DNA of 64,000 nucleotides from the NCBI GenBank assembly GCA_947165425.1, contig CAMVAJ010000002.1, positions 1 to 64,000 on the forward strand, in the 5' to 3' direction. Below the pieces are notes generated by a model that had not been told where the DNA came from, searched no databases, and saw nothing but the letters and a program-made list of their open reading frames with translations. The DNA comes from an uncultured Clostridia bacterium (GTDB lineage Bacteria > Bacillota > Clostridia > Christensenellales > Aristaeellaceae). The translations under genes were made by a program, and so were the position numbers. Shown here piece by piece: positions 1-64,000 of the stretch; position 1 is the stretch's first letter, and each line of letters opens with the position of its first letter.

Positions 1-237
1 CAGGGCAACCCGCTGGCCCTCTGGCACGCCCTGGGCGAGCCGACCACGCTGACGGAGGAGCAGCTGAGCCTGCTGCGGGAGGCGGCGGTCCCCGGCGCGG
101 CGGCTCGTGCCGTCGCGGACGCGGAGCAGGTCGAAATCGGGCTGGGGCCCAACGCCGTCACGCGCTTCACCCTGACGCCGGCGGAGCTGGCGCCGGACTT
201 CGGCTATGACTACGGCTGGTATGTACGCGAGGAATGA
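1..237 (+). CDS. C-terminal fragment of a glycoside hydrolase, probably GH39 beta-xylosidase-like (truncated by window start)
   Basis: Open frame 1 from the window edge to TGA at 235-237 (QGNPLALWHALGEPTTLTEEQLSLLREAAVPG...); resembles the C-terminus of GH39 xylosidases and lies directly upstream of GH67. Confidence 0.5.
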   Translation, partial: QGNPLALWHALGEPTTLTEEQLSLLREAAVPGAAARAVADAEQVEIGLGPNAVTRFTLTPAELAPDFGYDYGWYVREE

Positions 238-250
238 GAGGATCAAGAGC

Positions 251-2086
251 ATGAAGACATATACCGCATGGCTGCCGTTCCTGAAAGAGGTCCCGCCCAG
301 GGGCCTGGAGACCGCGGAGCTGGCGGCCTGGGAGTTGGAGCAGGGACTGCGGGGGCTGGACTGCGGCCTGAGCGGCCGGTGCGCGGTGGACGGAACGATG
401 CCCGAGGAGGCCTACCGGCTGGAGCGGGACGGGGAGACCTGCCTCGTCACCGGCGGACGGATCGGCGTGCTCTACGGCGTTTACGCCCTGCTGCGGGCGC
501 TGGCCCTGGGGCAGGCGCTGCCGGAGGGCGTGCAGCGCCCCTTCTACCCGGCGCGGATGATCAACTGCTGGGACAACGCGGACGGCTCCATCGAGCGCGG
601 CTACGCGGGACGGTCCCTCTGGTTCGAGGGCGGCGCGGTGCGCTATGATCCGGACCGGCTGCTGGAGCTGGCGCGGCTGATGGCGAGCGTGGGCCTGAAC
701 GTCCTGTGCCTGAACAACGTCAACGTCCGCGACCCGGCAGAGCGGCTGATCGAGGACTGGCTGCCGAAGCTCCGGGAGCTGGCGGCGCTCTTCCGCCCCT
801 TCGGCATCCGGCTGATGGTGTCGGTGGATTTCGCCCAGCCGATGCTGCACGGCATCCCGACGGCGGACCCGCTGGACGAGCGGGTAGCCGCCTGGTGGCG
901 CGAGCGGGCCCGGGACATCTGGACCCAGATCCCGGATCTCTACGGCTTCCTGGTCAAGGCGGACAGCGAGCACCGGCCGGGCCCCTTCACCTACGGCCGC
1001 AGCCACGCGGAGGGCGCGAACATGCTGGCCCGGGCCATCGCGCCCTACGGCGGCAAGCTGGTCTGGCGCGCCTTCGTGTACAACTGCCTGCAGGACTGGC
1101 GCGACCAGACCACGGACCGCCCCTGCGCGGCCTACGACACCTACGTGCCCCTGGACGGACAGTTCGACGCGAACGTGATCCTGCAGGTGAAAAACGGGCC
1201 CTTCGATTTCCAGGTGCGGGAGCCGGTGTCCCCGACCCTCCTCAAAATGGCCCACACCAGCCTGGCCCTGGAGTTCCAGCTGGCGCAGGAGTATACGGGC
1301 CAGCAGATCGACATCTACGCCATGGCGCCCCTCTTCCGGGAGGTCTTCGACGAGGTGCCGCCGGAGAAGGTGCAGGCGGTGGCGGCGGTCAGCAATTTCG
1401 GGCGGGACGGGAACTATTTCGGCCACCCCTTCGCGGCGGCGAACCTGTTCAGCTTCGGCTGCTTCGCATGGGACCCCGCGTCGGAGCCCGGGGAGACCAT
1501 GGCGGCGTGGGCCGGGCTGACCTATCCTTCCTGCGCGCGGACGCTGACGGAGGAGATCCTCCTGCCGAGCCGGGAGATCTACGAGCAGTACACCGCGCCC
1601 CTGGGCCTGTGCTGGATGGTGAACCCGAACCACCACTATGGCCCGAACCCCATGGGCTACGAGTTCCAGAGCTGGGGCACCTACCACCGGGCCAGCCGGG
1701 ACGCCGTGGGCATCGACCGCACCGGGGCCGGGACGGGCTACGCCGCCCAGTATCCGCCGGCGATGCGGGCGCGCTACGAGAACCCGGAGACCTGCCCGGA
1801 CCGGCTGCTACTCTTCTTCCACCGCCTGCCTTACAGTTTTGTCATGAGGGACGGGCGGACGCTGATCCAGCGGATCTACGACGACCATTTCGAGGGCGCT
1901 GAGCGCGTGGAGAAGATGGCGGAGATCCTCCGCACGCTCCCGCTGCCGCAGCCGGACCGGGACACGGCCCTGGCGAGGATGGAGAAGCAGCTGGCCAACG
2001 CCCGCGAGTGGCGCGACGTGGTCAACACCTTCTTCTGGCGCTTCAGCGGCGTGCCGGACGCGCATGGACGGAAGATCTACGACTGA
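251..2086 (+). CDS. GH67 alpha-glucuronidase
   Basis: ORF with ATG at 251; GYAGRSLWF, NNVNV and MVNPNHHYGPNPMGYEFQSWGTYHRA segments typical of GH67. Confidence 0.88.
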   Translation: MKTYTAWLPFLKEVPPRGLETAELAAWELEQGLRGLDCGLSGRCAVDGTMPEEAYRLERDGETCLVTGGRIGVLYGVYALLRALALGQALPEGVQRPFYPARMINCWDNADGSIERGYAGRSLWFEGGAVRYDPDRLLELARLMASVGLNVLCLNNVNVRDPAERLIEDWLPKLRELAALFRPFGIRLMVSVDFAQPMLHGIPTADPLDERVAAWWRERARDIWTQIPDLYGFLVKADSEHRPGPFTYGRSHAEGANMLARAIAPYGGKLVWRAFVYNCLQDWRDQTTDRPCAAYDTYVPLDGQFDANVILQVKNGPFDFQVREPVSPTLLKMAHTSLALEFQLAQEYTGQQIDIYAMAPLFREVFDEVPPEKVQAVAAVSNFGRDGNYFGHPFAAANLFSFGCFAWDPASEPGETMAAWAGLTYPSCARTLTEEILLPSREIYEQYTAPLGLCWMVNPNHHYGPNPMGYEFQSWGTYHRASRDAVGIDRTGAGTGYAAQYPPAMRARYENPETCPDRLLLFFHRLPYSFVMRDGRTLIQRIYDDHFEGAERVEKMAEILRTLPLPQPDRDTALARMEKQLANAREWRDVVNTFFWRFSGVPDAHGRKIYD

Positions 2087-2104
2087 CCGGCCCGGGCGGC
2101 CGGC

Positions 2105-2145
2105 GCACGCAAAAAGGCCTGCGTAACGCAGGCCTTTTTGCGTGC
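2105..2145. terminator. Bidirectional intrinsic terminator between convergent genes
   Basis: gcacgcaaaaaggcctgcgt-a-acgcaggcctttttgcgtgc: 20-bp inverted repeat with internal A5/T5 tracts. Confidence 0.9.
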
Positions 2146-2161
2146 CGCTGATCCGGAGGGA

Positions 2162-4078
2162 TCAGGGCGCGATGATCTCCGACGAGGCGGAGGGGGTGAT
2201 CAGCTCGGGGTAGGTGCTCTCGATCACCGGGGTGATGAGCTCGCTGGAGGCCTCGGGGGTGATGATCTCCGACGAGGCGGAGGGGGTGATCAGCTCCGGG
2301 TAGGTGCTCTCCACGGTCGGCGTGATGAGCTCGGCGGAGGCCGTGGGCGTAATCAGCTCGGCGGAGGCCGAGGGGGTGATCAGCTCGGGGTAGGTGCTCT
2401 CCACCGCCGGGGTGATGGGCGCGATGAACTCGGAGGTCGAGAAGGGCGTGATCAGCTCCGGATAGGTGCTCTCGGTGGAGGTGGACTCAGGGTCGGGGGC
2501 GTTCACGCTGCTCTGCACGATGCAGTAGCTGGAGGAGATGCTGCCCTGATAGCCGCTGCCGGGCATCGCCGTGACGGTCAGCCGCAGATCGGTGCCCGCG
2601 AGGCTGGGCGTCACATAGAGGGTTGCGCCGGTGCCGACGGTGACGCCGTTGGACTGCCAGTTGTAGGTGACGGCGTAGGAGTTGAGGTTCAGGTTCGCGC
2701 TCAGCGTGACGCCGGGCGTGGTGGCGTTGGGCAGGGAGACCGAGCCGTTGAGCTGCTGCGTGATCACCGCCTGCTGCACAGGCGCGGTGAACGGGCTGGC
2801 GATGGTGCCGGTATAGCTGCCGGTGCCGATGGCGACGCAGTAGAGCCGGTGGCCGATGTCGGCGCTCTGGGCGGTGTAGACCTGGGAGGCGCCCACGTTG
2901 GAGCCGTCATCCCGATACCAGCGGTAGCTGGCGGTCGCGCCGCCCGGCTGCACCGTCGCGGTGATGGACTGGCCGACCCGGACGCTGCTCAGGCTCAGGC
3001 TGACGCCGGTGATGTTGTAGGAGGGCGTCGGCCAGCCGTAGGTGACGGAGGCCGTCTTGGCCGAGTCCCTGGTGCCGGTATAGGGGCTCACGCCCTTGAC
3101 CCGCGCCCAGATGCGGTGCCCCACGTCGGTGTACTGCAGGGTGTAGGTCTGGGCGGAGGAGAGGAGCTGGTTGAGCTCATTGTACCACTGGGTGGAGTAG
3201 ATCGCCCCGGCGGGGGAGACCGCCGTGGAGAGCGTCTGGCCCACGGTCGGCGTGCCGATGACGGACACCGCGCTCAGCGCGTAGGTGTGGGGCTGAGGCT
3301 GGGGCTGCGGGCTCGGCGTGTAGCCGGTGACCAGGTACTGGTTCATCATGTAGCCCATGTCGGCGCCGACGCGGATATAGTCCCAGACGGCGTTGTGGCT
3401 CAGCACGGTCACCTGGGTGCCCACGGGATAGAGCCGGATCGCGCCGTATCCCTTGCCGGGACCGCGGCGGAGGTAGACGGGCTTGCCGTTGGCGGCCCAG
3501 ACCCAGGCGGTGTAGTTGGCGTTGTAACTGGGCGGGGTGATGCCGCCGGAGCCGCCGCTGCCGCCCCCGCTCTGGGTATGGAGATATTTGGCCATCATGT
3601 AGCCGGTCTGGACGCCCGCCTTGATGTAGTGCCAGTAGGTGCCGCGGGAGAGGATGGTGACCTTCGTGCCCACGGAGTAGGTGCCGATCACGCCGTAGTT
3701 CATCCCGGGGCCGGAGCGCAGATTGACATCGCGGCCGTTGGCGGAGTAAATGTAGGCGGCGCCTGTCCCGCCCGAGGGCTGGGGCGCCACGGAACCGCCG
3801 CCGCCGGGGGGCGTGGTGGTCAGATAGCTGGAGTACATATAGCCGGTCATGCCGGAGGCGGCGCGCACATAATACCAGTAGCCGGAGCTGCCCAGATAGG
3901 TCAGGGGCGTGCCCGTATAAAAGCTGGCGATGGTCGGCGCGTCAAAGGAGGGCGAGCTGCGCATGCGCAGCCAGCCGCCCTGGACATAGACGGTGCTCGT
4001 CGGCGCGGCCGATGCGGCCGGCAGGGTCAGGGTCAGAAACAGCATCAGCGCGAGGCTGACGGAGATCCACCGCTTCAT
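2162..4078 (-). CDS. Secreted protein: signal peptide, three SH3b-like repeats, Ig-like repeats, C-terminal ELITP repeat stalk
   Basis: N-term MKRWISVSLALMLFLTLTLPAASAA; three copies of G-x-VNLRSGPG/GYM-like SH3b units; repeated [S/A]xELITP at C-term. Confidence 0.85.
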   Translation of the reverse strand: MKRWISVSLALMLFLTLTLPAASAAPTSTVYVQGGWLRMRSSPSFDAPTIASFYTGTPLTYLGSSGYWYYVRAASGMTGYMYSSYLTTTPPGGGGSVAPQPSGGTGAAYIYSANGRDVNLRSGPGMNYGVIGTYSVGTKVTILSRGTYWHYIKAGVQTGYMMAKYLHTQSGGGSGGSGGITPPSYNANYTAWVWAANGKPVYLRRGPGKGYGAIRLYPVGTQVTVLSHNAVWDYIRVGADMGYMMNQYLVTGYTPSPQPQPQPHTYALSAVSVIGTPTVGQTLSTAVSPAGAIYSTQWYNELNQLLSSAQTYTLQYTDVGHRIWARVKGVSPYTGTRDSAKTASVTYGWPTPSYNITGVSLSLSSVRVGQSITATVQPGGATASYRWYRDDGSNVGASQVYTAQSADIGHRLYCVAIGTGSYTGTIASPFTAPVQQAVITQQLNGSVSLPNATTPGVTLSANLNLNSYAVTYNWQSNGVTVGTGATLYVTPSLAGTDLRLTVTAMPGSGYQGSISSSYCIVQSSVNAPDPESTSTESTYPELITPFSTSEFIAPITPAVESTYPELITPSASAELITPTASAELITPTVESTYPELITPSASSEIITPEASSELITPVIESTYPELITPSASSEIIAP

Positions 4079-4277
4079 TCTTCATCCCTCCTTGCGCCAC
4101 AGGCAAAAGCCGGAGGCACAGAATTCCCCTTTGTACACAGCCATTATACAATGATTCCAGACTCCGCGCAAGGGGACGGAGGGCGGGGCGGAGGGCGTGA
4201 AAACCCTTGCATATAAAGGGTTCCGGGCGATCGGGCCTGTTAACGTGTGTAACAAATGCGGGGACAGGAGGACGGAA

Positions 4278-4309
4278 AAGCCCCGGCCGGACGGATCCGG
4301 CCAGGGCTT
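4278..4309 (-). terminator. Intrinsic terminator downstream of serA
   Basis: aagccccggccgga...tccggccagggctt hairpin followed by U-rich tract on the minus strand. Confidence 0.6.
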
Positions 4310-4341
4310 GGGATTGATGTGTGATTCGCTCGGGGGCAGGC

Positions 4342-5517
4342 TCAGTCTTCCTTCACGCGGCGCACGCGCAGCACGCCCTCGATGGCCCGCAGCTTCTCCA
4401 CGGTGTCGCGGGGCATCCGCGCGCTCAGGTCCAGGAGCGTGTAGGCGTACTCGCCGCGGCTCTTGTTGGCCAGGTTCTCGATGTTCAGCCCCTGGGTGCC
4501 GAAGAAGGCGGTGATCTGGGACAGGATGTTGGGAATGTTGCGGTGCAGGATCGCCACGCGGGCGGCGGTCTCGCAGACGCCGGCGTTCAGATCCGGATAG
4601 TTGACGGAGTGCAGGATGTTGCCGTTGTCCAGGTAGTCCTGCAGCTCGTCGGCAGCCATCACCGCGCAGTTGTCCTCGGCCTCCTCGGTGGACGCGCCCA
4701 GGTGCGGGATCACGATGGCCTTGTCCATGGCGGCGCTCACCGGGTTCGGGAAGTCGGTGACATAGCGGCGCAGCTTGCCGCTCTCCAGGGCGGCGGCCAC
4801 GGCCTGCTCGTCGCAGAGGGCGTCGCGGGCGAAGTTCAGCAGCACCGCGCCGTCCTTCATCTTCGCGATGGCGTCCGCGTTCACCATGCCCTTGGTGGAG
4901 GCGGTGGCGGGGACGTGGATGGTCACATAGTCGCTGACCGCGTAGAGCTCCTCCACCTTCTCCGCGTGGCGGACGGCGGGGGAGAGCTTCCAAGCCGCGT
5001 TGACGGACATGTAGGGGTCAAAGCCATAGACCTTCATGCCGAGGGAGACGGCGGCGTTGGCCACCAGCACGCCGATGGCGCCCAGGCCGATCACGCCCAG
5101 GGTCTTGCCCTGCAGCTCGCGGCCGGCGAAGGCCTTCTTGGCCTTCTCGGTGGTCTTGGCGATGGCGGGATCCGCCTTGTTCTCCTTCGCCCAGGCGATG
5201 CCGCCGGCCACGTCGCGGGCGGCCAGCAGCAGGCCGCAGAGCACCAGCTCCTTGACGGAGTTGGCGTTGGCGCCGGGGGTGTTGAAGACGACGATGCCGG
5301 CCTCGGCACAGCGGTCCAGCGGGATGTTGTTGACGCCGGCGCCGGCGCGGGCGATGGCCCGCAGGCCGTCCGGGAAGACGGTCTCCTTCATGTCGGCGGA
5401 GCGCACCAGGACGCCCGCCGCCTCGTCGATGGCGTCCACCAGCTCGTAGCCGGGGCGGAAGCGGTCGGTGCCGACCTTGGCGATATTGTTCAGGCAGAAG
5501 ATTTTGCGGTTTTTCAT
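4342..5517 (-). CDS. serA: D-3-phosphoglycerate dehydrogenase (short form with ACT domain)
   Basis: NAD-binding GxGxIG motif (LGVIGLGAIGVLVANAA), NFARDALCDE, C-terminal ACT-like region; adjacent to serC. Confidence 0.92.
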   Translation of the reverse strand: MKNRKIFCLNNIAKVGTDRFRPGYELVDAIDEAAGVLVRSADMKETVFPDGLRAIARAGAGVNNIPLDRCAEAGIVVFNTPGANANSVKELVLCGLLLAARDVAGGIAWAKENKADPAIAKTTEKAKKAFAGRELQGKTLGVIGLGAIGVLVANAAVSLGMKVYGFDPYMSVNAAWKLSPAVRHAEKVEELYAVSDYVTIHVPATASTKGMVNADAIAKMKDGAVLLNFARDALCDEQAVAAALESGKLRRYVTDFPNPVSAAMDKAIVIPHLGASTEEAEDNCAVMAADELQDYLDNGNILHSVNYPDLNAGVCETAARVAILHRNIPNILSQITAFFGTQGLNIENLANKSRGEYAYTLLDLSARMPRDTVEKLRAIEGVLRVRRVKED

Positions 5518-5519
5518 GA

Positions 5520-6602
5520 TTATGCGTTCTCCTTCTCAAAGGCGGTCATGAAATCGACCAGCGCCTGCACGCCCTCGATGGGCATGGCGTTGTAGATGGA
5601 GGCGCGCATGCCGCCGACGGTGCGGTGGCCCTTTAGGTTCTTGAAGCCGGCCTTGGTGGCCTCGGCGATGAACTTCTTGTCCATGTCCTCGTTGCCGGTG
5701 ACGAAGGGCACGTTCATCAGGGAGCGGTCCTCCTTGACCACGGTGCCGTGGAAGAGGCGGGACTGGTCGAGATAGTCGTAGAGCACCTTCGCCTTGGCGA
5801 TATTGCGGCGCTGCATCTCCTCCAGGCCGCCCATGGCCTTGAGCCATTTGAACACGAGGCCGCAGACATAGATGTTCCAGCAGGGCGGCGTGTTGTAGAG
5901 GCTCTTGTTGTCCGCGTGGGTCTTGTAGCGGAGCATGGTGGGCGTGAAGGGGAGCACGTCCTCGCGGATCAGATCCTCGCGGATGATGACGATGGTGACG
6001 CCCGCGGGGCCCACGTTCTTCTGCACGCCGCCCCAGACGATGCCGTACTTGGTCACGTCCATCGGCTCGGAGAGCAGCATGGAGGAGACGTCGCTCACCA
6101 GCGGCTTGCCCTGCGTGTCGGGCAGCTGATGGTAGACGGTGCCGTAGATCGTATTGTTCTGGCAGATATAGACATAGTCCGCGTCCGGGCTGATCTGCAG
6201 ATTGGACAGGTCGGGGATGTAGGAGAAGGTCTTGTCCGCGGAGGAGGCGATCACGTTCACCTTGCCGTAGAGCTCGGCCTCCTTGGCGGCCTTCTTGGCC
6301 CACTGGCCGGTCAGGATGTAGTCGGCGACGCGGTTGCGCATCAGGTTCATGGGAACCATGGCGAACTGCGTGTTGCCGCCGCCCTGCAGGAAGAGCACCT
6401 TATAGTTCTCGGGGATACCCAGCAGCTCGCGCAGGTCCGCCTCCGCGGTGTCGAGGATCGCTTCGAAGTCCTTGGAGCGGTGGCTCATCTCCATGACGCT
6501 CATGCCGCTCGAACCGTACTCGAGCATATCCGCCGCGCACTCGCGCAGCACTTCCTCCGGCAGACAGGCCGGGCCAGCTGAGAAATTGTACACCCTGCTC
6601 AT
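5520..6602 (-). CDS. serC: Phosphoserine aminotransferase
   Basis: MSRVYNFSAGPACLPEEVL, FLQGGGNTQFAMVPMN, VYICQNNTIYGT; 360 aa. Confidence 0.96.
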   Translation of the reverse strand: MSRVYNFSAGPACLPEEVLRECAADMLEYGSSGMSVMEMSHRSKDFEAILDTAEADLRELLGIPENYKVLFLQGGGNTQFAMVPMNLMRNRVADYILTGQWAKKAAKEAELYGKVNVIASSADKTFSYIPDLSNLQISPDADYVYICQNNTIYGTVYHQLPDTQGKPLVSDVSSMLLSEPMDVTKYGIVWGGVQKNVGPAGVTIVIIREDLIREDVLPFTPTMLRYKTHADNKSLYNTPPCWNIYVCGLVFKWLKAMGGLEEMQRRNIAKAKVLYDYLDQSRLFHGTVVKEDRSLMNVPFVTGNEDMDKKFIAEATKAGFKNLKGHRTVGGMRASIYNAMPIEGVQALVDFMTAFEKENA

Positions 6603-6789
6603 AAGACACCCTCCATTTCATTTGCGGCGGTATGCTTTCATACCGCATGAGCAAAGTATAGCACAAACCGCGAGAAAGATTTGTTTTTATTCTGATTGCC
6701 TTTTACGGGTGAAAACAGGACAGAAAGGACAAATCACGGTTTGCACATCCGCGGCGCCATAAAAATAGAAGACAAAATCGGAGGTTTCC

Positions 6790-6818
6790 TTGCAAAACCG
6801 GGCGTAATCTGTTATCAT
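6790..6818 (+). promoter_or_regulatory. sigmaA-type promoter of the RpiR-family gene
   Basis: TTGCAA-N17-TATCAT about 40 bp upstream of ATG. Confidence 0.65.
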
Positions 6819-6859
6819 GACCGACGGGCTTTTTCATTTGGCAAGGGGGAGCGAGGGCT

Positions 6860-7732
6860 ATGCAGGAGCTGGTTACGCAATTGAACCGCACGGGCCGGCG
6901 TCTGAGCAAGGGACACCGGCGGATCGCGGCGTATATCGAGGCGCACTATGACAAGGTGGCCGGCATGACGGCCAACCGGCTGAGCGCCTGCGTCGGGGTC
7001 AGCGATTCGACCGTGGTCCGCTTCGCCACCGCCCTCGGCTACGAGGGCTACGCCCAGTTCCAGCGCGCGCTGCAGGAGCTGGTGAGCCACCGGCTCACCG
7101 CCGGACAGCGGGTGGAGATGGCCGCCGATCTGCAGCCGGCGGAGGCGCTGCCGACGGTGCTCCGCTCCGACATGCACAACCTCCGGGAGACGCTGGAGGG
7201 CGTGGACAGCCAGGTCTTCGACCGGGCGGTGCGGCGGCTGCTGGAGGCGCGGAGCATCTACGTGATGGGCCTGCGCTCCGCGGCGGTGCTGGCGCAGTTC
7301 GCCGGCTACTACCTCAACTACATCTTCGACGACGTCCATCTGGTCTCCTCCGGCGCGACGGACGTCTTTGAGGAGATCTCCCGGATGAAGAGCGGAGACG
7401 TGCTGCTGGGCATCTCCTTCCCCCGGTACTCGACCCGCACGCTGGAGGCGATGCGCTTCGCGAAGCGGACCGGGGCGCAGGTGATCGCGCTGACGGACGG
7501 CCCGATGTCCCCCCTCGCCGAGGTGGCGGACGACACCCTCTTCGCCCGGACGGAGATGGCGTCCTTCGTGGACTCCCTGACCGCGCCGATGGCGATGATC
7601 AACGCGCTGCTGGTGGCCCTGGGCCTGGAGCGGCGGGACGCGCTGGCGGAGCATTTCCGGCAGTTGGAGGCCATCTGGGACACCTACGCGGTCTATCTGG
7701 AGGAGGGCCGCGGCGGGCAGGAGGAAGAGTGA
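6860..7732 (+). CDS. MurR/RpiR family transcriptional regulator (HTH_6 + SIS)
   Basis: MTANRLSACVGVSDSTVVRFATALGYEGYAQFQ HTH and SIS-like C-terminal domain. Confidence 0.92.
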   Translation: MQELVTQLNRTGRRLSKGHRRIAAYIEAHYDKVAGMTANRLSACVGVSDSTVVRFATALGYEGYAQFQRALQELVSHRLTAGQRVEMAADLQPAEALPTVLRSDMHNLRETLEGVDSQVFDRAVRRLLEARSIYVMGLRSAAVLAQFAGYYLNYIFDDVHLVSSGATDVFEEISRMKSGDVLLGISFPRYSTRTLEAMRFAKRTGAQVIALTDGPMSPLAEVADDTLFARTEMASFVDSLTAPMAMINALLVALGLERRDALAEHFRQLEAIWDTYAVYLEEGRGGQEEE

Positions 7733-7758
7733 GCCCCGGGGACGGGACGGAGGAGAAG

Positions 7759-8997
7759 ATGGAGCGGCAGATCCTGGTGGTGGGCGGCGGCGCGGCGGGC
7801 ATGATGGCGGCCTGTGCCGCGGCGGAGGCCGGCGCGGCGGTGACACTGCTGGAGCGGAACGAGAAGCTCGGCAAGAAGATCTATATCACCGGGAAAGGCC
7901 GCTGCAACGTGACCAACGACTGCACGCTGGAGGAGTTCCTGCGCGAGGTGCCGCACAATCCCCGCTTTCTCTACAGCGCGCTGAGCGCCTTCACGCCCCA
8001 GGACATGATGGCCTTTCTGGAGGCCAACGGCTGCCCCGTGACGGTGCAGCGCGGGCGGCGGGTCTTCCCGGCGAGCGAGAAGGCCAGCGACGTGACCCGC
8101 GCCCTGGCCCGCGCGATGGAGCGCGGCGGGGTGCGCGTTCGGCTGAACGCCCGGGTGTCGGCCCTTCTCCTGGAGGAGAACGGGGCTGTCTGTACGGGGG
8201 CCCGGCTGGAGAGCGGCGAGACGCTGCGCGCGGACGCGGTCATCCTCTGTACCGGCGGCCTCTCCGCGCCGCTGACCGGCTCCACCGGGGACGGCTACCG
8301 CCTCGCGGAGGCGAGCGGGCATCTGGTCCACCCCGGCATCGCGAGCCTGACCGCCGTGGAGACGGCGGAGAGCTGGACGACGGAGCTGCAGGGCCTGTCC
8401 CTCAAAAACGTCGTGCTGACGCTGACGCGGGGGAAGAAAACCCTCTACCAGGAGCAGGGAGAGCTGCTCTTCACCCATTTCGGTATCTCCGGCCCGCTGA
8501 CGCTGGAGATGAGCTGCCACCTGCCGGAGTCCTTCGAGGACTGCGCGCTGGCGCTGAACCTGAAGCCGGCGCTGACCCCGGAGCAGCTGGACGCCCGGCT
8601 GCAGCGGGAGCTGGCCGCCGCGCCGCGCAGGCATCTCTCGAGCGTCATGCCCGCGCTCCTGCCCGCCCGGCTGGCCGCCATGTTCCCGGCGCTGTGCGGG
8701 CTGGACGGGGAGACGGTCTGCGCGCAGGTGACGCGGCCCCAGCGGCAGAGGCTGGCCGAGGGGCTGCAGCGCCTGCCGATCACGATCCGGCGCAGAAGGC
8801 CCATCGCGGAGGCGGTCGTGACCCGCGGCGGCGTGGATGTCCGGGCGGTCAGCGCCGCGACCATGGCGTCCCGGACCGTGGCGGGGCTCTACTTCGCAGG
8901 CGAGCTGCTGGACGTGGACGCCCACACGGGCGGCTATAATCTGCAGATCGCCTTCGCCACCGGCCGCCTCGCGGGGCGCAGCGCGGCGGAGCGCTGA
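7759..8997 (+). CDS. HI0933/BaiN-like NAD(P)/FAD-dependent oxidoreductase
   Basis: VVGGGAAGMMAA; GKKIYITGKGRCNVTND; C-term GGYNLQIAFATGRLAG. Confidence 0.92.
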   Translation: MERQILVVGGGAAGMMAACAAAEAGAAVTLLERNEKLGKKIYITGKGRCNVTNDCTLEEFLREVPHNPRFLYSALSAFTPQDMMAFLEANGCPVTVQRGRRVFPASEKASDVTRALARAMERGGVRVRLNARVSALLLEENGAVCTGARLESGETLRADAVILCTGGLSAPLTGSTGDGYRLAEASGHLVHPGIASLTAVETAESWTTELQGLSLKNVVLTLTRGKKTLYQEQGELLFTHFGISGPLTLEMSCHLPESFEDCALALNLKPALTPEQLDARLQRELAAAPRRHLSSVMPALLPARLAAMFPALCGLDGETVCAQVTRPQRQRLAEGLQRLPITIRRRRPIAEAVVTRGGVDVRAVSAATMASRTVAGLYFAGELLDVDAHTGGYNLQIAFATGRLAGRSAAER

Positions 8998-9038
8998 ACA
9001 CCGGCGGCAAGGAAAGACAAGAGATAAAGAAGGAAGCG

Positions 9039-10046
9039 TTGAACCCTGTGAATTATATTGTCATGGATCTGGAGTGGAATCAGCCGATCAACCACCAGAA
9101 CCGCGTCTACCGGGAGTACGGCGACCGGCTGATTTTCGAGATGATCCAGATCGGCGCCTGCAAGCTGGACGGGGAGATGAACCTGCTGGAGACCATCTCG
9201 CTGCCCATCCACCCGACCTGCTATCAGCGGATTCATCCCCGCATCGCGCGCATGACCCACCTGGGCGAGGAGGAGCTGGCCGACGCGCCCCTGTTCCAGG
9301 AGGCGATGGACCGCTTCGTCGCCTGGTGCGAGCAGGAGGGCGAGGCGTACACGCTCCTGACCTGGGGGAGCGACGACGTGAGCGTGCTGCAGCAGAACCT
9401 CGACTTTTTCAACAGCCATCCCAAGCTGCCGCCGGTGTGCGATATCCAGCACCTCTTCTCGGATGTCCACAAGCTGCAGAACCGGATCGGCCTTCAGCCG
9501 GCCATGGAGATGATGGGGATCGAGGCGGAGGAGGGGCGCGACTTCCACAACGCGGAGAACGACGCCTACTACACGGCCCTGGTCTTCCGCACGGTGCCGA
9601 ACCCGGCGGACGCGCTGAAATACCCCCGGGAGCCGAAGCAGCTGATCCACCCGGACGCGGGGATCCCCGGCAAGCCGAAGGGCGAGAACTTCGCCTCCGT
9701 GAAGGAGGCGCTGCGCAGCGAGGCCGCGCAGAAGCCTAAGTGCCCGGTGTGCGGGAAGGCGATCCAGCTGGAGGAGGCCGGCTACGTGCCCCAGACCGCG
9801 GACAAGTACATCGGCCTGGCCAAGTGCGGCCGGCACGGCACGGCGCTGGTGCGGCTCCGCCTGCGGGCGGGGGCGGGCGGCAAGGTGCAGCTCTGGGTCA
9901 GCACCGCCAAGGCGACGCCCCCGAATGTCGCCTATGTGCACACGAAGCAGTTTCAGCTGCAGCAGCGGCGGGCCGCGGGCTACCGCTTCAACGCCGAGGA
10001 GGCGCTGCGGAACGCAGAGCGCTCCAGCGTGCCTTTCGAGGATTAA
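9039..10046 (+). CDS. DEDD-type 3'-5' exonuclease domain protein with C-terminal zinc-ribbon-like extension (TTG start)
   Basis: YIVMDLEWNQ (Exo I), HNAENDAYYTALVF (Exo III), CPVCGK...CGRHG putative Zn ligands. Confidence 0.8.
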   Translation: MNPVNYIVMDLEWNQPINHQNRVYREYGDRLIFEMIQIGACKLDGEMNLLETISLPIHPTCYQRIHPRIARMTHLGEEELADAPLFQEAMDRFVAWCEQEGEAYTLLTWGSDDVSVLQQNLDFFNSHPKLPPVCDIQHLFSDVHKLQNRIGLQPAMEMMGIEAEEGRDFHNAENDAYYTALVFRTVPNPADALKYPREPKQLIHPDAGIPGKPKGENFASVKEALRSEAAQKPKCPVCGKAIQLEEAGYVPQTADKYIGLAKCGRHGTALVRLRLRAGAGGKVQLWVSTAKATPPNVAYVHTKQFQLQQRRAAGYRFNAEEALRNAERSSVPFED

Positions 10047-10068
10047 TCACGGGCAGAGGAGATCATTC

Positions 10069-11175
10069 ATGGTTTTCAGGAATCATATCGGACGTATGCT
10101 GGCCCTGCTGCTGGCGGTGACCCTGGTGCTTGCGGCGGGCTCCGCCGCGGCGGAGGGGAGGAGACGGACGCGGCTGGTGGTCTCCACGCCGAAGCCGCAG
10201 ACCACGCCCGGCCCGGAGGACGACGAGGAGCTGCCCTCCCTGCAGGACGTGGAGGGCGGCGGGCTGGGCGCGCTGCAGAGCATCTTCGGCGGCAACGGCT
10301 ACGCTACCAGCACCTTCCAGGCGACGGACACCTCGGCCATGCCGGTGGTGATCGACCGGGTCAACCGGCCCTATGAGTACCGGAACTTTGAGTTCGCCAG
10401 CGGTACGGAGCTGCTCAAGGTGGTCTATCCGCCGATCTACGACTGCGACGCGGCGCTGATCATGTGCGGCGGGCACAATGTCCTGATCGACTGCGGCGAC
10501 GCGGCGCAGTCCTACTCCGTGGTGGATATGCTCAGCCGGCTGCGGGTGAAGCGGCTGGACGCCATCATCATCTCCCATCCGCACCACGACCACACGGACG
10601 GCTTCCCCGTGATCGCGGCCAACGTGAAGGTGGGCGCGGTCTATTCCAACTACGGCGTGGACTTCAACAGCCACACCCAGGATCTCTACCGCTGGGCGGC
10701 GGAGGCGGGCGTGCCGGTCAAGCTCTACGGGGACGGGGAGGTGTTCTCCGTCGGCAGCGCCTCGCTGAAAACCTATCTGCGCGTGGGGCTCAACGGCTCC
10801 ACCAGCGGCTCCGCGGTCAACAACGCCTCCGCGGTGATGCTCCTGCGCTGGAAGGGCCGCACGATGCTCTTCACCGGCGATATCGAGCCCACCGGCCAGG
10901 TGCAGCTTGTGGGCAACGTGGCGGCGGGCGCGCTCAAGGCGGATATTCTGAAGTACCCGCACCACGGCGTGAACCCCGTGGAGCCGGTCTTCATGGACGC
11001 GGTTAAGCCCAAGCTGTCTATCATCACCAACAAGGACCGCAACAAGCCGGCCCAGGAGGGCCTGACCTGGCGCGGCTGGCCCTTCATCAACACCCGCTAC
11101 GGCGGCGTGGTCTGCCAGACGGACGGGAACTGCTGGCTGGTGGACCGCCTGATCGACAACTGGCGGATCGACTGA
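10069..11175 (+). CDS. Secreted metallo-beta-lactamase-fold hydrolase (ComEC C-terminal-like)
   Basis: Signal-like N-term MVFRNHIGRMLALLLAVTLVLAAGSAAA; ISHPHHDHTDGF; MLFTGDIE; KYPHHG. Confidence 0.85.
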   Translation: MVFRNHIGRMLALLLAVTLVLAAGSAAAEGRRRTRLVVSTPKPQTTPGPEDDEELPSLQDVEGGGLGALQSIFGGNGYATSTFQATDTSAMPVVIDRVNRPYEYRNFEFASGTELLKVVYPPIYDCDAALIMCGGHNVLIDCGDAAQSYSVVDMLSRLRVKRLDAIIISHPHHDHTDGFPVIAANVKVGAVYSNYGVDFNSHTQDLYRWAAEAGVPVKLYGDGEVFSVGSASLKTYLRVGLNGSTSGSAVNNASAVMLLRWKGRTMLFTGDIEPTGQVQLVGNVAAGALKADILKYPHHGVNPVEPVFMDAVKPKLSIITNKDRNKPAQEGLTWRGWPFINTRYGGVVCQTDGNCWLVDRLIDNWRID

Positions 11176-11191
11176 CCTTCACCGTCCATCT

Positions 11192-11219
11192 AAACCCGCT
11201 CCGGGAGGAACGGGTTTTT
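11192..11219 (+). terminator. Intrinsic terminator
   Basis: aaacccgctccgggaggaacgggttttt hairpin plus T-tract. Confidence 0.7.
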
Positions 11220-11347
11220 CAGTAGGACGGGCGTATGAATGAGTAATATTCATCCAAATACGAATGATAATATTTTATCAAACTGAAAACGGGCCGAATC
11301 CGCGAACTTTATACACAGAATAAACAAAATAATTCGCAGGCAGACAC

Positions 11348-11376
11348 TTGAAATAATTTCCAGCATCGTTTATAAT
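11348..11376 (+). promoter_or_regulatory. sigmaA-type promoter of the MarR-family gene
   Basis: TTGAAA-N17-TATAAT. Confidence 0.75.
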
Positions 11377-11412
11377 TTAGTTGGAGATTAAGCTTGGGGA
11401 GGAGGGCGTGAT

Positions 11413-11886
11413 ATGGCAAGATCATGGCACGATGATTTGTCTGTCATGGAAGAACTGACAGAGGCCATGCTGGACGCCATGTCCATGTTCCCGAAACGGA
11501 TTGTTCGAGTCGAAGAGCTCGTACACACGTTTCAAATGCCCCTCTCGCAGATCCAGATCCTGAATCTGGTGGCGAAACGTGATTTGTCGATCGGACAGAT
11601 TTCACAGAAGATGGGTATTGCGAAACCGAATGTCACCCCGCTGGTGGACGCGCTGGATGAGAGAGGCTATGTGGTCAGGATCCGCAAAGAGGGAGACCGG
11701 CGGATCGTCTATGTACACATACAGCCGGAGGGCGAGGCGTGTCTGCGGGAGATCCGCGGTGTGATCGGCCGTCAGATCATGGAATGGCCGTCCGCCGTGA
11801 CACGGAATGAAGCCCAGAAGATGAGCGCGAGCCTCGCCTCCATCTGCCGGATTATGGCGCTGGTGGATGAGGATGAGGAGGGCTGA
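11413..11886 (+). CDS. MarR family transcriptional regulator
   Basis: winged-helix LSIGQISQKMGIAKPNVTPLVDALDERGYVVRIRKEGDRRIVYV. Confidence 0.9.
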   Translation: MARSWHDDLSVMEELTEAMLDAMSMFPKRIVRVEELVHTFQMPLSQIQILNLVAKRDLSIGQISQKMGIAKPNVTPLVDALDERGYVVRIRKEGDRRIVYVHIQPEGEACLREIRGVIGRQIMEWPSAVTRNEAQKMSASLASICRIMALVDEDEEG

Positions 11887-11909
11887 CGGGCTCTGATGGC
11901 CGGGCTGCA

Positions 11910-11945
11910 CGAAAAAACTGCCGCGAGCGGCAGTTTTTTCGTGCA
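11910..11945. terminator. Bidirectional intrinsic terminator
   Basis: gcacgaaaaaactgccgcgagcggcagttttttcgtgc palindrome. Confidence 0.88.
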
Positions 11946-12056
11946 GATCATGGCCAGATGACCGGCCCTTCCACCGCCGCCCCGCGGAGGGCGGCGGTCC
12001 CCCTCCCCAGCAAGCTGGGGAGGTTTTTTAGATGCGGTGCTCTGGGCGCTGACGGC

Positions 12057-13469
12057 TCAGGAGACGATCTCCCGGGCGACCGCGATGCCGGTGGCGCTGG
12101 CCTGCATGAGGCCGCGGGTGATGCCCGCGCCGTCGCCGATGGCGTAGAGGCCCTGGATGGCGGTCATGAAGCGGTTGTCGGTCAGCACGCGGGAGGAGTA
12201 GAACTTCACCTCCACGCCGTAGAGCAGGGTGTTTTTGCTGTACAGGCCCGGGGCCAGGTGGTCAAAGGCGCGCAGCGCCTCGACGATGCTGGTCAGATGC
12301 CGGGAGGGGAGCACGAAGGAGAGGTCGCCGGGCACGGCGGTGGTCAGGGTCGGGATGGTCGTGCTCTTGGCCAGCCGCTCCCGCGTCGTCCGGCGGCCCT
12401 TGAGCAGGTCGCCCAGGCGCTGGACCATGATGGGCCCGCCGGTGAGCATGTTGGCCAGCTGGGCCACGTACTGGCCGTACTCGATGGGCTGGTCGAAGGG
12501 CTCGGTGAAGCGGGTGGAGACCAGCATCGCGAAGTTGGTGTTGCCCGTCCGCAGGGACGCGTCCTCGTAGCTGTGGCCGTTGACCACCGCCAGGCCGGAC
12601 TCGTAGTGCTCCTCGGAGACCACGCCGCCTGGGTTCATGCAGAAGGTGCGCACCTTGTTCTCGTAGGTGTCGGCGTAGTAGATCAGCTTGGCCTCGTAGA
12701 GGTGGCGGGTCAGGTGGTCCATGATGGCGTTGGGCACCTCGACGCGCACGCCGATGTCCACCTCGTTGTTCTGGGTGCGCAGGCCGAGCCGCTCCGCCTG
12801 CTTGGCCAGCCACTCCGCGCCGCCGCGCCCGGGGGCGGCCACGACGTTGGAGGTGAGGACGGTGAAGGGCTCCTGGCCGCGGGTCTGCAGCCGGACGCCC
12901 TCGACCTTCCCCTCCGAGACGAGGATATCGGTGGCGGTGGTCAGCTCGAGGAAGATCGTCTGCGTCTGGCCGACGAGGGCGTCGTGCATGCCGCCGAGGA
13001 CCTTCATCGCGTTCTCGGTCCCGAGGTGGCGCACCGGGCAGGGGACCAGCCGGATGTTGTAGCGGCTGGCCTCATAGGCGATCTCGTCCACCTTCCGGTC
13101 GTCCAGACCGTGGACGGTCTCCGGCGCGCCGAAGCGGCAGTAGAGCTCGTCCGCGTGGCCGATCAGCTCCATCGCCTTGCGGTGGCCCACATACTCGGAG
13201 ATGTGGCCGCCCACCTCGTCGGAGAGGGAGAGCTTGCCGTCGGAGAAGGCGCCCGCGCCGGCCCAGCCGTGGACGATGCCGCAGGGGTCGCAGTGGACGC
13301 ACTTGCCGGTGACGCGGGCGGGGCAGGTGCGGTGGGCGATGGCCCGGCCGCTGTCCACGATGAGGACGCGGCTGTTGGGCTTCAGGGCGGTCATCTCCAG
13401 GGCGGTGAAAATGCCGGCCGGGCCGGCGCCGATGATGACCGCGTCAAAACGCTGTCTGTCGAGATTCAT
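12057..13469 (-). CDS. FAD-dependent dehydrogenase (COG2509-like)
   Basis: AVIIGAGPAGIFTALEM; CPARVTGKCVHCDPCGIVHGWAGAGAFSDGKLSL; C-term GDGAGITRGLMQASATG. Confidence 0.88.
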   Translation of the reverse strand: MNLDRQRFDAVIIGAGPAGIFTALEMTALKPNSRVLIVDSGRAIAHRTCPARVTGKCVHCDPCGIVHGWAGAGAFSDGKLSLSDEVGGHISEYVGHRKAMELIGHADELYCRFGAPETVHGLDDRKVDEIAYEASRYNIRLVPCPVRHLGTENAMKVLGGMHDALVGQTQTIFLELTTATDILVSEGKVEGVRLQTRGQEPFTVLTSNVVAAPGRGGAEWLAKQAERLGLRTQNNEVDIGVRVEVPNAIMDHLTRHLYEAKLIYYADTYENKVRTFCMNPGGVVSEEHYESGLAVVNGHSYEDASLRTGNTNFAMLVSTRFTEPFDQPIEYGQYVAQLANMLTGGPIMVQRLGDLLKGRRTTRERLAKSTTIPTLTTAVPGDLSFVLPSRHLTSIVEALRAFDHLAPGLYSKNTLLYGVEVKFYSSRVLTDNRFMTAIQGLYAIGDGAGITRGLMQASATGIAVAREIVS

Positions 13470-13472
13470 GGC

Positions 13473-13982
13473 TTACTCCAGTTCGTTTGTGTTTTCGCTG
13501 CGGATAATCAGAAGACCGGGGAGCTCCTCCGCCGTCGGGGGCTCGAAGAGCTGTTCGCATTTCTCGAAGAGCCCGTCGTCCACCAGATAGTCCGAGGGAG
13601 CCTCGCGGGCGAGGACGGCGGCGTTGCGCCGGGCGATGCGGCGGCGGCGCTCCGCCTCGGGCGGGTCGAGCCAGATCCAGCGGGTGTCGATCCCCGCGAA
13701 GGCTTCCGTCGCCTGCGCCCGGTTCGCGCGCGTCCACATGCCGGTGTCGAAAATCACGTTTTGGCCCAGGGCGGTCAGCGCGCGGGCGTCCTCGCGCAGC
13801 AGCGCGAAAACCCGCTCGCTGTACTGCTCGTGCAGGGGGCCGCAGCCCTCGGGGAAGAGCGCGCGCATCCAGCGGTCCGCGGAGAGGGTGAAGCAGGCCG
13901 GCAGCGTCCTGGCGTAGGTACTCTTGCCGCTGGCGAGCTTGCCGATGAGGATATAGAGCGTCCCTCTGCCCGCGGCGCTCAT
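13473..13982 (-). CDS. P-loop kinase (AAA_33/zeta-like)
   Basis: LYILIGKLASGKSTYARTL Walker A; VIFDTGMWTRANR; RRRRIARRNA lid-like segment; overlaps degV by ATGA. Confidence 0.8.
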   Translation of the reverse strand: MSAAGRGTLYILIGKLASGKSTYARTLPACFTLSADRWMRALFPEGCGPLHEQYSERVFALLREDARALTALGQNVIFDTGMWTRANRAQATEAFAGIDTRWIWLDPPEAERRRRIARRNAAVLAREAPSDYLVDDGLFEKCEQLFEPPTAEELPGLLIIRSENTNELE

Positions 13983-14857
13983 GCGCGGCGGCCGTTGCAG
14001 AAGTAGAACACCGCCAGCAGGCCGGGGCCGGTGTGGGCACCGATGACCATGCCCAGATAGGTGATGGTGATCTTCTTCACCTCCGGGTGCTTGGCCAGGA
14101 TCCCCTGGCGGACGAACTCGGCGTCCGCCTGGCAGTCCGCGTGGAGAATGTTGATCTCGTCGCAGGGGGTGTCCATCAGGTCGAGGTCGCCGTTGACGCC
14201 CTCGAGGATGGTGTTCAGGGCGGCCTTGCGCCCGCGGGCCTTCTTCAGCACGTCGAGGGTGCCCGCGTCGGGGACGTAGAGCACGGGCTTGATGGAGAGC
14301 AGGGTGCCGACCAGGGCGGCGGCGTTGGAGACGCGCCCGCCGGCCTTGAGGTATTTGAGGTCGTCTACCGTGAAGCGGTGGGCCACCTTCAGCTTGTGGG
14401 CCTCGCCCCAGGCGATCACCTCGTCCAGGCTCATGCCGGCCTCCATCTTCTCCACCATGCGCTTGACGAAGATGCCCAGGCCGCCGGAGATGCAGCGGGT
14501 GTCCATGACCTCCAGCCGCTGATTCGGGAACTCGGCCCGGACCTGCTCGGCGGCCCGCTGGGAGCTGTCGTAGGAGGTGGACATTTTGACGGACATGTCC
14601 AGCAGCAGCACGTCCTTGCCGGTTTCCATCAGGGAGCGGAAGAATTCCACATACGAGTACTCCGGGATGGCGGCGGTTTTCAGCATCGCGCCGTTGCGCA
14701 TGGCGGTGAAGGCGGCCTGGCGGGATTCGTCCAGGCAGTCGTCCTCGTGCACCTCGCCGTTCATGGTGAAGGAGTAGCAGATGTAGGGAATGTGGTGCTC
14801 CTGCAGGTAATCCCTGGAAAGGTCGGCGGTGGAGGAAGTGGCGATGATGTAGGACAT
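13979..14857 (-). CDS. DegV family fatty-acid-binding protein
   Basis: MSYIIATSSTADLSRDYL; DTRCISGGLGIFV; KAGGRVSNAAALVGTLLSIKPVL. Confidence 0.93.
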   Translation of the reverse strand: MSYIIATSSTADLSRDYLQEHHIPYICYSFTMNGEVHEDDCLDESRQAAFTAMRNGAMLKTAAIPEYSYVEFFRSLMETGKDVLLLDMSVKMSTSYDSSQRAAEQVRAEFPNQRLEVMDTRCISGGLGIFVKRMVEKMEAGMSLDEVIAWGEAHKLKVAHRFTVDDLKYLKAGGRVSNAAALVGTLLSIKPVLYVPDAGTLDVLKKARGRKAALNTILEGVNGDLDLMDTPCDEINILHADCQADAEFVRQGILAKHPEVKKITITYLGMVIGAHTGPGLLAVFYFCNGRRA

Positions 14858-14906
14858 GGGAATCGACTCCTTTCAGATTCAAACGTGGGGACGGAACATC
14901 CCGGGT

Positions 14907-15494
14907 TCAATTCACATAGAGCTTGAGCGGGCTGAGAAAGGCGGCGGCGCTTGACGCGTCCGCCCCGTCGGTCTCGGCCCAGTAGAGGCCCTCCTGGCTC
15001 TGGGCGTGCACGCGGACGCGGCCGCCGCGGGTCATGGCGACCGCCCGCAGCCCGCTGAGCGTCGGCGGCTGGACGGCGCAGAGGTGCCAGCCCGCGCGGG
15101 GGAGCAGCGCCTCGGCGCGCCGGGGATAGACGGAGACCGCGGTGACCTCCGCGCCTGAGGACAGACGGTAGACCAGCGTCATCACCCGCGCGAGGCCGCC
15201 CTCGAAGGCGGTGTCCGCGCTGGTGCAGGAGACGAGCTGCCAGTTCTCGTCCATGGCGGCGAGCACCGGGACGGGGAAGCGGTGGATCAGCTCCGGCAGG
15301 TCGTCGGCGGTGGCGGCCATCAGCGGGGGCGAGGCGGTCAGCAGCGGCTGGTCCGGGTCGGAGGCGGCCTCCTCCGGGCGGGGCGTTCCGACCGCCACGG
15401 CCAGCAGGAAGAGCGCGGCGGCCACAAGCACGGCCGCCCATTTGGCGAGCCCGGCGAGCAGACGCAGCGGGAGCGGCTTCGGTTTGGCGGACAC
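14907..15494 (-). CDS. Hypothetical protein with one N-terminal TM segment
   Basis: 195-aa ORF in a same-strand run; hydrophobic WAAVLVAAALFLLAVAVG; no family recognised. Confidence 0.6.
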   Translation of the reverse strand: MSAKPKPLPLRLLAGLAKWAAVLVAAALFLLAVAVGTPRPEEAASDPDQPLLTASPPLMAATADDLPELIHRFPVPVLAAMDENWQLVSCTSADTAFEGGLARVMTLVYRLSSGAEVTAVSVYPRRAEALLPRAGWHLCAVQPPTLSGLRAVAMTRGGRVRVHAQSQEGLYWAETDGADASSAAAFLSPLKLYVN

Positions 15495-15503
15495 CCCATC
15501 ACC

Positions 15504-16253
15504 TCATCTCTGCGCGGCGGCACGGGCGGCTTCCCGCTCGGCGCGGGTGAGATCCTTGACGACCTCGCCCGCGATGATCAGGCCGACCACGCTCGGCACG
15601 AAGGCGGTGGAGCCGGGGGTAGAGCGCCGCGCGCCGGCGGGCTCCCGCTGGATCCCCGGGAGGGGCGTCAGCGGCGGCTCGGTGGAGTAGACCACCTTGA
15701 GATGGTCGATGCCCCTTCTCCGGCACTCGACGCGCATGACCTTGGCCAGCGGGCAGACGGAGGTCTCGTAGAGATCCGCCACCCGGAAGGCGGTCGGGTC
15801 CAGTTTGTTCCCGGCGCCCATGGAGCTGATGACCGGCACGCCGGCCTCCCGGGCGCACTGGATCAGGGCGAGCTTCCCCGCCACAGTGTCGATGGCGTCC
15901 ACCACATAGTCGTAGGCGGCGAAGTCGAATTCGTCCCGGTTCTCCGGCAGGAAGAAGGTCTGATGGGTCGTCACCCGGCAGGCGGGATTGATCTCGAGGA
16001 TCCGCGCCCGGGCGGCCTCCACCTTCGGCTGGCCGAGGGTTTGCCGCGTGGCGTGGAGCTGCCGGTTCAGGTTGGAGGGGGCGAAGACGTCGCTGTCCAC
16101 CAGGTCGAGGGCGCCGACGCCGGAGCGGGCCAGCCCCTCCACGGCATAGCCGCCCACCCCGCCGACGCCGAACACGGCGACCCGCGAGGCGGCGAGCTTC
16201 TCCATGGCGGCGGGGCCGAAGAGCATCTCCGTCCGCTCAAATGAGGATTCCAT
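15504..16253 (-). CDS. tcdA: tRNA threonylcarbamoyladenosine dehydratase (ThiF/E1 superfamily)
   Basis: RVAVFGVGGVGGYAVEGLARSGVGALDLVDSDVFAPSNLNRQLHA; DAIDTVAGKLAL. Confidence 0.92.
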   Translation of the reverse strand: MESSFERTEMLFGPAAMEKLAASRVAVFGVGGVGGYAVEGLARSGVGALDLVDSDVFAPSNLNRQLHATRQTLGQPKVEAARARILEINPACRVTTHQTFFLPENRDEFDFAAYDYVVDAIDTVAGKLALIQCAREAGVPVISSMGAGNKLDPTAFRVADLYETSVCPLAKVMRVECRRRGIDHLKVVYSTEPPLTPLPGIQREPAGARRSTPGSTAFVPSVVGLIIAGEVVKDLTRAEREAARAAAQR

Positions 16254-16272
16254 GCAAGCATCCCTCCGTGTC

Positions 16273-19137
16273 TCAGGTGAGCGAGCCGCTGGCCTTCATC
16301 TGCTCGAACTCCTCCCGGGAGATCAGGCACTGCCGCGGCTTGGAGCCGTCCTGCTGGGAGACGATGCCGCGCTTCTCCATCTCGTCCACGAGGCGGCCGG
16401 CCCGCGAGTAGCCGACCCGCAGGCGGCGCTGGAGCATGGAGGTGGAGACCTGCCCGTCCTCCACGGCCATCTCGATGCACTGGGCCAGGAGGCTCATGTC
16501 GGTGGTCTCGACCGGGCCGGTGCTGCCGGCGAAGTCGTCGGTGGAGGGCAGGGCGGCCTCCTCGTCCCCCGCGTGCTCCAGCCGGTCGATGATCTCGGGA
16601 TCGTACACGGCCGGGCAGGTCTCGCGGATGAAGTCAGTGACCTGGTTGACCTCGTCGTCGGTCAGGAAGCAGCCCTGGATGCGGGTGGGCGTGAACTGGC
16701 CGACGGGCTTGTAGAGCATATCGCCCCAGCCGAGGAGCTGCTCCGCGCCGCCGCCGTCAAGGATGGTGCGGCTGTCCACGAAGCTGGTCACCTTGAAGGC
16801 GATGCGGCTGGGAATGTTCGCCTTGATGAGGCCTGTGATGACGTCCACGGAGGGGCGCTGGGTGGCGACCACCATGTGGATGCCCGCCGCGCGGGCCAGC
16901 TGGGCGATGCGGCAGATCCGCTCCTCCACGTCGCGCTTGCAGACCATCATCAGATCGGCCAGCTCGTCGATGATGATGACGATGCGCGGCATGCGGGAAG
17001 CGCCCTCGGGGAGGTGCTTGTTGTAGCCGTCGATGCCGCGGACGCCCACCTCCTTGAACTTGTTGTAGCGGGCCATCATCTCGTCCACCGCCCACTCCAG
17101 GGCGGCGGAGGCCTTGCGGGGATCGCTGACCACGGGGAGCAGCAGGTGCGGCACGCCGTTATAGCATTGCAGCTCCACGACCTTCGGATCGACGAGGATC
17201 AGCCGGACGTCCTCGGGCGAGCAGCGGAAGAGAAGCGAGTTGATGATCGCGTTGATGCACACGGACTTGCCGGAGCCGGTGGCGCCGGCGATCAGCAGGT
17301 GCGGCATGCGGGACAGGTCGCAGATGATCGGCGCGCCGGCGATATCCCGGCCCAGGGCCACCGCCAGGGGCGAGGACGCGTCCTGCAGCTGGGGCGTCTC
17401 CAGGAGCTCGCGCAGGGTCACGGTGGCGACGGCGCGGTTGGGCACCTCCACGCCCACGAGGGACTTCCCGGGGATCGGGGCCTCGATGCGGACGCTCTTG
17501 GCCTCCATGTTCATGGCGATGTTGTCGCTCAGGGAGGTGACCTTGTTCACCTTGATGCCGGGGGCCAGCTCCAGCTCGAAGCGGGAGACCGCCGGGCCGT
17601 GGGTGATGTTGCGCACCGCGGCGTCCACCTTGAAGGAGGCGAGGGTCTCCTCCAGGCGGCGGGCCCGCATGGCGTCCTCCTCGTGGCTGACGTTCTCCGG
17701 CGGCTTGGGCGCGCGCAGCAGCGAGAGGCTCGGATAGATGTAGTGTGAGAGCACGGAGAGCTGCTGGGCCTGCTGCTTCTCGCCCATGGTCTTCGCGCCC
17801 TGGGCGGGGGCCTTGATGTTCAGCTTCTCGCCGGTGGAGGCGGAGGGGTCGCGGAGCTTGGGCATCACGGGCGCGGCGGCGGGGGCGGCGTCGTCCTCGT
17901 CCCAGGGCGGAGCGTCGTCCACGGCCGGCGCGGGGTGGCGGCGGCCGGAGTGCGCCGGCTCCGGGGCGGCCTTCCGCTCGGGCTCGGCGGTCTCCCCGCG
18001 CAGGAGATCCCGCACGTTCTTCTGCCAGGGAGTCTCGCGGGCCGGCCTGGCCTGCTCCGGCTCGGCTTCAGCCACAGGCGCGGCGGCCGGGGCGGGCGGG
18101 TCGGTCGGCCCGGGCTGCGCCTGCACGGGGGCGTGCGGGTGGGCCGGCGGCTGGGACGGCATGGTCTGGGGAGTCGGCACGGCAGCCGACGCGGCCTCGT
18201 CGAAGCCGCGGCGTCCGGCCTGATAGGTGGACTGGCGCACGGGGGTCGCCTCCGCCGCGGGCTTCGGGCCGAAGAGACGGTTCAGGAAGCCGGGGCGCGC
18301 GCCGTCCTGGCCGAGGACGCGGGTCTCCTCCGGCACGGGCTGGAAGCCGTTCGCCGGGCGCACGGGCTGGGCGGGCTGGACCGGCGCGGTCTGCTGCCAG
18401 GCCGCGGGCTGGGCGGGCGCGTGGGTCTGCCGCCACTGGGCCTGCTGCGCGTCCTGCCACTGGGCCTGCCGCGCGGACTGGGCGGTCTGCCCGGCGGCCT
18501 TCAGCTTCTGCAGGATGACCGCGGGGCTCAGCCGGAAGAGCAGGAACAGGAGGGCGACGGTCAGCAGGATGACGATCACCGCCGCGATCACGGGGCCGGT
18601 CAGCCGCCAGACCGGATAGGCCAGGAGCATGCCCAGCGCGCCGCCGCCCGCGCTGCGGGAGGCGGAGAAGGTGTAGCTGCGGCGGATCAGCCAGAGATAG
18701 CCGCGGTCAGCCGGGCTGGCCTGGGCCCAGAAATAGTCCGGCAGCGCCAGGGCGGGGTTCCCGGTGGAGGTCAGCAGGATCAGCAGCGCGCCCGCCAGCA
18801 GAAAGAGGACCGCGCACAGCAAAAAAACGCGGGGCGACGCGCGGCGCTTGGTCTGTACCAGCAGCAGGATGCCCAGCCAGACCGGCAGGGCGGGCAGGGC
18901 GATGGCGATCGCCCCGGCGAGGCCGTAGCAGACCTGCCGGATGGCGGTGAACACATCCCCCTGCATCCGCAGCCCCACCGCTAAAAAGCCCATCACGCCC
19001 AGGGCAATCAGGAGCATGGCCAGCAGGGTCTGCATGGCGGCGGCTTCCGCGGAATAGGTTTTGGCACGCTTCTTGGCGGGCGCCTTGTGTTTTTTCGGGG
19101 CGGCCTTCGGCTGTGCCTGATTGCGCAAAAAGGTCAT
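16273..19137 (-). CDS. FtsK/SpoIIIE DNA translocase
   Basis: multiple N-term TM segments; PHLLIAGATGSGKSVCINAIINSLL; VIIIDELADLMM; C-terminal gamma winged helix. Confidence 0.97.
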   Translation of the reverse strand: MTFLRNQAQPKAAPKKHKAPAKKRAKTYSAEAAAMQTLLAMLLIALGVMGFLAVGLRMQGDVFTAIRQVCYGLAGAIAIALPALPVWLGILLLVQTKRRASPRVFLLCAVLFLLAGALLILLTSTGNPALALPDYFWAQASPADRGYLWLIRRSYTFSASRSAGGGALGMLLAYPVWRLTGPVIAAVIVILLTVALLFLLFRLSPAVILQKLKAAGQTAQSARQAQWQDAQQAQWRQTHAPAQPAAWQQTAPVQPAQPVRPANGFQPVPEETRVLGQDGARPGFLNRLFGPKPAAEATPVRQSTYQAGRRGFDEAASAAVPTPQTMPSQPPAHPHAPVQAQPGPTDPPAPAAAPVAEAEPEQARPARETPWQKNVRDLLRGETAEPERKAAPEPAHSGRRHPAPAVDDAPPWDEDDAAPAAAPVMPKLRDPSASTGEKLNIKAPAQGAKTMGEKQQAQQLSVLSHYIYPSLSLLRAPKPPENVSHEEDAMRARRLEETLASFKVDAAVRNITHGPAVSRFELELAPGIKVNKVTSLSDNIAMNMEAKSVRIEAPIPGKSLVGVEVPNRAVATVTLRELLETPQLQDASSPLAVALGRDIAGAPIICDLSRMPHLLIAGATGSGKSVCINAIINSLLFRCSPEDVRLILVDPKVVELQCYNGVPHLLLPVVSDPRKASAALEWAVDEMMARYNKFKEVGVRGIDGYNKHLPEGASRMPRIVIIIDELADLMMVCKRDVEERICRIAQLARAAGIHMVVATQRPSVDVITGLIKANIPSRIAFKVTSFVDSRTILDGGGAEQLLGWGDMLYKPVGQFTPTRIQGCFLTDDEVNQVTDFIRETCPAVYDPEIIDRLEHAGDEEAALPSTDDFAGSTGPVETTDMSLLAQCIEMAVEDGQVSTSMLQRRLRVGYSRAGRLVDEMEKRGIVSQQDGSKPRQCLISREEFEQMKASGSLT

Positions 19138-19182
19138 ATCTCCTCCAGCAAGATCTTAAAACATGTGGGAAGCGCGCCGCGG

Positions 19183-20346
19183 TCAGTTCCGCGCGCGCAG
19201 CACCACGGAGACGAGGATATCGTCCTCGTCGGCATAGAGCAAAAGGATGGTGTCGCCGCAGAGGTAGCTGTCGCAGCGGGCGGCGTCCAGACGCAGGCCC
19301 TCGCGCTCCTCGGGGGAGAGGGCCATCGAGGCGTCGGGCTGGCCCAGCAGGGCGAGCCAGGCGGCGCGGTCGGTCTCCCCGGCGGTGAGGCCGCAGGCGG
19401 TGAAGCGGTCCGCGCGGATCCCCTCCAGCCGGCAGCCGGCCAGCTGCTTGCCGCCCTCGCGGGCGGTCATGAGCCACACGCCGCGGAAGAGCCCGTCCTC
19501 GAGCTGGACATAGCGCCCGCCGGAGAAGAGGTCGGGGTCGGCGGCGACGCCGTAGCGGCCGGCGAGGGCCTCCATGTCCTCGCCGAGCCGGACCGGCAGG
19601 GCGGGGAGGCACCCCTCCTCCGCGCTGCGGCGGAGCCTGTCCGCGTCGGGGCGGAGCAGCTCGGGGACGCCGAAGCGGGCGGCGAGACTGCCTTCGCTGA
19701 GATCCAGGACGCCAGCGGAGGACAGCTCCCGCCAGGACAGCGTCACGGTGCCGCAGCGGTCGGCGAGGGTCTGAAACTGGGTGATGGGATAGTAGAGGGT
19801 GACGCCCGCCTCGGAGAGGGCAAAGGTCTCGGGAAGGGGCAGAAGGGCGCCGCGCTCGGGCTGGGCGCTCACATGGGGCGCGGCCTGCTCCCGCAGCAGG
19901 GTCTCCACCGCCGCCCGGCCCCGGCTGGGGTCGGTGAACAGCTCCCAGAGCGTGAAGGCCTCGCGGCGCTCCAGGTCCAGGTTGAGGGTCGACCACTCGC
20001 TGAGTACCCGGGCCGAACCGGCGGTCTTCTCGCGCCGGAGGGCGCAGGAGAGCACGCCGCCGGAGACCGCGCCCTGCCAGTCGGCGGTGAGGCGCTGGTC
20101 GGAGGACATGACCGTGGCCAGCAGGCCGGTCCACTCGGCGGCCTTGGCGGCCTCGGTCAGTTTGGCGTTGACCTCCGCCTGCCAGGCCTCGTCCGGCAGG
20201 CCGTCGAGCTGCGGCCAGTGGACGCCGCTGCCGGCCAGATCCAGGCCGCGGTCGGTCAGGGACGGCTCCGCGGCGGCGCAGGCGACGGCCAGCAGGGCGC
20301 AGAGCAGGAGCGCGGTGAACCGCGCCGGTCGGGCATGATGATTCAC
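19183..20346 (-). CDS. Secreted protein, possibly DUF3298/RsiV-like
   Basis: signal peptide MNHHARPARFTALLLCALLAVACAAA; GVTLYYPITQFQTLADRCGTVTLSWRELS resembles DUF3298. Confidence 0.55.
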   Translation of the reverse strand: MNHHARPARFTALLLCALLAVACAAAEPSLTDRGLDLAGSGVHWPQLDGLPDEAWQAEVNAKLTEAAKAAEWTGLLATVMSSDQRLTADWQGAVSGGVLSCALRREKTAGSARVLSEWSTLNLDLERREAFTLWELFTDPSRGRAAVETLLREQAAPHVSAQPERGALLPLPETFALSEAGVTLYYPITQFQTLADRCGTVTLSWRELSSAGVLDLSEGSLAARFGVPELLRPDADRLRRSAEEGCLPALPVRLGEDMEALAGRYGVAADPDLFSGGRYVQLEDGLFRGVWLMTAREGGKQLAGCRLEGIRADRFTACGLTAGETDRAAWLALLGQPDASMALSPEEREGLRLDAARCDSYLCGDTILLLYADEDDILVSVVLRARN

Positions 20347-20501
20347 GGGCGTCCCTCCTTCGCGTCGGCATGGGGGCAGCGGTCAAAAACCCTGTCCTAT
20401 TCTACAATAGATGCGGTTTTTTCGCAAGTGATTCATGAATCCGTTTTATATATGGTATAGAATGACACAGAATCGTCACAAAGCAAGTTCGCCCCGCGCC
20501 C

Positions 20502-20530
20502 TTGCCATTACCCGCATTCCATGGTAAAAT
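20502..20530 (+). promoter_or_regulatory. sigmaA-type promoter of the ABC-F gene
   Basis: TTGCCA-N17-TAAAAT. Confidence 0.7.
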
Positions 20531-20603
20531 AACTCCGTCCCGCCACGGCTGAGATCCTTTGGCGCGGCCTTTCACAATACCAACCAGCAAAGGGAGTGCC
20601 AAC

Positions 20604-22193
20604 ATGATTACCGTCTCCAACGTGTCTCTGACCTTCGGCGGACAGAAGCTCTTCTCCGGCGTGGATCTGAAATTCCTGCCCGGCAACTGCTATGGCATCA
20701 TCGGCGCCAACGGCGCGGGGAAGTCCACCTTCCTGCGCATCCTCTCCGGCGATCTGGAGCCCACCACGGGCACCGTCGCGATCCCGGCCAACGAGCGCAT
20801 GTCCGTGCTGCAGCAGGATCAGTTCAAATACGACGCCTATCCGGTGCTGGACACCGTGATCATGGGCAACCCCCGCCTCTGGGAGGTCATGAAGGAGAAG
20901 GACGCGCTGTATATGAAGCCCGACTTCTCCGACGCGGACGGCGAGCGGGCTGCCGAGCTGGAGGGCGAGTTCGCGGAGATGGACGGCTGGAACGCTGAGT
21001 CCGACGCCGCGACCCTCCTCACCGGCCTGGGCATCCCGGTGGAGGACCACACGATGATCATGGGCGAGCTGGCCGGCGGCGACAAGTTCAAGGTCCTGCT
21101 GGCCCAGGCCCTCTTCGGCCACCCGGACATCCTGCTGCTGGACGAGCCGACCAACAACCTGGACAACCGCTCGGTGAGCTGGCTGGAGGACTTCCTGATG
21201 GATTTCCCCGGCACGCTGATCGTGGTCAGCCACGACCGCTGGTTCCTGAACAACATCTGCACCCACATCGTGGATATCGACTACAGCCAGGTCAAGCTCT
21301 ACGTGGGCAACTACGACTTCTGGTACGAGTCCTCCAAGATGATGCAGTCCCTCATGAACGACCAGAAGAAGCGGCGCGAGGACAAGATCAAGGAGCTGAA
21401 GGCCTTCATCCAGCGCTTCTCCTCCAACAAGTCCAAGGCCAAGCAGGCTACCAGCCGCCGCAAGCTCCTGGACGAGCTGACCCTGGAGCAGATGCCGGCC
21501 TCCTCCCGCCGCTATCCCTGGGTGGCCTTCACCCCGGACCGGGAGGCGGGCAAGGACATCCTGGCCGTGGACAAGATCAGCTACACGCAGGACGGCGTGC
21601 AGCTCTTAAAGGACGTATCCTTCATCGTCACCAAGGGGCAGAAGATCGCCCTGGTGGGCAACGAGCAGGCGGCCACGGCGCTGATGCGCATCCTCATGGA
21701 GGAGATCGAGCCGGACAGCGGCAGCTTCAAGTGGGGCGTCACGATCTCCACCAGCTACTTCCCCCACGACAACTCCAAATTCTTCGACGGCTGCGACAAG
21801 ACGATGCTGGAGTGGTTCGCCCAGTACTCGCCCGAGCAGCTGGAGACCTATATGCGCGGCTTCCTGGGGCGGATGCTCTTCTCCGGCGACGACGTCTACA
21901 AGCCCGTGAACGTTCTCTCCGGCGGCGAGAAGGTGCGCTGCATGCTCTCCCGGATGATGCTCTCGGGCGCGAACTTCCTGCTGCTGGACCAGCCGACGAA
22001 CCACCTCGACCTGGAGAGCATCACGGCGGTGAACAACGGTCTGATCAATTTCCCGGGCAACGTCCTCTTCACCTGCCACGACCACCAGTTCATCTCCACG
22101 GTGGCGGACCGGATCATCGACATCCACGACGACGGCACCATCAGCGACTACTACTGCAACTACGACGAGTATCTGGAGAAGGTCAAAGCCTGA
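20604..22193 (+). CDS. ABC-F family ATPase (YkpA/YbiT-like) with divergent second NBD
   Basis: GANGAGKSTFLRIL, LLLDEPTNNLD, VVSHDRWFLN in NBD1; LLLDQPTNHLDLESI in NBD2. Confidence 0.93.
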   Translation: MITVSNVSLTFGGQKLFSGVDLKFLPGNCYGIIGANGAGKSTFLRILSGDLEPTTGTVAIPANERMSVLQQDQFKYDAYPVLDTVIMGNPRLWEVMKEKDALYMKPDFSDADGERAAELEGEFAEMDGWNAESDAATLLTGLGIPVEDHTMIMGELAGGDKFKVLLAQALFGHPDILLLDEPTNNLDNRSVSWLEDFLMDFPGTLIVVSHDRWFLNNICTHIVDIDYSQVKLYVGNYDFWYESSKMMQSLMNDQKKRREDKIKELKAFIQRFSSNKSKAKQATSRRKLLDELTLEQMPASSRRYPWVAFTPDREAGKDILAVDKISYTQDGVQLLKDVSFIVTKGQKIALVGNEQAATALMRILMEEIEPDSGSFKWGVTISTSYFPHDNSKFFDGCDKTMLEWFAQYSPEQLETYMRGFLGRMLFSGDDVYKPVNVLSGGEKVRCMLSRMMLSGANFLLLDQPTNHLDLESITAVNNGLINFPGNVLFTCHDHQFISTVADRIIDIHDDGTISDYYCNYDEYLEKVKA

Positions 22194-22220
22194 GATCTCG
22201 CGACAAGGGGAGGCAACGCC

Positions 22221-23588
<1,368 letters not shown>

Positions 23589-23648
23589 TCGAGCGAGATT
23601 TGACCGCGCGGCACGGAGGTGCCGCGCTGATTTCAGAAAGGAATCGCC

Positions 23649-24605
23649 ATGCTGTCTGATCCCCGCGTCTCCGCCTGTATGGTGCTCTACCGCACGGGCG
23701 AGGAGGCCCTCAGCGCGGTCCGATGCGTGCAGGACGCCACCGAGCCTGTCACGCTTTTTGTGGTGGACAACGCGCCCAAGGACAGCGTGGCGAATCGGAT
23801 CGCCCAGCAGTGCCGGGGCGCGAAGATTCTCTCCATGGAGCGCAACGTGGGGTACGGGCAGGGCAACAACGCCGTGCTTCCCTACCTGAAATCCAAATAC
23901 CACCTGATCATGAACCCGGATGTGACCTTCGACCCGGATCTGATCACCCGGATGGCGGACTGGATGGACGCCCACGAGGACGCGGTGATCCTGACGCCGC
24001 GGGTGGTGAACCTGGATGGCTCAGAGCAGTTCCTGCCCAAGCGCCGGCCCACCGTCCGCTATCTGCTGGGCGGCCGCCGGGCCCTCCGGGGCGATCAGAC
24101 GGCGGCGAAGGCCGAGGCGGCCCAGCTGCGGGCCGACGCCCTGGCCGAGACCGCCAAGGCCGCCTGGGAGAGGCACCACAGCCAGCATCTGGGCTTTGCG
24201 GATCTGATGCGCTGCAACCGGATCGAGTGGCGGCAGTCCTGGTATAAGCTCAAGGCGGCACGCCTCCGGGCGAAGGCGGCGCGGCAGCGCCGGTGGCGGG
24301 ACGAGTACACCCTGGCGGACCAGCCGCCCACCGAGCCGATGGAGGTCTCCTTCGCCACGGGCTGCTTCCTGTTCATCCGCACGCACCCCTTCTACCGGCT
24401 GGGCGGCTTTGACCGGCGGTTCTTCCTCTATCAGGAGGACAGCGACCTGTCCCTGAGCGCGCTGAAGTTCGGCAAGATCGTCTATCACCCGGACATGGTG
24501 GTGACCCACGCCTGGCACCGGGATTCCGCCCACGACCTGAGGCAGACCCTGCTCCACGTCTGGTCGACCATCCGCTTCTTCAACAAATGGGGGTGGAAGT
24601 GGTGA
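23649..24605 (+). CDS. Glycosyltransferase family 2 (WbbL/rhamnosyltransferase-like)
   Basis: FVVDNAPKD...NVGYGQGNNAVLP; HLIMNPDVTFDPDLI; FFLYQEDSDLSL. Confidence 0.88.
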   Translation: MLSDPRVSACMVLYRTGEEALSAVRCVQDATEPVTLFVVDNAPKDSVANRIAQQCRGAKILSMERNVGYGQGNNAVLPYLKSKYHLIMNPDVTFDPDLITRMADWMDAHEDAVILTPRVVNLDGSEQFLPKRRPTVRYLLGGRRALRGDQTAAKAEAAQLRADALAETAKAAWERHHSQHLGFADLMRCNRIEWRQSWYKLKAARLRAKAARQRRWRDEYTLADQPPTEPMEVSFATGCFLFIRTHPFYRLGGFDRRFFLYQEDSDLSLSALKFGKIVYHPDMVVTHAWHRDSAHDLRQTLLHVWSTIRFFNKWGWKW

Positions 24606-25534
24606 CGGCGATCACGGTCGCCCTCGCCGCCTACAACGGCGAGCGCTACCTCCCGGAGCTGCTGGCGAGCCTGCGGGGGCAGGAGGAGCGGGATTTCCTC
24701 GTGCTGATGCGGGACGACGGCTCCACGGACGGGACCCCTGGGCTGCTGCGCCGGGCCGCCCTGGAGGACAGCCGCTTTCAGCTGCGGGCGGACGGGGCGC
24801 ATCTGGGCGCGAAGGGCAGCTTTTTCGCGCTGATGCGGGCGGCGGAGACGCCTTATGTGGCCCTGTGCGACCAGGACGATATCTGGCGGGCGGACCGGCT
24901 CTCCGCCTGCCGGCGCGCCATGGAGGCCGCGGAGGAGGAACACGGCGCGGGGACGCCGATCCTCGTGCACAGCGACTGCTCCCTGATCGACGGCGAGGGG
25001 CGCGCCCTCGGCGGCAGCTTCTTTGCCCACCAGGGCTGGCGGGGCGGCGCGAAGTCGCTCCAGGAGCTGCTGGTGCAGAACAACGTCACCGGCTGCACCG
25101 TGCTGATGAACCGGGCGCTGTACAGCCTGGCGGCCGCTCACGCGGACCCGGAGAGGGTCTTCATGCACGACTGGTTCCTGGCGCAGACGGCGGCGGCCTT
25201 CGGGGAGATCGTCTTTGTGGACGCGCCGCTGGTGGCCTACCGCCAGCACGGGGCCAACGTCCTCGGCGCGAGCCGCGGCGGCCTGACGGGCCGGGCGGTC
25301 CGGGCGCTGCGCCGGGGCGGCGAGGCCAGGGCGCGCATCCGCCTGACCTACGAGCAGGCGGCGCTCCTGTCGGCGTCCTATGGCGAGGCGCTCCCGGCGG
25401 AGGCCAGAGGAATCGTGCAGACCTATTTGGACACACGGCGGAAACCCTGGCCGCTGCGCCCGCTGCGGGCGCTCCGGGGCGGATATCGGATGCAGCACCC
25501 GATGGCGAGGTTGGGACAATTCTTCTTTGGCTGA
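24587..25534 (+). CDS. Glycosyltransferase family 2
   Basis: VALAAYNGERYLPELLASLRGQ; MRDDGSTDGT; YVALCDQDDIW; start may be GTG at 24602, overlapping the upstream stop. Confidence 0.9.
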   Translation: MGVEVVTAITVALAAYNGERYLPELLASLRGQEERDFLVLMRDDGSTDGTPGLLRRAALEDSRFQLRADGAHLGAKGSFFALMRAAETPYVALCDQDDIWRADRLSACRRAMEAAEEEHGAGTPILVHSDCSLIDGEGRALGGSFFAHQGWRGGAKSLQELLVQNNVTGCTVLMNRALYSLAAAHADPERVFMHDWFLAQTAAAFGEIVFVDAPLVAYRQHGANVLGASRGGLTGRAVRALRRGGEARARIRLTYEQAALLSASYGEALPAEARGIVQTYLDTRRKPWPLRPLRALRGGYRMQHPMARLGQFFFG

Positions 25535-25574
25535 GAGACAGGGCGGGACAGTGTCCGCCGCGCCCCGGGAGGTC

Positions 25575-26099
25575 ATGGATATGCTGACGTACTGCCTCTT
25601 CTGCGAGACGGCGAAGTGCGGCGCGGTGGCCCGCGCCGCCGAGCGGAAGCTGGGCTGCAGGGCGATCGCCCCCAAGCAGGTGCAGCACACCTGGTCCAAA
25701 GGCCAAATGGTGGACATCGTCCACGATCTGCTCCCGGGCTATGTGTTCCTCTACGCGGAGGGAGCGCCCCTGGAGATCGCCGCCATCCGCGCCCTCGACG
25801 GCGTGATCCGCTGCCTCTACACCGAGGGCGTCGGCTACGCGCTGCAGGGGAGCGACGAGCAGTTCGCACTGATGCTCCTGCAGAAAAACGGCGTCATCGG
25901 CAAGACCCGGGTCTACGAGGAGGGCCAGATGATCCGCATCGCCCGAGGCGCCTTCGAGGGCGTGGAGGCGAAGATCCTCAAGGTCAACCGCCGCAACATG
26001 CGGATGCAGATCGAGCTCCCCTTCGCCGCGCAGAAGGTGAAGACCTGGGTGGAGTACGAGGTCGTGGCGGAGGAGGACGAGCAAAACGACGGAGCGTGA
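25575..26099 (+). CDS. Specialised NusG paralog (LoaP/UpxY-like antiterminator)
   Basis: NGN-like N-term (CLFCETAKCGAVARAAERKLGCRAIAPK...LLPGYVFLYAE) and KOW-like EEGQMIRIARGAFEGVEAKILKVNRRNMRMQIELPF. Confidence 0.78.
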   Translation: MDMLTYCLFCETAKCGAVARAAERKLGCRAIAPKQVQHTWSKGQMVDIVHDLLPGYVFLYAEGAPLEIAAIRALDGVIRCLYTEGVGYALQGSDEQFALMLLQKNGVIGKTRVYEEGQMIRIARGAFEGVEAKILKVNRRNMRMQIELPFAAQKVKTWVEYEVVAEEDEQNDGA

Positions 26100-26120
26100 T
26101 GGCTTGCTCCGTCGTTTTTT
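26083..26120. terminator. Intrinsic terminator between convergent genes
   Basis: aaaacgacggagc-gtgatggctt-gctccgtcgttttt. Confidence 0.85.
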
Positions 26121-26132
26121 TGATTCGTATAT

Positions 26133-27395
26133 TTACGCATCCATCCGCAGGATGACCGGCTCGCCGTCGGTGGCCAGCAGGCCGCACTCGATGGAGACCT
26201 CCCGGCTGTCCAGCAGGTTCCGGTGCGTTCCCTCCGGCAGGGACACGGGGACGAGGCCCGGCCGGCCCTGCAGGCTGAACAGCCCGAGGGCGCGGGCGCC
26301 CGGCGCGCGCCACTCGGCGGTCAGCAGGTCGCCGGGGTGGGCCTGGAAGGAGTAGACGCCGTCCGCGAACAGGGGATCCTTCTTCATCGCGGCGAGCCGC
26401 CGGATCAGCCCGGCCAGGGGCGCCTCGCCCGCCATGGGGACGGGGTCTGCGTCGAAGAGGCCGGGCCGGTGCGGAACGGCCCACTCCTGCCCGCCGTAGA
26501 GCAGCGCGGCGCCCTTCTGGAAGAACATCCAGGCGAGCCAGTTCCGCTGCAGCCGGGCGTCCGGGAAAAGGAAGGCCATCCGGGGCCGGTCGTGGTTCTC
26601 CAGGAAGCGCAGCTTCACATAGTCGGCCGGGTAGCAGCTCTCCTGCCGCTCCAGGGCGGCGAGGTAGTCCGGGAGCGCGCACTCGCCACGGATATAGCGG
26701 CTGAAATCGCCGTAGACATCGTAGTCGTAGCAGATGTCGAAGGCCTGATAGAGCTCTGCGTCGCTGTGGCTGACCATGCCGCGGCTGCGGTTTGCCCGGA
26801 TGAACTCCGGCTCCACCGACTCCGCGAGCCAGATGCAGCCGGGGCGCACCGCCTCCACCTCCGCCCGAGCCTTCAGCCAGAAGGCGAGGGGGACCATGGG
26901 GGCCACGTCGCAGCGGAAGCCGTCCACGGTCTCCGCCCACATCTTCAGGGTGTCGATCTGGTAGCGCCAGAGCTCGGGGTGGCTGTAGTCCAGGTCGATG
27001 ATGTCCGTCCAGTCGCCGACCCGGTTGCCGAAGCTGCCGTCGGGCTTGTGGTAGAACCACTCCGGATGGTGCTGGGCCAGCCAGGAGTCGGGGGAGGTGT
27101 GGTTGTAGACCACGTCGATCAGCAGCTTCATGCCGCAGCGGTGCACGGCGTCCGCCAAATGCCGGAAGTCGTCCATCGTCCCGTACTCCGGGTTGACGGC
27201 GCGGTAGTCCGCGATGGCGTAGGGGGAGCCGAGGGTGCCCTTGCGCTTCGCCCTCCCGATGGGGTGGATCGGCAGGAGCCACACCGCGTCCGCGCCCAGC
27301 GCCCGGATGCGGGGCAGGTCCGCCGCGACCGCCCGGAAGGAGCCGCCGTGGTTGCGCACAAAAATGGAATAGAGGGTCATGTTTCGGAGATTCAT
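26133..27395 (-). CDS. GH13 alpha-amylase-family glycosidase
   Basis: LLIDVVYNHTSPDS; DGFRCDVAP; IWLAESVE; RFLENHDRPRM; RBS ggagg before ATG at 27395. Confidence 0.92.
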   Translation of the reverse strand: MNLRNMTLYSIFVRNHGGSFRAVAADLPRIRALGADAVWLLPIHPIGRAKRKGTLGSPYAIADYRAVNPEYGTMDDFRHLADAVHRCGMKLLIDVVYNHTSPDSWLAQHHPEWFYHKPDGSFGNRVGDWTDIIDLDYSHPELWRYQIDTLKMWAETVDGFRCDVAPMVPLAFWLKARAEVEAVRPGCIWLAESVEPEFIRANRSRGMVSHSDAELYQAFDICYDYDVYGDFSRYIRGECALPDYLAALERQESCYPADYVKLRFLENHDRPRMAFLFPDARLQRNWLAWMFFQKGAALLYGGQEWAVPHRPGLFDADPVPMAGEAPLAGLIRRLAAMKKDPLFADGVYSFQAHPGDLLTAEWRAPGARALGLFSLQGRPGLVPVSLPEGTHRNLLDSREVSIECGLLATDGEPVILRMDA

Positions 27396-27564
27396 AGGGG
27401 CCTCCATATTGCTTGTTAGGGTGGATCGCCTGGCTCCGCAGGCGGAAGAGGTTTGGGTATCATATACGCCATACGGAGGCCAAATCCTGCACGGCGCTGA
27501 AAAAAGAACCGCCGGATGCAGGGCAGAATCTACGACGGTTTTCCGCTTTCCGCCCGGCGAAGGC

Positions 27565-27593
27565 TTGCCCTGCCGGCTGTTTCTGTGTATAAT
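27565..27593 (+). promoter_or_regulatory. sigmaA-type promoter
   Basis: TTGCCC-N17-TATAAT upstream of HprK-like gene. Confidence 0.65.
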
Positions 27594-27629
27594 AAAATCA
27601 GTTTTTTGAAGGGATGCAAGCCAAACCGC

Positions 27630-35338: not shown

Positions 35339-36049
35339 TCAGTCCGCGCCGCGGATTCGCGCCTCCCCGACCCAGGGGGAGACGACGGCCAGCCAGGCGG
35401 CCAGCTGCGAGGCGTCCGGCGCGTGGAAGCCCGCGAAGGGGACGGTGTCCCGGTCCTGGAAGGGCTGGAGGAAGTAGCGCTGTGCGCCCCGGATCCACCC
35501 GGCGATGGCGTGAAAGTCCGCCTCCTCGTGCAGCTCCCGGACGACGGTGGTGCGGAACTCGTAGGGGACGCGGCTCTCCTTCAGGAGCGCGACGCTCTCG
35601 TGGATCGGGGCCAGGTCCAGCGTGGGCAGGCCGACGGTCTGGGCGTATTTGGCGGGGCTGTTCTTGATGTCCATGGCCACATAGTCGGCCAGGCCCTCCT
35701 CGAGCACCTGCCGGAGCAGGGTGGGGTGGTAGCCGTTGGTGTCCAGCTTGACGGCGTAGCCCATCTCCCGGAAGGCCCGCAGGAGCTCCGGCAGGGCGGG
35801 CTGCAGGCAGGGCTCGCCGCCCGTGACCGCGACGGCGTCCAGCAGGCCGCGGCGGCCGGAGAGAAAGGCCAGCAGCTCCTCCGCGTCCATCACCGGGGAG
35901 GCGGTGCCGTCCACCAGCTCAAAGTTGTGGCAGAAGGGGCAGCGGAAATCGCAGCCGCCCAGGAAGACCGTGCAGGCGACTCGGCCCGGGAAATCCAGAA
36001 GCGACAGCTTCTGCAGGCCAAAGATCCGGATGTTCGGGGCGTGTTCCAT
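35339..36049 (-). CDS. nrdG: Anaerobic RNR activating protein (radical SAM)
   Basis: GGCDFRCPFCHNFELV (CxxxCxxC) ; AVTGGEPCLQPALPELL. Confidence 0.93.
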   Translation of the reverse strand: MEHAPNIRIFGLQKLSLLDFPGRVACTVFLGGCDFRCPFCHNFELVDGTASPVMDAEELLAFLSGRRGLLDAVAVTGGEPCLQPALPELLRAFREMGYAVKLDTNGYHPTLLRQVLEEGLADYVAMDIKNSPAKYAQTVGLPTLDLAPIHESVALLKESRVPYEFRTTVVRELHEEADFHAIAGWIRGAQRYFLQPFQDRDTVPFAGFHAPDASQLAAWLAVVSPWVGEARIRGAD

Positions 36050-36074
36050 GGGGGTCTCCTCCCTTGTCTGAAAA

Positions 36075-36097
36075 GTGGGCCCGGAAGGGGCCCACTC
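36075..36097 (-). terminator. Intrinsic terminator
   Basis: gtgggccc-ggaag-gggcccac hairpin downstream of the minus-strand gene 36107-37192. Confidence 0.6.
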
Positions 36098-36106
36098 GGT
36101 TTTGCT

Positions 36107-37192
36107 TTACTGCCAGGGGACAAAGAAGCGCTGCACCAGCGTCATCTGCTCCTGGGCGTCGAAGGTGACATAGACGTTCTCGGAGGCGAAGCCGGGATCG
36201 TTCTCGCCCGGGTTGGCGAGCAGGGCGGTGAACTCCGCGGCGGTGCGGTGCGCGGACTCCTCGAGGGGGTCGCCGGTGTCGGGGTCGATGTCGTCCAGGA
36301 CCGTCAGGTTCTCCGGGATGGTCAGGGTCATGGTGGCGAAGTCCTCGGTGTACTCCTCCTCGTAGAGGTAGATATGGTACCGGTCGCCATAGCGGGTGAG
36401 GGTGATCTCATCGTTCACGAGGAGGCTGTTCTCGTCCAGCGGCTCCACGGTCTCGACCACCACGCTCTCCCGGCCGTAGGTCAGGGTGCTGCCGGGCTGC
36501 AGGGCGTTCACCTCCTCGGGGCTGAGGGTGACGCCGCGCCGGAGCACTGCCTGCACGGTGTTGTCCTCCGGGTTGTAGTCGGTCAGATTCGTCAGCCAGG
36601 TGCCCTCCGCAATGCCGATCTCCTGGGCGGCGTCCGCGGGGACGAAATCCAGGTCGGTCAGGAAGTCGATGCAGATCCGCATCTGCTCGTCGGTGAGGGA
36701 CTTGTCCTCCGCCTGCTGAGAGGGCACGAGGACGAACTCGATGAAATAGCCCTTGTAGATGCTCAGGAAGTCGATGTAGTCAAAGGCGCCGTCGGTCTGC
36801 TTTGCGATGAGCAGGCGGGTGCCCAGGCCGGTATCGCCGTAGGAGATCTCCACGGTGGGGTCCATGTCGGTGAAGGTCTTCTCCAGCGCGGCGAGGGCCT
36901 CCTCGTCCAGGTCATTCATGCGGTCGACGTCGGAGTAGGTCTCGTCGAAGGCGACGGAGAGCTGCATGACCGGCTTCGCCGGATCCTCCGAGGACATGAC
37001 CGCCACGACCTGGTCCCGGTTGGCCTTGATAGGCTGGAGCTTATAGCCCTCGGGCAGACCGCACTGCAGGGTGAAAGCGCCGTTGATGTCGAGGGTGCCG
37101 AGGGTGATCTTGCCCGTCCCCTCCTCCGCGGAGGCGAGGGCGCAGCCCAGCGCGAGCGCCAGGCACAGGAGCGCAGCCAGAATCTTTTTCAT
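36107..37192 (-). CDS. Secreted protein of unknown function
   Basis: signal peptide MKKILAALLCLALALGCALASAEE; no recognised domain. Confidence 0.7.
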   Translation of the reverse strand: MKKILAALLCLALALGCALASAEEGTGKITLGTLDINGAFTLQCGLPEGYKLQPIKANRDQVVAVMSSEDPAKPVMQLSVAFDETYSDVDRMNDLDEEALAALEKTFTDMDPTVEISYGDTGLGTRLLIAKQTDGAFDYIDFLSIYKGYFIEFVLVPSQQAEDKSLTDEQMRICIDFLTDLDFVPADAAQEIGIAEGTWLTNLTDYNPEDNTVQAVLRRGVTLSPEEVNALQPGSTLTYGRESVVVETVEPLDENSLLVNDEITLTRYGDRYHIYLYEEEYTEDFATMTLTIPENLTVLDDIDPDTGDPLEESAHRTAAEFTALLANPGENDPGFASENVYVTFDAQEQMTLVQRFFVPWQ

Positions 37193-37222
37193 GCCAATAT
37201 TCCTCCTTGCTCGTGGCCCGGA

Positions 37223-37849
37223 TCAGCGGATCACAAACTCTTTCTTGATGAAGCCCACGTTGCCGGTGTCCTGATCCTCGACCTGGTACCAGTTCGCGGT
37301 CTCCTTGATGACCAGCAGCTGGCTGTTGGCGCCGTAGGTGGCCATGACCTCTGTGCTCATGCTCGGGGCCCAGCGGAGGTTGACCCAGCCGCTGGCGCGG
37401 GTCGGGCGCACGGTGATCCGGAAGGGGACGACGTCGCGGGCGCTGGCGAACTCGCGGTTGAGCTCGTCCAGCGGGTCCGAGATGCTGGCGACCGCCGGCA
37501 CGGAGGTCGCCGTGGCGGTGGAGCGGGGCGCGGGCTTCGTTCTCTGCAGGAAGCGGCTGCTCACGAAGCAGGCGTAGGTGCCCACGCCGTAGCCGGGCTT
37601 GTTGTACTTGAAGTCGATCAGCGCCCAGCCGGACTCGTTGTAGTAGCAGTAGACCCGGGTGCCGTATTTCAGGGCGCCGACGACCGTGCCGTTGGGGGTG
37701 TCGCGGACGTTGAGGACCTTGCCGTTCTCGGTGTAGACGTAGTAGTAGCCGGCGCTGGCGGGCACCGTGTCGTCCTCGGCGAAGGCGGGCGCCAGAGCGA
37801 GCAGGCACAGTGCCGCCGCCATCAAAAGGGAAACAAGCCGTTTAGTCAT
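37223..37849 (-). CDS. Secreted SH3b-domain protein
   Basis: signal MTKRLVSLLMAAALCLLALAPAFA; VLNVRDTPNGTVVGALKYGTRVYCYY; second SH3b-like GWVNLRWAPSMSTEVMATYG. Confidence 0.82.
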   Translation of the reverse strand: MTKRLVSLLMAAALCLLALAPAFAEDDTVPASAGYYYVYTENGKVLNVRDTPNGTVVGALKYGTRVYCYYNESGWALIDFKYNKPGYGVGTYACFVSSRFLQRTKPAPRSTATATSVPAVASISDPLDELNREFASARDVVPFRITVRPTRASGWVNLRWAPSMSTEVMATYGANSQLLVIKETANWYQVEDQDTGNVGFIKKEFVIR

Positions 37850-37890
37850 TGCCGAAGCCTCCTTCAAATAGTTGCGTGTGGTTTGCGGGA

Positions 37891-39924
37891 TCAGAGATGG
37901 ACGGGGCACGTCTTCGTGGGCCGGTTCTTCTCGCGGATGGTCTTGATCCAGTCGTTATCGATCTGGTACTGGATGATCTTCACGCGGTATTCGCTCACGA
38001 TCGGGGAGTCCGGGAGCTTGAAATCGACGGTCTTCCAGTATTTCTGCACCGTGGACTCGCCGGGGTTCAGGGTGCGCTTGTAGACCATGCGGAAGGTGTT
38101 GGTGCCGTCCTTCTTGTTGGCGGGCACGGGCTTGCCGTTGATGTCGTAGACGGAGACCTCCACGGTGATGCTGGTGATCGTCAGGACGCTGTCGTTGCGG
38201 ACGGTCAGGCGCTGGTCGGCGCCCTCCACCTTGGCGTCCTTGATCTTCAGGGCGTGATCCCAGTCGCCGACCTTGACCTTGAAGGTCGTGGGGAAGCCGC
38301 CGTCGACGGTGATGCCGGTGATCTCCGTCTCGCCCTGCCGCAGGCCCCGGAGCTTGATCTTGTTCCCCTGGCTGTTGGCCAGGGCGATGGAGACGATGTC
38401 GGGGTCCGCCACGGCCCAGTTCATGCTCTTGTTGGTGGCCTTGTCCGGCTCGAGGACGGCGGTGGTGACCGCGGACTCGCCCACGTCGAGGTAGGCGGTG
38501 TGCCGCTTCATGTGGACGCCCGTCACGTGCTGATAGACGTGGACCTTCAGGCGCGCGCGGCGGTTGCTGCCGTCGACGGTGGCGGCGTTGACATAGGCCT
38601 CGCCGGCTCTCAGGCCGGTGACCCGGCCCTCGGCGTCCACGGTCAGCACCTTCGGGTTCGAGCTGGAGAAGGTGACGGTGGCGTCGTTGGCGTTGGCGGG
38701 CTCGGTGGACCAGGTCAGCTGGGCGCTCTCCCCGACATATAGGGTGGGCGCCTCGCCGAAGACGATGCCGGTGACCAGCTGGTGCACGTGCACGTCGGCC
38801 ACGGTCTGAACCGCGCCGTTGCTGCGGCTGGCGCAGACAATCTGGCAGTCGCCCAGGGAGACGCCGGTGACGCGGCCCTGGCCGTTGACGGTGGCGATCC
38901 GCTCGTCGGAGGAGGTCCAGACGAGGCCCTTGTCGTCGGTGTTTTTGGGCAGGACGGTGGCGTGGAGCACCACGCTCCGGCCCGCGCTGACCGTGATGTC
39001 GCTGTGGTCCAGGGCGACGCTCTCCGCGCCCTGGGTGACCTTGACGCTCAGGGTGGCCCGGATGCCGCTGCCGTCCTGGGCCGCGGCGATGATCCGCGCG
39101 TTCCCGCGCTTCACGCCGGTGACGACGCCCTGCTGGTCCACGGTGGCGATCCGCTCATCCGCGGAGGACCAGACGATCCGCGGGACGGAGGCGTCCGCGG
39201 GGGTGACCTGCGCCTGGATCGCGGCGGAGCCGCCCACGGCGACGGCCTTGCCGGGGAGGGTGAGGGAGATGCGGCTGACCGGCTGCACCACCAGCACGCG
39301 GTAGCGCTGGCTGACCTCCGGGTTCTGCTCGCTGTAGACGGTCAGGACGGTCTCGCCGGCCTGCCGGCCCGAGATGCTTTTCCCGCTGACGCGCAGGATC
39401 TGGTCGTTGTCGGCCCGGAGGGCGACCTTGCGGTTGGTCGCGTCCTTGGGCAGCGCGCTGACCTTCAGCTCCACGGTCTTGCGCACGGGCAGCAGCAGCA
39501 CGGGCAGCGCCTCCTCCGAGGGCCGGAGCAGCGGCGCGACGTCCGCCTCCTCGCCGCTGTGGAGCGGGAGCTTCGCTGTCTGGATGTCCAGGGCGGTCAC
39601 GCGCCGGGCGACGGTGAGGTTCAGCTTGGCTTTGTAGGTGCGCTGCGCGCCGGTCACCGAGACGGTGATGGTGGCGCGGCCCTTGGAGACCGCGGTCACG
39701 AGGCCGTCTGCGTCCACGGTGGCGATCTTCGGGTTGGAGGAGGCGTAGACGGGCGTCCCGTTGGCGGCGTCCCCCTCGCGGCCCAGCGCCGTCTGCAGGG
39801 TGTCCCCCTCAAAGAGGATCTGGACGGACTGATCGATGGTCAGCGCGTTTCGCTCCGCGACGCCGGGCAGGCAGACGCAGAGCAGCGCGAGCACCATCGT
39901 CAGGATAACCATGGCTTTTCGCAT
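37891..39924 (-). CDS. Secreted protein with multiple bacterial Ig-like (BIG2) domains
   Basis: signal MRKAMVILTMVLALLCVCLPGVA; repeated W-SSDERIATVD/NxQGxVTGV units. Confidence 0.9.
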   Translation of the reverse strand: MRKAMVILTMVLALLCVCLPGVAERNALTIDQSVQILFEGDTLQTALGREGDAANGTPVYASSNPKIATVDADGLVTAVSKGRATITVSVTGAQRTYKAKLNLTVARRVTALDIQTAKLPLHSGEEADVAPLLRPSEEALPVLLLPVRKTVELKVSALPKDATNRKVALRADNDQILRVSGKSISGRQAGETVLTVYSEQNPEVSQRYRVLVVQPVSRISLTLPGKAVAVGGSAAIQAQVTPADASVPRIVWSSADERIATVDQQGVVTGVKRGNARIIAAAQDGSGIRATLSVKVTQGAESVALDHSDITVSAGRSVVLHATVLPKNTDDKGLVWTSSDERIATVNGQGRVTGVSLGDCQIVCASRSNGAVQTVADVHVHQLVTGIVFGEAPTLYVGESAQLTWSTEPANANDATVTFSSSNPKVLTVDAEGRVTGLRAGEAYVNAATVDGSNRRARLKVHVYQHVTGVHMKRHTAYLDVGESAVTTAVLEPDKATNKSMNWAVADPDIVSIALANSQGNKIKLRGLRQGETEITGITVDGGFPTTFKVKVGDWDHALKIKDAKVEGADQRLTVRNDSVLTITSITVEVSVYDINGKPVPANKKDGTNTFRMVYKRTLNPGESTVQKYWKTVDFKLPDSPIVSEYRVKIIQYQIDNDWIKTIREKNRPTKTCPVHL

Positions 39925-40106
39925 CGGTTTCCCTCCTATTATTCCGCCGCCGTTGGGCAGCTGGATCGTAATCTGGCTGGTTTTGGACAGCGACTCTTTG
40001 CTGTCATATTTCATATTATCACAGAAATGTTACGGAAACAAGTCTGGAAAGTAATATGCTTTCATAAATTGATACGAGCCGGAGGGCGCGCTGGCAGAAA
40101 AAAAGA

Positions 40107-40130
40107 GCCCGGATCTCAGCCGGGCTCGGG
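40107..40130 (-). terminator. Intrinsic terminator overlapping the end of the EamA gene
   Basis: minus strand gagcccgg-ctgagat-ccgggctc-ttttttt. Confidence 0.85.
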
Positions 40131-41018
40131 GCTCCCGGCCTCGCTTTGGCCGGAGCCGAGGAGTTCGCAGGCGACGGCGGCGCCGATGATCAGCACCGCG
40201 CCGATCCAGCCGGCGGCCCCCAGGGGCTCGCGGAGGAAGAGCGCCGAGCAGAGCACGGACACCACGGGCTCGAGATAGCCCAGCACGGCCACGGTCTGGA
40301 CCGGCAGGCTCCCGATGCCCTTGAAATAGAAGCAGTAGGCCACGCCCGTGTGCAGCAGGCCGAGCATGAGCACGATCAGCACGGTCCGGGCGTCGACGGG
40401 CGGCGGATTGCCCCAGCTGCGGACCAGGGCGTAGGGGAAGATGGTCACGGCGGAGATCAGCAGCTGGAGGACCGACCGGTCCAGGGAGGGGATATCCCGG
40501 AACTCCCGGTTGCAGATGACGATCACCACGAAGCACAGCGCCGCCGCCAGCCCCATCAGCACGCCGGAGACGCTCCCCGCCGCGCCCTTCCAGACGCCGG
40601 AGACGAGGATGATCCCGACGAAGGCCGCGGCCACCGCGGGCATCTTCCGCCGATCCAGCCGCTCGCGCAGCACCAGGGGCGCGATCAGGATGACGATGAT
40701 CGGCGCCATGTAGTTGCACAGGCTCGCGATGGCGACGGTGGTGTGCATATAGGCCGCGAAGAGAAAGATCCAGTTCAGCCCGAGGCTGACGCCGGCGATG
40801 ACCAGCCACTTCAGGTTCCGGCGGATCGCCTCGCGGTCGAGGCGCTGGCCCCGGGCCTTCAGGTAGACGAGGATGAAGGTCCCGCCGATCAGGCCCCGGC
40901 ACATCGCCACGATCTCGCTGGGGATGCTGACATAGCGCAGGAAGAGGCCGATCGTCCCGTAGAGGATGACGGCGAAGACGTATTTGGCGCGCTCAGCGGC
41001 TGGGTTCATGGGAATCAC
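40116..41018 (-). CDS. DMT superfamily transporter (EamA)
   Basis: about ten hydrophobic segments; two EamA-like halves. Confidence 0.88.
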   Translation of the reverse strand: MIPMNPAAERAKYVFAVILYGTIGLFLRYVSIPSEIVAMCRGLIGGTFILVYLKARGQRLDREAIRRNLKWLVIAGVSLGLNWIFLFAAYMHTTVAIASLCNYMAPIIVILIAPLVLRERLDRRKMPAVAAAFVGIILVSGVWKGAAGSVSGVLMGLAAALCFVVIVICNREFRDIPSLDRSVLQLLISAVTIFPYALVRSWGNPPPVDARTVLIVLMLGLLHTGVAYCFYFKGIGSLPVQTVAVLGYLEPVVSVLCSALFLREPLGAAGWIGAVLIIGAAVACELLGSGQSEAGSPEPG

Positions 41019-41105
41019 CTTCCATTATGCAGGACTTTTCGGGAAGCCGGCGAAATGATCATGTAACGGCCGGCCGGCGGAGGCGTGGCGGGGGAGGATG
41101 ACGGC

Positions 41106-43559
41106 ATGATCTTTTTTCAGCAGTTTTTTCTGGACCGGGAGAAGGACATCGCGGTGGATCTGTATATGGAGGAGGAGCGGCTCTTCTACGTCATCCGGAC
41201 GCCCAACCACCGCACGGGCAACCTGATCTCCAATCTGGCCCGGCTCTGCGCGCTGGAGACCTCGCTGGACGAGCGGGGGCTGCGGGTGATCCGGGGCGAG
41301 ATCCCCAGCTATTTCGACGGGGACAACCGGCGGATGTACATCCTCCGCCTGGGGAACACGAAGATCGCCAACATCTACCCGGACGGGCGGGTGGAGCTGA
41401 AGGCGTCGATCCCCGCCATCTCCAAGACCCTCATGAGCCAGACCAAGGACTACCGGCTGGGGGTCGAGAAGACCATCGTCAAGACCTACATCCGCAGCGA
41501 CTGCAAATTCCGGACGGATCTCCACACCCACATGAACGGCAACCTGCCGCCGGACATCCTGATCGCCCTCGGCATGATCCACCAGATCCGCTACCCCTAC
41601 TACTACATCAAAAAGCTGGGGCTCCTGTGCACGCTGGACCAGCTGGCGGGGCTGGAGGAGCGCAGGGCGCAGGCGCGGGCGGCGCTGGGGGAGACGAGCC
41701 TGACCGGCAAGTATCTCGAGCGCCGCATCGACGATCTCACCTTCATCAACTTCGCCGACCTGATCCTGGGCAATCCGGAGAACGCCGAGACCAACATCGA
41801 GCGGATCCGCAACTCGCTGACCATCCCCAAGGACGGGCAGGCGGTGTTCGCCGACCTGGAGAAGGTCTACCTGTACCGCTATGTGTTCACCAAGGGCGTG
41901 CCCTCGGAGAAGCCCTTCGCGGGCATCCATATCGACGGGATCCCGGACCGGGACGTGCGGGCTTACGCGGAGCGCATGCGCCGCGACCGGGAGGACGACC
42001 GCTACCGCCGCAACACCCTCTACCAGGATCTGCTGCTGTGGATCGCCCGGGAGTACCAGCGGCACGGCATCGTCTACGCCGAGATCTCCGACACGTCGCT
42101 CCTCAAGCCGGAGGAGGCGCCGGGCAAGCTGCGGGAGATCCACGAGATCATGCCGGCGGTCACGCGGGAGACGGGGGTGGTGCTGCGGTTCCTGGCGGGC
42201 ATCCGCCGGGTGCCCCTCACCATCGTGCGGGACCGGCCCACGCCGGACAACTACCTCTCCGAGAGCCTGCGCTGCCTGTGGGCCTTCGCGGGGGACCCCT
42301 ATGTGGCGGGCAGCGACATCATCGGCGAGGAGATCAACGATATCCTGGAGCTAAAAGATGTGATCCGGGAGCTGGTCGCGGTGGCGGGCGCGTTCCCGGG
42401 CTTCGTGATCCGCATCCACGCGGGCGAGAACGACAGCCTCCGGGACAATGTGGGCAACAGCCTCCGCTGCGTCCGGGAGTCCCTGGCGCCGGGGCAGGAG
42501 ATGCCGCGCCTGCGCATCGGCCACGGCCTGTATACCAGCGACCTGAAGAGCGCCAAGGGCCAGAAGCTGCTGGAGGAGCTGCGCCGCAGCGGGGCGGTGC
42601 TGGAGTTCCAGATCACCTCCAACGTGCGGCTCAACAACCTCAGCACCCTGGCGCGGCACCCCCTGCGGCAGTACCTGCGCGCGGGCATCCGCTGCGTGCA
42701 GGGGACCGACGGCGGCGCGCTCTACGGGACCAACTCCATCGACGAGGAGCTGAGCCTGGAGAAGCTCCTGGACCTGAACCATGAGGAGCTGTGCGGCATG
42801 CGCGGCGCGGAGTCGGAGGTGCTCTCGGACAGCATGCGGGTGTTCCGCCGCCGGGAGGAGGCCTTCCGGCAGGCCTGCGCCGGGGTCGATCTCCAGCGGT
42901 ACTACGAGGGGAAGCTGGAGGAGGCCCGGGAGCGCCTGGGCGCGGTGCGCTGGACGGCGCAGGCGGGGCAGCGCACCGAGGAGGCGCTGGCCGACCGCCT
43001 GCGGCCGCTGCCGAAGGACCGCTTCCCGCTGGTGGTGTGCGGCGGCAGCTTCAACAGCAGCGGACGCCGCGCCCGCGTGAGCGCGGAGGACCGGGCGCTG
43101 ATCGACCGGCTGCTGGAGCGGGCGGATCCGGCCAGGGTCTACTTTGTGGTGGGGCACACGCTGACCGGCCAGGAGGGGTATCTGGCGGAGAAAGCCGCGG
43201 GCACCTTCGACGTGTTCGCGATCGTGCCGGGCCAGATGACGGAGGCCGCGCTGCGGCGGCTACGGCGGACGAACGTGCGCCTGGTGCCGTCCATCGAGAG
43301 CTTCGGCATGGGCCTGTACAAGAGCTTTGCCTACGAGATTTTCAAGCGGCTGCCCTCAGCGCTGCTGGCCTTCGACGGCAACTCCGCCGCGCTGAACCTG
43401 ATCCAGGAGGCGCGCAACGGCCGGCAGAAGTGCCGGATCTTCTTCAACCCCCGCTCCCGGGGGCTGGCGGCGAAGGCGCGGCTCCTGGAGGGGTACATGA
43501 CGCCCCTGCGGGACGTGGAGGACGTGCTCCGCGCGGTGCCGGAGGCGCCGCCGGTGTGA
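41106..43559 (+). CDS. Adenosine-deaminase-like metallohydrolase fused to C-terminal SLOG/DprA-like Rossmannoid domain
   Basis: DLHTHMNGNLP (HxH), RIHAGEND, RIGHGL, ITSNVRLNN, GTDGG; C-term PLVVCGGSFNSSGR...VYFVVGHTLTGQEGYLAEKA...VFAIVPG...SALLAFDGNSAALNLIQEARNG...RIFFNP. Confidence 0.8.
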   Translation: MIFFQQFFLDREKDIAVDLYMEEERLFYVIRTPNHRTGNLISNLARLCALETSLDERGLRVIRGEIPSYFDGDNRRMYILRLGNTKIANIYPDGRVELKASIPAISKTLMSQTKDYRLGVEKTIVKTYIRSDCKFRTDLHTHMNGNLPPDILIALGMIHQIRYPYYYIKKLGLLCTLDQLAGLEERRAQARAALGETSLTGKYLERRIDDLTFINFADLILGNPENAETNIERIRNSLTIPKDGQAVFADLEKVYLYRYVFTKGVPSEKPFAGIHIDGIPDRDVRAYAERMRRDREDDRYRRNTLYQDLLLWIAREYQRHGIVYAEISDTSLLKPEEAPGKLREIHEIMPAVTRETGVVLRFLAGIRRVPLTIVRDRPTPDNYLSESLRCLWAFAGDPYVAGSDIIGEEINDILELKDVIRELVAVAGAFPGFVIRIHAGENDSLRDNVGNSLRCVRESLAPGQEMPRLRIGHGLYTSDLKSAKGQKLLEELRRSGAVLEFQITSNVRLNNLSTLARHPLRQYLRAGIRCVQGTDGGALYGTNSIDEELSLEKLLDLNHEELCGMRGAESEVLSDSMRVFRRREEAFRQACAGVDLQRYYEGKLEEARERLGAVRWTAQAGQRTEEALADRLRPLPKDRFPLVVCGGSFNSSGRRARVSAEDRALIDRLLERADPARVYFVVGHTLTGQEGYLAEKAAGTFDVFAIVPGQMTEAALRRLRRTNVRLVPSIESFGMGLYKSFAYEIFKRLPSALLAFDGNSAALNLIQEARNGRQKCRIFFNPRSRGLAAKARLLEGYMTPLRDVEDVLRAVPEAPPV

Positions 43560-43572
43560 CAGACAATCAAAG

Positions 43573-43611
43573 CGCCCTGGCGCGGCGGAGAAGCCGCGCC
43601 GGGGCGTTTTT
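43573..43611 (+). terminator. Intrinsic terminator
   Basis: cgccctggcgcggc-ggagaa-gccgcgccggggcg-ttttt. Confidence 0.82.
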
Positions 43612-43625
43612 GGGTTTGGGGGCCT

Positions 43626-44906
43626 TCACTCGACGCCGGCGATGGTCACGCCGTCGAGGGCGGTGACCGCGGGGATCAGGAGATGGTCGTACTGGCGCTG
43701 CTCCCGGCTCATGCGGAGGGTCCTGGCCAGGGTCAGCATGGAGCCCGTGACCGAGCCGCCGCTGACCGGGACCGTTTTCTCCCCGTCGTGCCAGTAGGCG
43801 AGCCGGATCTCGCCGGCGATGTCGCCGCTCATGGCGTCCACCTGGAAATCGGAGAACTCCACGACCTCCAGATAGGGGCCGGTGCGCAGCTCGGCGGCCG
43901 TCGCGCTGCCGCCGCTGACGGCGTAGTTGCCGGGGACGCAGGAGCGCTCGAGGCCGAGATACTGGCTGAACTGCCGCGAGCCGTAGGCTTGCCGCGCGAT
44001 GCCGTCCCGGATGATGTCGAAGTCCCAGCGGCGCGCGCCCTCCGGGTCGTAGGCCGCGTTGTCGGAGGAGTTGGGCAGGGTGACCAGCGCCCGGACGGTG
44101 ACCTTGTCCCCGGCGGCGTCCCGGACCACGGGCTCGCCGATCTTCCAGTCGGAGATCCGCCGCACCAGCATCGCCGCGGACATGCGGCTGATGAAGTAGT
44201 TATAGATCTCGCAGGCGGCGTCGGTGGAGAAGAGCACGGTGGCGCGGCCCAGGGCCGGGGTCGGCTGGGCGATCAGCTTGTCCCGGCTGTAGCGCAGCGT
44301 CTCGGTGAGGGCCTGGATCAGGCCGTCCCGGTCGCAGGCGCCGGAGTGGTACAGGCGGTAGAGCTCGATCTCGTGGCCGTCCCGGCGCGCGTTGACCACC
44401 ACCTCCGCCATGGAGGAGGGGTAGACCGAGGTGACATCGACGCCCTCGGAGTTGAGGAAGCGGCGCTTCTTCTCGCTCACGAAGATCTCATAGCTGTTGA
44501 GATCCTCGGTCTGGGTCTCTGGGACGGCCTGGAGGGCCTCCAGGAAATCCCGGGCGATGGCGGCGACGTCAACGCTCCCCGCTTGCGCCTGGGCCTCCCC
44601 GTCGGGGGCGACCAGGGTGTAAGCAGGGTTTTTGACGTACTCCGCCCGCTGGCAGAGGGCGTCGATGGCGGCCTTGGCCTCCTCGGCGTTGGCGGTGGGC
44701 GGGATCTCGGCGGAGGCGGAGCCGAGGAACTGGCCCTCGCCGAAGCGCCGGTAGACCTTCACATGGGTGTGGCGCGTCAGCTTCACCCGGTGCTGATCCA
44801 GCCGATGGCGGATCAGATAGAATTCCCAGCCGGTCTCCTGGGTGTCCGTTACCTCCCACGCGTCGGCTGTGGAGGCGCGCAGCAGGTCCAAGATGGTGTT
44901 CAGCAT
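43626..44906 (-). CDS. TldE/PmbA-family metalloprotease-like protein
   Basis: paired with TldD, start overlaps upstream stop; C-term GDIAGEIRLAYWHDGEKTVPVSGGSVTGSM. Confidence 0.87.
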   Translation of the reverse strand: MLNTILDLLRASTADAWEVTDTQETGWEFYLIRHRLDQHRVKLTRHTHVKVYRRFGEGQFLGSASAEIPPTANAEEAKAAIDALCQRAEYVKNPAYTLVAPDGEAQAQAGSVDVAAIARDFLEALQAVPETQTEDLNSYEIFVSEKKRRFLNSEGVDVTSVYPSSMAEVVVNARRDGHEIELYRLYHSGACDRDGLIQALTETLRYSRDKLIAQPTPALGRATVLFSTDAACEIYNYFISRMSAAMLVRRISDWKIGEPVVRDAAGDKVTVRALVTLPNSSDNAAYDPEGARRWDFDIIRDGIARQAYGSRQFSQYLGLERSCVPGNYAVSGGSATAAELRTGPYLEVVEFSDFQVDAMSGDIAGEIRLAYWHDGEKTVPVSGGSVTGSMLTLARTLRMSREQRQYDHLLIPAVTALDGVTIAGVE

Positions 44907-46339
44907 CAGCCCAGCCTCGCTTTCGCTTTCAGATAGGGGCCGCCGTCGGAGACCTTGACCCACTCCTTGTGTCCCTTGCCGCAGCCGCCGGAGCCGAAGG
45001 TCTCCCGGTGAGGGCTGACCATGCTCACGGAGCCGAGCAGATCCGGCACATAGCCGGTCATGACCACGGGGGAGACGACCTTGCCGGTGAACTGCCCGTC
45101 CCGGATCTCGTACCCGCGCTCGACGATGCACTGGATGCCCCAGTGCTTGGGGTCCTCCATGCCGGAGGAGAAGCCCTCCAGCAAGTACCCGTGGGCGACG
45201 CTGGCGATCATGTCCTCGAGGCTGTCCGTGCCGGAGTCGAAGACCGTGTTGGTCATGCGCGTGTAGACCTTGTGCTCGAAGTTCTGCCGCTTGCCGTTGC
45301 CGGTGGGGGCGGTGCCCAGCCGCAGGGCGGAGAGGGCGTCGCAGATGCCGGTGCGGAGGATGCCGTGCTCGATCTCGGTGACATCCCCGGCCAGGGTCCC
45401 CTCGTCGTCGAAGGCGTAGGAGGACACGTCCACGGCGCAGGCCGCGCCCTCGTGCATGGTGACGAGATCGCTGCCGACCCGCTTGCCGATGTAGGCCGCG
45501 CCCAGGGCCCGGCCCTTGACGAACATGTCCATCTCCACGCCGTGGCCGAAGGCCTCGTGGGCGATCAGGCCGGAGACCTCGGGGGAGGTGATGACGTCGT
45601 ACTCGCCGGGGACGACGCGCTCCGCGCCGAGCTTGTCGGCGAGAATCTTCGCGGTCGCGTCCAGCTTGCCGTCCAGGTCGTCGAAGATCTCCGGGCCGGC
45701 CCGGTCCGCCACCGACTCGTGGGCGTACTCGGTCCGCCCGTCCTGGGCGGCCAGCATGGCCACGCCGCCCTCGGAGTAGACATAGCTCTGCCGCAGGTCG
45801 CGGTTCGCGGTGAGGAAGAGCTTGCTGACGTGGGTGGACTGGGCGGTGACCATGCAGTCCAGCAGGCCCTCGCGCCGGGTCATGCCCGCGTCGGAGAGGG
45901 CGCTCAGGCGCTCGATGAGGGCGGGGATGTCCTCCCGCTCCGGGAGGCGGCCGGTCTCCATCTCCGCCAGCAGGGTCAGCGGCTCGTCGGGCAGGGGCGC
46001 GGTCTCGTAGGCCCGGACGCCGGCGGCGGCGAGCACCGCGGTCTGCCGGTCCAGCTGGGCGGTGATGTCCGCGAGGACCCGGTCCATCTCGGCGGGATCG
46101 AAGTCGTTGAAGGCGGCCTCGGCGTACTGTCCGTCCTTGCGGACGCGCACGACCACGCCGCGCTCGGTCATCATGGTGTCGCTTCCGACGGATTTGGCCC
46201 GCTGGGAGATCCGCAGGGCGAAGCCGACCGAGTCGGTCGCGAGGACGCTGACCGAGTCATAGCGCTCGCCCAGACGCGCGATCAGGCCGCGCAGGGGCCC
46301 GGCGACGCCCGTCAGATAGGGGGAGAAGGGAGCTTTCAT
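44906..46339 (-). CDS. tldD: TldD family metalloprotease
   Basis: SGLIAHEAFGHGVEMD (HExxxH), MTNTVFDSGTDSLEDMI, GYEIRDGQFTGKVVSPVVMTGYVPDLLGSVSMV. Confidence 0.92.
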   Translation of the reverse strand: MKAPFSPYLTGVAGPLRGLIARLGERYDSVSVLATDSVGFALRISQRAKSVGSDTMMTERGVVVRVRKDGQYAEAAFNDFDPAEMDRVLADITAQLDRQTAVLAAAGVRAYETAPLPDEPLTLLAEMETGRLPEREDIPALIERLSALSDAGMTRREGLLDCMVTAQSTHVSKLFLTANRDLRQSYVYSEGGVAMLAAQDGRTEYAHESVADRAGPEIFDDLDGKLDATAKILADKLGAERVVPGEYDVITSPEVSGLIAHEAFGHGVEMDMFVKGRALGAAYIGKRVGSDLVTMHEGAACAVDVSSYAFDDEGTLAGDVTEIEHGILRTGICDALSALRLGTAPTGNGKRQNFEHKVYTRMTNTVFDSGTDSLEDMIASVAHGYLLEGFSSGMEDPKHWGIQCIVERGYEIRDGQFTGKVVSPVVMTGYVPDLLGSVSMVSPHRETFGSGGCGKGHKEWVKVSDGGPYLKAKARLG

Positions 46340-46416
46340 ATGGGTTGTCACACTCCTTGCGGCAGGGTCAATTGGAACTTTATGCCATGCCTATTGTACT
46401 GAAAACTGGGGTGAAA

Positions 46417-48177
46417 TCAAGCGCTTTTTTCAAACTGGCTCTCGTAGAGCGCGGCGTAGAAGCCGCCCGCCGCCAGCAGCTCCTCGTGGCGGCCCTGCTC
46501 GACGACGTGGCCGTCGCGCATGACGAGGATCACGTCCGCCTCCCGGATGGTGGACAGCCGGTGCGCGACGATGAAGGAGGTGCGGCCCTGCATCAGCTCC
46601 GCGAAGGCGGACTGGACCCGCAGCTCGGTCCGGGTGTCGATGGAGGAGGTGGCCTCGTCCAGGATCAGCATCGGCGGATGGCAGAGCATGACCCGGGCGA
46701 TGCAGATCAGCTGCTTCTGGCCCTGGGAGATGCCCTCCCCGTCCTCGGCGATGACGGTGTCATAGCCTTGCGGGAGGCGCTGGATGAAGGAGTGGATGTG
46801 GGCGGCCTTCGCCGCGGCGACGATCTCCTCCTCCGGGGCGTCCGGCTTTCCGAAGGCGATGTTCTCCCGGACGGTGCCGGAGCGCAGCCAGGTCTCCTGG
46901 AGCACCATGCCCCAGCGGCGGCGCAGGTCGTGCCGGGACATCCCCCGGATCTCCTGCCCGTCGACCCGGATCTGCCCCTCGTCGACGTCGTAGAAGCGCA
47001 TGAGGAGGTTGATCAGCGTGGTCTTGCCGCAGCCGGTGGGGCCGACGATGGCCACCCGCTGGCCGGGCGCAACGTCCAGGGAGAAGTCCTGGATGAGGGG
47101 GCGCTCGGGCACATAGCGGAAGGAGATATGCTCAAGGCGGACCTGCCCTTCGGTGGGGAGCTCGCCCGCCGTGTCCGGGAAGGGCTCGGCCTCCTCCTCC
47201 ACGGCGAGGAGCTCGAAGACGCGGCCCGCGCAGACCAGGGCGTTCTGCATCTCGGTCACGACGCCGGAGATCTCGTTGAAGGGCTTGGCGTACTGGCTCG
47301 CGTAGGAGAGGAAGGCGCTGACCTGGCCGACGCTCATGTGCCCCGCGATGGCGAGGAAGGCGCCGGTGCCCGCGACCGCCGCGTAGACCAGGTTGTTGAC
47401 CAGGCGGGTGCAGGGGTTGACCAGGGAGGAGAAGAAGGTGGCTTTCAGCGAGGCGTCCGCCAGCTTCTGATTCACGTCGTGCAGCTCCGCCTGGGTCGCG
47501 GCCTCGCGGCCGAAGGCCTGCACCACGCGCTGGCCGTCCAGCATCTCGTTGATGAAGGCGGTCTCCTCGCCCCGGACGGCGGACTGGGCGTGGAACCAGC
47601 GGGCGCTCCTGCGGGCGATGAACCCGGCGGTGAAGAGGCTCAGCGGCGTCAGCACCACCACCACGGCGGCGACCGGCAGGCTCAGCCGGGCCATCATGAA
47701 GAGGGTCCCGAGGATGGTGACCACGCCGGTGAAGAACTGGGTGAAGCCCATCAGCAGGCCGTCGGAGACCACGTCCACGTCCGCGATGACGCGGCTGACC
47801 AGGTCGCCGGAGGGGTGGGCGTCCAGCCACTTGATGGGCAGACGCTGGAGCTTGCGGATTGCCTGGTCCCGCAGGGACTGGGAGACCCGGAAGGCCACGC
47901 GGTTGTTCAGCACCGTGAGCACCCACTGCGCCAGGGCGCAGATCAGCGTCAGCAGGAGGATGACCGCGGCGACCCGGGAGACGGCGGCGAAATCCACCGC
48001 CCCCGCGCCGAGCATCGCGTCGATGGCCTCGCCGCAGTAGATGGGGATCAGAAGCTGCGCCAGGGAGGAGACCAGCGCGCAGACGACGCTCAGCGCGATG
48101 CTCCACCGATGCGGGCGCAGCAGCGCGCCCATGGGCCGGAGCGCGGCGAGGGAGAAGGCCTTCGATTGCTTGCTCAT
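46417..48177 (-). CDS. ABC exporter half-transporter (TM + NBD)
   Basis: [53 protein letters not shown]. Confidence 0.96.
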
Positions 48178-49898
48178 GCGCGCTCCTCCTTCGACTGGCT
48201 CAGATGGATCTCCCGGTAGATGGGACAGGTCTGGAGCAGCTCGTCGTGGGTGCCCCGGCCCACCAGCCGGCCGTCGTCCAGCACGAGGATCGTGTCGGCG
48301 TGGCGGATGGAGGCGGTGCGCTGGCTGACGATGAAGACGGTGGGCTTCCAGGAGAGCTGCCGCAGCGCTTTGCGGAGCTGGGCGTCGGTGAGGTAGTCCA
48401 GGGCGCTGGCGCTGTCGTCGAGGATCAGGATCGGCGGATGGCCGGCGAGGGCCCGAGCGATGGTGAGCCGCTGCCGCTGGCCGCCGGAGAAGTTTCGGCC
48501 GGCCTGCTCCACCGGCTCGTCGAGGCCGCCCGGCTTCCCGCGGACGAACTCCTCGGCCTGGGCGGCCCGCAGGGCCTCCCAGAGCGTCTCGTCGTCGGCC
48601 TCCGGCGCGCCCCAAAGGAGGTTGGACCGGATCGTGCCGCGGAAGAGCTGGGCCCGCTGGGGCACAAGCCCTACCAGCTTTCGCAGCGTCTCTTTGGCGT
48701 AGGCGTCCACGGGCTGACCCTGGAGGAAGACCTGGCCGCCGGTGGCCTCATAGAAGCGGGGGATCAGGTGGACGAGGGAGCTCTTGCCGCTGCCGGTGGG
48801 GCCGATGATGCCGACGGTCTCGCCGGGTCTGGCGCGGAAGGAGATGTCCGAGAGGCTCTCCGCGCCGCCGGCGGGGTAGCGCAGGCTCACCCCCTCGAAG
48901 CGGACGGCGTCCGCCTCCGGCAGCGGGGCGGGGGAGGTCTCGGGGTAGGTCAGGGCGGGCTGGGTGTCGAGCACCTGGCTGACCCGGCGCAGGCTCGCGA
49001 TGGAGCGGCTGAGGGTGACGATCAGGTTGGCCAGCTTCACCAGCTCCACCAGGATCTGGCTCATGTAGTTGACCAGGGCGATCACCTCGCCGGAGAGGAG
49101 CCGTCCGCCCTGGACGGCCTGGCCGCCGCTCTGCAGCACCGCGATGATGCCCAGGTTCACGATCACCAGGGTCAGCGGCCCCATCAGGGCGGAGAGGTGC
49201 CCCACGCCCAGCTGGCCCTGCGCCAGGTCGCGGTTGAAGCCCTCGAAGCGGGCGGTCTCCCGCGCCTCCATGCCGAAGGCGCGGATCACACGCACGCCGG
49301 AGAGGTTCTCCCGGGTCGCCGCAGTCAGCTTGTCCAGGCGGGCCTGGTTGCGGCGGTAGCGGGGGAGGGTCAGCGCCATGATGACCCCCACCACCAGCGC
49401 CATGCCGAGGATCGCCAGCGCGAAGATCCAGGCAATCTGCCGGTCGATCAGCAGCGCGCACAAAAACGCGCCGCCCACCACGAAGGGGGAGCGCAGGAGC
49501 AGGCGCAGGAACATGTTGACGCCGTTCTGCACCTGGTTGATATCGGTGGTCATGCGCGTGATGAGGGTGGACGCGCCCAGCTGGTCGGCGTCGCCCCAGC
49601 CGAGGGACTCGATGTGGGCGAACAGCCGCTCCCGCAGCCGGGAGGCGCAGCCCACCGCCGCCTTGGCGGAGAAATACTGGGCGGTCACCGCGCAGGTCAG
49701 CCCGACCACGGCCATGCCCAGCAGCACCGCGCACATGCGCAGCACCAGCGGCCGGTCCCCGCCGCCGATGCCCTCGTTGACGATGTGCGCCACCACGACG
49801 GGCACCAGCAGATCGAAGCCGGCCTCCAGCATCTTGAACAGCGGCGCCAGGACGACCTCCCGCCCGTAGCCCTTCAAAGCCTGTCTCAGGTATTTCAA
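48174..49898 (-). CDS. ABC exporter half-transporter (TM + NBD), partner of the preceding gene
   Basis: GIIGPTGSGKSSLVHLIPRFYEA; SGGQRQRLTIARAL; LILDDSASALD; overlaps partner by ATGA. Confidence 0.96.
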   Translation of the reverse strand: MKYLRQALKGYGREVVLAPLFKMLEAGFDLLVPVVVAHIVNEGIGGGDRPLVLRMCAVLLGMAVVGLTCAVTAQYFSAKAAVGCASRLRERLFAHIESLGWGDADQLGASTLITRMTTDINQVQNGVNMFLRLLLRSPFVVGGAFLCALLIDRQIAWIFALAILGMALVVGVIMALTLPRYRRNQARLDKLTAATRENLSGVRVIRAFGMEARETARFEGFNRDLAQGQLGVGHLSALMGPLTLVIVNLGIIAVLQSGGQAVQGGRLLSGEVIALVNYMSQILVELVKLANLIVTLSRSIASLRRVSQVLDTQPALTYPETSPAPLPEADAVRFEGVSLRYPAGGAESLSDISFRARPGETVGIIGPTGSGKSSLVHLIPRFYEATGGQVFLQGQPVDAYAKETLRKLVGLVPQRAQLFRGTIRSNLLWGAPEADDETLWEALRAAQAEEFVRGKPGGLDEPVEQAGRNFSGGQRQRLTIARALAGHPPILILDDSASALDYLTDAQLRKALRQLSWKPTVFIVSQRTASIRHADTILVLDDGRLVGRGTHDELLQTCPIYREIHLSQSKEERA

Positions 49899-50017
49899 GG
49901 TGAAACCTCCGTTGCGATATTCACATCAGCCATTATAGCAAACGATGGAGGGTTTGTCATCTCGGGAGCAGATAAAAAACGGCTGTCCTTCGCAGGACAG
50001 CCGCGGGATTCTCTGGC

Positions 50018-51049
50018 TTAACGCATGCCGGGATCGTAGGGGATGCCCTCCGCCTTGGGCGCCCGGGAGCTCTTGGAGGTGAAGGCCAGCACCACCAGGG
50101 TGATGACATAGGGCATCATCCGGTAGATGTTGGTGTTGATGTTGAGGTTCTTCAGGGCGTAGACGCCGTCGCCGTTGATATCCAGGGTGGAGTAGGAGGC
50201 GGCGATGCACTTGAACAGGCCGAACAGCAGCGCCGCGCCGCAGATGTTGCCGGGCTTCCAGTTGCCGAAGATCATCACGGCCAGCGCCAGGAAGCCGAAG
50301 CCGGCCACGTCGCCGTTGGCGGAGCAGTTGGCCGTGGTGAGCACGTAGACGAAGCCGCCCATGCCGGCCAGCGCGCCGGAGATGACCACGCCCGCGTAGC
50401 GCATCTTGATGACGTCGATGCCCAGGGACGCGGAGGCCTGCGGATTCTCGCCGCAGGAGCGCAGCCGCATGCCGAAGCGGGTCTTGTAGAGGATGATGGC
50501 CATGACGACGAAGACCAGGATGCAGATGTAGGTGGCCACGTAGACCTTGTCCACGAAGGTGGAGCCCAGGAAGCCCATCTCATCCTTGCGGCCGTAGCCG
50601 AACATGGCTTTTTTCAGCATGAACCAGCTGGCGGCGTCGCCGGTGTACATGTTCAGGGTGTTCTGGTTGGCGAGAATGCGGATGAAGAACAGCACCAGGG
50701 CCGGCGCCATCAGGTTCAGCGCCGTGCCGCCGATGGTCTGGTCCGCCTTCAGGTTGATGGCGGCGAAGGCCAGCAGCAAACTGAACACCGCGCCCATCAG
50801 GGCCGCGAAGAGAATCGCCAGGGCGCAGAACCCTTGCAGCGCCAGGTAGTTTTTCGCCTCGAAGGCGGCCTGGAACCAGCCCCACTGCTGGACGAAGCGG
50901 ACGAAGAGCACGCCCATGAAGGCGCCGAAGATCATGATGCCCTCCAGGGCCAGGTTGATGATGCCGCTGCGCTCGGCAAAGACGCCGGCCAGGGCCACCA
51001 CCATCAGCGGGACGGCGTACACAAGGGTTTGACGAATCAGAAACGACAT
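50018..51049 (-). CDS. BMP-type nucleoside ABC importer permease (YufQ-like)
   Basis: multi-TM; ERSGIINLALEGIMIFGAF; RSCGENPQASASLGID. Confidence 0.93.
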   Translation of the reverse strand: MSFLIRQTLVYAVPLMVVALAGVFAERSGIINLALEGIMIFGAFMGVLFVRFVQQWGWFQAAFEAKNYLALQGFCALAILFAALMGAVFSLLLAFAAINLKADQTIGGTALNLMAPALVLFFIRILANQNTLNMYTGDAASWFMLKKAMFGYGRKDEMGFLGSTFVDKVYVATYICILVFVVMAIILYKTRFGMRLRSCGENPQASASLGIDVIKMRYAGVVISGALAGMGGFVYVLTTANCSANGDVAGFGFLALAVMIFGNWKPGNICGAALLFGLFKCIAASYSTLDINGDGVYALKNLNINTNIYRMMPYVITLVVLAFTSKSSRAPKAEGIPYDPGMR

Positions 51050-52305
51050 TACTTGTTCACCGCCTTTCCTTTGTGCAGCCGGCTGATCCAGGTCTTGATG
51101 ACCAGCATGAAGGCCGAGAGGTACACGATGACGGAGATGATCACGTCGGTGATGTATTCGTTGAAGGCGGTCAGCTCCGTCAGCTTCTGTCCGCAGACGG
51201 ACAGCATCGACATGAAGGTGGCCGAGAAGATGACGCCGATGGGGTTGTTGATAGCCAGGAGCGCCACCGGGATGCCGTTGAAGCCCTCCGAGGGCAGGGA
51301 CTGGTAGGTGCTCCAGAAGAACTCGGTGTTGCCCGACAGCCAGTACAGGGCGGCGCCCGCGCCGGCCAGGGAGCCGGCCAGCGCCATGGTCAGCACGATG
51401 TTGCGCCGATCCTGGATGCCGGCGTAGCGCGCGGCGTAGCGGTTGGCGCCGCAGGCCTTGAGCTGATAGCCCATGGTGGTGCGGGAGAGGAGCACGTAGA
51501 TCACGATGGCCAGCAGGATGGCGATCACGATGCCGCCGTTGACCTGGCTGCCCGCGAAGAGGCGGTCCAGGCCGAGCTTGGAGGTGGCGATCCCGCCGCG
51601 GGTCGCCACGATCGTGGCGCCCTCCGGGACGTTCGCGCCCACCGTGGAGGCGACGCCGTCGGCGACGATGTCGTTCATGACGGTGGCGGTCTTATAGATG
51701 TAGCCGGACTTGGTGCCCTCCAGGACGTTCTTCAGGTTGCTGCCCTCGAAGAACCAGGTGACCAGGTTGGCGGCGATCCAGTTGGTCATGATGCAGGCCA
51801 GCACCTCGTTGATGTTGAGGAAGGCCTTGAGCATGCCGGGGATCGCGCCCCAGATGGCGCCGGCCATCATGCCGCACAGGAGGGCCAGCAGCCAGACCAG
51901 CCAGGAGGGGATGACGTTGGTGGGAACGGAGAGGGCGATATAGAGGCTGGCCGCCGTGCCGGCCAGATACTGGCCCGGCGCGCCGATGTTGAACAGGCCG
52001 GCCTTATTGCCCAGGGCCACGGAGAGGCCCGTCATGATCAGCGGCACGGCCCGGAAGAGCATGTTGCCGAAGGTGACCGGGTTGAAGCCGAAGGTCAGCG
52101 CGCCGGTGGCGTCGCGGCCGGTGGCGAACAGGCCCGCCACCACCAGCCGGATGCCCTCCCAGGCGCCCTTGATGCCCAGGGACGGGTTGGTCAGGCCGAC
52201 GATCAGGATGACGATGCCGCCGGCCAGCATGCCGATCAGGATGGCGACCAGCGACGCCAGCACGGAGCGGGTGCCGGGCTTGGACCAGAAGGATTCCTTT
52301 TTCAT
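51049..52305 (-). CDS. BMP-type nucleoside ABC importer permease (YufP-like)
   Basis: multi-TM; GNKAGLFNIGAPGQYLAG; YQLKACGANRYAARYAGI. Confidence 0.93.
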   Translation of the reverse strand: MKKESFWSKPGTRSVLASLVAILIGMLAGGIVILIVGLTNPSLGIKGAWEGIRLVVAGLFATGRDATGALTFGFNPVTFGNMLFRAVPLIMTGLSVALGNKAGLFNIGAPGQYLAGTAASLYIALSVPTNVIPSWLVWLLALLCGMMAGAIWGAIPGMLKAFLNINEVLACIMTNWIAANLVTWFFEGSNLKNVLEGTKSGYIYKTATVMNDIVADGVASTVGANVPEGATIVATRGGIATSKLGLDRLFAGSQVNGGIVIAILLAIVIYVLLSRTTMGYQLKACGANRYAARYAGIQDRRNIVLTMALAGSLAGAGAALYWLSGNTEFFWSTYQSLPSEGFNGIPVALLAINNPIGVIFSATFMSMLSVCGQKLTELTAFNEYITDVIISVIVYLSAFMLVIKTWISRLHKGKAVNK

Positions 52306-53855
52306 GCGCGCACCCCCTCAGCATGCTCCTGCCGCTTCGCGCCGGCCATGTACAGGCCGAGCTCCTCAACGGTCGTCTTCTTGGGATCCAGCTCGCCGAC
52401 GATCTCGCCCTCGTACATGACGAGGATCCGGTCGGACAGGTTCATGACTTCGTCCAGCTCCAGGGAGACCAGCAGCACGGCCTTCCCGGCGTCGCGCTGG
52501 GCGACGATCTGACGGTGGATGTTCTCGATGGCGCCCACGTCCAGGCCGCGGGTCGGCTGGACCGCGATGATCAGCGGCAGATCCCGGTCGATCTCGCGGG
52601 CGATGATGGCCTTCTGCTGGTTGCCGCCGGACATGGAGCGGGCGACGGTCAGCGGGCCCTGGCCGGAGCGGACGTCATACTGCTCGATGAGCCGCTCCGC
52701 GTATTTGCGCACCTCGCCGAAGCGGATGAAGCCCATGCTCTGGAAGCGGAGCTCCTCGAAGGTCTGCAGCACCAGGTTCTGCTCCAGGCTGAAATCCAGC
52801 ACGAGGCCGTGCTTGTGGCGGTCCTCCGGGATGTGGCTGATGCCGGCCTCGCTGCGCTTGCGGATGGGGGCGTGGGTGATATCCTGCCCGCACATCTGGA
52901 TGGTTCCGGCGGAGCACTTTTCCAGGCCGGTCAGGCCGAAGACCAGCTCGGTCTGGCCGTTGCCGTCGATGCCCGCGATGCAGACGATCTCCCCGGCGCG
53001 GACGTCGAAGGAGACGCCCTTGACCGCGTCGTGCTTGTAGAGCTTGGAGGGGACGTGGAGATCGCGCACGCTCAGCACCACGTCGCCGGGCTGGGCGGGC
53101 GCCTTGTCCACCACCAGCTGGACGTCGTGGCCGACCATCATGCGGCTCAGCTCCGGCGCGGTGGTCTCGGCGGTGACCACGGTGCCGATATAGCGGCCCT
53201 TGCGCAGCACGGTAACCCGGTCGGAGACCTCCATGATCTCGTTGAGCTTGTGGGAGATGAAGAGGATCGATTTGCCCTCCTTCACCAGGCCCTTCATGAT
53301 CTGCATGAGCTCGGTGATCTCCTGGGGTGTCAGCACGGCGGTGGGCTCGTCGAAGATGAGCACCTCGTTGTCGCGGTAGAGCATCTTGAGGATCTCCACG
53401 CGCTGCTGCATGCCCACGGTGATGTCCTCGACCTTGGCGTCCAGGTCCACCGCCAGCCCGTAGCGGCGGGAGAGCTCCTCGACCTTTTTCCGGGCCTCCT
53501 TGCGCTGCACAAAGCCGAACTTGGTGTCCTCCGCGCCCAGAATGATGTTATCCAGCACGGTGAAGACGTCGATCAGCTTGAAGTGCTGGTGCACCATGCC
53601 GATGTGCAGGGCGGTGGCGTCGTTGGGGTTGTTGATTTTGACGGGCTTGCCGTCCTTGCGGATCTCGCCCTGATCCGGCTGGTACAGACCGAAAAGCACG
53701 CTCATCAGCGTGGATTTCCCGGCGCCGTTCTCGCCCAGCAGGGCGTGGATTTCACCCCGCCGCAGCTGCAGCGTGATGTCATCGTTCGCTTTGATACCGG
53801 GGAATTCCTTGGTGATATGCAGCATTTCGATCACATAGTCCTGCTCGTGATCCAT
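52302..53855 (-). CDS. BMP-type nucleoside ABC importer ATPase, two NBDs (YufO-like)
   Basis: GENGAGKSTLMSVLFGLYQPD; second NBD with IAVQPTRGLDVGAIENIH. Confidence 0.95.
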   Translation of the reverse strand: MDHEQDYVIEMLHITKEFPGIKANDDITLQLRRGEIHALLGENGAGKSTLMSVLFGLYQPDQGEIRKDGKPVKINNPNDATALHIGMVHQHFKLIDVFTVLDNIILGAEDTKFGFVQRKEARKKVEELSRRYGLAVDLDAKVEDITVGMQQRVEILKMLYRDNEVLIFDEPTAVLTPQEITELMQIMKGLVKEGKSILFISHKLNEIMEVSDRVTVLRKGRYIGTVVTAETTAPELSRMMVGHDVQLVVDKAPAQPGDVVLSVRDLHVPSKLYKHDAVKGVSFDVRAGEIVCIAGIDGNGQTELVFGLTGLEKCSAGTIQMCGQDITHAPIRKRSEAGISHIPEDRHKHGLVLDFSLEQNLVLQTFEELRFQSMGFIRFGEVRKYAERLIEQYDVRSGQGPLTVARSMSGGNQQKAIIAREIDRDLPLIIAVQPTRGLDVGAIENIHRQIVAQRDAGKAVLLVSLELDEVMNLSDRILVMYEGEIVGELDPKKTTVEELGLYMAGAKRQEHAEGVRA

Positions 53856-53941
53856 GTTGCATCCCTCCCTCTTCAGTTGTCATGAAACGGAAAAACCTCA
53901 AATGTATTATAGCGAATCCCGCCCAAATATGCAAGAAAAAA

Positions 53942-53968
53942 GGAAGGGCGATTTCGCCCTTCCTTATA
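53942..53968 (-). terminator. Intrinsic terminator between bmp and the downstream ATPase gene
   Basis: aaggaagggcga-aa-tcgcccttcctt followed by minus-strand TTTTCTT. Confidence 0.85.
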
Positions 53969-53978
53969 TTAAATTCTC

Positions 53979-55076
53979 TTACTCGTAGAGCACGGTGACG
54001 TTGCTCCAGGGGCCCTTCGCGTTGGGATCGTTCGCAGCGGCCTGATCGTCCACGACGACCTCGCCGTTCACGATCGCCTGACGCAGCGCCTTGTAGTCCT
54101 CCACGGTGTAGGACTCGAGGCTCCAGGTGTCCTCAGGCAGGCCAACCGCATCCTCGGCGGCGCCCAGAGAAACCTGACCGCCCTCCCAGGTGCCGTCAAA
54201 GGCCTTGGCCAGCATCTGATAGGTGCCCTCGGTGATGCCCTTCAGGGCGGAGGTGATGACGGTGTCAGACTCGTAGGACTGGTCCACGTCCACGCCGATC
54301 ACGGCCGCGTCGTTGGCGGAGGCGGCAGCGGTGATGGAGGAGAAGATGGAGCCGCCGCAGGAGAAGACGACCTCGGTGCCGGTCTCATACCAGCCGGAGA
54401 TCAGGGTCTGCAGCTCGGCAGAGGGGGAGAAGGAAGCGCCATACTGCCAGGTGAAGCGGATCTCAACCTGCTTGCCCAGCTTGGCAGCCGCGTCGTTGGC
54501 GCCCTGGATGTAGCCGTAGCCGTAGCGCATGCAGGCAGGGTTGGTGCCGCCGCCGCCGCCGGCGAAGCCCAGCTTCTCATAGCCGTCCATCACAGCCGCG
54601 TAGCCAGCCAGATAGCCGCACTGCTCTTCCTTGAACGCAACGCCGATGACGTTGTCCAGGCCGAGGCTCCAGCCGTCGATGAAGACGAACTTCACTTCGG
54701 GGAACTCCTTGGCGGCCTTCTCCAGCGCGGTGCCCTGCATGAAGCCGGCAGCCACGATGACCTTCGCGCCGGCTTCCGCAGCCGCCTTCATGGCGTCATA
54801 GCGGTCGTCGTCGGTGGCCTGTTCGCCGTTGGCGGGCTGATAATACTTGTAGGACAGGCCGTTGTCGTTGGCATAGGTCTTCGCGCCGTTCCAGGTGCCC
54901 TCGTTGAAGGACTTGTCCTTGAGCTGGCCGACGTCCGTGACGAAAGCCACCACATAGGTGTTGTCCGCAGAGGTGATGGTGTCCGGAATGTCAGCGGGGT
55001 TGGTGCTCTCGGCAAACACGCTGACCACACTCAGGCACAGGGCCATGGCAAGAAGAAGGGCAACAAACTTTTTCAT
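53979..55076 (-). CDS. BMP family substrate-binding protein (nucleoside-type importer)
   Basis: signal MKKFVALLLAMALCLSVVSVFAE; DVGQLKDKSFNEGTWNGAK; IGVDVDQSYESDTVITSALKG. Confidence 0.95.
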   Translation of the reverse strand: MKKFVALLLAMALCLSVVSVFAESTNPADIPDTITSADNTYVVAFVTDVGQLKDKSFNEGTWNGAKTYANDNGLSYKYYQPANGEQATDDDRYDAMKAAAEAGAKVIVAAGFMQGTALEKAAKEFPEVKFVFIDGWSLGLDNVIGVAFKEEQCGYLAGYAAVMDGYEKLGFAGGGGGTNPACMRYGYGYIQGANDAAAKLGKQVEIRFTWQYGASFSPSAELQTLISGWYETGTEVVFSCGGSIFSSITAAASANDAAVIGVDVDQSYESDTVITSALKGITEGTYQMLAKAFDGTWEGGQVSLGAAEDAVGLPEDTWSLESYTVEDYKALRQAIVNGEVVVDDQAAANDPNAKGPWSNVTVLYE

Positions 55077-55254
55077 GGTGCATTCCTCCTCGTTTATTTC
55101 GCTTGGGCGGATGCGGATTCATCCGCCGGAGCCTGTAACGGAATTATAGCAGATTTGACATGGTTTGAGAAGTCGTTTTCTGAGAAAAAACGTAACAGAT
55201 TGATGAAGAAAAACCGTCAGTTTGATGTCGGAATTGACAAATCCGCGGCTCAAA

Positions 55255-55292
55255 AAGGCCGGCGGCAGGGGAAAGCCCTGTCGTCGGCCGGG
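55255..55292 (-). terminator. Intrinsic terminator downstream of clpB
   Basis: minus strand ggccgacgacagggctttcccctgccgccggccttttt. Confidence 0.75.
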
Positions 55293-55327
55293 ATTATTAC
55301 TCGAGAGGAGCGTGGCGGAATAGCGCG

Positions 55328-57928
55328 TCAGCGGATAATGAGGCCGCTGTCGTCCGCGTCCACGACGATCTCCTCGCCGGGGCGGATGTCGCCGGCCACG
55401 ATGCGCCGGGCCACGAGGGTCTCCACGTGGGCCTGCAGATACCGCTTCAGGGGGCGCGCGCCGTAGACGGGGTCGTAGCCCTCGTCCACGATGTGGGTCA
55501 GCGCGGCGTCGGTCAGGGTCACGTGCAGGCGGCGGTCCGCCAGACGGCTGTTGAGGCTGTTCATCATCAGGCCGACGATCCGGGTGATCTGCTCGCGGGT
55601 CAGGGGCTGATAGGTGACGATCTCGTCGATCCGGTTCAGGAACTCCGGGCGGAAGTGCTGCTTGAGCAGCCGGTCCACCTGGTCCCGGGCCTCCTGGGTG
55701 AGGTGGCCGTCGCCGTCAATGCCCTCCAGGATGTAGCTGCTGCCCAGGTTGGAGGTCATGATCAGGATCGTGTTCTTGAAGTCCACGGTGCGGCCCTGGC
55801 TGTCCGTGATGCGGCCGTCGTCGAGCACCTGCAGGAGGACGTTGAACACGTCGGGGTGCGCCTTCTCCACCTCGTCGAAGAGGACGACGGAGTAGGGGTG
55901 GCGGCGGACCGCCTCGGTCAGCTGGCCGCCCTCGTCATAGCCCACGTATCCGGGAGGCGCGCCGATGAGCCGGGAGACGGAGAACTTCTCCATGTACTCG
56001 GACATGTCGATCCGCACCATGTTGCGCTCGTCGTCGAAGAGGGCCTGGGCCAGCGCCTTGGCCAGCTCCGTCTTGCCCACGCCGGTGGGGCCGAGGAAGA
56101 GGAAGGAGCCCAGCGGCCGGTTGGGGTCCTGGATGCCGGCCCGGCTGCGCAGGATGGCCTCGCTGACGCGGCGGACCGCCTCGTCCTGGCCGATGACCCG
56201 CTCGTGCAGCGTGTCCTCCAGGCGGAGGAGCTTCTCCCGCTCGGACTCCATGAGCTTCGTCACCGGGACGCCAGTCCAGCGGGAGACGATGCGGGCGATC
56301 TCATCGTCGGTCACCTTGTCGTGCAGCAGGCTCTCCTCCCCCCCGCGCTGCTCGGCGATGGCCTCGGTCTCGCGTAGCTCCTTCTCCAGCTGCGGGAGCT
56401 TGCCGTACTTCAGCTCCGCGGCCTTGTTCAGGTCGTAGCTGCGCTCGGCCTTCTCCATCTCGGCGCGGGTTTGCTCGATCTGCTCGCGCAGGCTGTTGAC
56501 CTTGCCGATGGCGTCCTTCTCGGTCTCCCAGCGGGTCTTCATGGCATCGAAGGAGGCGCGCTCGTCGGCCAGCTCTTTGCGGACCTCCTCCAGGCGGCCC
56601 TTGGAGAGCTCGTCGTCGTCGTGGCTCAGGGCGGCCTCCTCGATCTCCAGCTGCATGATCTTGCGGCGGACGTCGTCCAGCTCGGTGGGCATGGAGTCGA
56701 TCTCCGTGCGGATCATGGCGCAGGCCTCGTCCACCAGGTCGATGGCCTTGTCGGGGAGGAAACGGTCGGTGATGTAGCGGTCGGAGAGGGTGGCGGCGGC
56801 GATCAGCGCGCTGTCCTGGATCTTCACGCCGTGGAAGACCTCGTAGCGCTCCTTCAGGCCGCGCAGGATGGCGATGGTGTCCTCGACGGTGGGCTCCTCG
56901 ACCATGACGGGCTGGAAGCGGCGCTCCAGGGCCGCGTCCTTCTCAATGTACTTGCGATACTCGTTCAGGGTCGTCGCGCCGATGCAGTGCAGCTCGCCGC
57001 GGGCCAGCATGGGCTTGAGCAGGTTGCCGGCGTCCATCGCGCCCTCGGACTTGCCGGCGCCGACAATGGTGTGCAGCTCATCGATGAAGAGCAGGATGCG
57101 GCCCTCGCTCTTCTTGATCTCCGCGAGCACAGCCTTGAGCCGCTCCTCGAACTCGCCGCGGAACTTCGCGCCGGCGATCAGGCTGCCCATGTCCAGGGAG
57201 AAGATGGACTTGTCCTTCAGGGAGTCCGGCACGTCGCCGCGGACGATCCGCAGGGCGAGGCCTTCCACGACGGCGGTCTTGCCGACGCCGGGCTCGCCGA
57301 TCAGCACGGGGTTGTTCTTCGTCTTCCGGGAGAGGATGCGGACCACGTTCCGGATCTCGGCGTCGCGGCCGATGACCGGGTCCAGCTTCTGCTTCCGGGC
57401 CATCTCGGTCAGGTCGGTGCCGTATTTCTTCAGGGCGTCGTAGGTCTCCTCGGGCGTGTCGGTGGTGACGCGGGTCGCGCCGCGGACGCTGCTGAGGGCC
57501 TTGAGGAAGGCCTCCGGGTCGTAGCGCATCTGGGAGAGCAGAGCCTTGACCTTGCCGTTGGGCTTGGCGGCGATGCCCATCCAGAGGTGCTCGACGGACA
57601 CGTACTCATCCTTCATCCCCTTGGCCGCGGCGCTGGCCTCCGCCAGGGCCTTGTCCAGCTCGGGGGAGATGTAGATCTTGTCCGCCTCGCGGCCGGAGCC
57701 GGTGACCCGGGGCATGCGCTCGATGGCGTCCTGGACGGACGCCTTCAGGGTGGGCACGGAGTAGCCGGCCTTGGTCAGCAGCTGGGGGATCAGCTCCTGC
57801 TCGTTTTCGGTCAGGGCGAGGATCAGGTGCTCCTGGTCCGCCTGCATATGCTGATACTCCACGGCGATCTGCTGGGCCCGGGCCAGGGCCTCCATGGATT
57901 TGCGGGTATAATTGCTGGTAGCTGCCAT
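55328..57928 (-). CDS. clpB: ATP-dependent chaperone ClpB
   Basis: Clp_N repeats; [15 protein letters not shown]; long middle domain; [18 protein letters not shown]2 small domain. Confidence 0.97.
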
Positions 57929-57974
57929 GATTGTCAGCCCCCTTTCGGTGAGATTCAGAGCAGGGTCAGCGTAG

Positions 57975-57991
57975 TTTGACTATCTTTGACC
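57975..57991 (-). promoter_or_regulatory. CtsR operator upstream of clpB
   Basis: minus strand GGTCAAAGATAGTCAAA, matching the direct-repeat heptad consensus. Confidence 0.85.
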
Positions 57992-58001
57992 TTGCGGCTA
58001 T

Positions 58002-58029
58002 ATCATACACCTTTTCCATGGAATGTCAA
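58002..58029 (-). promoter_or_regulatory. sigmaA-type promoter for clpB
   Basis: minus strand TTGACA-N16-TATGAT just upstream of the CtsR site. Confidence 0.75.
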
Positions 58030-58136
58030 GGGGTTTCCCGGGTCTTTTTTACGGGTTTCCCTTCGGGGCGGGCTGTGGTATAATAGCAGGAGATCGAGAG
58101 AAATCCTGATCCGAAATCACCCGACCGGAGGCCGAT

Positions 58137-59711
58137 ATGAGCGACAAGATCACGGCGGTCCGCGACCAGGGGAAGCGCCTGGCCGAGATCGTGGAGGTGC
58201 TGCGGCGCAACGAGCTGACCAAGGGCATGAGCCCGGAGAAGCTCTGCGCGATCCTCGAGGGGCTGGGCCCGACCTATATCAAGCTGGGCCAGGTTTTCTC
58301 CATGCGGGCGGACTTTCTGCCCCAGGAATACTGCGACGCGCTGGCGCGCCTGCGCACGGACGTGGAGCCGATGCCCGGCGAGCAGGTGAGGCGCATCATC
58401 GAGACGGCCTACGGCAAGCCGGTGGAGGAGGTCTTCGCGGCGTTCGACCCGCACGCCCTGGGGAGCGCCTCCATCGCGCAGGCCCACGCCGCCACCCTGA
58501 CCACCGGGGAGCGCGTGGTGGTAAAGGTGCAGCGGGAGGGCATCCGCGAGACCATGAGCCAGGACATCCGCCTGCTGAAGCGGGCGGCGGAGCTGGTGAA
58601 GTACACGCCGGCTAAGGGCCTGGTGGATTTCAACCGGGTGCTGGACGAGATGTGGATGGTGAGCCAGCAGGAGATGGACTTCCTCTGCGAGGCGCGGAAC
58701 CTGGAGACCTTCCGCCGCAACAACGCGGAGGTGCCCTATGTCACGGCACCGGCGCTCTACAAGCAGTACACCACCGCAAACCTGCTGGTGATGGAGTATG
58801 TGGAGGGGTACGCCGTCTCGGACCGGGAGGCGCTGATCGCCGCGGGGCTGGACCCGGACGACCTGGGCGCGAAGCTCGCGGCGAACTATGTCAAGCAGGT
58901 GGTGGAGGACGGCTTCTTCCACGCGGACCCGCACCCCGGGAATCTGCGGATCCGGGACGGAAAGCTCGTCTTCCTCGACATGGGGATGATGGGGACCCTG
59001 CGGGAGCAGGACCGCCGGGCCATCGCCCGGGCGCTGGCGGGCATCGCGCGCAATGAGGTGCAGCCCTGCGTGGAGGCGGTGCTGACCCTGGGCGTCTTCT
59101 CCGAGGCCCCGGACCGCCGCCGGCTCTACCGGGACTGCGAGGCCATGATGGACCGCTACGCGGCGATGGACCTGGGCGGGATGGATCTCTCCGCGCTGAT
59201 GACGGACGTGATGGAGATCATGAAGGCCAACCACATCGGCATGCCCGCCGGGCTGACGATGCTGGCCCGGGGCATGGCGACGCTGGAGGGCGTGGTGAAG
59301 GAGCTCGCGCCGCAGTGCAACGTGGCGAAGATCGCGGCGGACCACGTGACCCAGAGCTTCCTGCGGGATTTCGACTGGCGCGGGCAGCTCCTGCGGGACG
59401 GGCGCGCGGTCTACAACAGCGGGACCAAGGCGCTTGACATCCCGGCCCTGGTCTCCGACACGCTCCGCACGGGCCTCAAGGGCGACGCGATGGTGGGCGT
59501 GGAGCAGCATCTCGGGCAGGGGACCCGCCGCGAGGTCCGGCGCGGGGTGACGCGGCTGTGCGCCACGATCCTGTGCGCCGCGCTGCTGCTGGCGGCAGCC
59601 CTCGGGGATCACACGCCCGCGGCGCTGCTGGGCCTGAGCGTGCGGGAGCTGCTTTGTCTGGGCGGCGCGGCGCCGCTGGTCTGGGTGATTTTCTTCCGGG
59701 ATAAGGACTGA
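58137..59711 (+). CDS. ABC1/AarF/UbiB-type atypical kinase
   Basis: GPTYIKLGQVFSMRADFLPQEYCDAL; GSASIAQAHAATL; EMDFLCEARNLETF; FHADPHPGNLRI. Confidence 0.95.
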   Translation: MSDKITAVRDQGKRLAEIVEVLRRNELTKGMSPEKLCAILEGLGPTYIKLGQVFSMRADFLPQEYCDALARLRTDVEPMPGEQVRRIIETAYGKPVEEVFAAFDPHALGSASIAQAHAATLTTGERVVVKVQREGIRETMSQDIRLLKRAAELVKYTPAKGLVDFNRVLDEMWMVSQQEMDFLCEARNLETFRRNNAEVPYVTAPALYKQYTTANLLVMEYVEGYAVSDREALIAAGLDPDDLGAKLAANYVKQVVEDGFFHADPHPGNLRIRDGKLVFLDMGMMGTLREQDRRAIARALAGIARNEVQPCVEAVLTLGVFSEAPDRRRLYRDCEAMMDRYAAMDLGGMDLSALMTDVMEIMKANHIGMPAGLTMLARGMATLEGVVKELAPQCNVAKIAADHVTQSFLRDFDWRGQLLRDGRAVYNSGTKALDIPALVSDTLRTGLKGDAMVGVEQHLGQGTRREVRRGVTRLCATILCAALLLAAALGDHTPAALLGLSVRELLCLGGAAPLVWVIFFRDKD

Positions 59712-59712
59712 A

Positions 59713-59760
59713 AAAGCGCAAGCGAAAAGCGGGCCGCGGCCCGCTTTTCGCTTGCGCTTT
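59713..59760. terminator. Bidirectional terminator, 48-nt perfect palindrome
   Basis: aaagcgcaagcgaaaagcgggccg|cggcccgcttttcgcttgcgcttt. Confidence 0.9.
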
Positions 59761-59765
59761 GCGGC

Positions 59766-60005
59766 TTACTTGCCGAAGAAGCTCTTGATCTTGTCCAGGA
59801 TGCCGCCGCCCTCCTTGAGCACGTCGTCCAGGTTCAGCTTCGCGGTGACGCCCTCGATGATAGCCTTGAGCTGGTCGTTGTCCAGGTCGATGCCGCTCAG
59901 CAGGCTCTTCACGACGGACATGGGGTCCTTCTGGAACTTGGCGACCAGATTCTTGTCGAGGTTCAGCTTCTCCAGCACGTCGGAGATCAGTTTCTGCAGA
60001 TCCAT
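59766..60005 (-). CDS. Small helical protein of unknown function (79 aa)
   Basis: good RBS context (aggaagg) and intergenic placement with its own terminator. Confidence 0.65.
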   Translation of the reverse strand: MDLQKLISDVLEKLNLDKNLVAKFQKDPMSVVKSLLSGIDLDNDQLKAIIEGVTAKLNLDDVLKEGGGILDKIKSFFGK

Positions 60006-60154
60006 GAAAACATCCTTCCTTTCATCTCAGTGTGTTTTTGCCTGGGCCGCATCGGTTCACGGCCGGCTTCGGATGGATGAATTATAGCGCGGCGCGCTTT
60101 TTTTCGCAAGCGGGATTTGTTTTTTGAATGTTCTGTTTTGGCCTTGGGGGCCGA

Positions 60155-61066
60155 TCAGCCCGTCATGCGCTTCAGATGGAAGCGCCGCATCAGGTCCCCC
60201 TCGAGATTGCCGTACTCCGAGACCGTGATGGCGTCGATCGCCAGCAGCTCCATGCAGGCCAGCAGGATGCAGATGCCGTGGACCACGATGTCCGCCCGGC
60301 CCGGCTGGAGGCTCGGAAGCTTTTTCCGCTCGGCTACGGTCAGCCCGGAGAGCTGCAGGGCCTGCCGCTCCACCTCCGCCCGGCGCAGCGCGGTGCCGTG
60401 CAGGCAGGTGCGGTCGGTCCAGGGGGCGCTGCGGATCAGAGCGCCCAGGGCGGTGAAGGTGCCGCCGGTGCCCCGCCAGGCCGCGGGGCTGCGCCAGGCG
60501 GGCTGGCCCTCGAGGGCCTCCGCCAGTACGCCCCGGGCCGCCGCGGTCACCGCGGGCAGATCCTCCGGCCCGTCGATGGCCAGCAGCCGCTGGAGCCGGA
60601 CGGCCCCCATCTGGCAGGACAGGGCCTGGTCCGGGACGCCGCCCCGGCCCAGCACCAGCTCGGTGGAGCCGCCGCCGATATCGATGACGCCGCAGTCCCC
60701 GCCGTCGGAGGCGCCCAGGTAGGACAGCTCCGCCTCCTCCCGGCCAGTGCAGACCCGCAGCTCCAGCCCGGCTTGGACCCGGACCAGCCGCGCGAAGTCG
60801 CCGGCGTTGACGGCGTCGCGGACGGCGGAGGTGGCGAAGACCTGCAGATCCTCGGCCTGGGCGGCCCGGGCCAGGGCGGCCATCTGGGCGACCACTCCGG
60901 CGGTGGTCTCCATCGCCGGGAGCGAGAGCTCCCCGGCCTCGTTCAGCCCGGCAAAAAGCCGCGTCGCGGCGCGGTTCCGCTGCAGCCTGCGGCCCTCCTC
61001 GCCCGTGATCTCCGCCATCAGCATCCGCACGGAGTTGGATCCGATGCCGATCACCGCTGTCTTCAT
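60155..61066 (-). CDS. Ppx/GppA exopolyphosphatase family protein
   Basis: AVIGIGSNSVRMLMAEI; VIDIGGGSTELVLG. Confidence 0.92.
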   Translation of the reverse strand: MKTAVIGIGSNSVRMLMAEITGEEGRRLQRNRAATRLFAGLNEAGELSLPAMETTAGVVAQMAALARAAQAEDLQVFATSAVRDAVNAGDFARLVRVQAGLELRVCTGREEAELSYLGASDGGDCGVIDIGGGSTELVLGRGGVPDQALSCQMGAVRLQRLLAIDGPEDLPAVTAAARGVLAEALEGQPAWRSPAAWRGTGGTFTALGALIRSAPWTDRTCLHGTALRRAEVERQALQLSGLTVAERKKLPSLQPGRADIVVHGICILLACMELLAIDAITVSEYGNLEGDLMRRFHLKRMTG

Positions 61067-61257
61067 GGCTCGCCTCCGTTCGTTTTCAACGGTCCCAGAG
61101 CTATTTATCATACGGAATCAAATTCTGTCATCTATCATAACCAATTCGGTGCGAAATGTAAAGAGCAAATCCGGGCGGTGTGTCTTCGCGCACACAAAAA
61201 ACCGCGCGGCGCGCGGTTTGACGCGGACGGCTCCGGGCGGGGGAAGCGCTCGGGGCT

Positions 61258-61623
61258 TCAGTCCGGGAAGGCCATCTCGTTGAGGATGATCTGCCATTCG
61301 TCGGCGGTGTAGCTGTCCAGCAGCTCCGGGTTGGTGACGGTGTAGCGCACCTCGCCGGGCTTTAAGTAGCTCAGGTCGCCCCGGGCGTGGTTCTCGATGT
61401 AGGATTTGCTGCCCACGTCCTCGAGCTTGGCCCGCAGGGAGATCAGCTCCTCCTCCTTGCGGGAGAGGATATATTGCTGGGTGGATTCCTCGCTCCGGAC
61501 CTGCCGGCGCAGGGCGTCGTTCCGGTTCATGGCGAAGGCGAACACGGTGGCCAGCAGCACGAGGATGATGATCACCATCAGCCAGGACCACTGCATCCGC
61601 CGGAGGGACTGTAGCCATCTCAT
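61258..61623 (-). CDS. Septum formation initiator family protein (DivIC/FtsL-like)
   Basis: single N-term TM, coiled coil EELISLRAKLEDVGSKSYIENHARGDLSYLKPGE. Confidence 0.85.
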   Translation of the reverse strand: MRWLQSLRRMQWSWLMVIIILVLLATVFAFAMNRNDALRRQVRSEESTQQYILSRKEEELISLRAKLEDVGSKSYIENHARGDLSYLKPGEVRYTVTNPELLDSYTADEWQIILNEMAFPD

Positions 61624-62456
61624 CTGCGATACCTCTCTTCATCCGGGCGATCCCCGGGGTGCGCCGCAAGCCAGGCCTCGCGCAGCGCGGTGAGGCAGGC
61701 CTGCCATTTGGCGATATGGTCCGTCTCCCACAGGGCGGCCTCCGCCCAGCGCAGGCGCAGCATGGCGGTCTCGCCGAAATCCTGCTTCTCCTGGGCCGCG
61801 GCGAGCTCGGCGTCCCAGTCCTCGGGCTGGGGCAGCACGAGGTCCAGGTTCTCCTCGCAGGAGGCCAGGAGCTCGGCCACGTCCTGGTCGTACTCCTCCT
61901 CCCGGAGCTGGCGCTCGACCTGCTCCAAGCTGGCGACCGCCTCCTCGGTGGGCCGGCCGCAGTAGTATTCCTTCATCAGCCAGAGCCAGGTCTCCAGCAT
62001 CGCGTCCCAGTTCTCGGCGGCTTTCCCGCCCAGGAAGACGACGCTGCCCTTGTCCAGCGCCAGGTCCTCCGCCGCGCGCAGGGCCATCATCGGGATCCGG
62101 CCGGAGCGGTTGTGAAGCTCGAGCCAGTCGTGGATCTGAAAGGCATCCTCGCTCTGATAGTCGAAGAGGGCGGTCCAGAGCGTCTCCCCGGCCGGGCGGA
62201 CCCACAGGCGGCAGGTGGCGGGGATCGCCTCGCCGTAGCGGTTGAAGGCGACCATCTCATACAGGAAGGTGTCGCCCTCGCCGCCGTCCTCGCCGGCGAT
62301 CCGGCTGATCTCGCCGGCCAGGCTGGCCGCGGCGGGGAGGGGGCGATCGTCGCTGGGCTCCAGCGAGCCATAGTTGTCCAGCATCACGGCCAGCAGCCGG
62401 CGGATGTCCATCTCGGTTCCGACCGCGCAGACGCGGGCACGATAGCATGTAGCCAT
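61620..62456 (-). CDS. Hypothetical protein
   Basis: 278-aa ORF tightly packed between divIC-like and ybbR-like genes; no family recognised. Confidence 0.7.
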   Translation of the reverse strand: MATCYRARVCAVGTEMDIRRLLAVMLDNYGSLEPSDDRPLPAAASLAGEISRIAGEDGGEGDTFLYEMVAFNRYGEAIPATCRLWVRPAGETLWTALFDYQSEDAFQIHDWLELHNRSGRIPMMALRAAEDLALDKGSVVFLGGKAAENWDAMLETWLWLMKEYYCGRPTEEAVASLEQVERQLREEEYDQDVAELLASCEENLDLVLPQPEDWDAELAAAQEKQDFGETAMLRLRWAEAALWETDHIAKWQACLTALREAWLAAHPGDRPDEERYRR

Positions 62457-62480
62457 TGGCAGTTCAAACTCCTTTGCCGG

Positions 62481-63821
62481 TCACTTTTCCTGGACCGTGA
62501 CATGCACGGTCTCGGGGGTGACCGCGGCGCTCCAGGCGGTGACGCCGCTGTTTTCGTCGGCCAGCTCGCAGATGACGGGCAGGTCGTACTCCCCGGCGGT
62601 CAGGCCGGTGAGGTCCACGCGCAGGCGGAGATCCGACGCGCGCAGCTTCAGCACCCAGAGCAGGTCGCCCTCCACCTCCGCCTCGGCGGTGCGGGGCTCG
62701 AGGGAGGCGGTCAGCCCTTCGCCCAGGCCCACGGGCTCGACCCGCAGGCTCCGGAAGGTGCGGCTGGAGAGGATCGGCCCGATCTCCACAGCCACGGTGA
62801 CGGTGTCCTGGCTGAGATAGTTCAGCTCGGTGGGCTTGCGCACGCGGATGGAGCGGTTGATGGAGTCGGTCAGATCCGTCACGTCCACCGTCGCGTCGGC
62901 GTAGATGGCGTCCAGCTGCGCCAGCACCTCGTCGGGGCCGGCGGCGTTGACGGAGGAGGGGGTGATGGTGATGGATTTGATCTCATAGCCCTCCGCCGGG
63001 GTGCCGGTGACCAGCCCCACCGTGGAGAGGTTCAGCGTCTTCATCGGGAGCATGCTCTGCTCGAGCACGACGGAGTCGATCAGCACGGACTGACTGGTGA
63101 TCTGCAGCGAGTCGGCGGGAATCTCCTCGCCCTGCCGGTCGACCAGCCGGAAGGAGACCGCCGTGCGGACGGTGCCCTCCTGGGCCGGGAGGGTGGCCAG
63201 ATCCAGCGCCGCCTCGGCCCGGACGATGCGCTCCACGAGGGAGCGGGGCCCGGAGACGGCCAGGATGGACGGCTCCGCGGAGGGGGCGGTGGAGTACCAG
63301 CCCGCGGGCGCCTCGCCCAGGGCTTCCACGCGCACGGGGATGCGGTAGCGGGTGATGTACTCGTCCACCGTGACGGTCACCGACGCGGGGGTCACCTCGT
63401 GCACGGTGCCGTAGCTGGTGGAGTTGGTCGTGGCGATTTTCAGCTCCTGCTCGCCGGTGGCGGAGATGCGGCTCAGATCGATGCGTGGGTTGTAGTTCGA
63501 GGCCTGGGCGGCCTGGTACTGCCCCTGCGGGATCTCGGCGCGGATGGTGACGGACGGGATGTCGTCCAGGCCGTCGGTGACGATGTAGCCCGCGCGCAGC
63601 AGTGTGTCGCTGCCCAGGACGGTCACGCTGCCGTCGGCCATGGTCTTCTCCCGGGTCAGGGTGGGATCCTGGGTGATCAGGCCGGCCCACAGCGCCAGCG
63701 CCAGGAGCACGGAGAGGAGCTTATAGCCCCAGTTCGAGGCGATGAGCCGCCAGAGAGCGTGCAGGAAGATGCGGAAGCGGCCCGGGGTGCGCTCGGGGTG
63801 GTCGGTACGCGGTTCGCTCAC
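62481..63821 (-). CDS. YbbR-like (CdaR) membrane-anchored regulator of diadenylate cyclase (GTG start)
   Basis: N-term TM NWGYKLLSVLLALALWAGLI followed by repeated YbbR-like beta domains; overlaps diadenylate cyclase gene. Confidence 0.88.
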   Translation of the reverse strand: MSEPRTDHPERTPGRFRIFLHALWRLIASNWGYKLLSVLLALALWAGLITQDPTLTREKTMADGSVTVLGSDTLLRAGYIVTDGLDDIPSVTIRAEIPQGQYQAAQASNYNPRIDLSRISATGEQELKIATTNSTSYGTVHEVTPASVTVTVDEYITRYRIPVRVEALGEAPAGWYSTAPSAEPSILAVSGPRSLVERIVRAEAALDLATLPAQEGTVRTAVSFRLVDRQGEEIPADSLQITSQSVLIDSVVLEQSMLPMKTLNLSTVGLVTGTPAEGYEIKSITITPSSVNAAGPDEVLAQLDAIYADATVDVTDLTDSINRSIRVRKPTELNYLSQDTVTVAVEIGPILSSRTFRSLRVEPVGLGEGLTASLEPRTAEAEVEGDLLWVLKLRASDLRLRVDLTGLTAGEYDLPVICELADENSGVTAWSAAVTPETVHVTVQEK

Positions 63822-64000
63822 GCCTTGCTCACCTCCTCGGACTTGCGGCGGAAGAGGCCGCGCAGGGAGAACCGGGGTTCCTCGTAGATGGTCTCCAGCA
63901 CCGCGCGCAGGGAGTCCGCGTCGTGGTGGCGGGTCAGCCGGCCGTGCTGGGCGACGGACATGATGCCCGTCTCCTCGGAGACGATCAGCACGATGGCGTC
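63818..64000 (-). CDS. C-terminal part of CdaA-type diadenylate cyclase (truncated by window end)
   Basis: DAIVLIVSEETGIMSVAQHGRLTRHHDADSLRAVLE; adjacent ybbR-like gene. Confidence 0.88.
   Translation of the reverse strand, partial: DAIVLIVSEETGIMSVAQHGRLTRHHDADSLRAVLETIYEEPRFSLRGLFRRKSEEVSKA

Follow-up and report, generated by a model that had tools for sequence, protein, structure and literature searches.

Gene and Domain Organization

The window considered here is a stretch of 64,000 nucleotides of DNA from an uncultured Clostridia bacterium, in which a single open reading frame at positions 41106–43559 encodes a protein of 817 amino acids (plus stop codon) that joins an N-terminal domain, an adenosine deaminase (ADA) domain and a SLOG domain, and which we refer to as ADA-SLOG; the gene is supported by the reading frame itself, by its homologues and by the low dN/dS described below, and it and all of its features lie on the + strand. 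A strong Shine-Dalgarno sequence, gggggagg (41090–41097), can be read 8 nt 5′ of the ATG at 41106, which is therefore a better start than the in-frame GTG at 41085, and we found no sigma-70-type promoter for the gene. The first-pass annotation of this DNA had described one 817-residue frame with adenosine-deaminase motifs behind an N-terminal extension resembling nothing recognizable, and our analysis agrees on each count: all of the motifs are present, A_deaminase (PF00962, E = 2e-14) is the sole Pfam match to the protein, and the Pfam search gave no known family for residues 1–130 (41106–41495), a beta-rich domain of ~130 residues delimited by the structural model and by conservation, with a conserved KTLMSQTK at residues 107–114. 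The whole chain was modeled with AlphaFold2 from the family alignment at a pLDDT of 83, and a Foldseek comparison of this model with the PDB returned adenosine deaminases, with Cad1 lower in the list.

The Deaminase Domain and Its Active Site

The adenosine-deaminase-type domain spans about residues 133–610 (41502–42935) and matches ADA and Cad1 structures in Foldseek. Its metal-binding residues are H140 and H142 of HTHMN (HTH 140–142; 41523–41537), H438 of HAGE (within HAGEND, 438–443; 42417–42428, invariant in 69/69 sequences) and D535 of TDG (534–536; 42705–42713), with E441 of HAGE and H473 of GHG (472–474; 42519–42527) as the catalytic residues, and an SN pair at 505–506 completing the motif set. 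H140, H142, H438, E441, H473 and D535 are all invariant in the family alignment of 69 sequences, and these residues, the fold and the above-cut-off Pfam match place the protein in the A_deaminase superfamily. Alignment to solved ADAs places N144 at the position of Asp19 of mouse ADA and G536 at that of Asp296. The latter replacement, which turns the usual TDD into TDG, had been noticed in the first-pass annotation and is invariant; the former, a second lost substrate-binding aspartate, had been missed. The two positions hold N/S and G in the main family, and A and G in a second, distant clade described below. ADA-SLOG is not a canonical adenosine deaminase, as it scores 39.9 bits against NCBIfam equivalog cut-offs of 216–459 and has both aspartates replaced. 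Judging from its conserved residues, the active site looks catalytically complete and re-specified.

A precedent for the double replacement is TaqCad1, which has G and N at the Asp19 and Asp296 positions, converts ATP to ITP once its sensor holds cA4 or cA6, and barely deaminates adenosine (PMC12669630). This shared loss is our main ground, by analogy, for proposing that ADA-SLOG may act on a phosphorylated substrate. Restoring both aspartates in TaqCad1 still does not yield a good adenosine deaminase (PMC12669630), and thus the two losses alone do not fix the substrate.

The C-Terminal SLOG Domain

Modeled alone, the last ~180 residues fold into an alpha/beta Rossmannoid domain of their own (pLDDT 92, pTM 0.90), of which about residues 636–800 (43011–43505) constitute the SLOG (LSDAT-like) domain. 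The best PDB matches to this model in Foldseek are TRPM8, DprA, YgdH, ShosA, TRPM2 and LOG, all of them SLOG proteins, which supports the SLOG identity anticipated in the first-pass annotation; these matches reach a probability of 1.00, yet none has an E-value below 0.001. Against the PDB, only the fold comparison was informative, profile searching with the C-terminal sequence having turned up nothing useful there. The Pfam SLOG families did not match the window protein itself; LSDAT_prok matched the C-terminus of one full-length second-clade protein (from genome G285) at 8.2e-4, which is under Pfam's curated cut-off. Three motifs stand out in the alignment: VVCGGSF (residues 643–649; 43032–43052), with invariant S648 and F649; FVVGHTLTGQE (680–690; 43143–43175), with invariant G683 and E690, which reads VTGGTNHGVEKE in the second clade; and LLAFDGNSAALNLIQEA (753–769; 43362–43412), with invariant G758, N764 and Q767. 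The second clade also carries a TGGTNxGV motif in this domain.

SLOG domains include enzymes that act on nucleotides as well as sensors with no catalytic function (PMC9503650), and that of ThsA binds 3′cADPR (PMC11204291). We rejected an assignment as a LOG phosphoribohydrolase, as PGGxGTxxE is absent and the third motif contains DGNSAALN instead, with its invariant N764. Because the LOG catalytic motif is missing, sensing is likelier than catalysis, and we infer a ligand-binding, allosteric role for this domain as the likelier one.

Distribution and Conservation of the Family

Scanning 85,462 species genomes, we identified 68 homologous loci, which belong to Clostridia and Erysipelotrichales. 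Most encode full-length proteins with 47–74% identity to the window protein and all three parts, and the domain fusion recognized in the first-pass annotation proves to be fixed in the family. The exceptions include L054 and L064, which have lost ends at contig ends, and L052, which gives 652 residues from its first usable start. With the window genome counted each time, the prevalence of the gene is 37/150 genomes in the window's family, 8/290 in its class and 2/399 in its phylum; the gene is also found in 16/250 Lachnospiraceae genomes. In six close pairs, dN/dS is 0.04–0.14 over the whole gene and low in each domain, and the three-part layout is under purifying selection.

The second clade comprises proteins from three genomes (G285, G1140 and G1128), two of them 783 residues long and one in a frame of 1006 residues. 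An HH alignment with the main family covers profile columns 7–812 (E = 6.6e-56, 25% identity), and the three-part layout therefore predates both clades. We note that the G1140 homologue (L100:7060–10080, – strand) has roughly 200 extra residues after the SLOG domain, which belong to no identified family. ADA-SLOG is a conserved and seemingly undescribed protein of gut Clostridia: we found no earlier description in Pfam, NCBIfam, PADLOC or the literature searched, a scope that does not extend to the 2015 founding paper on SLOG (NAR).

Genomic Neighborhoods and Gene Transfer

The window gene is flanked upstream by a divergent EamA transporter gene and downstream by convergent genes for PmbA/TldD-type peptidases. 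In six relatives (G408, G333, G388, G292, G295 and G337) the pmbA–tldD pair occurs with no adjoining ADA-SLOG, and the position in the window is therefore lineage-specific; this empty-site comparison did not establish an exact insertion scar. Across the family, a neighbor family is held in common by 25/28 locus pairs at ≥85% protein identity, as against 11/936 pairs at 65–75%, which indicates that neighbors are inherited locally and that no partner is kept. The Pfam assignments show ordinary housekeeping genes in changing surroundings, and further Lachnospiraceae loci (11 read out of twelve) are equally varied. In the tree, Oribacterium (Lachnospiraceae) clusters with Sharpea and an Erysipelotrichaceae MAG in one 100/100 group, a placement indicating that the gene has passed between families. 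The ADA-SLOG gene is patchy in its distribution, crosses families and stands alone.

The first-pass annotation had read the protein as a single-chain sensor/effector with a possible part in genetic conflict, while conceding housekeeping neighbors and the lack of an RdrA-like ATPase nearby. This concession extends to the homologous loci, beside which no RdrA-like or other fixed partner is conserved. PADLOC gave few matches among 110 neighbors, most of them to generic models, with no enrichment of known defense genes, and the neighbors listed include no CRISPR genes. Searches of phages and of viral contigs (IMG/VR) found no relatives of ADA-SLOG, plasmids yielded no match to the window protein, and the full-length fold had no match among viral structures at E ≤ 0.001. 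The earlier reading is partly borne out, in that the fusion is real, conserved and has the build of a ligand-gated deaminase; a conflict role found no backing in the surroundings of the gene or in these searches.

Nucleotide-metabolism genes adjoin ADA-SLOG in only a few lineages, which does not fit a gene always sitting in purine-salvage operons, the outcome that the first-pass annotation had set against its own reading; by rough estimate, such neighbors are no more frequent than chance would give. They include genes reading as pyrKDE at L135 and a permease, NCS2-type as named from sequence, at L136/L137. At five further loci (L046, L047, L048, L058 and L060; Oribacterium, JC7), a gene for a YfbR-like 5′-deoxynucleotidase lies 42–126 bp upstream on the same strand, with ParA/ParB-like genes 4–6 kb further upstream.

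Other Deaminase and TIR Genes in Carrier Genomes

We tested 23 genomes for other deaminase genes. Four of the 16 carriers of ADA-SLOG also have an ADA of ~330 residues, and the other 12, which include the window genome, have no further A_deaminase gene, so that a salvage role is conceivable for ADA-SLOG; none of the seven non-carriers has any A_deaminase gene. TIR enzymes are able to make signals of the ADP-ribose (ADPR) type. Among 150 genomes of the window's family, TIR_2 is present in 20/37 carriers as against 24/113 non-carriers (p = 3e-4, ignoring phylogeny and genome size), whereas the corresponding counts for HsdR (13/37 against 26/113, p = 0.19) do not differ clearly. The window genome itself has no TIR_2.

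Comparison with Known Systems

Among the closest known systems is Cad1/CAAD, a type III CRISPR effector (CARF_ADA in PADLOC), in which a Rossmannoid ligand sensor and an ADA share one chain and both nucleoside-binding aspartates are likewise replaced. The CARF_ADA model matches the ADA part of the window protein weakly (3.2e-4) and that of the second clade at 5.5e-17. However, Cad1 carries its CARF domain at the N-terminus, where ADA-SLOG has its extra beta domain, and ADA-SLOG carries SLOG at the C-terminus. The residues at the two aspartate positions also differ, being N/S and G in the main family as against G and N in TaqCad1. Without the N-terminal CARF domain, and with no CRISPR genes among the listed neighbors, ADA-SLOG is not a member of the Cad1 group.

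RdrB of RADAR, an ATP/dATP deaminase, is similarly large, with an ADA core, extra segments and the same catalytic set (PMC9994260), but it has not been described as carrying a SLOG domain and works with RdrA; the window protein has no RdrB profile match at E ≤ 1 and no conserved rdrA neighbor, and we therefore rejected membership of RADAR. ThsA of Thoeris (SIR2-SLOG) resembles ADA-SLOG in having a C-terminal SLOG domain on an effector enzyme, one that is plausibly a sensor of an ADPR-type messenger. Its effector is SIR2 rather than ADA, however, and ADA-SLOG has no ThsB neighbor, no SIR2, no match to the ThsA model and no recurrent TIR neighbor, which excludes it from Thoeris. KomA of Kongming is also a deaminase, one that makes a signal in defense (PMC12948488), but it works with KomB and KomC, and ADA-SLOG has no such partner. 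Outside defense, canonical adenosine deaminase (COG1816) shares the core fold and the catalytic residues, whereas ADA-SLOG lacks Asp19 and Asp296, is more than twice as long and has two extra domains. The LSDAT_prok and TRPM N-terminal SLOG domains share the fold of its C-terminus, to which the second clade adds the TGGTNxGV motif and the LSDAT_prok match under the cut-off, but that of TRPM is fused to a channel and that of ADA-SLOG to an ADA.

Proposed Function

The reading that we favor, tentatively and at somewhat short of an even chance, is that ADA-SLOG is a single-chain, ligand-gated enzyme that deaminates a phosphorylated adenine nucleotide, Cad1-like with a SLOG sensor. In such a mechanism, a small ligand derived from a nucleotide, and resembling ADP-ribose if the analogy with TRPM and ThsA holds, would bind to the SLOG domain, and this binding would reshape the active site of the ADA, probably within an oligomer. 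Once opened, the enzyme would convert a phosphorylated adenine nucleotide, most likely ATP or dATP, to its inosine form, and this deamination would slow growth or starve an invader. ADA-SLOG would act with no dedicated partner gene, its ligand being made elsewhere. The ligand-gated reading draws on the invariant catalytic set, the replacement of both aspartates in both clades and the layout conserved over them, as well as on a SLOG fold devoid of the LOG motif and on a gene that is patchy, transferred and free of context, with the higher frequency of TIR_2 in carriers as a lead. Against it stand the lack of defense-gene enrichment nearby, the window genome without TIR_2, the outcome of aspartate restoration in TaqCad1 and the 12 carriers with no other A_deaminase gene. 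The role served might be defense, stress or purine homeostasis, with defense suggested by analogy only. We regard as unlikely the stronger proposal, in which ADA-SLOG alone would make up an antiviral or stress system, a CRISPR-independent, self-contained counterpart of Cad1. There, its SLOG domain would sense an ADPR-type messenger, possibly supplied by TIR proteins encoded elsewhere in the same genome, and would thereby activate the ATP/dATP deaminase.

The main competitor is a role in purine homeostasis, doubtful in our judgment but with a real chance of being correct, in which the ADA would serve salvage or clean-up by deaminating adenosine, AMP or some modified adenine nucleotide, with SLOG as an allosteric metabolite sensor and no link to phage. 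The housekeeping neighbors and the carriers with no second A_deaminase gene fit such a role, as do the YfbR, NCS2-type permease and pyrKDE genes beside some loci, but these last are few and by the same estimate unremarkable, four carriers have a normal ADA as well, and all seven non-carriers manage with none. Asp19 and Asp296 are also lost, and the patchy, transferred distribution is unlike that of a core salvage gene. If, instead, the SLOG domain were itself a hydrolase, which some SLOG domains are (PMC9503650) and which the LOG structures among the fold matches might suggest, ADA-SLOG would be a two-step enzyme that deaminates and splits base from sugar, degrading or making a nucleotide signal; we consider this quite improbable given the missing PGGxGTxxE, the DGNSAALN sequence with N764, and a nearest Pfam family that is LSDAT rather than LOG. 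Least probable is a catalytically dead ADA serving as a binding or scaffold protein. Changes at Asp296 severely impair mouse ADA, according to the account of Sideraki 1996 given in PMC12669630, but neither the metal ligands nor the catalytic Glu and His vary in either clade, and Cad1 is active though it also lacks this aspartate.

Two antiviral systems, RADAR and Cad1, deaminate ATP to ITP, each under its own switch. The ADA-SLOG family couples an enzyme of this kind, in one polypeptide, to a nucleotide sensor of a third kind. Were the ligand-gated mechanism correct, it would link ADPR-type messengers to purine deamination.

Observations at Individual Loci

A few loci merit separate mention. 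At L044 (2553–3998, – strand), a convergent ATPase gene beside the homologue matches the PADLOC candidate PDC-S27 at 3.5e-42, at this one locus. At L096:3012–5134, near the second-clade gene of G285, we noted NUDIX and PP2C genes together with one for a ~196-residue "YHGT" protein with no Pfam match. The plasmid search with the second clade gave two weak ADA-domain matches, of which that on a Novosphingobium plasmid is a plain ADA of 400 residues. On this Novosphingobium humi plasmid, NZ_CP117418.1 (region L099:3778–9612), the gene for this ADA (CARF_ADA, 2e-32) is divergent from a SIR2 gene (ThsA-like, 1.8e-29), and the pair adjoins capP-like and Pycsar-cyclase-like genes; the region is a compact defense island, perhaps Kongming-like.
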